In this document: in pieces, positions 1 through 44,367 of the stretch
Numbering within the stretch: position 1 is the first letter of the stretch
How the letters are laid out: every line of letters begins with the position of its first letter
Origin: Kribbia dieselivorans NBRC 106261
Lineage (GTDB): Bacteria; Actinomycetota; Actinomycetes; Actinomycetales; Dermatophilaceae
Direction: 5' to 3'
Assembly (NCBI RefSeq): GCF_001552435.1
Contig: NZ_BCRE01000070.1
Location: 1 to 44,367 of the forward strand
DNA length: 44,367 nt
Notes under the pieces: model-generated
Database searches by the model: none
Seen by the model: only the letters and a program-made list of their open reading frames with translations
What the model was told of the DNA's origin: nothing
Position numbers and translations under genes: made by a program

Positions 1-56
1 GAGACCCGGCTTCCACCGGAGGCGACCATGACCACGCCCCGCACCAAGGGAGAAGT

Positions 57-75
57 CTGCCCCTGTGAGGGGCAG
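57..75 (-). terminator. Short hairpin downstream of ppk2
   Basis: A perfect 7-bp stem (CTGCCCC/GGGGCAG) with a 5-nt loop lies 5 bp beyond the ppk2 stop. No T-tract follows on the minus strand, so it is at best a weak intrinsic terminator. Bases 1-56 hold nothing I can assign. Confidence 0.35.
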
Positions 76-80
76 CGAAG

Positions 81-980
81 TTAGGGAGCGGTAGGCCAGT
101 CCTGCGGGGCTCCGCTGACCGTGACCTCGCGGTTCTTGCTCCCGTTCTCGCGCTTCTCCCCCGGCTTGAGGCCGTTCATGGCCTCGACCGCGGCAGCATG
201 GTCGGCCACCTCGTGCTGAAGGGACTTGTCCATGCGGATGTATCCCTTGGACTTCGGGCGCGGCGGGAGCTCCAGAACCGGGGCCTCGACCTCGACGTAC
301 GGCACCTTCGTCAGGACGTCGGCGATCATGTTCAGCCGGGAACGACGCTTGTCCTCGGACTCGACGATGTTCCATCGGGCCTCGGGAATGTCCGTGTGCA
401 CGAGCATCTCGTCTTTGGCGCGCGAGTACTCCTCCCACATCGACAACGACTTCACGTCCGTCGGAGACAACTTCCACCGCCGCATCGGGTCGGTCAATCG
501 CGAGGCGAATCGGCGGTACTGCTCCTTGTCGGACACGGAGAACCAGTACTTCAGGACGCGGATGCCATCCTCCACGAGGAGCCGCTCGAAGATCGGGCAC
601 TGGTGCAGGAATCGGCGGTACTCATCGGGAGTGCAATACCCCATGACCTTCTCGACACCGGCGCGGTTGTACCAGGAACGGTCGAACAGGACGATCTCGC
701 CGGCGGCCGGCAGGTGCTCGATGTAGCGCTGGAAGTACCACTGCGTCCGCTCCCGTTCGGTCGGCACCGGCAGCGCGACGATCCGCGTCTGCCGCGGGTT
801 GAGATACTCGTTGAATCGCTTGATCGTCGAGCCCTTGCCGGCGGCATCCCGGCCCTCGAAGACGACGATCAGTCGCTCGCCCTCCCGTTTGACCCATTCC
901 TGCAGCTTCACCAGTTCACCTTGCAGGTGGTACAGCTCAGCCTCGTAGACGGCTTTGTCCATGCGGGGTGTCGATGCCAT
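81..980 (-). CDS. ppk2: Polyphosphate kinase 2 (PPK2)
   Basis: This 299-aa cytosolic kinase uses polyphosphate to phosphorylate nucleoside di- or monophosphates, or runs in reverse to build polyphosphate. The P-loop GRDAAGKG is at residues 43-50 and the Walker B segment EIVLFDRSWYNR follows near 95-106. The lid RRWKLSPTD is near 167-175, and the length fits a one-domain PPK2. I chose the ATG at 980 because homology begins just after it and an AAGAAT hexamer sits 6 nt upstream, as at other leaderless starts here. An upstream in-frame start at 1100 would add an unconserved Arg/Pro-rich stretch. It is divergent from the DUF4031-HD gene. The sequence does not settle the nucleotide preference. Confidence 0.93.
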   Translation of the reverse strand: MASTPRMDKAVYEAELYHLQGELVKLQEWVKREGERLIVVFEGRDAAGKGSTIKRFNEYLNPRQTRIVALPVPTERERTQWYFQRYIEHLPAAGEIVLFDRSWYNRAGVEKVMGYCTPDEYRRFLHQCPIFERLLVEDGIRVLKYWFSVSDKEQYRRFASRLTDPMRRWKLSPTDVKSLSMWEEYSRAKDEMLVHTDIPEARWNIVESEDKRRSRLNMIADVLTKVPYVEVEAPVLELPPRPKSKGYIRMDKSLQHEVADHAAAVEAMNGLKPGEKRENGSKNREVTVSGAPQDWPTAP

Positions 981-1086
981 CCCTCGATTCTTGCACTTGG
1001 CCGGCACGAGCCACCGGAGCCCAGCTCGACCGGGTGGCGAGCCTCGGCGGCTTTCGGGGGGTGGTCGGCCTCGGTATCCTGCGGAA

Positions 1087-1974
1087 ATGGCCGTGCTCAT
1101 CGATCCCCCGCAGTGGCCGGCCCGCGGGACGCTCTTCTCCCACCTGGTCTCCGATGCCTCGCTGGAGGAACTGCACGAGTTCGCCGACCGGCTCGGGGCA
1201 CACCCCCGTGCCTTCGATCAGGACCACTACGACATCCCGCAGGAGCTGCACTCTCCGGCGGTGGCCCTCGGTGCCCTCGCGGTGTCCGGCACGGAGCTCG
1301 TGCGTCGGCTCATCGCCAGTGGCCTGCGCCTCTCGGGGGCAGCCCGACGCGCACAGACCACGACGCGGGTCTCGACGTTGCGACAGCACTGGGCCACCGT
1401 GCTCCCCCAGGCCCCCGCGGTCGGCGAGGAGTTGCTGGAACGGTGGGGTGATCGATCCCGCCGCTACCACGACCAACGTCACCTGCTCGAGGTTCTGGAG
1501 GCGCTCGGGTCTGCGCAGGTCGCCCACCCGTCACGGGCGCTGCGGCTTGCGGCCTGGTTCCATGACGCGATCTACGAGGGCCGACCCGGGCAGGACGAGT
1601 CAGACTCGGCCGAGTTGGCCATCGTCGCGCTGTCTGCGCATGTGCCGGTCGCGGAGATCGATGAGGTCACCCGGCTGGTGCTCCTCACTGCGGGACACCA
1701 CGTCGAGCACTCGGACCATGACGGCATCGCCCTGTGCGACGCCGACCTCGCCATTCTCGGTGCCGACCCCGGCCGCTATGACGCCTACGCCCGCGACGTG
1801 CGGGCCGAGTACTCGGAGGTGCCGGTCGACCTGTTTCGTCAGGGACGAGCCTTAGTGCTCGACGACTTCCTCACCCGCGAGCGGCTGTACGTCGGTGACG
1901 TCGCCCACGCCAAGTGGGACTCACCGGCCCGGGCCAACCTCTCCCGCGAGGTCCACCGGCTCAGATCCGGCTGA
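1087..1974 (+). CDS. DUF4031 - HD-superfamily (COG4339-like) two-domain protein
   Basis: The 295-aa product has an N-terminal DUF4031 module (residues 1 to about 85, beginning with VLIDPPQWPARGT). The C-terminal part resembles predicted metal-dependent HD phosphohydrolases of the COG4339 type. Expected HD features are visible: YHDQRHL near 127, WFHDAIYE near 157-164 with the His-Asp pair, and DADLAILG near 218. The substrate is unknown. The ATG at 1087 lies 6 nt after TATCCT (1075-1080), which suggests a leaderless mRNA; the longer frame from 955 has no conserved residues. Its last 54 bp overlap the convergent hydrolase-like gene. Joining the two domains in one chain is notable, and no function can be assigned from sequence alone. 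Confidence 0.82.
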   Translation: MAVLIDPPQWPARGTLFSHLVSDASLEELHEFADRLGAHPRAFDQDHYDIPQELHSPAVALGALAVSGTELVRRLIASGLRLSGAARRAQTTTRVSTLRQHWATVLPQAPAVGEELLERWGDRSRRYHDQRHLLEVLEALGSAQVAHPSRALRLAAWFHDAIYEGRPGQDESDSAELAIVALSAHVPVAEIDEVTRLVLLTAGHHVEHSDHDGIALCDADLAILGADPGRYDAYARDVRAEYSEVPVDLFRQGRALVLDDFLTRERLYVGDVAHAKWDSPARANLSREVHRLRSG

Positions 1975-2985
1975 CTCACCACGCTGCACCCGCAGACGGC
2001 CGCCCGTGGCGGGCCCACCCTCCGGGAGACCGGGGTCCAAGCCGGCCTCGACGATGAGATCGGCAATGGTGTCGATCGTTGTGTCCGCGAACGACCGGCC
2101 GTCGGGGGCCATGGCGTCGGAGTCCATGTACGAGTCCGAGCCGCAGTGCTTCATCGTGCCGATGACGTGCTCGCTGACACGGCCTTCGGCCAGCGCCTTG
2201 TTCCACGCCGAGTTCCGGGCTGCCGGCCAACGCCCGGGGAAGAACACCTTGCCGATCAACTGGATGCGGTCCTTGGTTCCGCGGATGTGCCAGAGGTGCT
2301 TGACCCGGCGCACCCCCGGGTCGTTGGCCATGACACCACCGACGGAGACCAGTCGCACGTCCAGTCCGAGCGAGGCGAGGTACCAGACCGAGCCGAGCGC
2401 CATCTGAGCTCCGCCGCTCCACGCCAACAACGTCACCGGGCGACGCTCCGCCGGGCGGTAGCCGGCCCGCAGCAGGCCGGCCCAGATCTGCTGGGCCAGG
2501 CCGGCGCTGTACACCGGGCCATACCGGTTGTCCGCCGAGACGATGAGTTGGATGACGTTCCGGATGTTGATCGCGTACCCGATGATCACCCCGCGGCTGC
2601 GCAACCGGCGGGCGCGACGCCAGAGCCAGGCCGTCGGCCGCCGGGCGGTCAGCCCGCGGTTCTCCGCGGAGTACGGGAAGACGTCGCGGACCACCCGGGT
2701 GGCGGGGAGCCGCTCGTCCAGTGCGTCGAGGATGGCCCGCTCCCCGCTGGGCAGGTAGTCCCCACCGATCGTGGCGATGCCCGAGAGGAACACGAGGTAG
2801 TGGCCGGACGACGGGTCGGTCCCCGGCAGCGCATGGGGGTGCTCCCCGACGGCCTGGTGCAGCTGTCGCGCGCGTTTGCGCGACTCTGCCTGTCCCTCCC
2901 TCGACCACCACGCCAGCGACTCGAGCGGAGACAACAGCAGGGCCACGACGATGATGACGACGATGCCGATGAGGATCTCGATCAA
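1921..2985 (-). CDS. Membrane-anchored alpha/beta-hydrolase-like protein
   Basis: This 354-aa protein begins with one hydrophobic segment (LIEILIGIVVIIVVALLLSP) that should act as an anchor or uncleaved signal. The domain behind it resembles an alpha/beta hydrolase: a beta strand leads into WSGGAQ near residues 187-192, like a GxSxG nucleophile elbow. I cannot name the family and infer no substrate. The TTG start at 2985 overlaps the stop of the Yip1-like gene (TTGA) and has a strong AGGAGGGG Shine-Dalgarno 6 nt upstream, so translation is probably coupled. The 3' end overlaps the convergent DUF4031-HD gene by 54 bp. It is the last gene of a Nudix/Yip1/hydrolase operon. Confidence 0.78.
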   Translation of the reverse strand: MIEILIGIVVIIVVALLLSPLESLAWWSREGQAESRKRARQLHQAVGEHPHALPGTDPSSGHYLVFLSGIATIGGDYLPSGERAILDALDERLPATRVVRDVFPYSAENRGLTARRPTAWLWRRARRLRSRGVIIGYAINIRNVIQLIVSADNRYGPVYSAGLAQQIWAGLLRAGYRPAERRPVTLLAWSGGAQMALGSVWYLASLGLDVRLVSVGGVMANDPGVRRVKHLWHIRGTKDRIQLIGKVFFPGRWPAARNSAWNKALAEGRVSEHVIGTMKHCGSDSYMDSDAMAPDGRSFADTTIDTIADLIVEAGLDPGLPEGGPATGGRLRVQRGESAGSEPVDLAGEVGPGR

Positions 2986-3644
2986 CGCTGCCCCTCCTGC
3001 GGGTCGGGCTCCGGCATCGGGAAGGCGTCGAGCACGTCCTGCACGGTCAGTTGCATGGGCGTCCCTGTCGCGAGTCGCCAGATGGTGTCGCGCACCCACT
3101 GCAGCGGACGCGCCATGAGCCATGCGCCCACCCGCGTGATCGCCCACGCCGCCACCGAGATGCCCAGCGCGGTCCAGCGGTCCACGTCCAGGACGACGGC
3201 CACTCCCGTCCACAGGACCAGGGCCCCCCACACCGACAGAATCCGCTCGATCCCGGGACCGAGGTAGGGCACCAGGACGAGGAACCCCCAGATGTGCGGT
3301 GCCGTGGCCAGCAGGACCACGGGCACGACCCGGCCCAGGCTGGGAGCATCGCCCAGCACGACCGTGGCCGTGCCCCAGACGGCCACCGCGGTCAGGGTGT
3401 ACAGGATGAACGGTACGAGCGAGGCCACGACGATCGAGAGCACGAGGCGCCCGCCGCGGACCCCGTTGATCGCCAGCACCGCCCATCGCCCCAGCACCGA
3501 CGAGATCCCGGCCAGCAGGGCGACGCCGAGGGCGACGACGAACTCCCGGCCGCCGCTGTCCACCCGACTGATCACCTCGGAGTCGAGCCCCATGGCACCG
3601 CGGGCGACCTGAAGAATGTCACCGAGCAGGTGAAGCACGTCCAT
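2982..3644 (-). CDS. Yip1-like multi-pass membrane protein
   Basis: The 220-aa product is an integral membrane protein with about five hydrophobic segments, at roughly 37-57, 65-90, 98-125, 130-152 and 158-178. It ends in a short acidic cytoplasmic tail (MPEPDPQEGQR). The general pattern resembles bacterial YIP1-family proteins, but no diagnostic motif confirms this. It starts 9 bp after the Nudix gene stop and ends in a 4-nt overlap with the anchored hydrolase-like gene, so the latter two are likely made together and may act together at the membrane. The ATG at 3644 has GGAG about 13 nt upstream, farther than usual, so the exact start is less certain. Confidence 0.75.
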   Translation of the reverse strand: MDVLHLLGDILQVARGAMGLDSEVISRVDSGGREFVVALGVALLAGISSVLGRWAVLAINGVRGGRLVLSIVVASLVPFILYTLTAVAVWGTATVVLGDAPSLGRVVPVVLLATAPHIWGFLVLVPYLGPGIERILSVWGALVLWTGVAVVLDVDRWTALGISVAAWAITRVGAWLMARPLQWVRDTIWRLATGTPMQLTVQDVLDAFPMPEPDPQEGQR

Positions 3645-3653
3645 GAGGATCGG

Positions 3654-4412
3654 TCAGCTCCAGGCGAAGACGGGCTGCTCGAAGTCGTGCACGGGCCGGT
3701 CCGACCCCTCGAGTCCGAGCCAGCGCATCTGCACGAGCACCGCGCCGGTGGGTGCGTGGATCAGGTCGCCACCGAGGGGCACCTGCACCACGGGCCGGTC
3801 GCTCTCGGGGATCGTCACGAACCGCGGGGAGTCGGGACGAGTCAGCTGGTTCAACCCGACGCGGTACACCGCCGCCACCTCGTCGGGCTGGGGCCGCAGC
3901 TCCAACGGCCCACCTCCCCACACGACGACCGGCGTCATCACGTAGCCCGATCGGGTCGGGTAGTCGTCCATCAGGCCCAACACCGCGGAGTCGGGAAGCC
4001 GCACGCCGCACTCCTCGTCGAGCTCCCGCAGCGCCGCGTCGATGGGTGTCTCCCCTGCATCGAGCCGACCACCGGGCAGCGCCCACTGACCGGAGTGGGC
4101 GTTGAGGCGGGCCGCGCGACGACACAGGACGAACGCCGCTCCGCCGGAGACGTTGACCATGCGACCATCCAGGTTCGACACATCGCCGGGGACGTTCGCC
4201 TGGGCCCAGTCGCCGGAGAGCGCGTACGGGTCGACGCGCACCTCACCGGGCTGGGAGTCGACCAACACGACCGCGACGGCCGCGTGGCGACGCCCCTCCA
4301 GATCGGCGACGCGGCGCTCATGGCGGGCCAGATGCCCGGAGATGCGTTCGCGCAGCGCCTCGTCGTAGACCAGCGCGGGCGGCGCGGCCGCGGCTGGGAC
4401 GGTGGACCTCAT
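3654..4412 (-). CDS. Nudix hydrolase, CoA-diphosphatase-like
   Basis: This 252-aa enzyme should cleave a nucleoside diphosphate linked to another moiety. A complete Nudix box spans about residues 114-136, from GRLDAGET to RELDEECGV, preceded by HSGQWALPGG. The arrangement before the box resembles CoA pyrophosphatases of the NudL/UPF0035 group, but the substrate is inferred. TAGTAT on the minus strand (4425-4420) lies 7 nt before the ATG at 4412, so a leaderless transcript is likely; an ATG at 4421 overlaps that hexamer and is less likely. A long upstream in-frame extension is Arg-rich and unconserved. First gene of a three-gene operon. Confidence 0.85.
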   Translation of the reverse strand: MRSTVPAAAAPPALVYDEALRERISGHLARHERRVADLEGRRHAAVAVVLVDSQPGEVRVDPYALSGDWAQANVPGDVSNLDGRMVNVSGGAAFVLCRRAARLNAHSGQWALPGGRLDAGETPIDAALRELDEECGVRLPDSAVLGLMDDYPTRSGYVMTPVVVWGGGPLELRPQPDEVAAVYRVGLNQLTRPDSPRFVTIPESDRPVVQVPLGGDLIHAPTGAVLVQMRWLGLEGSDRPVHDFEQPVFAWS

Positions 4413-4447
4413 GCCCGCCATACTAGGGCTCGGCCCGGCGGGTGCGC

Positions 4448-5083
4448 TCACTCGAAGGGCGTCGGGTCCCCAGCACCGATCCGTTCGAGCACGGGTTCGC
4501 CGCTGGAAAAGTCGATCACCGTGGTCGGCTCGGCCACCATGAGCTCCGCGTCGTCGTCGGACTCCTCGATGACGATGTCGACGACGGAGTCCAGTGCCTC
4601 CTTGACCTCCCACCCGTGCGTGGGCTGGTGCTCCACGTCGGGCAGGATCAGCGTGCTCGACAGCATGGGCTCACCGAGTTCGGTCAGCAGCGCCTGCACG
4701 ATGTGATGGTCGGGGATGCGCACCCCGACCGTCTTCTTGCGCGGATGCAGCAGGCGACGCGGCACGTCCTTGGTGGCCGGGAGGATGAAGGTGTACGGCC
4801 CGGGGGTGGCCGCCTTGACCATCCGGAAGATGGCGTTGTCGACGTGGACGAACTGGCCCATCTGCGCGAAGTCTCGGCACATGAGGGTGTAGTGATGCTT
4901 GTCATCGAGCCGACGGATATCACGGATCCGGTCCTTGATGCTCTGATCGGAGAGGCGGCCGCCGAGGGCGTAACCCGAATCGGTCGGGTAGGCCACGAGG
5001 GCTCCGTTGCGGATTCCCTCGACGATCTTCTCGACGAGGCGCGGCTGCGGGTTCACGGGGTGCAGTTCCACGAATCGGGCCAT
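4448..5083 (-). CDS. YciO-type Sua5/YrdC family protein (L-threonylcarbamoyladenylate synthase-like)
   Basis: This 211-aa protein belongs to the Sua5/YrdC/YciO family. TsaC/Sua5 members make threonylcarbamoyl-AMP for t6A37 in tRNA; YciO paralogues share the fold but are weaker or different in activity. The sequence opens with the family nucleotide site (GALVAYPTDSGYALGG), then KDRIRDIRRLDDKHHYTLMC, and has a compact C-terminus without the extra Sua5 domain. The longer, YciO-like insertions make me avoid calling it the sole t6A enzyme. The ATG at 5083 is preceded at 6 nt by TACATT, with ACGACA 17 bp further upstream, so the transcript is probably leaderless. Confidence 0.85.
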   Translation of the reverse strand: MARFVELHPVNPQPRLVEKIVEGIRNGALVAYPTDSGYALGGRLSDQSIKDRIRDIRRLDDKHHYTLMCRDFAQMGQFVHVDNAIFRMVKAATPGPYTFILPATKDVPRRLLHPRKKTVGVRIPDHHIVQALLTELGEPMLSSTLILPDVEHQPTHGWEVKEALDSVVDIVIEESDDDAELMVAEPTTVIDFSSGEPVLERIGAGDPTPFE

Positions 5084-5089
5084 CCCCCA

Positions 5090-5118
5090 AATGTACGGCC
5101 TGATTCCGCTCGTGTCGT
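5090..5118 (-). promoter_or_regulatory. Promoter of the YciO-type gene
   Basis: On the minus strand a -35-like ACGACA (5118-5113), a 17-bp spacer and a -10-like TACATT (5095-5090) place the predicted transcription start at the A of the ATG at 5083. This is the clearest leaderless promoter in the first 10 kb. Confidence 0.55.
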
Positions 5119-5159
5119 GATTCCCCTTGTCGCGCAGTGATCCCCCTAGGCTGATGCGT

Positions 5160-5822
5160 ATGGCCAGCGCGCGTACTCCCTCCTACGAACCGCCCTCGCC
5201 CAACGGGAGCCTCGTGCTGCTGCGGCACGGTCAGACGCAGTGGTCCCTCGACGGTCGCCACACCGGCCGCACCGATCTGCCGCTCCTGCCCCAGGGTGAG
5301 GAGGACGCCCGCGCCTTGGCCCCACGACTGGCGGGACATCGATTCGGTCTGGTGCTGGTCTCCCCGCTCCAACGGGCCCAGCGCACGGCGGAGTTGGCCG
5401 GGTTGGTGCCCGACGCCGTCGACCCGGACCTGCTCGAGTGGGACTACGGCGGCTACGAGGGGCGCACGACCCACGACATCCGCGAGGAGCTGGGATACAT
5501 GTGGACCGTCTTCAGCGACGGGGTCGTGCCGGGTGCGGACTCCCCCGGCGAGACGGTCGAGGAGGTCGCCGCGCGCGCCTCCCGGGTGCTGCGCCGCATC
5601 GGCCCGGTCCTCCAGGATCAGGACGTCGCGCTCGTCGGGCACGGTCACGCCCTGCGCGTCCTCACCGCCGTGTTCCTCCGCGAGGCGCCGCGCTTCGGGG
5701 CCAACCTCCTGCTCGATGCCGGGTCGGTGTGCGTGCTGCGCTACGAACGCGAACAACCCTGCATCCACGAGTGGAACGTGCCCGCCACCCGCGGCGACGT
5801 GAGCACGCCGGCGGCCGGCTGA
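5160..5822 (+). CDS. Histidine phosphatase (phosphoglycerate-mutase superfamily)
   Basis: The 220-aa product is a histidine phosphatase with the phospho-accepting motif LVLLRHGQT (His23). A second active-site His lies in VGHGHALRVL near 161, and an acidic segment WDYGGYEG lies between them. Such proteins dephosphorylate sugar phosphates or other small molecules; this sequence does not show which. I chose the ATG at 5160 because TAGGCT ends 7 nt before it, the spacing seen for leaderless starts here. Starts at 5127 or 5154 would add residues with no conserved match. It is divergent from the YciO-type gene and convergent with the GCS2 gene. Confidence 0.88.
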   Translation: MASARTPSYEPPSPNGSLVLLRHGQTQWSLDGRHTGRTDLPLLPQGEEDARALAPRLAGHRFGLVLVSPLQRAQRTAELAGLVPDAVDPDLLEWDYGGYEGRTTHDIREELGYMWTVFSDGVVPGADSPGETVEEVAARASRVLRRIGPVLQDQDVALVGHGHALRVLTAVFLREAPRFGANLLLDAGSVCVLRYEREQPCIHEWNVPATRGDVSTPAAG

Positions 5823-5832
5823 TCACGCCGGC

Positions 5833-7313
5833 CTATGGCAGCGGCCACGTGTGCACCGGCGCGTTGGTCAGACTGTGTTCCCGATAGAGACGCACCATCT
5901 GGGCCAACGCGGAGGCCCGTGACTCACCGCGCTCCTCGAACCTCTCCACGGCCCGCGACTGCCAGATCGCCCCGTTGACGTCCCGCGCGCAACGGCCCTC
6001 GAGCACACCGAGATACCGGTCGATGGTGGGCCCGTCGGCACCGAGCGACTCCAGACCGGTCTGGGCCAGCGGTAGCAGTTCCTGCAGCACCAGGTCGTTG
6101 ACGGACTGCTTGCCCAACCCGGGCCACCGCACCTCCGCGTCGAGCCCGCCCCGCGCGCCGGCCTCGAAGTTGCGTTCGGCCACCGCAAACGGCATCCGCG
6201 ACCACATCGGCCGGTCGGCGCGTGCCAGCGCCTCGACCATCCCGTGGTAGAACGCCGCGTTGGCCGTGACGTCGATCGCGGTCGGTCCCGACGGGAGCAC
6301 CCGGTTCTCGACCCGCAGGTGCGCGCGGCCGTTGACGACGTCGTAGATCGGGCGGTTCCAGCGGTAGATCGTGCCGTTGTGCAGACGCAGGTCCGTCAGC
6401 AGCGGGGCCGCCCCGGAGGCCAGCTCGGCCACCGGGTCCTCGTCGCTGAGCTCGGGCAGCAGCGAGGTGTAGTACGCGACGTTCTCCTCGAAGAGATCGA
6501 AGATCGAGGTGATCCAGCGCTCCCCGAAGACCGCCCGCGGGCGCACCCCCTGATTGCGCAGTTCCGGGGTTCGGGTGTCGATGGACTGCCGGAACAGCGC
6601 GATGCGCGTCTCGGCGTGCAACCGTCGCCCGAACAGGAATGGACTGTTCGCGCCGAGGGCCACCTGGACCCCGGTGATCGCCTGGGCCGCGTTCCAATAC
6701 GACGCGAACTCATCGGGCGAGACCTGGAGGTGCAACTGCACCGAGGTGCACGCCGACTCCGGGGCGATGTTGTCGCTGTAGCGCCGCACCCGCTCGCCGT
6801 CGGGCCCGGTGATGTCGAGATCGATCTCCTCACCACGGGCCGCCATGATCGCGTCGTTGAGGGCGATGAACCGGTTGCTCGGCGTGATCCAATCCGCCGT
6901 CAGGTCGGCGTCGCGCAGGGTGGGCAGGATCCCGACCAGCGCCACGTGCGCGTCGTTGCCGGCCGCGCCGCGCTCGGCCACCATGAGGGCCTCGACGAAC
7001 TCGTCCTCGAACTCGCGCAACGAGGCTCCGCCCAGTTCACGCGGCGGCAGGTTGAGTTCGATGTTGTACCGGCCGAGTTCGCTCTGGAACCGTTCCTGCC
7101 CGATCGCGGCGAGGACCGACTCGTTGATCATGGCCGGCTCCTCACCGGGCCCGACCAGACTCATCTCGACCTCGACACCGGTCATGCGCCGGTCGGCGTC
7201 GAAGTCGTGGTGCGCCAACAGATCGGCGAAGACGTCGAGGTCCTGCCGCACTCGCTCCCGGTAGCGCCGCCGCTGTTCCCGTGGGTACGTCTGGGCGGCG
7301 ATCTCCCGGCCCA

Positions 7314-7314
<1 letters not shown>
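5833..7314 (-). CDS. Glutamate-cysteine ligase family (GCS2-like) carboxylate-amine ligase
   Basis: This 493-aa protein matches actinobacterial members of the GCS2/glutamate-cysteine ligase superfamily. These catalyse ATP-dependent amide bond formation on a glutamate-like gamma-carboxylate. Family features include TGVEVEMSLVG near 45-55 (metal-binding acidic residues), NIELNLPPREL near 84-94, a His-containing SVQLHLQVSP stretch and RVENRVLPSG in the second half. The true substrates are not visible, and actinobacteria normally make mycothiol rather than glutathione. The ATG at 7314 shares its A with the gcvP stop (TGATG) and has GGAG 6 nt upstream, so it is translationally coupled to glycine dehydrogenase. 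Confidence 0.85.
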
Positions 7315-10256
<2,942 letters not shown>

Positions 10257-10328
10257 GGCAACTCCTGCTGTTCAACGCCCCCTCGGGACGGAGGAGGTGA
10301 CCAACCGTCAGATTACAGGCGAGGCCGT

Positions 10329-10916
10329 TCAGGCGCCGCGCTTGGCGCGACGAGCGCTGAGTTCGTCACCCGGGTGCACGACCGGCTCGGTCGCGTCGGC
10401 CCGCTCGGCCGGCAGTTCGGCCAGGGTGCCCTCGACCTCGCGCCACACGCGCCCGACAGCGATCCCGAAGACACCCTGACCGCCCTGCACGAGGTCGATG
10501 ACCTCATCGGCGCTGGTGCACTCGTACACGGAGGCGCCGTCGCTCATCAGGGTGATCCCGGCCAGGTCCTCGACACCGCGTTCGCGCAGGGCCTGGATGG
10601 CGGTACGAATCTGCTGGAGTGACACGCCGGTGTCGAGAAGTCGCTTGACGACCTTGAGCACGAGGATGTCGCGGAAGCCGTAGAGGCGCTGGGTGCCCGA
10701 ACCCGAGGCATCGCGCACCGATGGTTCCACCAGCCCCGTGCGAGCCCAGTAGTCGAGTTGGCGGTAGGTGATGCCGGCCGCCTTGCAGGCGATGGGACCG
10801 CGGTAGCCGAGGTCCTCGGACAGGTCGGGCAGATCGTCGTCGAAGAGCACGCCCTGGGTCGGCGTGCGGGTTGCGTGGGTCGCCGGCTGACCCGCGGTGC
10901 TGCCTGCGCTCACCAT
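10329..10916 (-). CDS. MerR-family regulator, Rv1830 (ResR)-like
   Basis: This 195-aa regulator has a MerR-type winged helix in the N-terminal half. GYRGPIACKAAGITYRQLDY and WARTGLVEPSVR correspond to the helix-turn-helix and wing, and LYGFRDILVLKVVKRLLDTG to the following helices. The C-terminal half has no Cys cluster that would indicate metal sensing. Its place between the bifunctional nuclease and gcvP matches M. tuberculosis Rv1830, a regulator linked to growth and drug resilience. I chose the ATG at 10916 at the conserved N-terminus; the GTG one codon later is better spaced from GGAGG and may be the true start. Targets cannot be read from the sequence. Confidence 0.88.
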   Translation of the reverse strand: MVSAGSTAGQPATHATRTPTQGVLFDDDLPDLSEDLGYRGPIACKAAGITYRQLDYWARTGLVEPSVRDASGSGTQRLYGFRDILVLKVVKRLLDTGVSLQQIRTAIQALRERGVEDLAGITLMSDGASVYECTSADEVIDLVQGGQGVFGIAVGRVWREVEGTLAELPAERADATEPVVHPGDELSARRAKRGA

Positions 10917-11092
10917 GCCTCCATGTCTCGACCGGCGGATCCGGCCACATCTGCGACGTTACGGTCCGCCTGCGGCGGGGTCAATCACCGACGCCCGCGA
11001 CACCCCGGGGCCGGAGCGTCGTTATCCGAGTGTTACCTGAGTGTACTGCTGTGACGGGTGTTGCGTGTGTGACTTGTTCTCGGCGAGCCGGG

Positions 11093-11593
11093 TCAGTGCG
11101 GCCCGGGGTCGCCGAAGTCCTCCGGCGAGATCGTGTCGAGGAACTCCTTGAACTGCTCGACCTCCTGCTCCTCGTTCTCGTGGGCGGCCTCGTCGTCGTC
11201 CGGCCCGGACAGGACACCCGCCTGGGCGAGCAGCTCGTCGTTCGTGACGACCTCGGTGCCGGTGCGCAGGGCCAGCGCGATCGCGTCCGAGGTGCGCGAA
11301 CTGACCTCCACCCCGTTGTCGAACACGAGCGTGGAGTGGAACACCCCGTCGATGAGCCCGTCGATGCGCACCAACTTGAGGGTGCGCCCGAGCGCGTCGA
11401 TGACGTTCTTGAGCAGGTCATGGGTCAGTGGCCGCGGCGGCACGACCCCCTGTTGGGCATACGCGATGGCGGTCGCCTCGGTGGCACCGATCCACACGGG
11501 TAGATAGCGATCGCCCCCACGCTCGCGTAACAGGACCACCGGCGACGAGGCCGGCATCTCGACACGGACTCCCAGCACGTCCAACGGCTTCAC
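11093..11593 (-). CDS. Bifunctional nuclease (DUF151) family protein, Rv1829-like
   Basis: The 166-aa product is a DUF151/BFN domain protein; plant relatives have DNase and RNase activity, but the bacterial role is unsettled. Family segments visible are VKPLDVLGVRVEMPASSP at the N-terminus, LPVWIGATEATAIA, RPLTHDLLKNVIDALG and SSRTSDAIALALRTG. The C-terminal tail is strongly acidic (DDDEAAHENEEQEVEQ). I chose GTG at 11593 because homology starts there. TACCGT ends 6 nt upstream with GTGACC 17 bp before it, suggesting a leaderless transcript, although GGAGGG also abuts the start. It lies between ftsR and the Rv1830-like regulator, as in mycobacteria. Confidence 0.9.
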   Translation of the reverse strand: MKPLDVLGVRVEMPASSPVVLLRERGGDRYLPVWIGATEATAIAYAQQGVVPPRPLTHDLLKNVIDALGRTLKLVRIDGLIDGVFHSTLVFDNGVEVSSRTSDAIALALRTGTEVVTNDELLAQAGVLSGPDDDEAAHENEEQEVEQFKEFLDTISPEDFGDPGPH

Positions 11594-11628
11594 CCCTCCA
11601 CGGTAACCCGATCGGCGGGCAGGGTCAC
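11594..11628 (-). promoter_or_regulatory. Promoter of the bifunctional nuclease gene
   Basis: On the minus strand GTGACC (11628-11623), a 17-bp spacer and TACCGT (11605-11600) place the predicted start at the first base of the GTG codon at 11593. Confidence 0.5.
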
Positions 11629-11684
11629 CACAAATCCGCCGACGGCGGAGCGTCGTGCCCAACGGTGACGTGGGCCGCGCACCC

Positions 11685-12413
11685 TCAGGACTGCTGCCGC
11701 AGCGCCTTGCGCACCAGAGCGACGTGCAGCGCCAGGCACTGGCGGGCCACCTCGGCCGCGATCACGCTGGTGGAGGCCGAGCCCGACGCCGGGGTCGACG
11801 CGGTCGGCGATCGGCCCGGACCGCGCTGCGAGACCGCGTGACCGACGAGGGTCACCTCCCGGTCGGCGGCGCTGACGAAGGGCCGAAGATGCCGAGGCTC
11901 GATGCCGAACTGGATCAGACTCGCCGCCGCACTGGCCACGACGAGGTCGTCCTCATCGAGGTACTCCCCGTCCGGGGCGATCAGCCCGTACCCGACGAGC
12001 GATTCGAGTTGGGCGCCCGTCAGACCGGTACGTTGACCGAGCTCATGCCGGGTCAGGCGGAGCGTCGTGGGGGCGGCCAGGTCCTTCGCCCGCGGCACGC
12101 CGTCGCTGACCGGGGCCTGCGGCGCTCCGGCCGCGCCCTCGCCGCCGTGCGGTGTCATGGTACCGCGATCGATGGCGTCGAGTTCCTCGCGGATGACGCG
12201 CAACGGGAGGAATCGGTCACGTTGGGCGGTGAGGATGTACCGCAGCCGCTGGACATCGTCGAGGCTGAAGAGCCGGTAGCCCGCGGTCGTGCGGCGCGGG
12301 CTGACCAGCCCCTCGGCCTCGAGGTAGCGGATCTTCGATATGGAGACGTCGTCGAAATCCGGGCGCAGTTCGTCGACGACCGCCCCGATCGTCAGTTCCC
12401 CGGGAGTGGACAC
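11685..12413 (-). CDS. ftsR: MerR-family regulator FtsR (Rv1828-like)
   Basis: The 242-aa product has a typical N-terminal MerR DNA-binding domain: TIGAVVDELRPDFDDVSISK, then KIRYLEAEGLVSPRRTTAGY, then the arm FSLDDVQRLRYILTAQRDRF. A second winged-helix-like region lies near 115-175, as expected for the two-domain FtsR/Rv1828 type, with a Ser/Pro-rich linker between. In corynebacteria FtsR activates ftsZ; a similar role here is inferred from gene order beside garA. Translation appears to start at GTG (12413), 8 bp after the garA stop. No good Shine-Dalgarno is visible, so translation may depend on garA. Confidence 0.9.
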   Translation of the reverse strand: MSTPGELTIGAVVDELRPDFDDVSISKIRYLEAEGLVSPRRTTAGYRLFSLDDVQRLRYILTAQRDRFLPLRVIREELDAIDRGTMTPHGGEGAAGAPQAPVSDGVPRAKDLAAPTTLRLTRHELGQRTGLTGAQLESLVGYGLIAPDGEYLDEDDLVVASAAASLIQFGIEPRHLRPFVSAADREVTLVGHAVSQRGPGRSPTASTPASGSASTSVIAAEVARQCLALHVALVRKALRQQS

Positions 12414-12421
12414 CGCGGCGG

Positions 12422-12859
12422 TCAGGAGTGAGCGGCGTAGAAGACCAATCGGAATTTGCCGATCTGCACCTCGTCGCCGGTCTGCAGCGGCGCGGAGTCG
12501 ATGCGCTCGCGATTGACGTAGGTGCCGTTGAGCGAGCCGACGTCGCGGACGGTGAACCCGCCCTCGCGGCTGAAGACCGCGTGCCGGCGCGAGACCGTCA
12601 CGTCGTCGAGGAAGATGTCGCTGTCCGAGCCGCGGCCTGCGGTGACCTCGGTGTTGTCGAGGAGGAACCGCGCTCCGCTGTTGGGACCGCGCAGCACGAT
12701 GAGCAGGGCCGTGCCGGGGACCAGGGCGTCGACGGTCGCCTGCTCGTCCCGGGTCAGGTGGCGCTCGTCGAGGTCGGCACCCTCGAACGCGGAGTGGGCC
12801 CCGGCGTTCTGCAGACGCTGGGTCGCGGGGTCCGGCGCGAGGTTGTCGTTGTCAGTCAT
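12422..12859 (-). CDS. garA: FHA-domain protein GarA/OdhI-like
   Basis: This 145-aa cytosolic protein has a C-terminal FHA domain (about 48-142) with GRGSDSDIFLDDVTVSRRHA and GSLNGTYVNRERID. These hold the Arg, Ser and Asn residues used for phosphothreonine binding. GarA/OdhI proteins bind and inhibit 2-oxoglutarate dehydrogenase and act on glutamate enzymes, under serine/threonine kinase control. The N-terminal ETT phosphorylation motif of mycobacterial and corynebacterial proteins is absent: here the region reads DERHLTRDEQATVDA. The ATG at 12859 has GGAGG at good spacing. It lies 11 bp after gcvH. Confidence 0.93.
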   Translation of the reverse strand: MTDNDNLAPDPATQRLQNAGAHSAFEGADLDERHLTRDEQATVDALVPGTALLIVLRGPNSGARFLLDNTEVTAGRGSDSDIFLDDVTVSRRHAVFSREGGFTVRDVGSLNGTYVNRERIDSAPLQTGDEVQIGKFRLVFYAAHS

Positions 12860-12870
12860 TTCGTCCTCCG

Positions 12871-13260
12871 TCAGGCGAGTTGGGCCTCGTAGGCACCGGC
12901 ATCGAGCAGGTCGTCGGTGGTGGCCTCCACGTCCAGACGCAGCTCGTACATCCAGCCCTCACCATACGGGTCGGAGTTCACGAGTTCGGGGGTGGCTGCC
13001 AGTGCCTCGTTGACCGTCACGACCTCACCGGCCACGGGGGCGTAGAGGTCGCTGACGGACTTGGTCGACTCGATCTCACCGACCGCGTCACCGACGGCGA
13101 CCTCGTCGCCCACGGTGGGGAGGTTGACGAAGACGACATCACCCAGGGCGTCCTGGGCATAGGCAGTGACCCCGATCCGCACGACGCCCTCGTTGCCCTC
13201 GCGCACCCACTCGTGGTCGGCGGTGTAGCGGAGGTCTTCGGGGTACTCCAGGTCGCTCAT
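12871..13260 (-). CDS. gcvH: Glycine cleavage system H protein
   Basis: This 129-aa lipoyl carrier shuttles the aminomethyl group from GcvP to GcvT. The lipoylated lysine is Lys67 in EIESTKSVSD, inside the usual lipoyl fold with GDAVGEIES before and LYAPVAGEVV after. The ATG at 13260 has AAGGAG 4 nt upstream; an earlier in-frame start adds nine Arg-rich residues and is rejected. It lies just upstream of garA, as in mycobacteria, so glycine oxidation and 2-oxoglutarate control may be co-expressed. No gcvT lies in the window. Confidence 0.96.
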   Translation of the reverse strand: MSDLEYPEDLRYTADHEWVREGNEGVVRIGVTAYAQDALGDVVFVNLPTVGDEVAVGDAVGEIESTKSVSDLYAPVAGEVVTVNEALAATPELVNSDPYGEGWMYELRLDVEATTDDLLDAGAYEAQLA

Positions 13261-13283
13261 GGTTCTCCTTGATCGGTGACCGG

Positions 13284-14189
13284 TCACTGCGCCGTCGTGG
13301 GCACCGGCTGAGCGTAACGAGGCGCTTGGACACTGTGCAACGCGTCCACCGTCACGCTCTCGAATTCCTCGACCTTTGTCGACCCGCCGAGCCGTCGAAT
13401 CGTGTCGGACACCCCGCCGGGGATGGCCATCGCCGAGGACATGGTCGCCGGGGTGCCGATGGCGATGATCCGGTACGGCGCCTGCAGCCGGGTGCCGTCG
13501 GCCTCGATCCCGTCGTTGTCGGTGAACGACGTGCTGGCCACGACCCGCACCGAACCGATCTGGATGGCCTCGGCTCCGGCGTCACGCAGCTCCTGCACGA
13601 CATCGATGAGGTTGGCTGCCTGGACGGTGCGCTGCGGGTCGTTGATCGTCATGGTGATGCCCGGGCCGGTGGCGCGCAGGGTGCCGGCGAGGATCCCGAG
13701 GGTGTCAGCGCGATCGCGTGCGGCCTTCGCCGCCGCCGGGCCGGCCCCGGTGCGCAGGTCGTCGCGGGTGCGCTCGAGATCGATGATCTCCCGGTCCAGA
13801 CGCGTGTTCGTCTGGGACAGGTCGTCGAGGATCCGCACGAGGTCCTCCTCGCGCAGGGTCTCCAGGCTCTGATTGCGCGTCGACTGCACCTGCGTCGAGA
13901 TGGCGAAGCCCAGCAGAATCGCCATGAGCAACCCGACGACGCTCCCGCGGTTGAGTTGGGGACGCATAGCCCGGGCGAAACGGCCCCACGCCATCCGCGG
14001 CACGTCCGTCCCGCCGCCCCCGGAGGCCGGAGGGGTCGATTTCCGCGAGCCCTTCCGGGCGTCCCGGTTGTCGGGGTGGTCCGGGTGATCGGGCTCGACG
14101 AGCACCATGCCCGTGAGCCTCGGCTCCTCGGATCGCGGCTCCTCGGAGCCCGGCTGCTGCTCCGGCGCCGACCCGCTCGAGATGCTCAT
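13284..14189 (-). CDS. DUF881 membrane protein (Rv1825-like)
   Basis: This 301-aa protein has a long disordered Pro/Asp-rich cytoplasmic N-terminus and one transmembrane helix near 83-101 (VVGLLMAILLGFAISTQVQ). A coiled coil follows (LREEDLVRILDDLSQTNTRL onward), then an extracytoplasmic DUF881 domain with GPGITMTINDPQ and AEAIQIGSVRVVAST. DUF881 proteins are actinobacterial and linked by genomic context to division or envelope work; the molecular role is not established. Its ATG overlaps the stop of the small basic protein gene (ATGA), so the two should be translated together. Confidence 0.88.
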   Translation of the reverse strand: MSISSGSAPEQQPGSEEPRSEEPRLTGMVLVEPDHPDHPDNRDARKGSRKSTPPASGGGGTDVPRMAWGRFARAMRPQLNRGSVVGLLMAILLGFAISTQVQSTRNQSLETLREEDLVRILDDLSQTNTRLDREIIDLERTRDDLRTGAGPAAAKAARDRADTLGILAGTLRATGPGITMTINDPQRTVQAANLIDVVQELRDAGAEAIQIGSVRVVASTSFTDNDGIEADGTRLQAPYRIIAIGTPATMSSAMAIPGGVSDTIRRLGGSTKVEEFESVTVDALHSVQAPRYAQPVPTTAQ

Positions 14190-14518
14190 GCCTTGAAGAG
14201 GTGTCGGCGGATCGAGGCGACGTTGGCGAAGATGCGCACGCCCAGGACGACGACGACGCCGGTGGTGAGCTGACTGCCCACCCCCAACTGGTCACCGATG
14301 AAGACGATGAACGCGGCGACGATGACGTTGGAGATGAATGAGACGACGAAGACCTTGTCGTTGAAGATGCCGTCCAGGGTGGCCCGAATACCGCCGAAGA
14401 TCGCGTCGAGGGCGGCGATCACGGCAATCGGGAGGTAGGGCTGCAACCACAGCGGCACGTCGGGGTTGAGCACGACACCGATGGCGATGCCGATGACCAG
14501 TCCGATGATCGGAATCAC
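14186..14518 (-). CDS. Small basic family membrane protein (Rv1824/Sbp-like)
   Basis: The 110-aa product is a small integral membrane protein with three hydrophobic segments: IPIIGLVIGIAIGVVL at the N-terminus, LPIAVIAALDAIFGGIRATL, and a long stretch from VVSFISNVIVAAFIVFIGD. The tail is basic (RIFANVASIRRHLFK). It belongs to the small basic protein family found between two DUF881 genes in actinobacteria. GTG at 14518 overlaps the upstream stop (GTGA) and has AAGGAG 8 nt before it. A much longer upstream in-frame reading is antisense-like noise. Confidence 0.88.
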   Translation of the reverse strand: MIPIIGLVIGIAIGVVLNPDVPLWLQPYLPIAVIAALDAIFGGIRATLDGIFNDKVFVVSFISNVIVAAFIVFIGDQLGVGSQLTTGVVVVLGVRIFANVASIRRHLFKA

Positions 14519-15450
14519 GAAGCGCTCTCCTTGGGGGTCACCCGGACGGTCGGGGGTGTCGACTCGCCGGGACGTAGGGGTGTGGCCTCGCGGGAGCCGA
14601 TCTGGGCCGCCGCGGGCAGGGTCAGGTGATCGGCCGTCTCGACCGAGGTTCGGATGCCGAAGTTCGACGAGAGGGTCTTCAGGTACGCCCCGCCGGTGCC
14701 GGCACCGAACGCCAACTCCAGCGCCTTCGCATCGCCGATCGTCTCGACGACGTACGGGGGTACGAGCGGGCGGAAGTTGACGAGGATCGCCTCTCCGGCA
14801 AACCGGATCGCCGTATGGGAGGTGAGGCGTTGACCGTTGATGGCCATCGACTCCGCCCCCGCGGCCCAGAGGGCGTTGGCCACGATCTGCAGGTCCTTCG
14901 ACATGACCCGCCCGTCGTCGCTGACTCCGGTGCGCGGATTCCCGTCGGCGCTGCCGTCGGTCGCTCGGGCGTCGTCGAGGGTGACGACCAGGCCCGGTCC
15001 GCTGACCTCCACGGTGCCGGCCACGCGCCGCAGCGTGTCGAGTTGCTCGGCGCTCAGCCCGGTGCCGGCGCCCGCCGCCGCGCTCTGCTCCAGGTTCGAC
15101 ACCTCCGATTGCAGGGCCTGGACCTGCGCCTCGCCGGCGTCGGCCTCCTGCTGGCGCGTCTGGATCTGTTGGATGATCTCGGCCTTGACCGGCGAGGCCA
15201 ACTGCTGACGCGGAACGAGGGTGCGCGCACTCACCCCGAGCAACGCGCCCACGAGCAGCGCCGTGATGATGGCCGTCGGGGTTCGCCACGAGGTCGCCGG
15301 GGGCAACCCCTTGGACACCCGGTGGTCCGCGGCAGCCTGATAGGACGGGTCCAGGGGTCGCTCGAGCAGGGCCGTGAGCAGGGTCATCGACTCGTCGGGG
15401 CGGCGCGCCGGCCCGGTGGTCGGGTCCTCGGTGCCGTCAGTCGTCGCCAT
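14515..15450 (-). CDS. DUF881 membrane protein (Rv1823-like)
   Basis: This 311-aa paralogue of the other DUF881 protein has a cytoplasmic N-terminus and a transmembrane segment near 60-76 (IITALLVGALLGVSART). A coiled coil follows at about 85-125 (KAEIIQQIQTRQQEADAGEA onward), then a DUF881 domain with VSGPGLVVTLDDARATDG and GAESMAINGQRLTS. The pair probably forms a heteromeric complex with the small basic protein, which is inference from the fixed gene order. AGGAGG stands 7 nt before the ATG at 15450, and the first 14 bp overlap the end of pgsA. Confidence 0.88.
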   Translation of the reverse strand: MATTDGTEDPTTGPARRPDESMTLLTALLERPLDPSYQAAADHRVSKGLPPATSWRTPTAIITALLVGALLGVSARTLVPRQQLASPVKAEIIQQIQTRQQEADAGEAQVQALQSEVSNLEQSAAAGAGTGLSAEQLDTLRRVAGTVEVSGPGLVVTLDDARATDGSADGNPRTGVSDDGRVMSKDLQIVANALWAAGAESMAINGQRLTSHTAIRFAGEAILVNFRPLVPPYVVETIGDAKALELAFGAGTGGAYLKTLSSNFGIRTSVETADHLTLPAAAQIGSREATPLRPGESTPPTVRVTPKESAS

Positions 15451-16051
15451 CGATCGCCTCCTGCCCCTCGGCGCCGTTCGCCCGGGCGATCTGTTCGATC
15501 TCGGCGGCGTAGACGACAGCGCTGAACCAGTACAGCCCCAGGCCCCAGGTCATCAGCGCCCAGCCCAGCGGACGTGCCCAGATCGTCGTCGCGTCAACGG
15601 CATGGGGCAGCAGCACGACCGGGAACGCGCAGAGCAACGCGAAGGTGGCCATCTTGCCGACGAACTGGACCGGCACCCCGAAGATGCCGAATCGCCGGGC
15701 CCACGCCATGAGGATGGCGAGGAGGACGTCGCGGCCCAGGAGAGCCACCACCAACCACCACGGCACCACGCCGCGGATCCCCAGGCCGAGGATCGTCGTG
15801 ACGATGTAGAGCCGGTCGGCGATGGGGTCGAGCAGCTCCCCCAGTCGACTGGTCATGTTGAACGCGCGAGCGATCTTGCCGTCGAGCCAGTCCGTCAGGC
15901 CGGAGGCCACGAGGATGACGACCGCCAGGACGTCGTGATGGGTCAGGATCGCCCAGAGGAAGACCGGAACCGCGATGAGTCGCAGGACCGACAAGAGGTT
16001 GGGGATGTTCCACGGATTGCCGCCCGTGGGCGCAACTGTCGGTTCCGTCAC
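15437..16051 (-). CDS. pgsA: CDP-alcohol phosphatidyltransferase, PgsA2-like
   Basis: The 204-aa membrane enzyme moves a phosphatidyl group from CDP-diacylglycerol to an alcohol. The family signature D-x2-D-G-x2-A-R-x8-G-x3-D-x3-D is complete, from DWLDGKIARAF to GELLDPIADR near 53-79, and about five hydrophobic helices surround it. Position beside the DUF881 genes matches Rv1822 (pgsA2). The acceptor (glycerol phosphate or another polyol) cannot be told from this sequence. The start is GTG at 16051, 19 bp after the amphi-Trp gene stop. Confidence 0.9.
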   Translation of the reverse strand: MTEPTVAPTGGNPWNIPNLLSVLRLIAVPVFLWAILTHHDVLAVVILVASGLTDWLDGKIARAFNMTSRLGELLDPIADRLYIVTTILGLGIRGVVPWWLVVALLGRDVLLAILMAWARRFGIFGVPVQFVGKMATFALLCAFPVVLLPHAVDATTIWARPLGWALMTWGLGLYWFSAVVYAAEIEQIARANGAEGQEAIDGDD

Positions 16052-16070
16052 GCGTTACCCCGTCGCCGGT

Positions 16071-16637
16071 TCAACTCTGGGCGGCGGGCCCGTGCGGGAA
16101 CTCCGCCGGCGTCGTGGCCGCGATGGTCGCCGAGGTCAGCGCCACCTCGTCGTCCTGCTCCGCGTCGGACTTCCCGGCGTTGCCCCGCTCCCAGGACATG
16201 CCCGTGGCGGGTCCCACGACACCGGCTCGTACGAGCGTGAAGTCGACGTCCTCGGTGGCGGCGAGCACCGGTTCCTCACCCTCGAGGGCCACCGACTCGG
16301 CCTCGGCCCAGAGCGCATCGGCGTCGTGCATGGCCTCGTCGTCCCCGACGGACTCGAAGTCGTCGTCCAGGACGGCCTTGTCCTTCGCGACGAGGTCGTC
16401 GGCGCGCACGCCCGGCGCCAGCCACTTCAATTCGACCTCGAGCTCACTCCTCCCCGCGGCATCCAGTTCGACCTCGACCTCACATTCAACCTCCGCGGGC
16501 ACCTCGAATTCGATCTCGGACCCGTTGAGTTCGAGTTCGACAGAGCCGTCGGATTCGAGTGCATCGGCGACGGCGCGAAGCAGTTCGGCGGCTTCGGCGC
16601 GGGAGCGGACGGTGGTGGACTTGAACGACGACTTCAT
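16071..16637 (-). CDS. Amphi-Trp domain-containing acidic protein
   Basis: This 188-aa product is very acidic. Its first 75 residues fit the amphi-Trp domain: a helix RSRAEAAELLRAVADALESD, then alternating hydrophobic/acidic strands (VELELNGSEIEFEVPAEVE) ending in LEVELKW. The remaining 110 residues have low complexity (Asp/Glu/Ala-rich) with no recognised domain. The function of amphi-Trp proteins is unknown. AGGAG lies 7 nt before the ATG at 16637. It leads the pgsA-DUF881 block with short spacing, so it may be co-transcribed with it. Confidence 0.75.
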   Translation of the reverse strand: MKSSFKSTTVRSRAEAAELLRAVADALESDGSVELELNGSEIEFEVPAEVECEVEVELDAAGRSELEVELKWLAPGVRADDLVAKDKAVLDDDFESVGDDEAMHDADALWAEAESVALEGEEPVLAATEDVDFTLVRAGVVGPATGMSWERGNAGKSDAEQDDEVALTSATIAATTPAEFPHGPAAQS

Positions 16638-16861
16638 GGGTGGCTCCTCACGTCGGCCAGTTCATCACTGGGGGTGTCTGGAACAGACTAGGGCGGCCGC
16701 TGCCTCGAAGTGGTGCGGGTCCACGTGGTGTTGCCAAATCGCGGCCTGGATCGACCGGGCACGGAGCAGCGGTTGCGCCTGAAGGCAAGGCTCCCCTAAG
16801 GTTCATTAGGCACGCCTAACCTTGACCCGGACCTCCGGGCCGACCCCCTCGGGAGCCCCGC
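16638..16861. other. Divergent intergenic region between the amphi-Trp gene and bfd
   Basis: These 224 bp hold the iron box described separately and no reading frame that looks coding. The small repeat CCCGGACCTCCGGG (16826-16839) could form a weak hairpin in the bfd leader. No clear promoter hexamers are visible for the amphi-Trp gene. Confidence 0.5.
16806..16819 (+). promoter_or_regulatory. DtxR/IdeR-like iron box
   Basis: TTAGGCACGCCTAA is a perfect inverted repeat of 6-bp arms around AC. It sits in a wider AAGGTT...AACCTT context that resembles the DtxR/IdeR consensus TTAGGTTAGGCTAACCTAA. It is 43 bp upstream of the bfd start, the expected place for iron-dependent control of iron storage. 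TAACCT (16817-16822) could be a -10 element overlapping the box. Whether iron activates (as for mycobacterial bfrA) or represses is not visible. Confidence 0.7.
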
Positions 16862-17065
16862 TTGATCGTCTGCCACTGCGCCGTCGTCACCGATCGTGAC
16901 GTCGAGGCCGCCGTCGACAGCGGGAACGCGAGCCTGTCCGCGGTGTGCCGTACGACGGGCGCGGGTCAGGATTGCGGTGCCTGCATCTTCTCCGTCAAGG
17001 CGTTGGTGTGCCAGCATCGTCAGGAACGACCCGACATCCCGGAGGTGGACCGTGCAGCCAGTTAG
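16862..17065 (+). CDS. bfd: Bacterioferritin-associated ferredoxin (Bfd-like [2Fe-2S] protein)
   Basis: The 67-aa product is a Bfd-type [2Fe-2S] protein. The four cluster cysteines appear as CHC at residues 4-6 and DCGAC near 37-41. In known systems Bfd passes electrons to bacterioferritin heme to release stored iron. The start is TTG at 16862, with GGGAG 7 nt upstream and the first conserved Cys right after it; no ATG or GTG fits. Its end overlaps the bacterioferritin start by 14 bp, so the two genes should be coupled. An iron box lies upstream. Confidence 0.88.
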   Translation: MIVCHCAVVTDRDVEAAVDSGNASLSAVCRTTGAGQDCGACIFSVKALVCQHRQERPDIPEVDRAAS

Positions 17066-17537
17066 CCCACGCATCGTCGAACTGTTCAACCAGGCGCTGA
17101 CCATCGAACTGACGGTGGTCAACACGTACTTCCTACACGCCCGCATGCTCGACAACTGGGGTCTGCCGAAGCTGGGCAAGGTCTTCTACGACCTGTCCAT
17201 CGATGAGATGAAGGACGCCGACGACCTCATCAACCGGATCCTCTTCTTCGAGGGCCACCCCAACGTGCAGAAGCTCAACGGCATCACCGTCGGCGAAACC
17301 GCCGAGGAGATGCTGCGCCTCGCCCTGGCCAGCGAGATCGACGCGGTGGCCACCTTCAACGCGGCCGCGCAGGAATGCCACGACCTGGGCGATCACGGCT
17401 CCGCCGCGAAGTTCGAGGAGATGGTGCTCGACGAGGAGCGCCACGCCGACTGGTTCGAGGGCCAGCTTGACGCGATCGCCCGCGTGGGGCTGGAGAACTA
17501 CCTCGCCATGCAGGTCGCCCCGGGCGAGGGCCCGTGA
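17052..17537 (+). CDS. bfr: Bacterioferritin with altered ferroxidase centre
   Basis: The 161-aa product is a bacterioferritin, a 24-subunit iron store with heme between subunit pairs. The heme ligand is Met53 in DEMKD, and the dinuclear iron ligands map to Glu19, Glu52, Glu95, Glu128 and His131. The position of the usual iron ligand His54 (E. coli numbering, in EMKH) is Asp55 here. GTG at 17052 has an excellent GGAGGT 5 nt upstream and lies inside the end of bfd. An upstream extension in the same frame is Arg-rich and antisense-like. Confidence 0.93.
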   Translation: MQPVSPRIVELFNQALTIELTVVNTYFLHARMLDNWGLPKLGKVFYDLSIDEMKDADDLINRILFFEGHPNVQKLNGITVGETAEEMLRLALASEIDAVATFNAAAQECHDLGDHGSAAKFEEMVLDEERHADWFEGQLDAIARVGLENYLAMQVAPGEGP

Positions 17538-17575
17538 TCGTTGGTTTGACGACGCTCCTCAGATGACACAGAGCC

Positions 17576-18670
17576 TCAGATAACGAAATCGCTCCACCCC
17601 GTCGCGAGGTAGTCGACGAACGCCTCCCCCACGGCCTGCTCTCGGAGGTGTTCGCGCGTCACCGGCTGTTCCGGATGGCGGTAGGCCTCGTCCGCGATCG
17701 CCTGACGGGCGAAGTCGTGGGCGAGGATGGCCCCGGTACCGACGAACACCGCGTCCGCGCCGCGGTCGAGGCACCAGGTCGCATCGGCGGCACCGGTGAT
17801 CTTGCCGGCCACCGTCAGGCGGGTCTCGCCGCGCGGGATCGAGGTGAACTCATCGATGAGCAGCCGATCGCCGGAGTCGTCACCGTGGGGTGCCTTGAAC
17901 GCGTCCCACAAGGAGATGTCGACGTAGTCGAGGTCGCCGCACTCCAGCGCCCAGCCGACGATCGCCTGCGCGTCCTCGAGGTGAATGCCGTACCGCTCGG
18001 GGCTGAGCCGCAGACCGACCTGGAAGTCCGGCGAGGTCGCCTCGCGGATGCCCGAGACGATCTCACGCATCATCCGGTAGCGGTTCTCCAGCGAACCGCC
18101 GTAGCGGTCGGTGCGGTGGTTCATCCGGGTGTCGAGGAACTGGGCGATGAGGTACCCGTGCGCGCCGTGGATCTCCGCTCCGTCGAAGCCGGCCTCCTGG
18201 GCCCGTACGGCACCGCCGATGAAGGCGTCGACGACGTGCTCGATCTCGGGCACGGTCAGGGCACGTGCCGCGTACTTCGCGTCATTCCACGGTGCCACGA
18301 GCGGCTGGCCGCTGACGTGGGCGTCGGCTCGTCGACCACCGTGGTGCAGCTGGACCGACGACACCGCCCCGGCTGCGCGGATCGCCGTGGCGAGCTGGGT
18401 CAGTCCCGGCAGCATGGCGTCGTCGTGGACCCCCAACTGCCCCTCCCAGGCCTTGCCCTCGACACTGACATACGCCGCGGCCGTCATAACCACCCCGAAA
18501 CCGCCCTCGGCCCGTCGAACCAGCCAGCGCTGCTCATCATCGGACAGCGCCCCGTCGCGCTGGCTCTGCTTGTTCGTCAGCGGAGCAAGGGCCAATCGGT
18601 TGGGCCACGCCGGCCCGCGACGCAGGGTCAAGGGCTCGGCCAGGGTGGCGTGATGGACCGACTCGGACAT
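17576..18670 (-). CDS. Old yellow enzyme family NADH:flavin oxidoreductase
   Basis: This 364-aa FMN-dependent TIM-barrel enzyme probably reduces activated C=C bonds or related substrates with NAD(P)H. OYE features include RLALAPLTNKQ near the N-terminus, SVQLHHGGR, the active-site segment GFDGAEIHGAHGYLIAQFL and DRYGGSLENRYR, then GADAVFVGTG near the phosphate site. The natural substrate is unknown. The ATG at 18670 has AAAGGAG 7 nt upstream. The gene converges on bfr and is divergent from the lysophospholipase-like gene. Confidence 0.9.
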   Translation of the reverse strand: MSESVHHATLAEPLTLRRGPAWPNRLALAPLTNKQSQRDGALSDDEQRWLVRRAEGGFGVVMTAAAYVSVEGKAWEGQLGVHDDAMLPGLTQLATAIRAAGAVSSVQLHHGGRRADAHVSGQPLVAPWNDAKYAARALTVPEIEHVVDAFIGGAVRAQEAGFDGAEIHGAHGYLIAQFLDTRMNHRTDRYGGSLENRYRMMREIVSGIREATSPDFQVGLRLSPERYGIHLEDAQAIVGWALECGDLDYVDISLWDAFKAPHGDDSGDRLLIDEFTSIPRGETRLTVAGKITGAADATWCLDRGADAVFVGTGAILAHDFARQAIADEAYRHPEQPVTREHLREQAVGEAFVDYLATGWSDFVI

Positions 18671-18771
18671 GCTGTACTCCTTTGGGCGAGCGAGGCCGAT
18701 TGACCGACCTTCGTGAGGGTAGCGTGACCTCGAAACCGCCAGCCGGGCGGAGGGTCCACACAGGAGTGAAC

Positions 18772-19710
18772 ATGGTTGTCCACGAGGGAAGGCCGCAGCC
18801 CACCGTCACCGTCGAGGCTCACGACGGAGCGTCGTTGCGCGGCTACCGCTGGCTGCCGGAGGACGAGCCACGCGCCATCGTGCAGATCGCGCACGGCATG
18901 GCCGAACACGCTGCCCGCTACGACGCCTTCGCGCGCGACCTGACCGCTGCCGGGTACGTCGTGTATGCCAACGACCACCGCGGGCACGGGCTCACCGCCG
19001 CCCCGGCCGATCGCGGATACTTCGCCGACGTCCACGGCTGGGAGACCGTCGTCGACGACCTCGCCCTGTTCACCGCCCAGGCCCGCGCCGACTTCCCCGA
19101 CCTGCCGGTGGTGCTCTTCGGACACAGCATGGGTTCACTGCTGGCCCGGACGTACATCACCCGGTACGGCGACGGACTGGCCGCGGTCATCCTCTCGGGC
19201 ACGGCCACCGACCCGGGGGCATTGGGCAAGGCGGGTCAGGTCATCGCCGCCCTCGAGTCGCGCCTGCGGGGTCGTCGTCACCCCAGCCGCCTCATGACCA
19301 ACCTGACGTTCGGGCAGTACAACGCGAAGTTCAAGCCTGCCCGCACCGAGTTCGACTGGCTCTCGCGTGACGAGACGCAGGTCGATCGGTATGTCGCCGA
19401 CCCCCTGTGCGGTCAGACCTTCACCAGCGGTTTCTACGTCGACCTGCTCGGCGGCCTCGCCGAGTTGCAGCGCGACGCGGTGGTCGTCGGCACTCCGACG
19501 TCGCTGCCGGTGCTCATCATCGCCGGTGCCGATGACCCGGTGGGCGGTTCGAAGGTCACCGAGGTCGGAGCGCAGTTGGAGCGGCTGGGCGTTGCCGATG
19601 TCACCGTGAAGACGTACCCCGAGGCGCGGCACGAGATCCTCAACGAGATCAATCGCGCCGAGGTCGTCGACGACGTACTCTCGTGGATGGATGCGCGCCT
19701 GACGAGATGA
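18772..19710 (+). CDS. Alpha/beta hydrolase, monoacylglycerol lipase/lysophospholipase-like
   Basis: The 312-aa protein has a standard lysophospholipase-like hydrolase domain. The nucleophile elbow GHSMGS puts the catalytic serine at 119. VYANDHRGHG lies before it, the acid residue is likely in IAGADDPVGG and the catalytic His in EARHEI near the end. It has no signal peptide and should act in the cytosol on lysophospholipids or monoacylglycerols. The ATG at 18772 has AGGAG 5 nt upstream; earlier in-frame starts lack a ribosome site. The next gene begins 34 bp later and may be co-transcribed. Confidence 0.88.
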   Translation: MVVHEGRPQPTVTVEAHDGASLRGYRWLPEDEPRAIVQIAHGMAEHAARYDAFARDLTAAGYVVYANDHRGHGLTAAPADRGYFADVHGWETVVDDLALFTAQARADFPDLPVVLFGHSMGSLLARTYITRYGDGLAAVILSGTATDPGALGKAGQVIAALESRLRGRRHPSRLMTNLTFGQYNAKFKPARTEFDWLSRDETQVDRYVADPLCGQTFTSGFYVDLLGGLAELQRDAVVVGTPTSLPVLIIAGADDPVGGSKVTEVGAQLERLGVADVTVKTYPEARHEILNEINRAEVVDDVLSWMDARLTR

Positions 19711-19744
19711 GTGCGGCGGCGACCCATCGTCGAAGGAGTCCGCT

Positions 19745-21352
19745 GTGCTCATGAACCGGTCCACGGCCATTGCTCTCCCGCTTCCCGGGTCACCCCGGAT
19801 TCCGGGCTGGGCTCGGTCGGTGCAGGGTCTTCTCGTGGCCCTGGGGGTGGCACTGCTCACGGCGCCTGCCCTCTTCGCCGCGGTGACCAGCGACAGCAAG
19901 TACCACTACCTGCTGGCCCGCCATGACATCAACGGCAATCTGCTCAATCTCCCGGGCTTCGTCATCCACGACATGCGCTGGCGGCTGCACCAGGGGCGCA
20001 TCACTCCGGTCGGGGTCTTCGCCCAGGAGGTGCAGTACTTCCTCGGCATGACCGTGGCCCAGGCCCTCGGGATCGAGTTGTACGTCGTGGAGGCGATCAC
20101 CCGCGCCCTGCTCATCCTGGCGGCGATCGCGGCCTTCGCGTGGTTGGCGCGCGAGCTGTTCGGTCGAACCGGCTACGCCCGAGCGGTGACGATCATCTTC
20201 GCCGTGCTCTACGCCGCGGGTGCGAACGCCACGGTGACGCACCGCAGCGGCTGGACCACCTTCGTGGTGCTGTGTCTCGGCACGGTGGCCATCGTCCTGG
20301 CCACCGCGGCCCTGCTGTTGCACGTCACGCGGCGATGGCCGGACCTGTCGCCGCCGGCCCGGCGGGCGTGGGCGGTCGGCCTGTTCATCGTCGGCGTCGC
20401 GGTGGTCCTCTACTACGAGATGACCGTCGTCGCCGGGGTCTTCAGCGTCGTCCTGCTGGGGGTGCTGTGGTGGCGGGCCCGGCGCACAGGCGCGGCGGCC
20501 GTTCCGCTGGCTCCCACGCTGGCGCTGAGTGCCGGTGGCCTCGTCACCCTGGCGGTCACCCGCACGCTCATCCGGATCTACGGCTGCCGCGGCCCCGGCT
20601 GCTACCCGGGCTTCAGACTCCGGATCGACCTGCAGTGGCCGGTGGACGCCGTCCGCAGTGTCGTCGGATCGATGCCGGTGGCCTCGGGTGCCGGCACGGT
20701 GGCCCGAGACGGCGTGGGCGGTCTCCAGATGAGCAGCGGCGCGCTGATCATGTTCACCCTCATCGGGGCATCGTCGCTGGCCCTGGCCGGGGCGATGGCG
20801 CGGCGAACGGTCGGCGAGCGGTCGCTGGACCCGGTGGCCTCGGCGACGATCGTCGAGCGGGCGACGGCCCTGTGGATCGCCGGGGCCGTCGCGCTGGTCG
20901 CCACAGCCCTCGTGATGAGCGTCAGCGTCCAGGCCCAGGACTCGGTGCTCACCGCGTTCACCTCGACCTATCGGTCCACGCCGTTGCTCTGGTCCATGCT
21001 CTGTCTCCTCGCGGCACCGGTGTTGGCGTGGCTCCTGCTGCGCCCGAAGTGGGGCGTGGGCGTCATCGTGGCCCTGGCCATCTGGGGTGCGCTGATCGGG
21101 GGTCTGGCGACGCCGGCGAACAGCATGGCGGCGCGAGCCGATCGAGCTCGCGGTCTGGGCATCAGTGAGCAGACGCTCAAGATCGTCGTCATGGGACCGC
21201 GGGTGTACGACGCACCGGCTCGTTGCGCCGCCAGCGTGCCGCTACGGCGCCGGTATCACAACGTCTTCGACCGGTACACCGTCGAGTCGCCCGCGACGGC
21301 GTACCGATCGCTCTGGGGCGAGGACCTGTGCCCCGGCCGGCCCCGCCGCTGA
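19745..21352 (+). CDS. Unrecognised multi-pass membrane protein
   Basis: This 535-aa protein has about 11 hydrophobic segments, at roughly 28-47, 117-135, 147-163, 172-192, 210-227, 229-245, 258-275, 337-356, 378-397, 419-436 and 440-457. I do not recognise the family. A large loop after the first helix (about 48-115) contains DSKYHYLLARHDINGN, and Cys-bearing GCRGPGCYPG lies between helices 7 and 8. The overall shape resembles GT-C glycosyltransferase-like or polymer-export proteins, but I see no diagnostic motif. GTG at 19745 has AAGGAG 6-7 nt upstream. It follows the hydrolase by 34 bp. Confidence 0.75.
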   Translation: MLMNRSTAIALPLPGSPRIPGWARSVQGLLVALGVALLTAPALFAAVTSDSKYHYLLARHDINGNLLNLPGFVIHDMRWRLHQGRITPVGVFAQEVQYFLGMTVAQALGIELYVVEAITRALLILAAIAAFAWLARELFGRTGYARAVTIIFAVLYAAGANATVTHRSGWTTFVVLCLGTVAIVLATAALLLHVTRRWPDLSPPARRAWAVGLFIVGVAVVLYYEMTVVAGVFSVVLLGVLWWRARRTGAAAVPLAPTLALSAGGLVTLAVTRTLIRIYGCRGPGCYPGFRLRIDLQWPVDAVRSVVGSMPVASGAGTVARDGVGGLQMSSGALIMFTLIGASSLALAGAMARRTVGERSLDPVASATIVERATALWIAGAVALVATALVMSVSVQAQDSVLTAFTSTYRSTPLLWSMLCLLAAPVLAWLLLRPKWGVGVIVALAIWGALIGGLATPANSMAARADRARGLGISEQTLKIVVMGPRVYDAPARCAASVPLRRRYHNVFDRYTVESPATAYRSLWGEDLCPGRPRR

Positions 21353-21390
21353 CTGACCGAGCCCCTACCCGCACACCCCAACCCGTCGAG

Positions 21391-21439
21391 TGATGGTTTC
21401 GGGCCGCCCCAGCCGTCGCGAAGCGGCCCGAAACCATCA
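21391..21439 (+). terminator. Perfect 17-bp stem-loop after the membrane-protein gene
   Basis: TGATGGTTTCGGGCCGC (21391-21407) and its exact reverse complement (21423-21439) form a 17-bp stem with a 15-nt loop, 38 bp past the stop and 69 bp before the next start. It lacks a T-tract. It likely ends or protects the upstream transcript, but its length is unusual. Confidence 0.7.
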
Positions 21440-21507
21440 TTCGGCGGAGGTAGGCGGGCGCTGGGCGTCATGCTGGGTGAAGGCGCCCCCGGCCGAAGGA
21501 GCCAGTC

Positions 21508-23043
21508 ATGACGACCCGGACGATCCCGAGCAGCACCGAACTGTCGGCCCTGGCCGATGCCGCTCTCGCCCGTTGCGGCGTGGACCTCGACGCACTGGGC
21601 GGCGGAGCGTCGATCATCTCCCCGATCAACGGTCAGGCCCTGACGACCCTGACGTGGGACGACGCCTCGGAGGTGGGTGCCGCCCTCGACCGGGCGGAGG
21701 ACGCCTTCCGGGTCTGGCGGCGCGTGCCGGCACCCGAGCGCGGGGCGCTGGTCAAGCGCTTCGCAGCCCTGCTCGGCACCCACCAGAAGGACCTCGCCAC
21801 GCTGGTCAGCCTCGAGGCCGGCAAGATCACCTCCGAGGCACGCGGTGAGGTGCAGGAGATGATCGACATCTGCGATTTCGCGGTCGGTCTCTCCCGCCAG
21901 CTCTACGGTCGAACGATGCCCTCGGAACGCCCGGGCCACCGACTGATGGAGACCTGGCACCCGCTGGGGGTCGTCGGCGTCATCTCGGCCTTCAACTTCC
22001 CCGTGGCCGTCTGGTCGTGGAACACCGCGATCGCGCTGGTCTGCGGCGACACGCTGGTCTGGAAGCCGTCGGAGCTGACCCCGCTGTCGGCCTTGGCGTG
22101 TCAGTCGATCCTGGCGCAGGCATTGGCGGAGCACGGTGCGCCCGAGTCGGTCTCGCAGGTCGTCATCGGCGGCGCCGAGGTCGGGCAGGCGCTGGTCGAC
22201 CACCCGTCGGTCGCCCTGCTCAGCGCCACCGGGTCGACGCCGATGGGTCGCCGGGTCGGCCCGCGGGTCGCCCAGCGCCTGGGTCGGTCCCTGCTTGAGT
22301 TGGGCGGCAACAACGCCGCGATCGTCGCGCCCAGTGCCGACCTGGACCTCGCCGTGCGAGGGATCGTTTTCGCCGCGGCGGGGACCGCCGGTCAACGGTG
22401 TACGACCCTGCGTCGGGTGATCGCGCACTCCTCCGTCATCGACGACCTCACCGCGCGACTGGCCGACGCCTACGGCCGGCTGCCGATCGGCGATCCGCTC
22501 GCCCAGGGAACGCTCGTCGGGCCGTTGATCCGACAGCGGGCCCACGACGCCATGGTCACGGCCATCGATCAGGCTCGCGCCGAGGGTGGCGAGCTCATCG
22601 TCGGTGGGGAGCGGCTCCTGCAGGACGCGGCGCCCGAGGCGTTCTACGTGCGGCCGGCCATCGTGCGCCTGCCCGCGCAGACCGAGGTCGTCCTGCGCGA
22701 GACGTTCGCGCCGCTGCTGTGGGTGCTCCCCTACGACCACATCGACGAGGCCATCGCCCTGAACAACGCTGTGCCACAAGGTCTTTCGTCGAGCATCTTC
22801 ACCGCCGACCAACGAGAGGCGGAACTGTTCGCCTCCTCCGAGGGGTCGGACTGCGGCATCGTCAACGTCAACATCGGCACCTCCGGCGCCGAGATCGGCG
22901 GCGCGTTCGGTGGCGAGAAGGACACCGGCGGTGGGCGCGAGTCGGGCTCCGATGCGTGGAAGGCCTACATGCGTCGGGCGACGAACACGATCAACTTCTC
23001 GGGCGAGTTGCCACTGGCTCAGGGGGTGGATTTCTCGGTCTGA
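21508..23043 (+). CDS. Aldehyde dehydrogenase, ALDH7 (alpha-aminoadipic semialdehyde dehydrogenase)-like
   Basis: The 511-aa NAD-dependent dehydrogenase most resembles the ALDH7 (antiquitin/AmaB) group, which oxidises alpha-aminoadipic semialdehyde in lysine or pipecolate breakdown. The Rossmann segment VISAFNFPVAVWSWN, the general-base region LELGGNNAAIV and the catalytic cysteine in GTAGQRCTTLRR are all present. GGAFGGEKDTGGGRESGSDA is the typical C-terminal segment. GGAG stands 7 nt before the ATG at 21508. Its end overlaps the convergent E1 dehydrogenase by 25 bp. No other lysine-degradation gene is adjacent, so the pathway is inferred. Confidence 0.88.
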   Translation: MTTRTIPSSTELSALADAALARCGVDLDALGGGASIISPINGQALTTLTWDDASEVGAALDRAEDAFRVWRRVPAPERGALVKRFAALLGTHQKDLATLVSLEAGKITSEARGEVQEMIDICDFAVGLSRQLYGRTMPSERPGHRLMETWHPLGVVGVISAFNFPVAVWSWNTAIALVCGDTLVWKPSELTPLSALACQSILAQALAEHGAPESVSQVVIGGAEVGQALVDHPSVALLSATGSTPMGRRVGPRVAQRLGRSLLELGGNNAAIVAPSADLDLAVRGIVFAAAGTAGQRCTTLRRVIAHSSVIDDLTARLADAYGRLPIGDPLAQGTLVGPLIRQRAHDAMVTAIDQARAEGGELIVGGERLLQDAAPEAFYVRPAIVRLPAQTEVVLRETFAPLLWVLPYDHIDEAIALNNAVPQGLSSSIFTADQREAELFASSEGSDCGIVNVNIGTSGAEIGGAFGGEKDTGGGRESGSDAWKAYMRRATNTINFSGELPLAQGVDFSV

Positions 23044-25256
23044 CGGCTGCGCTGCACGACCGAGCGGGCCGCGTCGAGGATCTCGTCGTGTTGCAGCAGC
23101 ACGGTCTGTGCCGCCGGGCCGAGCGGGATGTACGAGTCGGCGCTGGCCACCCGCGCGATCGGCGCTCTCACGTCGGCGTCAACCAGTGCCGCGACGACAC
23201 CCTCGCCCACCCCGCCGGAGGCTCTCGTCTCGTCGACGACCAGCACCGCCCGCGCCCGGCGCGCGGCCTCGATCACCGCGTCGACGGGCAACGGCGCGAG
23301 CCAGATGAGGTCGAGGAGCATCGTGCCGACCCCCTCCGCCCGCAGCGTGTCGACCACATCGGCACTGAGGAAGACCCCGTTGCCGAAGGTGACGATGAGC
23401 AGGTCGGTGCCGCTCCCCCACGTCGCGACCTCGCCGGGGTGGATGACCGACGTCGCGTCGGGCGCAGCGAGCCATCGCTGGTCACCGGCCTGCAGATCGC
23501 GTGTGTGGTAGCGCGCGATCGGCTCGACCACCACGCACACGCGCCCCTCGCGTCGGGCCAGGTCGAGGCAGCCGCGCAGCAGTCCGGGGGCGAGGGCGGG
23601 GTGGCTGGGCACGGCGAGCACGAGTCCGGGGATGTCGCGCAGCACGGCGAGGGAGTTGTCGTTGTGGAAGTGCCCACCGAATCCCCGCTGATACGCCAAC
23701 CCGGCGATGCGCAGGACCATGCCGTTCTCGTATTGCCCGGCCGAGAAGAACCGCTGGGAGGCGGCCTCGCCGCGCAGTTGGTCCTCGGCGTTGTGCAGGT
23801 ACGCGAGGTACTGGATCTCCGGGATCGGGGTGAACCCGGCCAGGCTCGCGCCGAGGGCGATGCCGAGGATCGTCTGTTCATCGAGGATGGTGTCGAACAC
23901 CCGCGCGGCACCGAAGCGGTCGTACAGCCCCTTGGTCACGCCGTAGACGCCGCCCTTGACGGCGACGTCCTCGCCGAAGAGCACCAGGTCGTCATGGGCG
24001 GAGAATTGCTCGGTCAAGGTCGCATTGATCGCCTGGGCCAGCGTGTGGCTCGGTGCGGCAGGCGTCGTGGCTCGAGCGTTGGCGGCAGCCACGGGCGGAG
24101 GATCGAGGGGCAGGTCGACGGGCAACCGACGCCGGGGCGAGGTGGGCGCCGAGAGGGACAGCGGGGCGACGACCTCGGCGCGCGTGGCCAAACGAGGCTC
24201 CGCCACGACCTCGTCGGCGCACCGGGCGACGGCGGCGCGAATGGCCTCGTAGCGTTCGAGGATCTGGTCCGCCGTCGACGCTCCGGACTCGATCAGGGCC
24301 CGGGCGGTCGCGACGAGCGGGTCCCGATCGAGGTCGGCCGCGATCGCCCGGGCCGAGCGGTAGGCCCCCTCGACATCGGACCCGGCATGGCCGAGGAATC
24401 GCACGGTTCGCAGGTGCAGCGTGGCCGGAGCGCGGGTGGCGCGAACATTCTCGAGAGCGGCTGCAGTCGTCGCGAGCAGGCCGGTCGGGTCGGCTCCGTC
24501 GGCGACGAAGTACGGCACGCCCGGTTGGTGGCGCAATGCGGTCTCGACCCAGCCACGCGGCGTGCGGGTGCTGATGCCCAGGCCGTTGTCCTCGCAGACG
24601 AACAGAATCGGGCAGTCCTGGTGTCGATGCGCCAGGTAGGCTGCCGCGTTCAGGGCTCCGGTCACGGTGGAGTGGTTGAGCGAGGCGTCTCCGAAGCTGC
24701 ACAGGACCACGGCGTCGCGCGGCCACGGCGTTTCACGCGCCAGCCGCCGCGCCAGCCCGAGGGCGAACGCCAGCCCCACCGCCCGCGGGGCGTGCGAGCC
24801 GATCGTCGAGGTCGTCGGGATGATGCTCAGACCGGGGTGACCGATGACCTTGTGACGCCCGCCTGACATCGGGTCCAGGCGCGAGCTCGTCAGGCTGCGC
24901 AGCGTCTCCCGGATCGGGTCGACGCGGCCTTCGACATGAGCCCGGGCGCAGTAGAGGGCACCCGAGCGGTAGTGCAGCAGGGCCGGATCGTCGACGCGCG
25001 AGAGCAACCCGAGCGCCGCGTTGGCCTCGTGACCGGCGGAGGCGATGGTGTAGAAGCCTTCGCCACGCCGTTGCAACTCCCGGGCGGCGAAGTCGAGGTG
25101 ACGGCTCGTGGCTTGCGCCTCGAACAGGGACCCCAATGGATCCGCCGACAGACCCGCCTCCCCCACCCGGTTCGAGGTGTCAGTGGGCCGTGTAACGCCC
25201 GGTTGCACCTCGAACCCCGTGATGGCCTCGAGGAAGTGCGCGTCGACCGCTTCCAT
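23019..25256 (-). CDS. Fused E1 alpha-beta subunit of a 2-oxo acid dehydrogenase (TPP-dependent)
   Basis: This 745-aa protein carries both halves of a thiamine-diphosphate E1. The alpha-like part (about 1-350) has the TPP motif from GDASLNHSTV to VCEDNG. The beta-like part (about 390-740) has ALAQAINATL, VLFGEDVAVKGGVYGVTKGL and GGHFHNDNS. The two normally separate chains are joined by a Pro/Ala-rich linker near 365-390. E1 enzymes decarboxylate a 2-oxo acid and acylate the lipoyl arm of E2; no E2 or E3 gene is in the window. Branched-chain or related 2-oxo acids are plausible. The ATG at 25256 has GGGAG 6 nt upstream. Confidence 0.85.
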   Translation of the reverse strand: MEAVDAHFLEAITGFEVQPGVTRPTDTSNRVGEAGLSADPLGSLFEAQATSRHLDFAARELQRRGEGFYTIASAGHEANAALGLLSRVDDPALLHYRSGALYCARAHVEGRVDPIRETLRSLTSSRLDPMSGGRHKVIGHPGLSIIPTTSTIGSHAPRAVGLAFALGLARRLARETPWPRDAVVLCSFGDASLNHSTVTGALNAAAYLAHRHQDCPILFVCEDNGLGISTRTPRGWVETALRHQPGVPYFVADGADPTGLLATTAAALENVRATRAPATLHLRTVRFLGHAGSDVEGAYRSARAIAADLDRDPLVATARALIESGASTADQILERYEAIRAAVARCADEVVAEPRLATRAEVVAPLSLSAPTSPRRRLPVDLPLDPPPVAAANARATTPAAPSHTLAQAINATLTEQFSAHDDLVLFGEDVAVKGGVYGVTKGLYDRFGAARVFDTILDEQTILGIALGASLAGFTPIPEIQYLAYLHNAEDQLRGEAASQRFFSAGQYENGMVLRIAGLAYQRGFGGHFHNDNSLAVLRDIPGLVLAVPSHPALAPGLLRGCLDLARREGRVCVVVEPIARYHTRDLQAGDQRWLAAPDATSVIHPGEVATWGSGTDLLIVTFGNGVFLSADVVDTLRAEGVGTMLLDLIWLAPLPVDAVIEAARRARAVLVVDETRASGGVGEGVVAALVDADVRAPIARVASADSYIPLGPAAQTVLLQHDEILDAARSVVQRSRQTEKSTP

Positions 25257-25373
25257 CGGACACTCCCTACGTGGCTGGGGATCTCCGGCCACTATCCCGC
25301 AAGACCCCGCGATGGAGCGTCACTTCGGCGTTAGGGTCGTAGGGACGCGATACCCGGGGGGAAGGACGCCACC

Positions 25374-26642
25374 ATGCTCATGCGACGCTCTCTGCTCCAC
25401 CTCACTGGTGCGGCCGGTCTGGCCGCACTCATGACACCGGCCATGACGGCGTGCTCGACGAGGCCGGCCGAGGCGGGTGAGGTGACGTCCTCGGTCGACC
25501 GGCGGCCACGGCGCTCCGGCAATGAGCCGACCGTGCTGGCACCGTTCGCGCTGCGACTGTTCGATCGCGTCCAACCAGACGCCGCCAATCGGGTGATCTC
25601 GCCGTTCTCCGTGGCGGTTGCGTTGGCCATGACCCGCAACGGTGCCGCCGGTTCGACGGCCACCGAGATGGACACCGTGCTCGGCGCCCCGATCGAGACA
25701 CTCAACGACGAACTCAACACGACGCTGCAGGCGCTGACGGCGATCAACGACTCCGACGCCGACGTGCAGGTCAACGTCGCCAACTCGGTGTGGGGCCAGG
25801 CCGGAGTCCCGTGGGAACAGCCGTTCCTCGATGCCCTCGCGGCGAACTACGGCACCGGGATGCGGACCGTCGACTTCGACGCGGACCCGAACAGTGTCGT
25901 CGACGTCATCAACGCCTGGGTCAGCGACGAGACGAACGACCTCATCCCGGATCTGTTGTCCCCCGATCTGATCGACCATCTGACGCGCGTGGTGCTCGTC
26001 AACGCCGTGTACCTCAAGGGCGGCTGGAAGGCTCCATTCTCCGAGGCCCTGACGACCACGAAGCCATTCACGACGGCCACGGGTGAACGTGTCTCCGCGG
26101 ACATGATGTCCGATCTGCAACAACATACGCACTGGCATGCGACCGCCGGTTGGAAGGCCAGCGCCCTCGACTTGATTCACCCCGACCTGGCGCTGGCCCT
26201 GGTGTTGCCGACGGCACCGGATGAACCCTCACTGTCCCGGCTTCTCGGGGATGACGGCCTCGATCGGATCTTCGATGACCGCACCCGCGCCAATGTCCAA
26301 CTGACCCTGCCGAAGTGGAAGATGCGCCTGAAGGCCGACCTCAAGGCGACGCTCAGCGAACTGGGCATGCCCACGGCCTTCGACCCCAACCGCGCAGATC
26401 TCTCGGGCATGACGACCCGGGAGAAGTTGTTCATCAAGGCCGTCGCCCATGAGGCGGTCGTCACCGTCGACGAGACCGGTATCGAGGCCGCGGCGGCGAC
26501 AGGCGTCGTCGGCGGGGTCACGTCGGCGCCACAAGTCGAACACCAGCTCACCCTCGACCGGCCGTTCTTCTACGTGCTCACCCACGTGCCGACCCGCACG
26601 CCCCTGTTCGTCGGTCGCGTCGGGGATCCAACGGCCGGCTGA
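25374..26642 (+). CDS. Serpin-family protease inhibitor, predicted lipoprotein
   Basis: The 422-aa protein is a bacterial serpin. An Arg-containing signal peptide ends in a lipobox-like AMTAC, so the mature protein should be anchored outside the cell with Cys27 at its N-terminus. Serpin landmarks are VISPFSVAVALAM, LVNAVYLKGGWKAPF and AVVTVDETGIEAAAATG, the last being a hinge typical of inhibitory members. The reactive loop continues VVGGVTSAPQ. The scissile bond probably lies within VTSAP, without a basic P1, so an elastase- or subtilisin-like target is more likely than a trypsin-like one. The ATG at 25374 has GAAGGA upstream; ATG two codons later is possible. Confidence 0.92.
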   Translation: MLMRRSLLHLTGAAGLAALMTPAMTACSTRPAEAGEVTSSVDRRPRRSGNEPTVLAPFALRLFDRVQPDAANRVISPFSVAVALAMTRNGAAGSTATEMDTVLGAPIETLNDELNTTLQALTAINDSDADVQVNVANSVWGQAGVPWEQPFLDALAANYGTGMRTVDFDADPNSVVDVINAWVSDETNDLIPDLLSPDLIDHLTRVVLVNAVYLKGGWKAPFSEALTTTKPFTTATGERVSADMMSDLQQHTHWHATAGWKASALDLIHPDLALALVLPTAPDEPSLSRLLGDDGLDRIFDDRTRANVQLTLPKWKMRLKADLKATLSELGMPTAFDPNRADLSGMTTREKLFIKAVAHEAVVTVDETGIEAAAATGVVGGVTSAPQVEHQLTLDRPFFYVLTHVPTRTPLFVGRVGDPTAG

Positions 26643-26651
26643 CCCGTTCGA

Positions 26652-27197
26652 TCAGGCGGCGTGCTCGGGGCAGTCGACACGCAGGGTCAGCGGGGTCAGG
26701 TCGACCTGCATCAGCGCACACCGCCCGGCTCCCGGCCCCGGTTCATGGTGCAGGCAGGTCGCACACGAGCGGTCGACGGTGAGCAGCCCGTGACGCCACA
26801 GCCCACGAATGACCGCCAACGCCGAGACGAGCGCCTCGTCACCGGCCTCCGCGGCGGCCTCGGCAAAGGGCGCCAGGCTCTCGGCGATGGCCCGGGCCAA
26901 CTCCGCTCCGGCAGGCGTGAGGACGAAGGCCCGGGTACGACGATCCGGTCCGGCCACCTGCTCGACGAGGCCCTTGCCCATCAGGGCACGGGCAGCGTCG
27001 GACACCGTCGGCGCGGAGACCGCGAACTCCACGGCCAGTTCCGAACCGAGCACCGGTGTCGGCACGCTCGCGAGGTGACGCACGATCTCGACCTGGAGCA
27101 CCGACATCCCATGCCGGGTTGCCACGGACTGCACCAGCGCCCGCCGGGCCGAGGCGATGCGTTCCAACGCCGCGACCAACCGTTCTCCTTGGTTCAC
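26652..27197 (-). CDS. MarR-family regulator with a C-terminal Cys/His motif
   Basis: The 181-aa regulator has a MarR winged helix (about 30-105: MSVLQVEIVRHLASVP, FAVSAPTVSDAARALMGKGL, then the wing PDRRTRAFVLTPAG). Its C-terminal extension has Cys145, Cys148, Cys160 and Cys176 plus His150, His151 and His179 (CATCLHH...RCALM...DCPEH). The spacing suggests a bound metal or Fe-S cluster; this is inference. GTG at 27197 follows TACGAT by 6 nt, so the mRNA is probably leaderless. It is divergent from the protoglobin gene, and the shared region holds two operator copies, so it likely controls both genes. Confidence 0.88.
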   Translation of the reverse strand: MNQGERLVAALERIASARRALVQSVATRHGMSVLQVEIVRHLASVPTPVLGSELAVEFAVSAPTVSDAARALMGKGLVEQVAGPDRRTRAFVLTPAGAELARAIAESLAPFAEAAAEAGDEALVSALAVIRGLWRHGLLTVDRSCATCLHHEPGPGAGRCALMQVDLTPLTLRVDCPEHAA

Positions 27198-27213
27198 TCG
27201 ACCATCGTACCCA

Positions 27214-27243
27214 TTGACAAGGACTCCTAAGCATCCCTACGGT
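27214..27243 (+). promoter_or_regulatory. Promoter of the protoglobin gene
   Basis: A perfect -35 TTGACA (27214-27219), an 18-bp spacer and TACGGT (27238-27243) form a good sigma-A promoter with a start near 27250. The left operator copy lies in the spacer. On the other strand, TACGAT (27209-27204) sits 6 nt before the MarR-family GTG start. Confidence 0.75.
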
Positions 27244-27265
27244 GAGACTACGCTTAGGAGTCCTT
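27219..27265. promoter_or_regulatory. Two inverted operator copies between the MarR-family and protoglobin genes
   Basis: AAGGACTCCTAAGC (27219-27232) and its exact reverse complement (27252-27265) lie 19 bp apart. Each contains the 9-bp palindrome AGGA-C/G-TCCT, so each may bind one regulator dimer. The left copy fills the -35/-10 spacer of the protoglobin promoter and sits upstream of the MarR-family -10. The right copy follows the predicted start and adjoins the ribosome-binding site. Occupancy of both should block transcription in both directions. Confidence 0.78.
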
Positions 27266-27275
27266 AGGAGATGCC

Positions 27276-27857
27276 ATGACCCAGGTACCCGGATACTCGT
27301 ACGGCTCGCCCGAGAACACGACCAGCCCTGTGAGCCTGACCGACCTCGACCAACTCAAGGCCACCCTGTTGTGGTCCGACGACGATGAACGATGGCGCCG
27401 CCGAGCAGGCGAACTGCTTACCCCACAGGCCGAGGACATCCTCGACGTCTGGTACGGCTTCGTCGGATCGAGCCCGCACCTCGTGTCGACCTTCTCCGGG
27501 GCCGATGGCCAGCCCGACGGCGACTACCTCGCCGCGGTTCGGCGGCGGTTCGCGCTCTGGATCCACGACACGTGTTCGCGTGACCTCGACCAGGCGTGGC
27601 TCGACCAGCAGCACGAGATCGCCCTGCGCCACACCGCGGCGAAGAAGAGCGCCACGGACGGCGTCAACTCCACCTCGGCCGAGGTGCCCCTGCGTTATCT
27701 CGTGGCCTTCATCGTGCCCCTCACCGTCACGGTCGAACCCTTCCTGAGCAGCAAAGCCGGCCCCGACGACGACGTCGCCGCGATGATGACCGCCTGGTTC
27801 AAGGCGATCACCCTCACGGCGACGCTGTGGTCGCAGCCCTATGCCGACGGCTGGTGA
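27276..27857 (+). CDS. Protoglobin-family heme protein
   Basis: The 193-aa protein matches protoglobins: one-domain globins with an N-terminal extension that bind O2, CO or NO through heme. Support comes from VSLTDLDQLKATLLWSDDD, a mid-protein LDVWYGFVGSSPHLV and EIALRHTAAKKS. The last carries the likely proximal His of the EIGLRHHRTKK-type motif. A conserved-looking C-terminal helix follows (PLRYLVAFIVPLTVTVEPFL). No sensor or output domain is attached. AGGAG lies 5 nt before the ATG at 27276. Its promoter region carries two operators shared with the divergent MarR-family gene, which suggests a gas- or redox-responsive unit. Confidence 0.87.
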   Translation: MTQVPGYSYGSPENTTSPVSLTDLDQLKATLLWSDDDERWRRRAGELLTPQAEDILDVWYGFVGSSPHLVSTFSGADGQPDGDYLAAVRRRFALWIHDTCSRDLDQAWLDQQHEIALRHTAAKKSATDGVNSTSAEVPLRYLVAFIVPLTVTVEPFLSSKAGPDDDVAAMMTAWFKAITLTATLWSQPYADGW

Positions 27858-28342
27858 GCCTGGGCGAGGAGCTCGTCGATCTGGTTGATCGCCGAGGTCG
27901 ATCCCTCCTCGACGCCCATGTCGATGACCGTCTGGAGCGCCTCGCGGGACGGGTACCGCGAAGTGTAGGTCGCCTTGGTGCCCGGCGCGGCCTCCTCGAA
28001 GGCGTACACGCTGTGCGCCACCGGCAGGTCAGGGTTGACGTTGAACTCCGCGTCGGCGAACCCGTCGTCGAACTCGAAGTCCGTGTACGGGTTGACGGCG
28101 GTCAGGTGCATGAAGCCGTAGAACCGCTCTCCGTCGGGGCTGGTCATGTAGTAGGTGACTCGCCCGCCGGGGGTGAACGAGTGGTCCACCACGGTGGCCG
28201 GGTACGTCGGTGGGCCCCAGATCCTCTCCAGTTGGCGTGGGTCGGCGTAGACCTGCCACACGCGCTCCGGCGGAGCGGCGAATTCGGCGGTGATGGTCAG
28301 GGTCAGGTTGTCGAGGTCCTTGATGATGTCGGTGACAGGCAT
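27839..28342 (-). CDS. SRPBCC/AHSA1-family protein
   Basis: This 167-aa protein has a single START/Bet v1-like fold of the AHSA1 type. It begins with LTLTITAEFAAPPERVWQVY, then DPRQLERIWGPPTYPATV and a central RVTYYMTSPDGERFYGFM. Such proteins bind small hydrophobic ligands; the ligand is not predictable. The ATG at 28342 has AGGAG 7 nt upstream and is 1 bp after the ArsR-family stop, so this is a typical ArsR-SRPBCC operon. Its final 19 bp overlap the convergent protoglobin gene. An upstream in-frame extension is antisense-like. Confidence 0.88.
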   Translation of the reverse strand: MPVTDIIKDLDNLTLTITAEFAAPPERVWQVYADPRQLERIWGPPTYPATVVDHSFTPGGRVTYYMTSPDGERFYGFMHLTAVNPYTDFEFDDGFADAEFNVNPDLPVAHSVYAFEEAAPGTKATYTSRYPSREALQTVIDMGVEEGSTSAINQIDELLAQAHQPSA

Positions 28343-28343
28343 G

Positions 28344-28679
28344 TCACGACTCCTGTTCGAGTAGTGCGTCGATGCGTTCGATGCGTCCGCGCCAGATGGC
28401 CTCGAGGTCGTCGAGCATCGAGGCCACGGAGCGAACCGCGGTGACGTCGCCGCTGGCCAGTTGCTGGCGGCCGGAGCGTCGTTTGTGGACCAACCCGGCG
28501 CGCTCGAGCACGGCGACATGCTTCTGCACGGCCGCGAAACTCATGTCGTAGGCGGAGGCCAGATCGGTGACCGAGTGCTCACCCGCCAACACCCGACGCA
28601 GGATGTCGCGCCGGGTGCGATCGGCCAGGGCGCCGAAGAGCGCGTCGGCCCGATCGTCGAGAACGGTGGGGGAAGTCAC
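28344..28679 (-). CDS. ArsR-family regulator
   Basis: The 111-aa regulator is a compact ArsR/SmtB-type winged helix: FGALADRTRRDILRRVLAGE, SVTDLASAYDMSFAAVQKHV (recognition helix region) and LERAGLVHKRRSGRQQ. No metal-binding Cys motif is present, which fits the non-metal subgroup paired with SRPBCC proteins. GTG at 28679 lies 6 nt after TATGTT, with TTGACA further upstream, so the message is probably leaderless. A short inverted repeat in the promoter suggests autorepression. Confidence 0.9.
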   Translation of the reverse strand: MTSPTVLDDRADALFGALADRTRRDILRRVLAGEHSVTDLASAYDMSFAAVQKHVAVLERAGLVHKRRSGRQQLASGDVTAVRSVASMLDDLEAIWRGRIERIDALLEQES

Positions 28680-28685
28680 CTCTCA

Positions 28686-28713
28686 AACATACAACCAACT
28701 GGTTTCATGTCAA
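28686..28713 (-). promoter_or_regulatory. Promoter of the arsR-SRPBCC operon
   Basis: On the minus strand a perfect TTGACA (28713-28708), a 16-bp spacer and TATGTT (28691-28686) predict a transcript that starts at the GTG codon at 28679. Confidence 0.75.
28693..28704. promoter_or_regulatory. Likely ArsR-family operator
   Basis: AACCAACTGGTT is an inverted repeat (AACCA-AC-TGGTT) placed exactly in the -35/-10 spacer, as expected for an autorepressor site. Confidence 0.6.
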
Positions 28714-28760
28714 GGGTGATGGGGTCGCCAAGGTGGCGATCGACGCTCCGGTGGTGAAGC

Positions 28761-30251
28761 TCAGGCGCCCCCGACCCAGGCGAGGCGGTCCTCACGTCGC
28801 GGGTCGTCGACGATCTCCGGCCCATCGGTGGCGAACCGGCGCGTGCGCCGATCGGTGACGTCGTACGGCATCCACCCCGGGTCGCCTTGGCCGGCGAACC
28901 GCACCCACGCCCCGTGCATCGCGTCGGCCAACTCCTGCGGAGCGCCGTCGCGGGTGAGGTTCGACGAGGACAGCGTGTCGAAGACAAAGGCCAGTTCGAT
29001 GGCATGGCAGGCCCCCAATCCGAGCAGCGGCGTGGCCCAGTCGAACTCGTAGGCGAACGTCGGGGCCTCGGCCCGCCCGGCCCGCGACTGCGCGATCCGG
29101 ATCGCCGGCTGCCGGAAGAGGAGGTCGGTGATGATCGCCGACAGGGTCGCATCCGGAGCCTCGTTCGGCCGGCGGGAGAGATAATCGCCCACCACCGGCG
29201 CAGGCACGCCCATCGCCCCGGCCATGATCGGCAGGGTTTCCGCGGTCACACGGTCGGCCAGCCCGAGCCCGATGCTCCACAGGTTGTATTCGTCGGCCGT
29301 CGTCCCGATGAGCAGCGGCACATCGCCGCCGGCACCCTCGGCGATGAGGGTCTCGGGCAGGCCATGGAGCAGGTCGCCGTCGATCGCCGGGATGACCGGC
29401 ATCATCGCGAAGCCGCCACGCAACAGGCTGGCCCCCCAGCGCTCGGGCCGGGGGTCGGTGGCGAGTTCGAGCGAGGCCGCACCCTGGGCGGTCAGCAGCG
29501 TCTCCGGGTCCACGGCACTCAGCGCCGCCGCCGTGGCCTCCACCCCGACCTTCTCCGCGACCGCCCGGGTGAACGTGGCCAGGTCCTCCGGCACACCGGC
29601 GCTCATCCCACCACCGGACTGGATGATGGCCTGCGTGAACAGCCCCAATGCGGCGGGCATCGCGAGCAGCGTCGCCACGCTCATCCCGCCGGCGGACTCC
29701 CCCATCACCGTGACGCGGCCCGGGTCTCCACCGAACGCCGCGATGTTGTCCTGCACCCACTGCAGCGCAAGCAGTTGATCGTGCAGCGCGAGGTTGGTCG
29801 GCGCATCCGGCAGGACCGGGAAGCCTGGCACGCCCAGCCTGTAATTCACGCCCACCAGGACCACACCGTCCCTGGCGAACGCCGCTCCGTCGTAGGTCGG
29901 GATGCTGTTGGCGCCACGCACGAAGGCACCACCGTGGATCCACACGATCACGGGCAGGTCGCCGGCGCCCGGATCGGGAGTCCACACGGACAGGTTGAGG
30001 TAGTCGTCGCCGGGCGACACCGAACTGGCCAGGATCCGCTCGATCGGCGCCGGGTAGGGCTGTTGGGGTGCGGTGGCGCGGTGCGCGGTCGCGTCCCACG
30101 TCCCGTCCCAAGGCGCGCGGGGCCGCGGCGCGGTGAATCGATCCGCGCCAACCGCGTTCTCGGCGAACGGAATACCCAGGAAGGCGGCGCCGCTCGCGGT
30201 GGCGACACCGCGCACCCGGCCGGACGTGGTCGTGACCTCAGGCTCGCTCAT
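28761..30251 (-). CDS. Type B carboxylesterase
   Basis: The 496-aa hydrolase is of the carboxylesterase/cholinesterase-like class (p-nitrobenzyl esterase type). It shows FLGIPFAEN near the N-terminus, the oxyanion-hole segment VIVWIHGGAFVRG, the nucleophile elbow VMGESAGGMS and an acidic catalytic residue probably in GTTADEYN. The catalytic His is probably in GACHAIELAFVFD. It has no signal peptide, so it is likely intracellular. I chose the ATG at 30251 because the family N-terminus begins there; the longer frame adds a Trp/Ser-rich stretch. CAGTAT 6 nt upstream could be a -10 of a leaderless transcript. Its start overlaps a DUF4386 remnant. Confidence 0.88.
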   Translation of the reverse strand: MSEPEVTTTSGRVRGVATASGAAFLGIPFAENAVGADRFTAPRPRAPWDGTWDATAHRATAPQQPYPAPIERILASSVSPGDDYLNLSVWTPDPGAGDLPVIVWIHGGAFVRGANSIPTYDGAAFARDGVVLVGVNYRLGVPGFPVLPDAPTNLALHDQLLALQWVQDNIAAFGGDPGRVTVMGESAGGMSVATLLAMPAALGLFTQAIIQSGGGMSAGVPEDLATFTRAVAEKVGVEATAAALSAVDPETLLTAQGAASLELATDPRPERWGASLLRGGFAMMPVIPAIDGDLLHGLPETLIAEGAGGDVPLLIGTTADEYNLWSIGLGLADRVTAETLPIMAGAMGVPAPVVGDYLSRRPNEAPDATLSAIITDLLFRQPAIRIAQSRAGRAEAPTFAYEFDWATPLLGLGACHAIELAFVFDTLSSSNLTRDGAPQELADAMHGAWVRFAGQGDPGWMPYDVTDRRTRRFATDGPEIVDDPRREDRLAWVGGA

Positions 30252-30420
30252 GCCGGAATACTGCCAGCCAGAGCAGCCATCCGAGAAGGACCACTTCACC
30301 GACGAAGGTGAACGAACTCACTTCGACCGCCGGGTCGGTGACGACCACCGAGACGATCGCATCGATGAGGTACCCGAGTCCGGCGATGGCGACCAGCACG
30401 GCGATCCATCGCGGAGCCCA
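30238..30420 (-). pseudogene. C-terminal remnant of a DUF4386 membrane protein
   Basis: The last 60 residues of this frame (RWIAVLVAIAGLGYLIDAIV, then FTFVGEVVLLGWLLWLAVFR) look like the two C-terminal helices of a DUF4386 protein. Upstream of about 30420 the frame becomes antisense to a TetR fragment. The N-terminal part of the gene is missing, so this is read as a decayed gene joined head-to-head with a decayed TetR gene. Confidence 0.6.
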
Positions 30421-30660
30421 CCGACGGGTTGTCGGCCCTGACGATGCGGTCCTTGGCCCGGGCGCTCGCCATCCAACCCATGTCGCTCTACCACCACGTG
30501 CGCGACAAGGGAGTGCTGCTGGACGGGCTCGTCGACACCGTGTTCGCCGAGATCGACACACCGCAGGTCGGAGCGCCGTGGCGACCGGAGCTCCGTCGAC
30601 GCTCGCTGTCGGCCCGCGACGCCCTGGGTCGACACCGAGCGGTTCGACACCGAGCGGTTC
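30421..30660 (+). pseudogene. TetR-family regulator remnant lacking its start and C-terminus
   Basis: The frame carries the recognition part of a TetR DNA-binding domain (LTMRSLARALAIQPMSLYHH, then LLDGLVDTVFAEIDTP and PWRPELRRRSLSARDALGRH). It then runs into 15-bp repeats at 30630-30659 and the end of the response-regulator gene. No start codon precedes the conserved part and the ligand domain is gone. A TTG at 30429 could start a short product, but a functional regulator is very unlikely. Confidence 0.65.
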
Positions 30661-30668
30661 GACACCGG
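30630..30668. repeat. 15-bp tandem repeat at the TetR remnant end
   Basis: CGACACCGAGCGGTT occurs at 30630-30644 and 30645-30659, with a partial third copy from 30660. It marks the right end of the decayed stretch between the esterase and the response regulator. Confidence 0.85.
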
Positions 30669-31361
30669 CTACTCCCCCGGCGTGACCAGCCCCGAGCGGT
30701 ACGCCATGGCGGCGATCTGCACCCGGTCCCGCAGACCGAGTTTCGTCAACAGCCGGGACACGTAGGTCTTGACGGTGGCCTCGCTGAGGAAGAGCTGCTC
30801 GGCGATCTCGCCGTTGGACAGGCCGTGGGCGACCAGCCGGGCCACCTCGATCTCACGGTCGGTCAGGTTGGTGAACGACTCCGGCAGCACCCCGGCGGGT
30901 GGGCGCGCCGTGAACTGGGTCAGCAGACGCGCAATGAGCGCCGGGGCGAGCATGGATTCCCCACGGCTGACGACCCGAACGGCGTGGACGAGGTCCTCCG
31001 GCGTGGCGTCCTTGAGCAGGAAGCCCGAGGCGCCGGCGCGCACCGCTTCGTAGACGTATTCGTCGAGGCTGAACGTCGTCAGCATGAGGACGCGTGGATG
31101 TGGCCCGACCAACTCCATGATGCGCCGCGTGGCCTCGACCCCGTCGAGCCTCGGCATCCGGATGTCCATGAGCACGACGTCGGGGTGATGCTCACGCACG
31201 AGTTCCACCGCCGCGATGCCGTCACCGGCCTCCCCGACCACCTCGAACCCGGCCCGTTCGAGGATGAGCCGAAAGCCCATCCGCACCAGGGACTGGTCAT
31301 CGACGATGACGACGGAGGTGCGTTGGGCCTCGCCCCCACCATCACGTTTCGACTGGCTCAT
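30669..31361 (-). CDS. NarL/FixJ-family response regulator
   Basis: The 230-aa regulator has an N-terminal receiver (VVIVDDQSLVRMGFRLILE; phospho-accepting Asp in DVVLMDIRMPRLDG; Lys in GFLLKD). The C-terminal LuxR helix-turn-helix is LTDREIEVARLVAHGLSNGE, then LFLSEATVKTYVSRLLTKLG. It should be phosphorylated by the histidine kinase encoded directly upstream, whose gene overlaps it by 4 bp. No membrane protein operon is adjacent to suggest the signal or the target. Confidence 0.94.
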   Translation of the reverse strand: MSQSKRDGGGEAQRTSVVIVDDQSLVRMGFRLILERAGFEVVGEAGDGIAAVELVREHHPDVVLMDIRMPRLDGVEATRRIMELVGPHPRVLMLTTFSLDEYVYEAVRAGASGFLLKDATPEDLVHAVRVVSRGESMLAPALIARLLTQFTARPPAGVLPESFTNLTDREIEVARLVAHGLSNGEIAEQLFLSEATVKTYVSRLLTKLGLRDRVQIAAMAYRSGLVTPGE

Positions 31362-32518
31362 ACGCCCTCCAATGGCAGGACCGCGCGAACCGTGAACCCG
31401 TGCCGGCCCGCCTCCGTCTCCAGCCGGCCCCCGAAGAGTGCGACCCGCTCCCGCATACCGATCAGCCCCAGGCCGGGTGGGTGTGAGGACTCGCGCGCCG
31501 GACCGGTGTCGCGAATCTCGATGTCCAGCGTGCTCTCGCCGAAGTCCACCGCCACACTCGCCCGTGTCGCCGCCGAGTGACGGTGCACGTTGGTCAACGC
31601 CTCTTGCACCACCCGGTACGCCGTCAGGTCGAGCCCGGCAGGCAAGGTCTCCGGTTCGCCGTTGATCCGCAGGTCGACCTCGAGACCGACGCTCCGGGCG
31701 GCCTGGACGAGATCGGCCAGGGCATCGATCCCGGGTCGACGCGCCACGTCGTGGGTCAGGTGGTCGGAGTCACGCAGCTTGCCGACGAGACGCCGCATCT
31801 CACCCAGGGCGCCCGAGCTCGTCGTGCGGATCGTCGTCAGTGCCTCCCGCGCGAACGCCGGGTCCTCCTCGACGACCTGCTCCGCGGCCCCGGCCTGGAC
31901 GGCGATGACCCCGATCGAGTGGGCCACGATGTCGTGCAGTTCTCGGGCGATCCGGGCCCGTTCGTCGACGATCGCTGCGATCTCGCGCTGCCGGGCGGTG
32001 GTCTCGGCGATGTGCGCGCGCACCGCCTCGGCCGCTGCCCGGTCCGCCGACACGCGCATCCCGTGGCCGACGAGCACCACCAGAACGAACAGCCCCCAGT
32101 GGTACACCAGCTCGGACGGGCTGTGCAGGGACGGGATGAAGACGTCCACCGTGGCGACCAGCACCGCGATGACGAGGACGCCGACCCAGCGATACCGACC
32201 CTGACCGTGGCGAGCCACGGAGTACAGCAGCGCAAGCATCGGCACCATCTGGCCGAAGAACAGCAGGTGGGAGGGACCGGTGCGGGTGATGAGCATGAGC
32301 AGCGGCCACACCAGGACCCCGGCCATGGCGAACCACGGGTGCGAGCGCCGCTGCGAGAGATGGACGGCGAACCAGATGACGCCGATGCTGCTGACGATGG
32401 TTGACCCATCGCCGATCCGCGAATCGAAGGGAACCCAGATCTCGAGCAGACCGAGAATCGCGAACAAGCAGGCGAGTGCCGTGTCGATCGCTCCCCCGCC
32501 CTTCTGCGCTCCCCTCAC
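31358..32518 (-). CDS. NarL-type sensor histidine kinase (HisKA_3)
   Basis: This 386-aa kinase has about six hydrophobic segments in its first 180 residues and no large extracytoplasmic domain. It may therefore sense membrane state or an intramembrane signal. A dimerisation/phosphoacceptor helix follows (IARELHDIVAHSIGVIAVQA, phosphorylated His in ELHDIV), then an ATPase domain ending in GLGLIGMRERVALFGG. GTG at 32518 is preceded at 7 nt by TAGATT, with ATGACG 17 bp upstream, so I prefer it to the ATG at 32554, which falls on the -35. It is the partner of the downstream response regulator. Confidence 0.9.
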   Translation of the reverse strand: MRGAQKGGGAIDTALACLFAILGLLEIWVPFDSRIGDGSTIVSSIGVIWFAVHLSQRRSHPWFAMAGVLVWPLLMLITRTGPSHLLFFGQMVPMLALLYSVARHGQGRYRWVGVLVIAVLVATVDVFIPSLHSPSELVYHWGLFVLVVLVGHGMRVSADRAAAEAVRAHIAETTARQREIAAIVDERARIARELHDIVAHSIGVIAVQAGAAEQVVEEDPAFAREALTTIRTTSSGALGEMRRLVGKLRDSDHLTHDVARRPGIDALADLVQAARSVGLEVDLRINGEPETLPAGLDLTAYRVVQEALTNVHRHSAATRASVAVDFGESTLDIEIRDTGPARESSHPPGLGLIGMRERVALFGGRLETEAGRHGFTVRAVLPLEGV

Positions 32519-32610
32519 GGGGGTCAATCTAGGGGAGACGCAAGAACTCGTCATCCGGTTGCCGAAACGCCTCAGGACGAATGACCCGTCAACGATCTAG
32601 GCTCCGCGGT

Positions 32611-33003
32611 GTGAAAGCTCCCAGCGCCTTCGTCGTCGCCTCCGGACTCGTCATCGACGAGGTCGGCCCGACACACGTCTCCGCCCATGCCGACTTCGGC
32701 CCCGACCAACACACCGATGAAGGAGTCGTGCACGGCGGGGTCTACGCCACGATCGTCGAGGCGGTCGCCGGTGCCGGCGCGACCGCCGCCGTGACCGACC
32801 GGGGCCAGTTCAGCGTAGGCGTGCACAACGCGACCGACTTCCTGCGCTCCATTTCATCGGGGCGCGCCCTCATCACGGGCGACGCGCTCCATCAGGGGCG
32901 CACCCAGCAGTTGTGGGAGGTCGTCATCACCGCCGAGGCCACCGGCAAGGTGCTCGCGCGGGGACAACTGCGGTTGCAGAACATCAGCCGATCCGCCGAC
33001 TGA
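32611..33003 (+). CDS. PaaI-type hotdog thioesterase
   Basis: The 130-aa protein is a small hotdog-fold thioesterase with the signature DFGPDQHTDEGVVHGGVYAT, in which VHGGVYAT holds the helix and the catalytic Asp/His region. It probably hydrolyses an aryl- or acyl-CoA ester. GTG at 32611 follows TAGGCT by 7 nt, suggesting a leaderless message; the ATG at 32581 would add ten Arg-rich residues. It is divergent from the histidine kinase gene. Confidence 0.85.
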   Translation: MKAPSAFVVASGLVIDEVGPTHVSAHADFGPDQHTDEGVVHGGVYATIVEAVAGAGATAAVTDRGQFSVGVHNATDFLRSISSGRALITGDALHQGRTQQLWEVVITAEATGKVLARGQLRLQNISRSAD

Positions 33004-33027
33004 ACCTCGGCGGACCGACCCGTCGGC

Positions 33028-33831
33028 TCAGCGGTGGCCGCTCAGTTGGGCCAGCCGCGTGGCGAGGGCGTCGACCATGGCTCCGGCGCGCTTGGGCGTG
33101 ATGCCCTCCTTGCGGTCCGTGGCGTGGCTGGCGACCGGGAGGACATCGACCGAGAGCTTGGCCCCGCCGGCCAGCGCGCGGAGGGCGTCGATCTTGTCTC
33201 CGAACGGCGATCCGCTGCCTGGGGAGTAGTAGTGCACCGCCTCGTCGAGGTCGTCGGCGTACAGGTCGGTCTTCGTCACCGCGATGACCAGCCAGATCGG
33301 CCTGTCGCGGCGGACCGCCATGGAGGCGATGCGGTGCGAGGTGATCGTCCAGTCCTCCAACTCGGCGGTGAGCAGTTCCTCCCGGGAGGCGCTCGCCGCT
33401 CCGGTCGTGCCGGCCGCTCGCCGGGGGGTCGCGTGACCGTAGGAGACGACGTGGATCACCCCGTCGACCGGCTCGTCGTGGAACACCTCGTCAAGGGCAC
33501 CCAGGCGGGTGGCGGCGTTGTCGCCGGGCACGACCCGGAACCGGAAGCCGAGTAGGCGCGAGGACCGGCGGGTACGACGCTCCATCACGGCCGAGCCCAC
33601 GTCGGAGGTGCCGGTGCTCGAAGACCGGCCGGTGAGTCGGTCGACGAGTTCCGTCTTGCCGACGCCGGTCATGCCGGTGACGGCCACCGTCGGGAAACGG
33701 TGGCGGAAGAGTCGGCTGAACCGCTCCGGCGCGGCCGCCAGCCCGGTGAGCACGCCGCCGGCCAGCGTGGCACCCACGGCGGCGCCGTTGATCGGCAGGA
33801 CCGCTCGGATTCGGTCGGTTGCGCGTGACAC
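33028..33831 (-). CDS. P-loop GTPase-like protein
   Basis: The 267-aa protein has a G-domain with the P-loop VAVTGMTGVGKTELVDRL near 48-65, a DGVIHVVSYG strand near 125 and AVTKTDLYADD near 185, the NKxD-like base motif. It begins with a hydrophobic segment (about 14-33) that could be an anchor. I do not recognise the exact family; some GTPases next to toxin or stress genes look similar. GTG at 33831 has GGAG 6 nt upstream. Confidence 0.75.
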   Translation of the reverse strand: MSRATDRIRAVLPINGAAVGATLAGGVLTGLAAAPERFSRLFRHRFPTVAVTGMTGVGKTELVDRLTGRSSSTGTSDVGSAVMERRTRRSSRLLGFRFRVVPGDNAATRLGALDEVFHDEPVDGVIHVVSYGHATPRRAAGTTGAASASREELLTAELEDWTITSHRIASMAVRRDRPIWLVIAVTKTDLYADDLDEAVHYYSPGSGSPFGDKIDALRALAGGAKLSVDVLPVASHATDRKEGITPKRAGAMVDALATRLAQLSGHR

Positions 33832-33944
33832 AGGTTCTCCTCGGCGATGGGCTGGGGTCGCGGGGCAGGGTCGAGCCTACGTTCCACCGCCAGAGAATCG
33901 CACACCTGCGGTCTGCTGGAAGGGAGACCAGGCTCGCCGATCAT

Positions 33945-33991
33945 CACATGTTGCCCACATGTTTACATGTGAAGAACATGCGATCTACCAT
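33945..33991 (+). promoter_or_regulatory. Promoter and operator of the vapBC-type operon
   Basis: TTTACA (33962-33967), an 18-bp spacer and TACCAT (33986-33991) lie 6 nt before the antitoxin ATG. A perfect palindrome CACATGT-TT-ACATGTG (33956-33971) covers the -35, and another CACATGT stands at 33945-33951. This is the expected layout for autorepression by the antitoxin. Confidence 0.7.
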
Positions 33992-33997
33992 GGGCCC

Positions 33998-34225
33998 ATG
34001 AGGATGATTCAGGTGCGCAATGTTCCCGAGGACGTGCACCGGCAGCTCAAGGCCCGCGCGGCGATGGAGGGAGTCTCGCTGTCCGAGCTCGCCCTCACCG
34101 AGCTCACACGCCTCCTGGAGCGACCTTCCCGGCGTGAGTTTCTGGACTTGGTGGCGTCCCGGGAGCCGGTGAGCGAGGGACCGTCCTCCGCCGAAGCTGT
34201 CGAGTTCGCCCGGTCGTCCGAGTGA
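33998..34225 (+). CDS. FitA/VapB-type ribbon-helix-helix antitoxin
   Basis: The 75-aa protein begins with a ribbon-helix-helix DNA-binding domain (MIQVRNVPEDVHRQLKARAA, then GVSLSELALTELTRLLERP). An acidic tail follows that would wrap the PIN toxin. The ATG at 33998 has TACCAT 6 nt upstream and no Shine-Dalgarno, so the mRNA is probably leaderless. Its stop overlaps the start of the toxin gene (GTGA). Confidence 0.87.
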   Translation: MRMIQVRNVPEDVHRQLKARAAMEGVSLSELALTELTRLLERPSRREFLDLVASREPVSEGPSSAEAVEFARSSE

Positions 34226-34623
34226 TCGTTCTCGATTCCTCGGCCGTGGTGGAGTGGCTCCTCGTCCGTCGGGGGGCAACCGCGGTCCGGGAGCGCCTGC
34301 GCGACCCAGCGGTGACGGCTCACGCTCCCTCCTTGCTGGGCGTCGAGGTTGTCGCCGCGCTCCGAGGTCTGGTCCTGGGCGGATACGCGAGCCCGGCCCG
34401 TGCGGCACTTGCCCTCTCCGACCTGACCTCCGCGGACATCGAGTTCTACGACCCCTCACCACTCCTCAACCGAGCATGGCAGTTGCGCGACAACCTGACC
34501 CCGTACGACGCCGTCTATGTCGCGCTCGCGGAGGTGCTGGGCGCCGTGCTTGTGACCGCGGACGCCCGCATCTCCCGAGCACCCGGCGTGCGTTGCGATG
34601 TTGACGTCATCGTGACCGACTGA
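34222..34623 (+). CDS. PIN-domain toxin (VapC/FitB-type RNase)
   Basis: The 133-aa protein is a PIN-domain RNase. The first acidic residue is Asp5 in IVLDSSAVVEWLL, the central ones are probably in LLGVEVVAALRG, and the last pair lies in LTPYDAVYVALAE and VTADARISRAPG. Free toxin should cleave RNA and slow growth; the upstream antitoxin should block it. GTG at 34222 overlaps the antitoxin stop, which couples their translation. Confidence 0.9.
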   Translation: MIVLDSSAVVEWLLVRRGATAVRERLRDPAVTAHAPSLLGVEVVAALRGLVLGGYASPARAALALSDLTSADIEFYDPSPLLNRAWQLRDNLTPYDAVYVALAEVLGAVLVTADARISRAPGVRCDVDVIVTD

Positions 34624-34662
34624 GGAGGACGTGAGGCTGTACGTGGACCGGGCTGCGTCGCT

Positions 34663-35586
34663 CTAGACCTGGGGCATGACCTCGCTGGCGATGAGGTCGA
34701 GGTGGTCGAGGTCGGCCATGTCGAGCATCTGCAAGTAGGTGCGCTGGCTGCCGATCTCGGCCCACTTTCCCAGGGTGTCGACCACCTCGGCCGGCGTGCC
34801 GCACAGCCCGTTGGTGCGCAGTTCATCGACGTCGCGGCCGATGGCCTCGGCGCGGCGCCGGATCTCCGTGTCGTCCTTCCCCACGCAGATGACCAGCGCG
34901 CTCGACCACACGAGGTCGGCCGGGTTGCGCCCCGCTTCGCTCAGGGCATCGCGCACGCGCCCGAACTGCCTCGTCGCCGTTTCCCGGGACACGAAGGGCA
35001 GGTTGAACTCGTCGGCGTAGCGGGCAGTCAACTGCGGCGTCCGTCGGCGGCCTTGGCCACCGATGAGGATTGGGATGTGCGGTTGCGTCGGCTTGGGCAG
35101 CGCCGGCGAGTCGGTGATGGGCCAGAGGGGACCGGGGTGGTTGAACTTCTCCCCCACCGGGGTGTTCCACAGCCCGGTGATGATCGCCAGCGCCTCCTCC
35201 AGCTGGTCGAAGCGACCGGCGTTGTCCGCGAACGGAATCCCATAGGCAGCATGCTCGGCCTCGAACCAACCGGCCCCGAAGCCGAACTCGACGCGCCCGC
35301 CGGACATCTCGTCGACCTGGGCGACGGTGGCGGCCAGCAGCCCCGGCAGTCGGAACGTCACCGAGGTCATCAACGTGCCCAGCCGGATCGTCGTCGTCTC
35401 GCGGGCGATGGCGCCCAGCGTGGTCCAGGTCTCGGTTGGACCGGGCAGCCCTTCGCGGCCCATGGCCAGCAGATGGTCGGAGCGGAAGAATGCCCCATAC
35501 CCGCACTCCTCCGCCCGTTGGGCAACGGCCAGTTGATCGGCATAGGTGGCGCCCTGCTGGGGCTCGACGAAGACGCGCAGATCCAT
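34663..35586 (-). CDS. LLM-class flavin-dependent oxidoreductase, F420-type
   Basis: The 307-aa protein is a luciferase-like monooxygenase-family TIM barrel. It opens with LRVFVEPQQGATYADQLAVA and has AFFRSDHLLAMGREGLPGPT, FGFGAGWFEAEH and HIPILIGGQGRRRTPQLTAR. The close match to actinobacterial TIGR03560-like members suggests coenzyme F420 rather than FMN; this is inference. The ATG at 35586 has AAGGAG 6 nt upstream. It is divergent from hemerythrin, with an FNR-type palindrome between. Confidence 0.88.
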   Translation of the reverse strand: MDLRVFVEPQQGATYADQLAVAQRAEECGYGAFFRSDHLLAMGREGLPGPTETWTTLGAIARETTTIRLGTLMTSVTFRLPGLLAATVAQVDEMSGGRVEFGFGAGWFEAEHAAYGIPFADNAGRFDQLEEALAIITGLWNTPVGEKFNHPGPLWPITDSPALPKPTQPHIPILIGGQGRRRTPQLTARYADEFNLPFVSRETATRQFGRVRDALSEAGRNPADLVWSSALVICVGKDDTEIRRRAEAIGRDVDELRTNGLCGTPAEVVDTLGKWAEIGSQRTYLQMLDMADLDHLDLIASEVMPQV

Positions 35587-35616
35587 GGTTTCTCCTTGAC
35601 GTGAGTTCGCCCCCAT

Positions 35617-35632
35617 CTTGACCTACGTCAAG
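35617..35632. promoter_or_regulatory. FNR/CRP-type palindrome upstream of hemerythrin
   Basis: CTTGAC-CTAC-GTCAAG is a perfect inverted repeat with FNR-box spacing (TTGAY-N4-RTCAA). It lies 79 bp before hemerythrin and 30 bp upstream of the LLM gene start. A CRP/FNR-family regulator responding to oxygen or NO is the natural reading. Confidence 0.6.
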
Positions 35633-35710
35633 GCGCCGATGCGCATCGTGCGATGGACTGGACTGTACGGACGGGACGACCCGACGTCCCGCCGGATCAG
35701 GGAGGCAGCA

Positions 35711-36154
35711 ATGTCCGAGCACCACGACCACCACCACGAGCATCACCACCACCATGGGTCTGCCGACCATCTCGACGCCGCCAGCGCCGAGCAGATCCGC
35801 GCCCACCACAAGGTCATGGTCGCCGATCTCGATCGGTTGAGCGCCGCCTACGTGGCCCAGCCCGATTCCTCGACTCGCGAGCCCCTGCTCACGTGGTTCC
35901 GTGAGGTCCTCGTGCCGCACGCCGCGGAGGAGGAGGTCTCGACGTACGCCGCGTGCGCAAAGATGCCCGAGGGGCGTCTGCTCATCGACGCGATGGTCCG
36001 CGAGCACGTGCTCATCCGGCGTCTCGTCGAGTTGGTCGGCACGACGACCGATCCGGTCGCCGCTGCGGCCTACGGACGGGCGGTGTTCGAGGCCTTCGAG
36101 AGCCACCAGCTCAAGGAGAACGAGATCATCTTGCCGCTGCTCCTGGAGGGGTGA
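35711..36154 (+). CDS. Hemerythrin HHE-domain protein with a His-rich N-terminus
   Basis: The 147-aa protein has a hemerythrin-like four-helix bundle. Candidate di-iron ligands are His in QIRAHHKVMVADL, VLVPHAAEEE, MVREHVLIRR and ESHQLKENEI. The first 15 residues, MSEHHDHHHEHHHHH, contain ten His, an unusual metal-binding tail. Such proteins bind O2 or NO, or protect Fe-S clusters. The ATG at 35711 has GGAGG 5 nt upstream. It faces the LLM oxidoreductase across an FNR-type site and converges on the CGNR gene. Confidence 0.9.
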   Translation: MSEHHDHHHEHHHHHGSADHLDAASAEQIRAHHKVMVADLDRLSAAYVAQPDSSTREPLLTWFREVLVPHAAEEEVSTYAACAKMPEGRLLIDAMVREHVLIRRLVELVGTTTDPVAAAAYGRAVFEAFESHQLKENEIILPLLLEG

Positions 36155-36158
36155 TCTG

Positions 36159-36214
36159 CCCGCCGACGTCGCCGGGCCGGAGCGTCGTTCTTCACGTTGT
36201 CGGGGTGACGGACC
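36159..36214. repeat. 56-bp dispersed repeat, copy A
   Basis: It lies between the hemerythrin and CGNR gene ends and about 5 differences separate it from copy B at 38423-38477. It includes the last 23 bp of the CGNR gene, encoding its terminal SVTPTT and stop. Confidence 0.9.
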
Positions 36215-36833
36215 TGGGCGGATTGTGGAGCGGGCGGGTACGGGCCTGGGCGTGACGCGCGTACGACGCTGCCGCGCGGGCGCGCGTGCCGCAGGCCGGT
36301 GAACACCAATGGCGGCGCGGCCGGTCCTGGAGGAAGAACAGGGGGCAGTTCGGGGCCGGGCACGCCCGCAACTGCTGGGCGCGCGGGCCGCCGAGCAGTG
36401 TGAGCATGTCGGCGGAGATCATCGCCAGAGCGACCTCCGGGGTCGCTCCGTCCGCGTGCGCCCGGAGGTGCCAGACGCCCTCATCATCGGGTAGGAGTTG
36501 GGGAGACGACGGGATGCTGCGCGCGAACGCATTCAGCGCCTCCACCTCGACCGCCAAGGGTGGAAGTCCATCCGCGGCGCGGGCCCCGGCGGCGCGAATG
36601 ACGTCGCGAAGCTCGTGGAAGCGAATGACGAGGTTCTTGTTCACCACGCCGTCAGGCGTGTCAGCGCCGCCCGTGACACGCGGGCCAGCATCCTTCAGCC
36701 ACGACGCCAGGGCCGGCTCTGACTCGATCCCGTCGAACAGGCGCTTGCGGACGTTGAAGTGGGTGTTCGCCAGGTCCAGGGCGATCGAGTCGCCGATCAT
36801 CGGGGGCTTGCGCATTGTCTCGGACTCGGTCAC
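36192..36833 (-). CDS. CGNR zinc-finger (ABATE-domain) regulator
   Basis: The 213-aa protein has an N-terminal ABATE domain (from GDSIALDLANTHFNVRKRLF). A C-terminal CGNR-type zinc finger follows: CPAPNCPLFF, HWCSPACGTRARAAASYARH. The hallmark Asn is Thr here (CGTR). Such proteins are thought to be stress-responsive regulators in actinobacteria. GTG at 36833 follows TAGCGT by 6 nt with TTCTCA upstream, so the transcript is probably leaderless. It is divergent from the isochorismatase gene, and TTCTCACG boxes lie between. Its last codons lie in a dispersed repeat. Confidence 0.88.
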   Translation of the reverse strand: MTESETMRKPPMIGDSIALDLANTHFNVRKRLFDGIESEPALASWLKDAGPRVTGGADTPDGVVNKNLVIRFHELRDVIRAAGARAADGLPPLAVEVEALNAFARSIPSSPQLLPDDEGVWHLRAHADGATPEVALAMISADMLTLLGGPRAQQLRACPAPNCPLFFLQDRPRRHWCSPACGTRARAAASYARHAQARTRPLHNPPRSVTPTT

Positions 36834-36859
36834 ATCCTCACGCTACCACCAATTCGTAT

Positions 36860-36955
36860 CGTGAGAACAGCCGAACCCCGGGCGACTAGTCGAGGCACGA
36901 CACACCTCGGCCAACCTCTAGTTTCTCACGTTTAGTGTTGCTTCATTCGTGAGAA
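36860..36955. promoter_or_regulatory. TTCTCACG boxes between the CGNR and isochorismatase genes
   Basis: CGTGAGAA stands at 36860-36867 and 36948-36955, and its reverse complement TTCTCACG at 36923-36930. The last two form an inverted repeat separated by 17 bp. TTGCTT (36938-36943), a 17-bp spacer and TAGAAC (36961-36966) make a likely isochorismatase promoter with a box in its spacer. The first box overlaps the CGNR gene -35. The CGNR protein is the natural candidate for binding. Confidence 0.65.
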
Positions 36956-37014
36956 TCTGGTAGAACTGATGTTGCCTGGTCAGCGAACCAGGCTCCCTTC
37001 GAGAGAGGCACACC

Positions 37015-37665
37015 ATGTCCCTGAATCCCGCAGACACCGCTGTCGTCATCACCGACCCGCAGAACGACGTGCTGCGCGAGGGCAACCTCGTGTGAGGCTT
37101 GGTCGGCGAGAGCATCGCGGCCAACGAGACGATCCCGAACCTTCAGCGTCTTCTCGGCAGCGCCGATGAGCACGGCTTCACCGTCTTCGTGTCGCCGCAC
37201 TACTACTTCCCGACCGACCAGGGCTACGAGTTCGGTGGCCCCATCGAGACGATGATGAAGGAATCGGGGATGTTCGCACGTGGATCGCAGACCTCCGGCG
37301 AGGGCTTCACCGACTCCGGCGCTGACTGGCTGGACAGCCTCAAGCCCGTGATCGAGAACGGCCGCACCGTCGTCACGAGCCCCCACAAGGTCTTCGGCCC
37401 AGCCACCAACGACCTCATCCTGCAACTGCGCAAGCGCGGCATCCAGAAGATCTTCCTGGGCGGCATGTTGGCCAACCTCTGCGTCGAGTCCCACCTGCGA
37501 GACCTCATCGAGAACGGCTTCGAGGTCATCGTCGTCTCTGACGCGGTCGCGGCTCCCAACCACCCTGAGTTCGGCAACGGACTCGCCGCGGCCAACACCA
37601 ACTTCGGGTTCATCGCCAACGAGGTGATGACCACTGACGAGGCCGTCCGTCGGCTCTCCGAGTAA
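37015..37665 (+). pseudogene. Isochorismatase-family hydrolase with an internal TGA
   Basis: The frame encodes 216 codons of a cysteine hydrolase: TAVVITDPQNDVL holds the Asp, KVFGPATND is probably the Lys region, and GGMLANLCVESHLRDLIENG holds the nucleophile Cys. At 37093-37095 it reads TGA between NLV and GLVGES, where relatives have Trp; TGG to TGA is one base. The rest is intact up to TAA at 37663. A restart at TTG 37099 would lack the Asp of the triad. Real nonsense mutation, sequencing error and readthrough all remain possible. AGAGG lies 7 nt before the ATG. Confidence 0.8.
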
Positions 37666-37667
37666 CC

Positions 37668-37687
37668 CGGCACGTCGGGCCGTGCCG
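37668..37687 (+). terminator. Hairpin after the isochorismatase frame
   Basis: CGGCACG and CGTGCCG form a perfect 7-bp stem with a 6-nt loop, beginning 2 bp after the stop. There is no T-tract. Confidence 0.5.
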
Positions 37688-37907
37688 CCCCGGCGCCCCC
37701 GCCTGTGCTCTCGGCGGCGGGGCAACCCAGCAGGAGGCGCCCGCGCCGCAGCAGCCGTCCGCCGGCGGTTCGGTCCTCGAGATCCTCGGCGGACTGCTCG
37801 GCGCCGGACGTCGCTGACCGGATCGTCGAGCGACACTCACCCGCCGAAAGCCCGGATCTGAGTAGGCCAACCCTCGAGACGGGCGGTGCGCAGGCGGAGA
37901 CTGAACC
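37688..37907. other. Intergenic region with possible coding remnant
   Basis: From about 37730 a short plus-strand frame reads QQPSAGGSVLEILGGLLGAG and stops at 37815-37817. It has no start and looks like the tail of a lost gene, but I cannot name it. The rest shows nothing beyond the ribosome site of the next gene. Confidence 0.3.
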
Positions 37908-38411
37908 ATGGCACGCCTGCGCATCGCCCTTCTCGCCGCGAGTTTCGTGGCCGTCTCCGGGTGCGGCAACCTGATCGATCAACCCGAGCACGTGGGCCGA
38001 GTCGGTGTGAGCGTGACCGCCGATGGCACTCCGCTCATCATCGTGGTGCCGTGCCGCGCTGGGGTTGCGCAGGTCCTCATCCACGAGTCGCGCACCCCTG
38101 ACATGAGTCCGGACGAGCAGAACCGCGAGGTGGGTGTGTGGACCGCCGCCAGTCCCTCCAGTGAACCAACGGAGCTCCGCTTGGCATCTCCAGGACCAGC
38201 CTGGACTGGCGAGCCGGTTGTCGGCCCGAAGGGTGACACGGCGTGGATCGTGGATGCCACGTTTGCCGGGGAGGGCATGACGACGTTGGTTGGACCCAGC
38301 GTGTCGGCTGACGACCTTCGCGCGCTCGACGACGACAAGGTGCTCGTCGACAACCAGGGGAACGTCGAGGCGATCCCGCGAGCCGACCTCGACGGTGACT
38401 GCGGCCGCTGA
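37908..38411 (+). CDS. Small predicted lipoprotein of unknown function
   Basis: The 167-aa product starts with a typical lipoprotein signal (MARLRIALLAASFVAVSGC); lipobox VSGC makes Cys19 the mature N-terminus, so it should be membrane-anchored outside the cell. The mature part is mainly beta-like (VGRVGVSVTADGTPLIIVVP) and has Cys near 49 and at the end, which may pair. I do not recognise the family. GGAG lies 8 nt before the ATG at 37908. It converges on the alpha/beta hydrolase through repeat copy B. Confidence 0.8.
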   Translation: MARLRIALLAASFVAVSGCGNLIDQPEHVGRVGVSVTADGTPLIIVVPCRAGVAQVLIHESRTPDMSPDEQNREVGVWTAASPSSEPTELRLASPGPAWTGEPVVGPKGDTAWIVDATFAGEGMTTLVGPSVSADDLRALDDDKVLVDNQGNVEAIPRADLDGDCGR

Positions 38412-38422
38412 GCCCTGCTCCA

Positions 38423-38477
38423 CCCGCCGACATCGCCGGGCGGAGCGTCGTTCCTCACGTCGTCGGTGTGACGGACC
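38423..38477. repeat. 55-bp dispersed repeat, copy B
   Basis: Nearly the same as copy A at 36159-36214 (four substitutions and one indel). It lies between the lipoprotein and hydrolase gene ends and includes the last codons (SVTPTT) of the hydrolase. Confidence 0.9.
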
Positions 38478-39306
38478 GGACGCGGTCGATGATGGCGGCA
38501 GCGAGTTCCTGCGGTCGCTCGTCCGGGATCCAGTGTGAGGCGCCCTCGAGCACGACGAATTCGTAGGGGCCGGTGACGAACTCGCTGGAGTGCTCCGCCT
38601 GGGCGCGTCCGAGGGCAGCATCCCGCGTGCTCCACACCAGCGTGGTCGGCACGACGGTGGCTGGCCGCGGGTCCCGCATCGACAGTGGCAGCGCGCGGTA
38701 CCAGTTGAGACCGCCGGTCAGGGCCCCGTCCTCCACGATCTCGGAACGGTACCGAGCCAGCATCTCCTCGGTCATGCCGCCCTTGCGGAGGGCCGCTTGG
38801 GCGCGTCCGTCGGGATCGCTCAGCAGCCGTTCGGCAAGGACCGGGATGGAGAACAGGCCCATATACCAGGAGCGCTTCGCTTGTTTGCGGGTGCGCAGGG
38901 CGCGGGTGAAGGCCTGCGGGTGTCCGACGCTGACGGCGGTCAGTGAGGCGACCCGGTTTGGGTGTCTGGCCGCCACGCCCCACCCCACCATGGCGCCCCA
39001 GTCGTGGCCGACGACGTGGACGGGCTGGTCGATCACGTCGATGAGGGCGGCGGCATCGGCGACCAGCTCGCTGATCCGATAGGCGCGCACGGACCGCGGG
39101 CGTGCTCGTGGTGAGTATCCACGTTGGTCGGGCGCGAGCGTGCGCATCCCCGCCGCGTGCAGGATCTCGGACACGGATGCCCACGACGTCGCACGCTGCG
39201 GGAAACCATGCAACAGCACCACCGGTGGCCCGTCGATCGGGCCTGCGTCGACCACGTCGAACGTGTACCCATCACGGCTGAACTCGGTGATCCGCTGCCC
39301 ATTCAC
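38455..39306 (-). CDS. Alpha/beta hydrolase, epoxide-hydrolase-like
   Basis: The 283-aa hydrolase has PVVLLHGFPQRATSW (oxyanion region HGFP), APDQRGYSPRARP and the nucleophile elbow VVGHDWGAMVGWG. The nucleophile is Asp rather than Ser, as in epoxide hydrolases and haloalkane dehalogenases; the His is probably in EGASHWIPDE. I chose GTG at 39306 because GGAGGGA is 7 nt upstream; TTG at 39312 is an alternative. The C-terminus RSVTPTT is encoded by repeat copy B. Confidence 0.85.
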   Translation of the reverse strand: MNGQRITEFSRDGYTFDVVDAGPIDGPPVVLLHGFPQRATSWASVSEILHAAGMRTLAPDQRGYSPRARPRSVRAYRISELVADAAALIDVIDQPVHVVGHDWGAMVGWGVAARHPNRVASLTAVSVGHPQAFTRALRTRKQAKRSWYMGLFSIPVLAERLLSDPDGRAQAALRKGGMTEEMLARYRSEIVEDGALTGGLNWYRALPLSMRDPRPATVVPTTLVWSTRDAALGRAQAEHSSEFVTGPYEFVVLEGASHWIPDERPQELAAAIIDRVRSVTPTT

Positions 39307-39433
39307 TGCCAAGTCCCTCCGACGACCTTCGGGCCAACCTTGTGTTCAGCCGCTGCCTCTCAGAATGACTGACAGCGGCCGGCAACGAGGCGTTTCGGGC
39401 CAGAGGCCCAAGGACGCCTTGTATCCTAAAGGG

Positions 39434-39880
39434 GTGGCCAACGTCACTGGGAGTGTGCGGATCGTCGCGCCGCTGGACAAGGTCTTCGACACGGTGGCCG
39501 ATTCACGCAACGAGCCTTCGTTCAACGCCGCGATGACTGAGGTCGAGTTGCTCACGCCTGAGCCGATCGGACTGGGCACCAGATTCCATGCACGCATGGG
39601 CCGCGCTGGCATGGACATGTTCGTGGAGCTGACCCAGTTCGACCCACCCCATCGGCTGGGTTCGCTGACCACCAGCGCGATGATGGAGACCTCCGGGACG
39701 CTGACCTTTGCCTCAGAGGAAGACGCCACGCTGATGGTGTGGGACTGGCAGGTACGCCCCAAGGGATGGTTCCGCATCCTCGGCCCCCTGGTGGGGCCGC
39801 TCGGTCGGCGTATGGAGCGCAAGATCTGGACCGCCCTCAAACGCAAACTTGAGGCCCCCGACAGCACTGACCCGGCATGA
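39434..39880 (+). CDS. SRPBCC-family protein
   Basis: The 148-aa product is a polyketide cyclase/START-like protein of the SRPBCC superfamily: GSVRIVAPLDKVFDTVADSR at the start, LGTRFHARMGRAG, and a terminal amphipathic helix GPLGRRMERKIWTALKRKLE. A ligand-binding role is likely, without a predictable ligand. GTG at 39434 is preceded at 6 nt by TATCCT, so the mRNA may be leaderless. The longer in-frame upstream stretch is antisense to the hydrolase gene. Confidence 0.8.
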   Translation: MANVTGSVRIVAPLDKVFDTVADSRNEPSFNAAMTEVELLTPEPIGLGTRFHARMGRAGMDMFVELTQFDPPHRLGSLTTSAMMETSGTLTFASEEDATLMVWDWQVRPKGWFRILGPLVGPLGRRMERKIWTALKRKLEAPDSTDPA

Positions 39881-39936
39881 AGGTTCCGAGTGCGCATGGC
39901 GGTCAGGAATGGCAGTCAGACTCCCCCGAAGAAGCA

Positions 39937-39974
39937 TCAGGAGCCGTTCCAGATTCCTCCGAAACGGCCCCTGA
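39937..39974. terminator. Bidirectional stem-loop between the SRPBCC gene and tRNA-Pro
   Basis: TCAGG-A-GCCGTT (39937-39948) pairs with AACGGC-C-CCTGA (39963-39974), giving 11 pairs and one mismatch over a 14-nt loop. It can end the tRNA transcript and the converging SRPBCC transcript. Confidence 0.65.
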
Positions 39975-39992
39975 CCTGCGGTCTTGCCTCTG

Positions 39993-40066
<74 letters not shown>

Positions 40067-40153
40067 TTGCCCTGCGGCGGTGAACCGCAGCGCGACAGCC
40101 AAGATTAACGCACGAAGGCCCGGAGTCTCGAATCGACCCCCCACGTGTCTCAC

Positions 40154-42331
40154 TCAGCGGCGCGAACGCTTCTCCCGCACGCGAACCGAGATCTCGATCG
40201 GGCTGCCCTCGAACCCGAACGCCTCGCGCAACCGGCGCTCGATGAAGCGCCGGTAACCCGCCTCCAGGAACCCCGACGCGAAGATGACGAACCGCGGCGG
40301 CCGCGTGCTGGCCTGCGTGCCGAACAGGATGCGCGGCTGCTTGCCCCCACGCACCGGGTGCGGATGCGCCGCGACGATCTCACCGAGGAAGGCGTTCAGG
40401 CGCGACGTCGGGATACGCCGATCCCAGCTGTCCAGCGCCGTCTCCAGCGCCGGCACGAGCTTCTGCACGTTGCGCCCCGTCTGCGCCGAGATGTTGACCC
40501 GCGGCGCCCACTGCACCTGCACCAGTTCGCGCTCGATCTCCCGCTCGAGGTAGTAACGACGCTCCTCGTCGAGCAGGTCCCACTTGTTGTACGCGATGAC
40601 CAGCGCCCGGCCGGTGTCGACGACCTGGGAGATGACGCGCAGGTCCTGCTCGGCGATCGCCTCATCGGCGTCGATGAGCACCACCGCGACCTCGGCCTTC
40701 TCCAGCGCCGTCTGCGTGCGCAGAGAGGCATAGAAGTCGGCCCCACGGGTCTGGTGCACCCGACGCCGGATGCCGGCGGTGTCGACGAAACGCCACTGCT
40801 TGCCGCCGAGCTCGATGATCTCGTCGACCGGGTCGCGGGTGGTGCCGGCGACGTTGTCGACGACGACGCGGTCCTCCCCCGCCAGCTTGTTGAGCAGGCT
40901 CGACTTGCCGACGTTCGGCCGCCCGATCAGCGCAACGCGCCGCAGCCCGTCGCCCGAGCCCTTGCCGGGCGTGTGCTGGGCCACCTCGGGCAGCACGTCG
41001 AGCACCGCGTCGAGCGCGTCGCCAGTCCCCCGCCCGTGCAGCGCCGAGACCGGGAACGGTTCGCCCAGACCGAGATTCCACAGCGCGTACGCATCGGCCT
41101 CGAACCGCTGGTCATCGACCTTGTTCGCCGCGAGCACGACCGGCTTGCCGCTGCGCCGCAGCAGTTTGACCACGGCCTCGTCGTCATCGGTGGCGCCGAC
41201 GCGGGCGTCGACGACGAACAGCACGACGTCGGCCAGGTCGACCGCGATCTCGGCCTGCTCGGCCACCCGCAGGTGAATCCCGGTCGCGTCCAGGGCCCAC
41301 CCGCCGGTGTCGACCAACGTGAACCGGCGCCCGGCCCATTCGGCGTCGTACGAGACCCGGTCACGGGTCACGCCGGGCACGTCCTCCACGACCGCCTCAC
41401 GGCGCCGCAGGATCCGGTTGACGAGCGTCGACTTGCCGACGTTGGGTCGCCCGACGACGGCGACGACCGGCAGCGGCCCCTCCCACACCTCGTCCTTGAG
41501 CCCGATCTCGGCCTCGAGCAGCGCCCGGTCCTCGTCCGAGAGATCGAACTCCTCCAGCCCGGTGCGCAGCGCCTGCTCCAGCGCCACCGCCTGCTCGTCA
41601 TCGGGGGCGGCCCACCCGGACATGTCGACCTCGTCCGAACCGCGCTCCGCCACAACCTCGCTCACGGCCTGCTGCACCGCCGCGATGCTCTCCTCGAGCG
41701 ACAGCGACGACGTGTCGATGGTGATGACGCCATCGGCGGCCATGCGGAATTCGCTGACGGCACTGTCCTGGGCGTCGCGCTCGACGACCTCGGTGCGCGT
41801 CGCCTCGATCGACTGCTCGTCGGCCTCACCGCGCACCTCCAGGGCACGTCGGCGCAGGCGGGCGTCCTCGTCGGCGGTGAGCAGGATGCGCACGTCGGCG
41901 TCGGGCGCGACCACCGTGGTGATGTCGCGCCCCTCGGCCACAACCGCGCCGCGCTCCGCCGCGATCGAGGCGATGAGGTCACGCTGACGCTGCTGCAACA
42001 CCGGTCGCATGAGGGTGTTGGTCGCGATCGCCGAAACGGTCTGGCTGATTTCCGGAGTACGGATCGCCTGGGTGATGTCGGTGTCGCCGACGTGCACGTG
42101 GGGCTGGGTCGGGTCCGTGCCCAACTCCAGCGGGAAGGTGCGCGCGGCCTGCGCGACGGCCTCGTGATCGGCTGCGTCGATGCCCTGCTCGCGGCACCAC
42201 CAGGTCAGGGCCCGGTACATCGCGCCGGTGTCGAGGTACCCGCCGGCGAGGTGCTCGGCGACGGCCTTGCTGACGGTCGACTTGCCGGAACCGGACGGGC
42301 CGTCGATCGCGACGACGATGGGGGTGCTCAT
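40154..42331 (-). CDS. Bifunctional cytidylate kinase / GTPase Der
   Basis: This 725-aa fusion has cytidylate kinase at the N-terminus (about 1-225; P-loop [14 protein letters not shown]). A linker of about 50 residues follows, then Der/EngA with two G domains: [12 protein letters not shown] with DTGG and NKVD, and [12 protein letters not shown] with DTAG and NKWD. A C-terminal KH-like domain follows ([11 protein letters not shown]). It phosphorylates CMP/dCMP and assists 50S ribosome assembly. Such fusions are known in several actinobacteria. The ATG at 42331 lies where homology begins; TAGGCT is 8 nt upstream. A GTG start at 42361 adds ten residues. Confidence 0.95.
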
Positions 42332-42373
42332 GAGGGGCAAGCCTAATCGCCCGGCGCGCACCGCCTCACATCC

Positions 42374-43483
42374 TCAGTCGTGCACCTGCCACCCGCGGGT
42401 GCTCAACTCCTCCTCGAGACGCAACTGGGCGGCCGGCAGCACCGCGACGTCGGCGACACCGAACGGGATGCCCAGACCATGTTCGAGACGCAGATCCTCG
42501 ATGTTGATGTCGGCCTCGCCGATGTCGTTGAGCAGTCGCGCGAGTTGGCCCGGCTCATCGGGCACGAGCACCGACACGACCGCGTACTGGGTCGGGGCGG
42601 AGCCGTGTTTGCCCGGGATGCGCGCGCGCCCCAGGTTGCCCGCCGCGATGGTCCGGGCGAGAACCGCCCGGGCCCCGGGGGCGTCGCGGTCGAGCCCGTC
42701 GCCGAGGTCGTCCAAGGCGGTGACGACCTCGGCCAGGTCGGCGGCGACGTCGGCCAGGACCGTCCGCACCGCCGGGGCGTTGCCCGACAGGATCTGCGTC
42801 CACAGCCCCGGGTCGCTCGCAGCAATCCGGGTGACGTCGCGCACGCCTGGGCCGGCCAGTCCGATGGCGGCCTCGGTCAGGTCCTCGAGGCGGGCCGCGA
42901 CGAGCGAGGCCGCTACCTGCGGTACATGCGAGACCGCCGCGACCGCCGCGTCGTGTTCGGCCGCGCCCAAGGTCGTCACCGCTGCCCCGACTGCGTCGGC
43001 GATTGCGCGTACCGCTGCGGTGGCTCGCGGGTCGGAGCCATCGTGGGGACACAACACCCACGCCCGGCCCTCGAACAGGTCGCCGCGCGCGGCGATGGCG
43101 CCACTGCGCTCCCGCCCGGCCATGGGGTGACTGCCGACATACCGGCCCAGGTCGACCCCGAGGCGCTGCAGATCGGCGAGCACCACACCCTTGACCGAGG
43201 CGACGTCGGTGATGAACGCCCCGGACCAGCGGTCCAGCGCCTGGGCGACGAGCATCGGGGTGACGTCCGGCGGAGCTGCGACGACGACGAGCTCGGGCGC
43301 GATCGGCTCGTTCACGCTGCCGGCGCCGAGATCACGGGCCAGCGACGCCGCGGTGATCGACTGGTCCTCCACGGTCACGCTCGCCCCGGCTCGGGTCAGG
43401 GCGATGCCCAGGCTCGCGCCGATCAGGCCCGTGCCGACGATGTGGACCGAGGGCAGGGTCGCCCCGCCACTCGACTCGCTCAC
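42374..43483 (-). CDS. tyrA: Prephenate dehydrogenase with ACT domain
   Basis: The 369-aa enzyme oxidatively decarboxylates prephenate to 4-hydroxyphenylpyruvate in tyrosine synthesis. The NAD-binding VHIVGTGLIGASLG is near 13-26, the substrate region YVGSHPMAGRERSG follows, and VSHVPQVAASL is in the helical domain. A C-terminal ACT domain (VVSVLVPDEPGQLARLLNDI) should give amino-acid feedback control. GTG at 43483 overlaps the rluB stop (GTGA), so they are coupled. Confidence 0.94.
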   Translation of the reverse strand: MSESSGGATLPSVHIVGTGLIGASLGIALTRAGASVTVEDQSITAASLARDLGAGSVNEPIAPELVVVAAPPDVTPMLVAQALDRWSGAFITDVASVKGVVLADLQRLGVDLGRYVGSHPMAGRERSGAIAARGDLFEGRAWVLCPHDGSDPRATAAVRAIADAVGAAVTTLGAAEHDAAVAAVSHVPQVAASLVAARLEDLTEAAIGLAGPGVRDVTRIAASDPGLWTQILSGNAPAVRTVLADVAADLAEVVTALDDLGDGLDRDAPGARAVLARTIAAGNLGRARIPGKHGSAPTQYAVVSVLVPDEPGQLARLLNDIGEADINIEDLRLEHGLGIPFGVADVAVLPAAQLRLEEELSTRGWQVHD

Positions 43484-44367
43484 AGACCGGCCGCCTTGTA
43501 CAGCGCGTCGATCTCGGTGGAGTTCAGCACCCGCCACTTGCCCGGCTTGGTGTCGCCGAGGTGGACCGGCCCGACCTGGGTGCGCACGAGGTTGAGCACC
43601 GGGTGGCCGACCGCCTCGAGCATGCGCCGCACGATGTGGTTGCGGCCCTCATGCAGCACGACCTCGACCAGCGCCTTGCCCGGCCGCGAGTCGACGAGCT
43701 TGAACGAATCGACCTTGACCGGTCCGTCCTCCAGTTCGATGCCGGCGCGCAGTCGCTTGCCCAGGTCGCGCGGCACCGGACCGGGCACCTCGGCCAGGTA
43801 CGTCTTCTGCACCCCGTACTGCGGGTGCTGCAGCCGGTGGGCGAGGTCGCCGTCGTTGGTGAGCAGCAGCAGCCCCTCGGTGTTCGCGTCGAGCCGGCCG
43901 ACGTGGAAGAGCCGTTCGTTGCGCGTGCCGAGGTAGTCACCGATGTCGATCCGGCCGAGTTCGTCGTTCATCGAGGTCACGACGTTGAGCGGCTTGTTGA
44001 AGGCCAGGTACACGCGCGAGGTGTCGAGTTGGACCCGCTCGCCGTCGACCTTGACGATCTGGGTCAGCGGATCGACGCGCACGCCGAGTTCGGTGACGAT
44101 CTGGCCGTCGACCTCGACGCGGCCTTGGGAGATCAGTTCCTCGCACGCCCGGCGCGACCCGACCCCGGCCGCGGCGAGCAGTTTCTGCAGCCGGGTACCG
44201 GTCGGGTTGTGGACGTCGACCCGCTCCTCGGGTCGCTCCCGCGGGAAGCCCGTGGGCTGGCCGAGGCGGGTCTTGCCGGAGCCCGGTGTGTCGGGTCGTG
44301 CGGGACGGCCCGGCTGACCTGGTCGGCGCGCCCCGGGACGGCCCACTCCCCCGGCCCTGGCGGCGCC
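43480..44367 (-). CDS. rluB: 23S rRNA pseudouridine synthase RluB-type (5' end beyond the window)
   Basis: The visible part encodes an S4 RNA-binding domain (RLQKLLAAAGVGSRRACEEL) and an RsuA/RluB-type catalytic domain with the Asp in HVGRLDANTEGLLLLTNDGD, ending HEGRNHIVRRMLEAVGHPV. It modifies 23S rRNA. The N-terminus is Pro/Gly/Arg-rich, as in actinobacterial homologues. The frame stays open to the window edge, so the true start may lie beyond it; GTG at 44346 is one candidate. tyrA follows by overlap. Confidence 0.93.
   Translation of the reverse strand, partial: GAARAGGVGRPGARRPGQPGRPARPDTPGSGKTRLGQPTGFPRERPEERVDVHNPTGTRLQKLLAAAGVGSRRACEELISQGRVEVDGQIVTELGVRVDPLTQIVKVDGERVQLDTSRVYLAFNKPLNVVTSMNDELGRIDIGDYLGTRNERLFHVGRLDANTEGLLLLTNDGDLAHRLQHPQYGVQKTYLAEVPGPVPRDLGKRLRAGIELEDGPVKVDSFKLVDSRPGKALVEVVLHEGRNHIVRRMLEAVGHPVLNLVRTQVGPVHLGDTKPGKWRVLNSTEIDALYKAAGL

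Follow-up and report, generated by a model that had tools for sequence, protein, structure and literature searches.

A MarR-family regulator with a conserved four-cysteine tail and its own operator accompanies protoglobin genes in six phyla

We analysed a 44,367-nt stretch of the Kribbia dieselivorans NBRC 106261 genome (contig NZ_BCRE01000070.1; hereafter, the window), which carries a MarR-family regulator gene divergent from a protoglobin gene. Comparison of this locus with its relatives establishes, at the sequence level, a MarR fold, an invariant tail of four cysteines (Cys4), a conserved operator overlapping the protoglobin promoter, linkage to the globin and what appears to be a single target. 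The reading that we consider probable is that of a self-repressing MarR switch, in which a metal site in the Cys4 tail would sense nitric oxide (NO), reactive nitrogen species (RNS) or a redox change and release the protoglobin promoter. Repression is deduced here from the position of the operator, and we infer the metal, the signal, for which NO or RNS is favoured, and a scavenging role of the globin; the cofactor and the signal are drawn by analogy with the regulators ArnR and NsrR.

The regulator-protoglobin pair and its distribution

The leftward MarR gene and the rightward protoglobin gene are separated by a 78-bp intergenic gap. The features of the locus are:

26652-27197, minus strand: predicted MarR-family repressor gene, 181 aa, GTG start (open reading frame, PF12802, Foldseek); autoregulation proposed
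26661-26765, minus strand: C-terminal Cys4 tail, C145-x2-C148-x11-C160-x15-C176-P-E-H179; candidate metal or Fe-S sensor
26907-27113, minus strand: winged-helix DNA-binding domain, about residues 29-97 (Pfam match; AlphaFold2 pLDDT >90 over most of it)
27214-27219, plus strand: putative -35 element of the protoglobin promoter, TTGACA (consensus match only)
27219-27232, no strand: AAGGACTCCTAAGC, arm 1 of a perfect 14-bp inverted pair; predicted operator 1, core AGGACTCCT at 27220-27228, in the -35/-10 spacer of the protoglobin promoter, with the conserved motif TAnTTAGGANTCCTAAnTA
27238-27243, plus strand: candidate -10 element, TACGGT; weak, 18-nt spacer, under the scanner threshold
27252-27265, no strand: GCTTAGGAGTCCTT, arm 2 of the inverted pair; predicted operator 2, core AGGAGTCCT at 27256-27264, covering the predicted transcription start and adjoining the ribosome-binding site
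27266-27270, plus strand: ribosome-binding site of the protoglobin gene, AGGAG (from sequence)
27276-27857, plus strand: single-domain protoglobin gene, 193 aa (PF11563; M. acetivorans alignment; invariant columns)

On its other side, the MarR gene is adjoined by a serpin gene (PF00079, E=1.5e-90; window 25374-26642), which has a putative lipoprotein-like N-terminus and ends 9 bp away.

The globin matches the PF11563 profile (E=1e-26; 94.2 bits vs a cut-off of 25) and aligns over residues 3-190 with the protoglobin of M. acetivorans (2veb; E=1.5e-60), likewise a single-domain protein. The haem pocket is retained, with the proximal His119 (codon 27630-27632) and the distal Trp59, Tyr60 and Phe92 invariant in the alignment and matching their counterparts in 2veb; the window protein differs in being bacterial and coupled to a dedicated regulator. 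The M. acetivorans protoglobin carries out peroxynitrite isomerisation and nitrite reduction (PMC4020757). A search of viral contigs for protoglobin found no relatives. The same genome encodes a second protoglobin-family domain (L003; G000:C43 25029-25325) as part of an open frame of 419 aa that may encode a globin-coupled sensor.

A first class-wide search with the window MarR returned eight clear orthologues in other genomes (37-44% identity), and all four cysteines are invariant in an alignment of seven of these with the window protein (A1). In one genome (G035), the protoglobin gene lies directly upstream of the MarR orthologue and is itself preceded by ATAGGACTCCTATA. A scan of public genomes queried with the protoglobin yielded 80 loci, 35 of which carry a Cys4 MarR near the globin, usually as the adjacent gene; the arrangement varies (either order, or divergent) and the operator is kept. 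These 35 loci span six phyla: Actinomycetota, Chloroflexota, Bacteroidota, Calditrichota, Armatimonadota and Myxococcota. Approached from the regulator, a profile of the tail alone matched in 17 of 297 genomes of the phylum, with one copy each and always in a Cys4 MarR, and for at least 13 of these genomes a protoglobin, once degraded (G320), stands beside the MarR; three lack one altogether, and the tally does not include G551. Within the class, neither gene is present in most genomes, and many protoglobins occur without a Cys4 MarR.

MarR and protoglobin distances are correlated (Mantel r=0.75; best of 5000 permutations, 0.20), a value to which kinship of the organisms contributes. On the protoglobin tree, the association with MarR is patchy, with 13 changes, at least 4 of them on supported branches, and the phylogenetically independent pairs on supported branches, four in favour and none against, are too few for significance in the co-variation test. 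The sequence-only reading had proposed a self-contained MarR-protoglobin module with dedicated operators; this proposal survived the comparison of orthologous pairs and is supported by the invariant cysteines, the conserved operator and the frequent proximity of the two genes, seen from either partner.

Other gene neighbourhoods of protoglobin were also recorded. HxlR-type regulators occur nearby at L088, L099, L106, L108, L111, L117, L153, L154, L156 and L160, mostly where the Cys4 MarR is lacking, and are possibly an alternative protoglobin regulator. In Hymenobacter (L110, L122, L126, L132) and at L079, protoglobin, HTHP, DUF2024 and a secreted protein that has no Pfam match are grouped as in an operon, with the Cys4 MarR after them; at L079 the group also includes a catalase.

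The operator and the protoglobin promoter

The two arms in the gap had been described from the sequence as a perfect 14-bp inverted pair around the -10 of a TTGACA promoter, and the pair was confirmed at those coordinates. The arms are 100% complementary, with 19 nt between them, and constitute the only inverted repeat of at least 10 nt within 27100-27400; they do enclose the -10 candidate, weak as it is. A sigma-70 scan at its threshold reported no promoter in the window locus, and the promoter call therefore rests on TTGACA, on the geometry and on homologous loci whose boxes come close to consensus (L114, L138 and L158 are examples). Seen across loci, each arm is an operator in its own right, which corrects the inverted-pair view, and the 14-bp inverted relation is that of two copies with the same better half-site. 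The pair geometry was also considered as a special looping element and rejected: most orthologues have one operator, and the two-operator spacing varies from 13 to 37 bp.

Nowhere else in the 3.29-Mb genome is there a AGGANTCCT pair. At least two AGGANTCCT per 44-kb window arose in 10 of 100 shuffles, so that the pair alone is not striking, and the evidence beyond chance is, on these sequence comparisons, the conservation at orthologous loci and not the pair count in the window. The shuffles would suit a reading in which an ordinary MarR gene happens to lie beside a globin gene and an accidental repeat; recurrence of both linkage and operator in many phyla refutes it, leaving it a negligible probability. 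Specifically, of the 35 MarR-bearing loci, 21 have an exact AGGANTCCT in the 250 bp before the start of the globin or MarR gene, vs 3 of the 45 without MarR (Fisher p=2e-7), and two of these three are contigs ending shortly past the globin. Slightly altered forms, TTCGGAGTCCGAA and TTAGGAGTACTAA among them, are found at five further MarR-bearing loci; in Kapaibacterium the palindrome is shifted, to TCAGTANTACTGA or a similar sequence, and is present twice. The consensus from 44 sites, TAnTTAGGANTCCTAAnTA, includes positions outside the search core, where T at -9 (0.73) and A at -8 (0.62) are conserved.

Almost every operator is located either between the -35 and -10 elements or 2-21 bp downstream of the -10. 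Activation is known for some MarR proteins, and the regulator could in principle activate the protoglobin gene; given that the operator overlaps the -35/-10 spacer or the start region almost throughout, we regard this as very improbable. The operator position and the self-contained layout instead point to a repressor that also limits itself. A MarR-type dimer would bind the two TTAGGANTCCTAA-type operators, which overlie the core promoter of the protoglobin gene and also stand immediately upstream of the regulator's own divergent gene, and would repress the protoglobin gene and the marR gene alike. A palindromic operator overlapping its own or the adjacent promoter is what the MarR family leads one to look for, and it was found here; the assignment of both repressor and operator is strongly supported. 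In 9 of 15 genomes examined, TAGGANTCCTA occurs exactly once, at the MarR locus, which suggests that the regulator has a single target, close by. For the window genome, a wider regulon was rejected, the only other two WAGGANTCCTW sites being intragenic.

Two further observations concern operator placement: Lentzea (L128) has a second operator directly before a class-I glutamine amidotransferase (GATase) gene, and in Spongiactinospora (L130, L159) an operator precedes protoglobin with no Cys4 MarR in the fetched stretch.

The cysteine tail and its closest counterparts

Up to about residue 140, the window regulator is an ordinary MarR protein. It matches MarR_2 (PF12802; E=4.9e-8, 33.5 bits vs a cut-off of 27), as do 34 of 34 aligned orthologues, and its Foldseek matches are MarR structures (MepR, MarR, ST1710, PefR) with the same fold and DNA-binding domain, which do not cover the Cys4 tail. 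The tail adds about 40 residues, with Cys145/148/160/176 and His150/151/179 present as the sequence-only reading had listed them. The four cysteines are invariant in all 34 orthologues (23-45% identity), making up four of only seven invariant columns, and the C160-C176 spacing is 15 in 33 of them. The idea that His150 and His151 are metal ligands was not supported, since these positions are His in only 13 and 2 of the 34, respectively; position 179 is His in 27 and otherwise Phe or Tyr. AlphaFold2 predicts the MarR core confidently and the tail in part (residues 174-181 below 50, 141-150 about 60). A PDB search returned no relative of the tail and no matched structure extending over it, and the NCBIfam and Pfam matches are HTH families, none of which names it.

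The tail is the natural sensor, since nothing else in the regulator is as constant as its cysteines. It would bind metal, as an Fe-S cluster or as Zn(Cys)4, as cysteine invariance, the precedents ArnR and NsrR and the partner genes together suggest; the four invariant cysteines are compatible with an Fe-S cluster sensor, no more. Small ligands are the usual effectors of most MarR proteins, and the tail might be purely structural, stabilised by zinc, while a small molecule (phenolic or haem) acts in the usual MarR pocket. PefR, a haem-sensing MarR, is among the fold matches, and some orthologues adjoin CMD or toluene-monooxygenase-like genes; the partners, however, share no common catabolic pathway, and four cysteines among seven invariant columns are more readily explained by a functional site than by a scaffold alone, such that we consider this alternative unlikely.

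The nearest precedent for a sensing tail is ArnR of Corynebacterium glutamicum, a wHTH [4Fe-4S] repressor of narKGHJI and hmp that keeps hmp repressed until nitrosylated (PMC12343034). The proposed likeness comprises a winged-helix repressor, a C-terminal Cys-based sensory part, a haem-protein target (hmp) and release of DNA with NO, and ArnR shows that a mechanism of this type exists in actinobacteria. ArnR differs in having three cysteines (179, 193, 223), differently spaced from the C-x2-C-x11-C-x15-C of the window tail, in a C-terminal domain of its own, and in a set of targets, nar and hmp, that is not confined to one neighbouring gene. Because cysteine number and spacing differ, the window regulator is not an ArnR member, and the tail profile search found only the Cys4 MarR family. 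NsrR, an Rrf2-family Fe-S sensor of NO, represses an NO-detoxifying globin; it is alike in the proposed model only and differs in family, cysteine arrangement and operator. The window MarR does not match the Rrf2 profile PF02082, and the Rrf2 gene of this genome lies elsewhere. AdcR/ZitR combine a MarR fold with metal-dependent DNA binding, at metal sites other than a C-terminal Cys4, and their profile matches only the HTH part of the window protein, far under the curated cut-off. CioR of Chromobacterium violaceum, a MarR-type repressor of its own operon with cytochrome bd, an NO-protective haem enzyme (PMC11837568), was discarded as a relative, having no Cys4 tail (a single Cys52 is named) and a different partner and operon.

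Partner genes and the likely signal

Beyond protoglobin, the partners of the Cys4 MarR include cytochrome c'-beta, CMD, diiron monooxygenase, redoxin and MOSC genes. CMD genes lie beside orthologues at L042, L045 and Ensifer L216, toluene-monooxygenase-like diiron hydroxylases at L043 and L044, redoxins at L059, L113, L119, L143 and L216, and glutaredoxin at L124, L129 and L158; the MOSC/YiiM cluster comprises 12 loci, ten with MarR in the fetched stretch, and class-I GATases are also among the neighbours. GATase and MOSC genes were seen near protoglobin as well (L128:4743 and L157:4721; L130 and L159:6972). An Ensifer sp. PDNC004 plasmid (L216, 3940-7482) carries the operator and Cys4 MarR followed by CMD, redoxin, class-I GATase and MOSC, the extra partners found singly beside protoglobin in actinobacteria.

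A CxxC...C...C arrangement can be a zinc site, and under the same repressor layout the tail could bind zinc and work as a thiol/peroxide redox switch, with protoglobin and the redoxin-like partners answering oxidative or electrophile stress, not NO. Redoxin/AhpC-TSA, glutaredoxin, thioredoxin and CMD, together with catalase and HTHP in Hymenobacter, fit thiol/peroxide sensing as well as they fit NO. Against this stand the in vitro chemistry of protoglobin, which is nitrogen-centred too, and the Thermus partner, an NO-binding cytochrome c'-beta; we regard the zinc switch as possible but rather doubtful.

On Thermus pTT27, the same operator and MarR precede a cytochrome that matches PDB 7ead (T. 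thermophilus cytochrome c'-beta; E=1e-94), a member of a family for which NO binding has been proposed as a way of mitigating stress (PMC11928373). On T. oshimai pTHEOS01, a short ORF, MAEIPGHAYGGPKAKEGDC (L217:2422-2516), sits between the TTAGGAATCCTAA operator and the cytochrome P460/c'-beta gene. It scores 47 against protoglobin N-termini (shuffle mean 23; 0 of 2000 shuffles as high) and resembles the remnant of a protoglobin N-terminus, which suggests that the switch stayed the same while one haem protein took the place of another. This apparent swap is the best clue to an NO or reactive nitrogen signal; the redox partners leave the thiol/peroxide reading open.

In the self-repressing switch that we favour, the metal site would react with NO or related reactive nitrogen or redox species, the reaction would weaken DNA binding, and the protoglobin thus made would scavenge or convert the reactive species. 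A more specific version, possible though short of probable, has the Cys4 tail as a hitherto undescribed Fe-S sensory element that makes the MarR a direct NO sensor and, with the near-universal TTAGGANTCCTAA operator, a one-target NO switch across many phyla, the effector being protoglobin or, in Thermus, cytochrome c'-beta.

The searchable literature, mostly without subscription papers, yielded no description of a Cys4-tail MarR or of a MarR-protoglobin pair; what stands out against it is a MarR repressor with this tail in a conserved module, of which an earlier description may exist. Essentially, the combination of MarR, operator and haem gene suggests a self-contained sensor that would turn on a gas- or stress-handling haem protein. 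By appearance, the regulator is an uncharacterised sensor type, its operator predictable from sequence in unrelated phyla and its tail without a solved relative, and from its other partners (cytochrome c'-beta, MOSC, redoxin, GATase, CMD) the outline of a shared stress response emerges. Moreover, with a regulator that is dedicated and portable, and whose operator is defined by sequence, one can ask directly what induces bacterial protoglobins.
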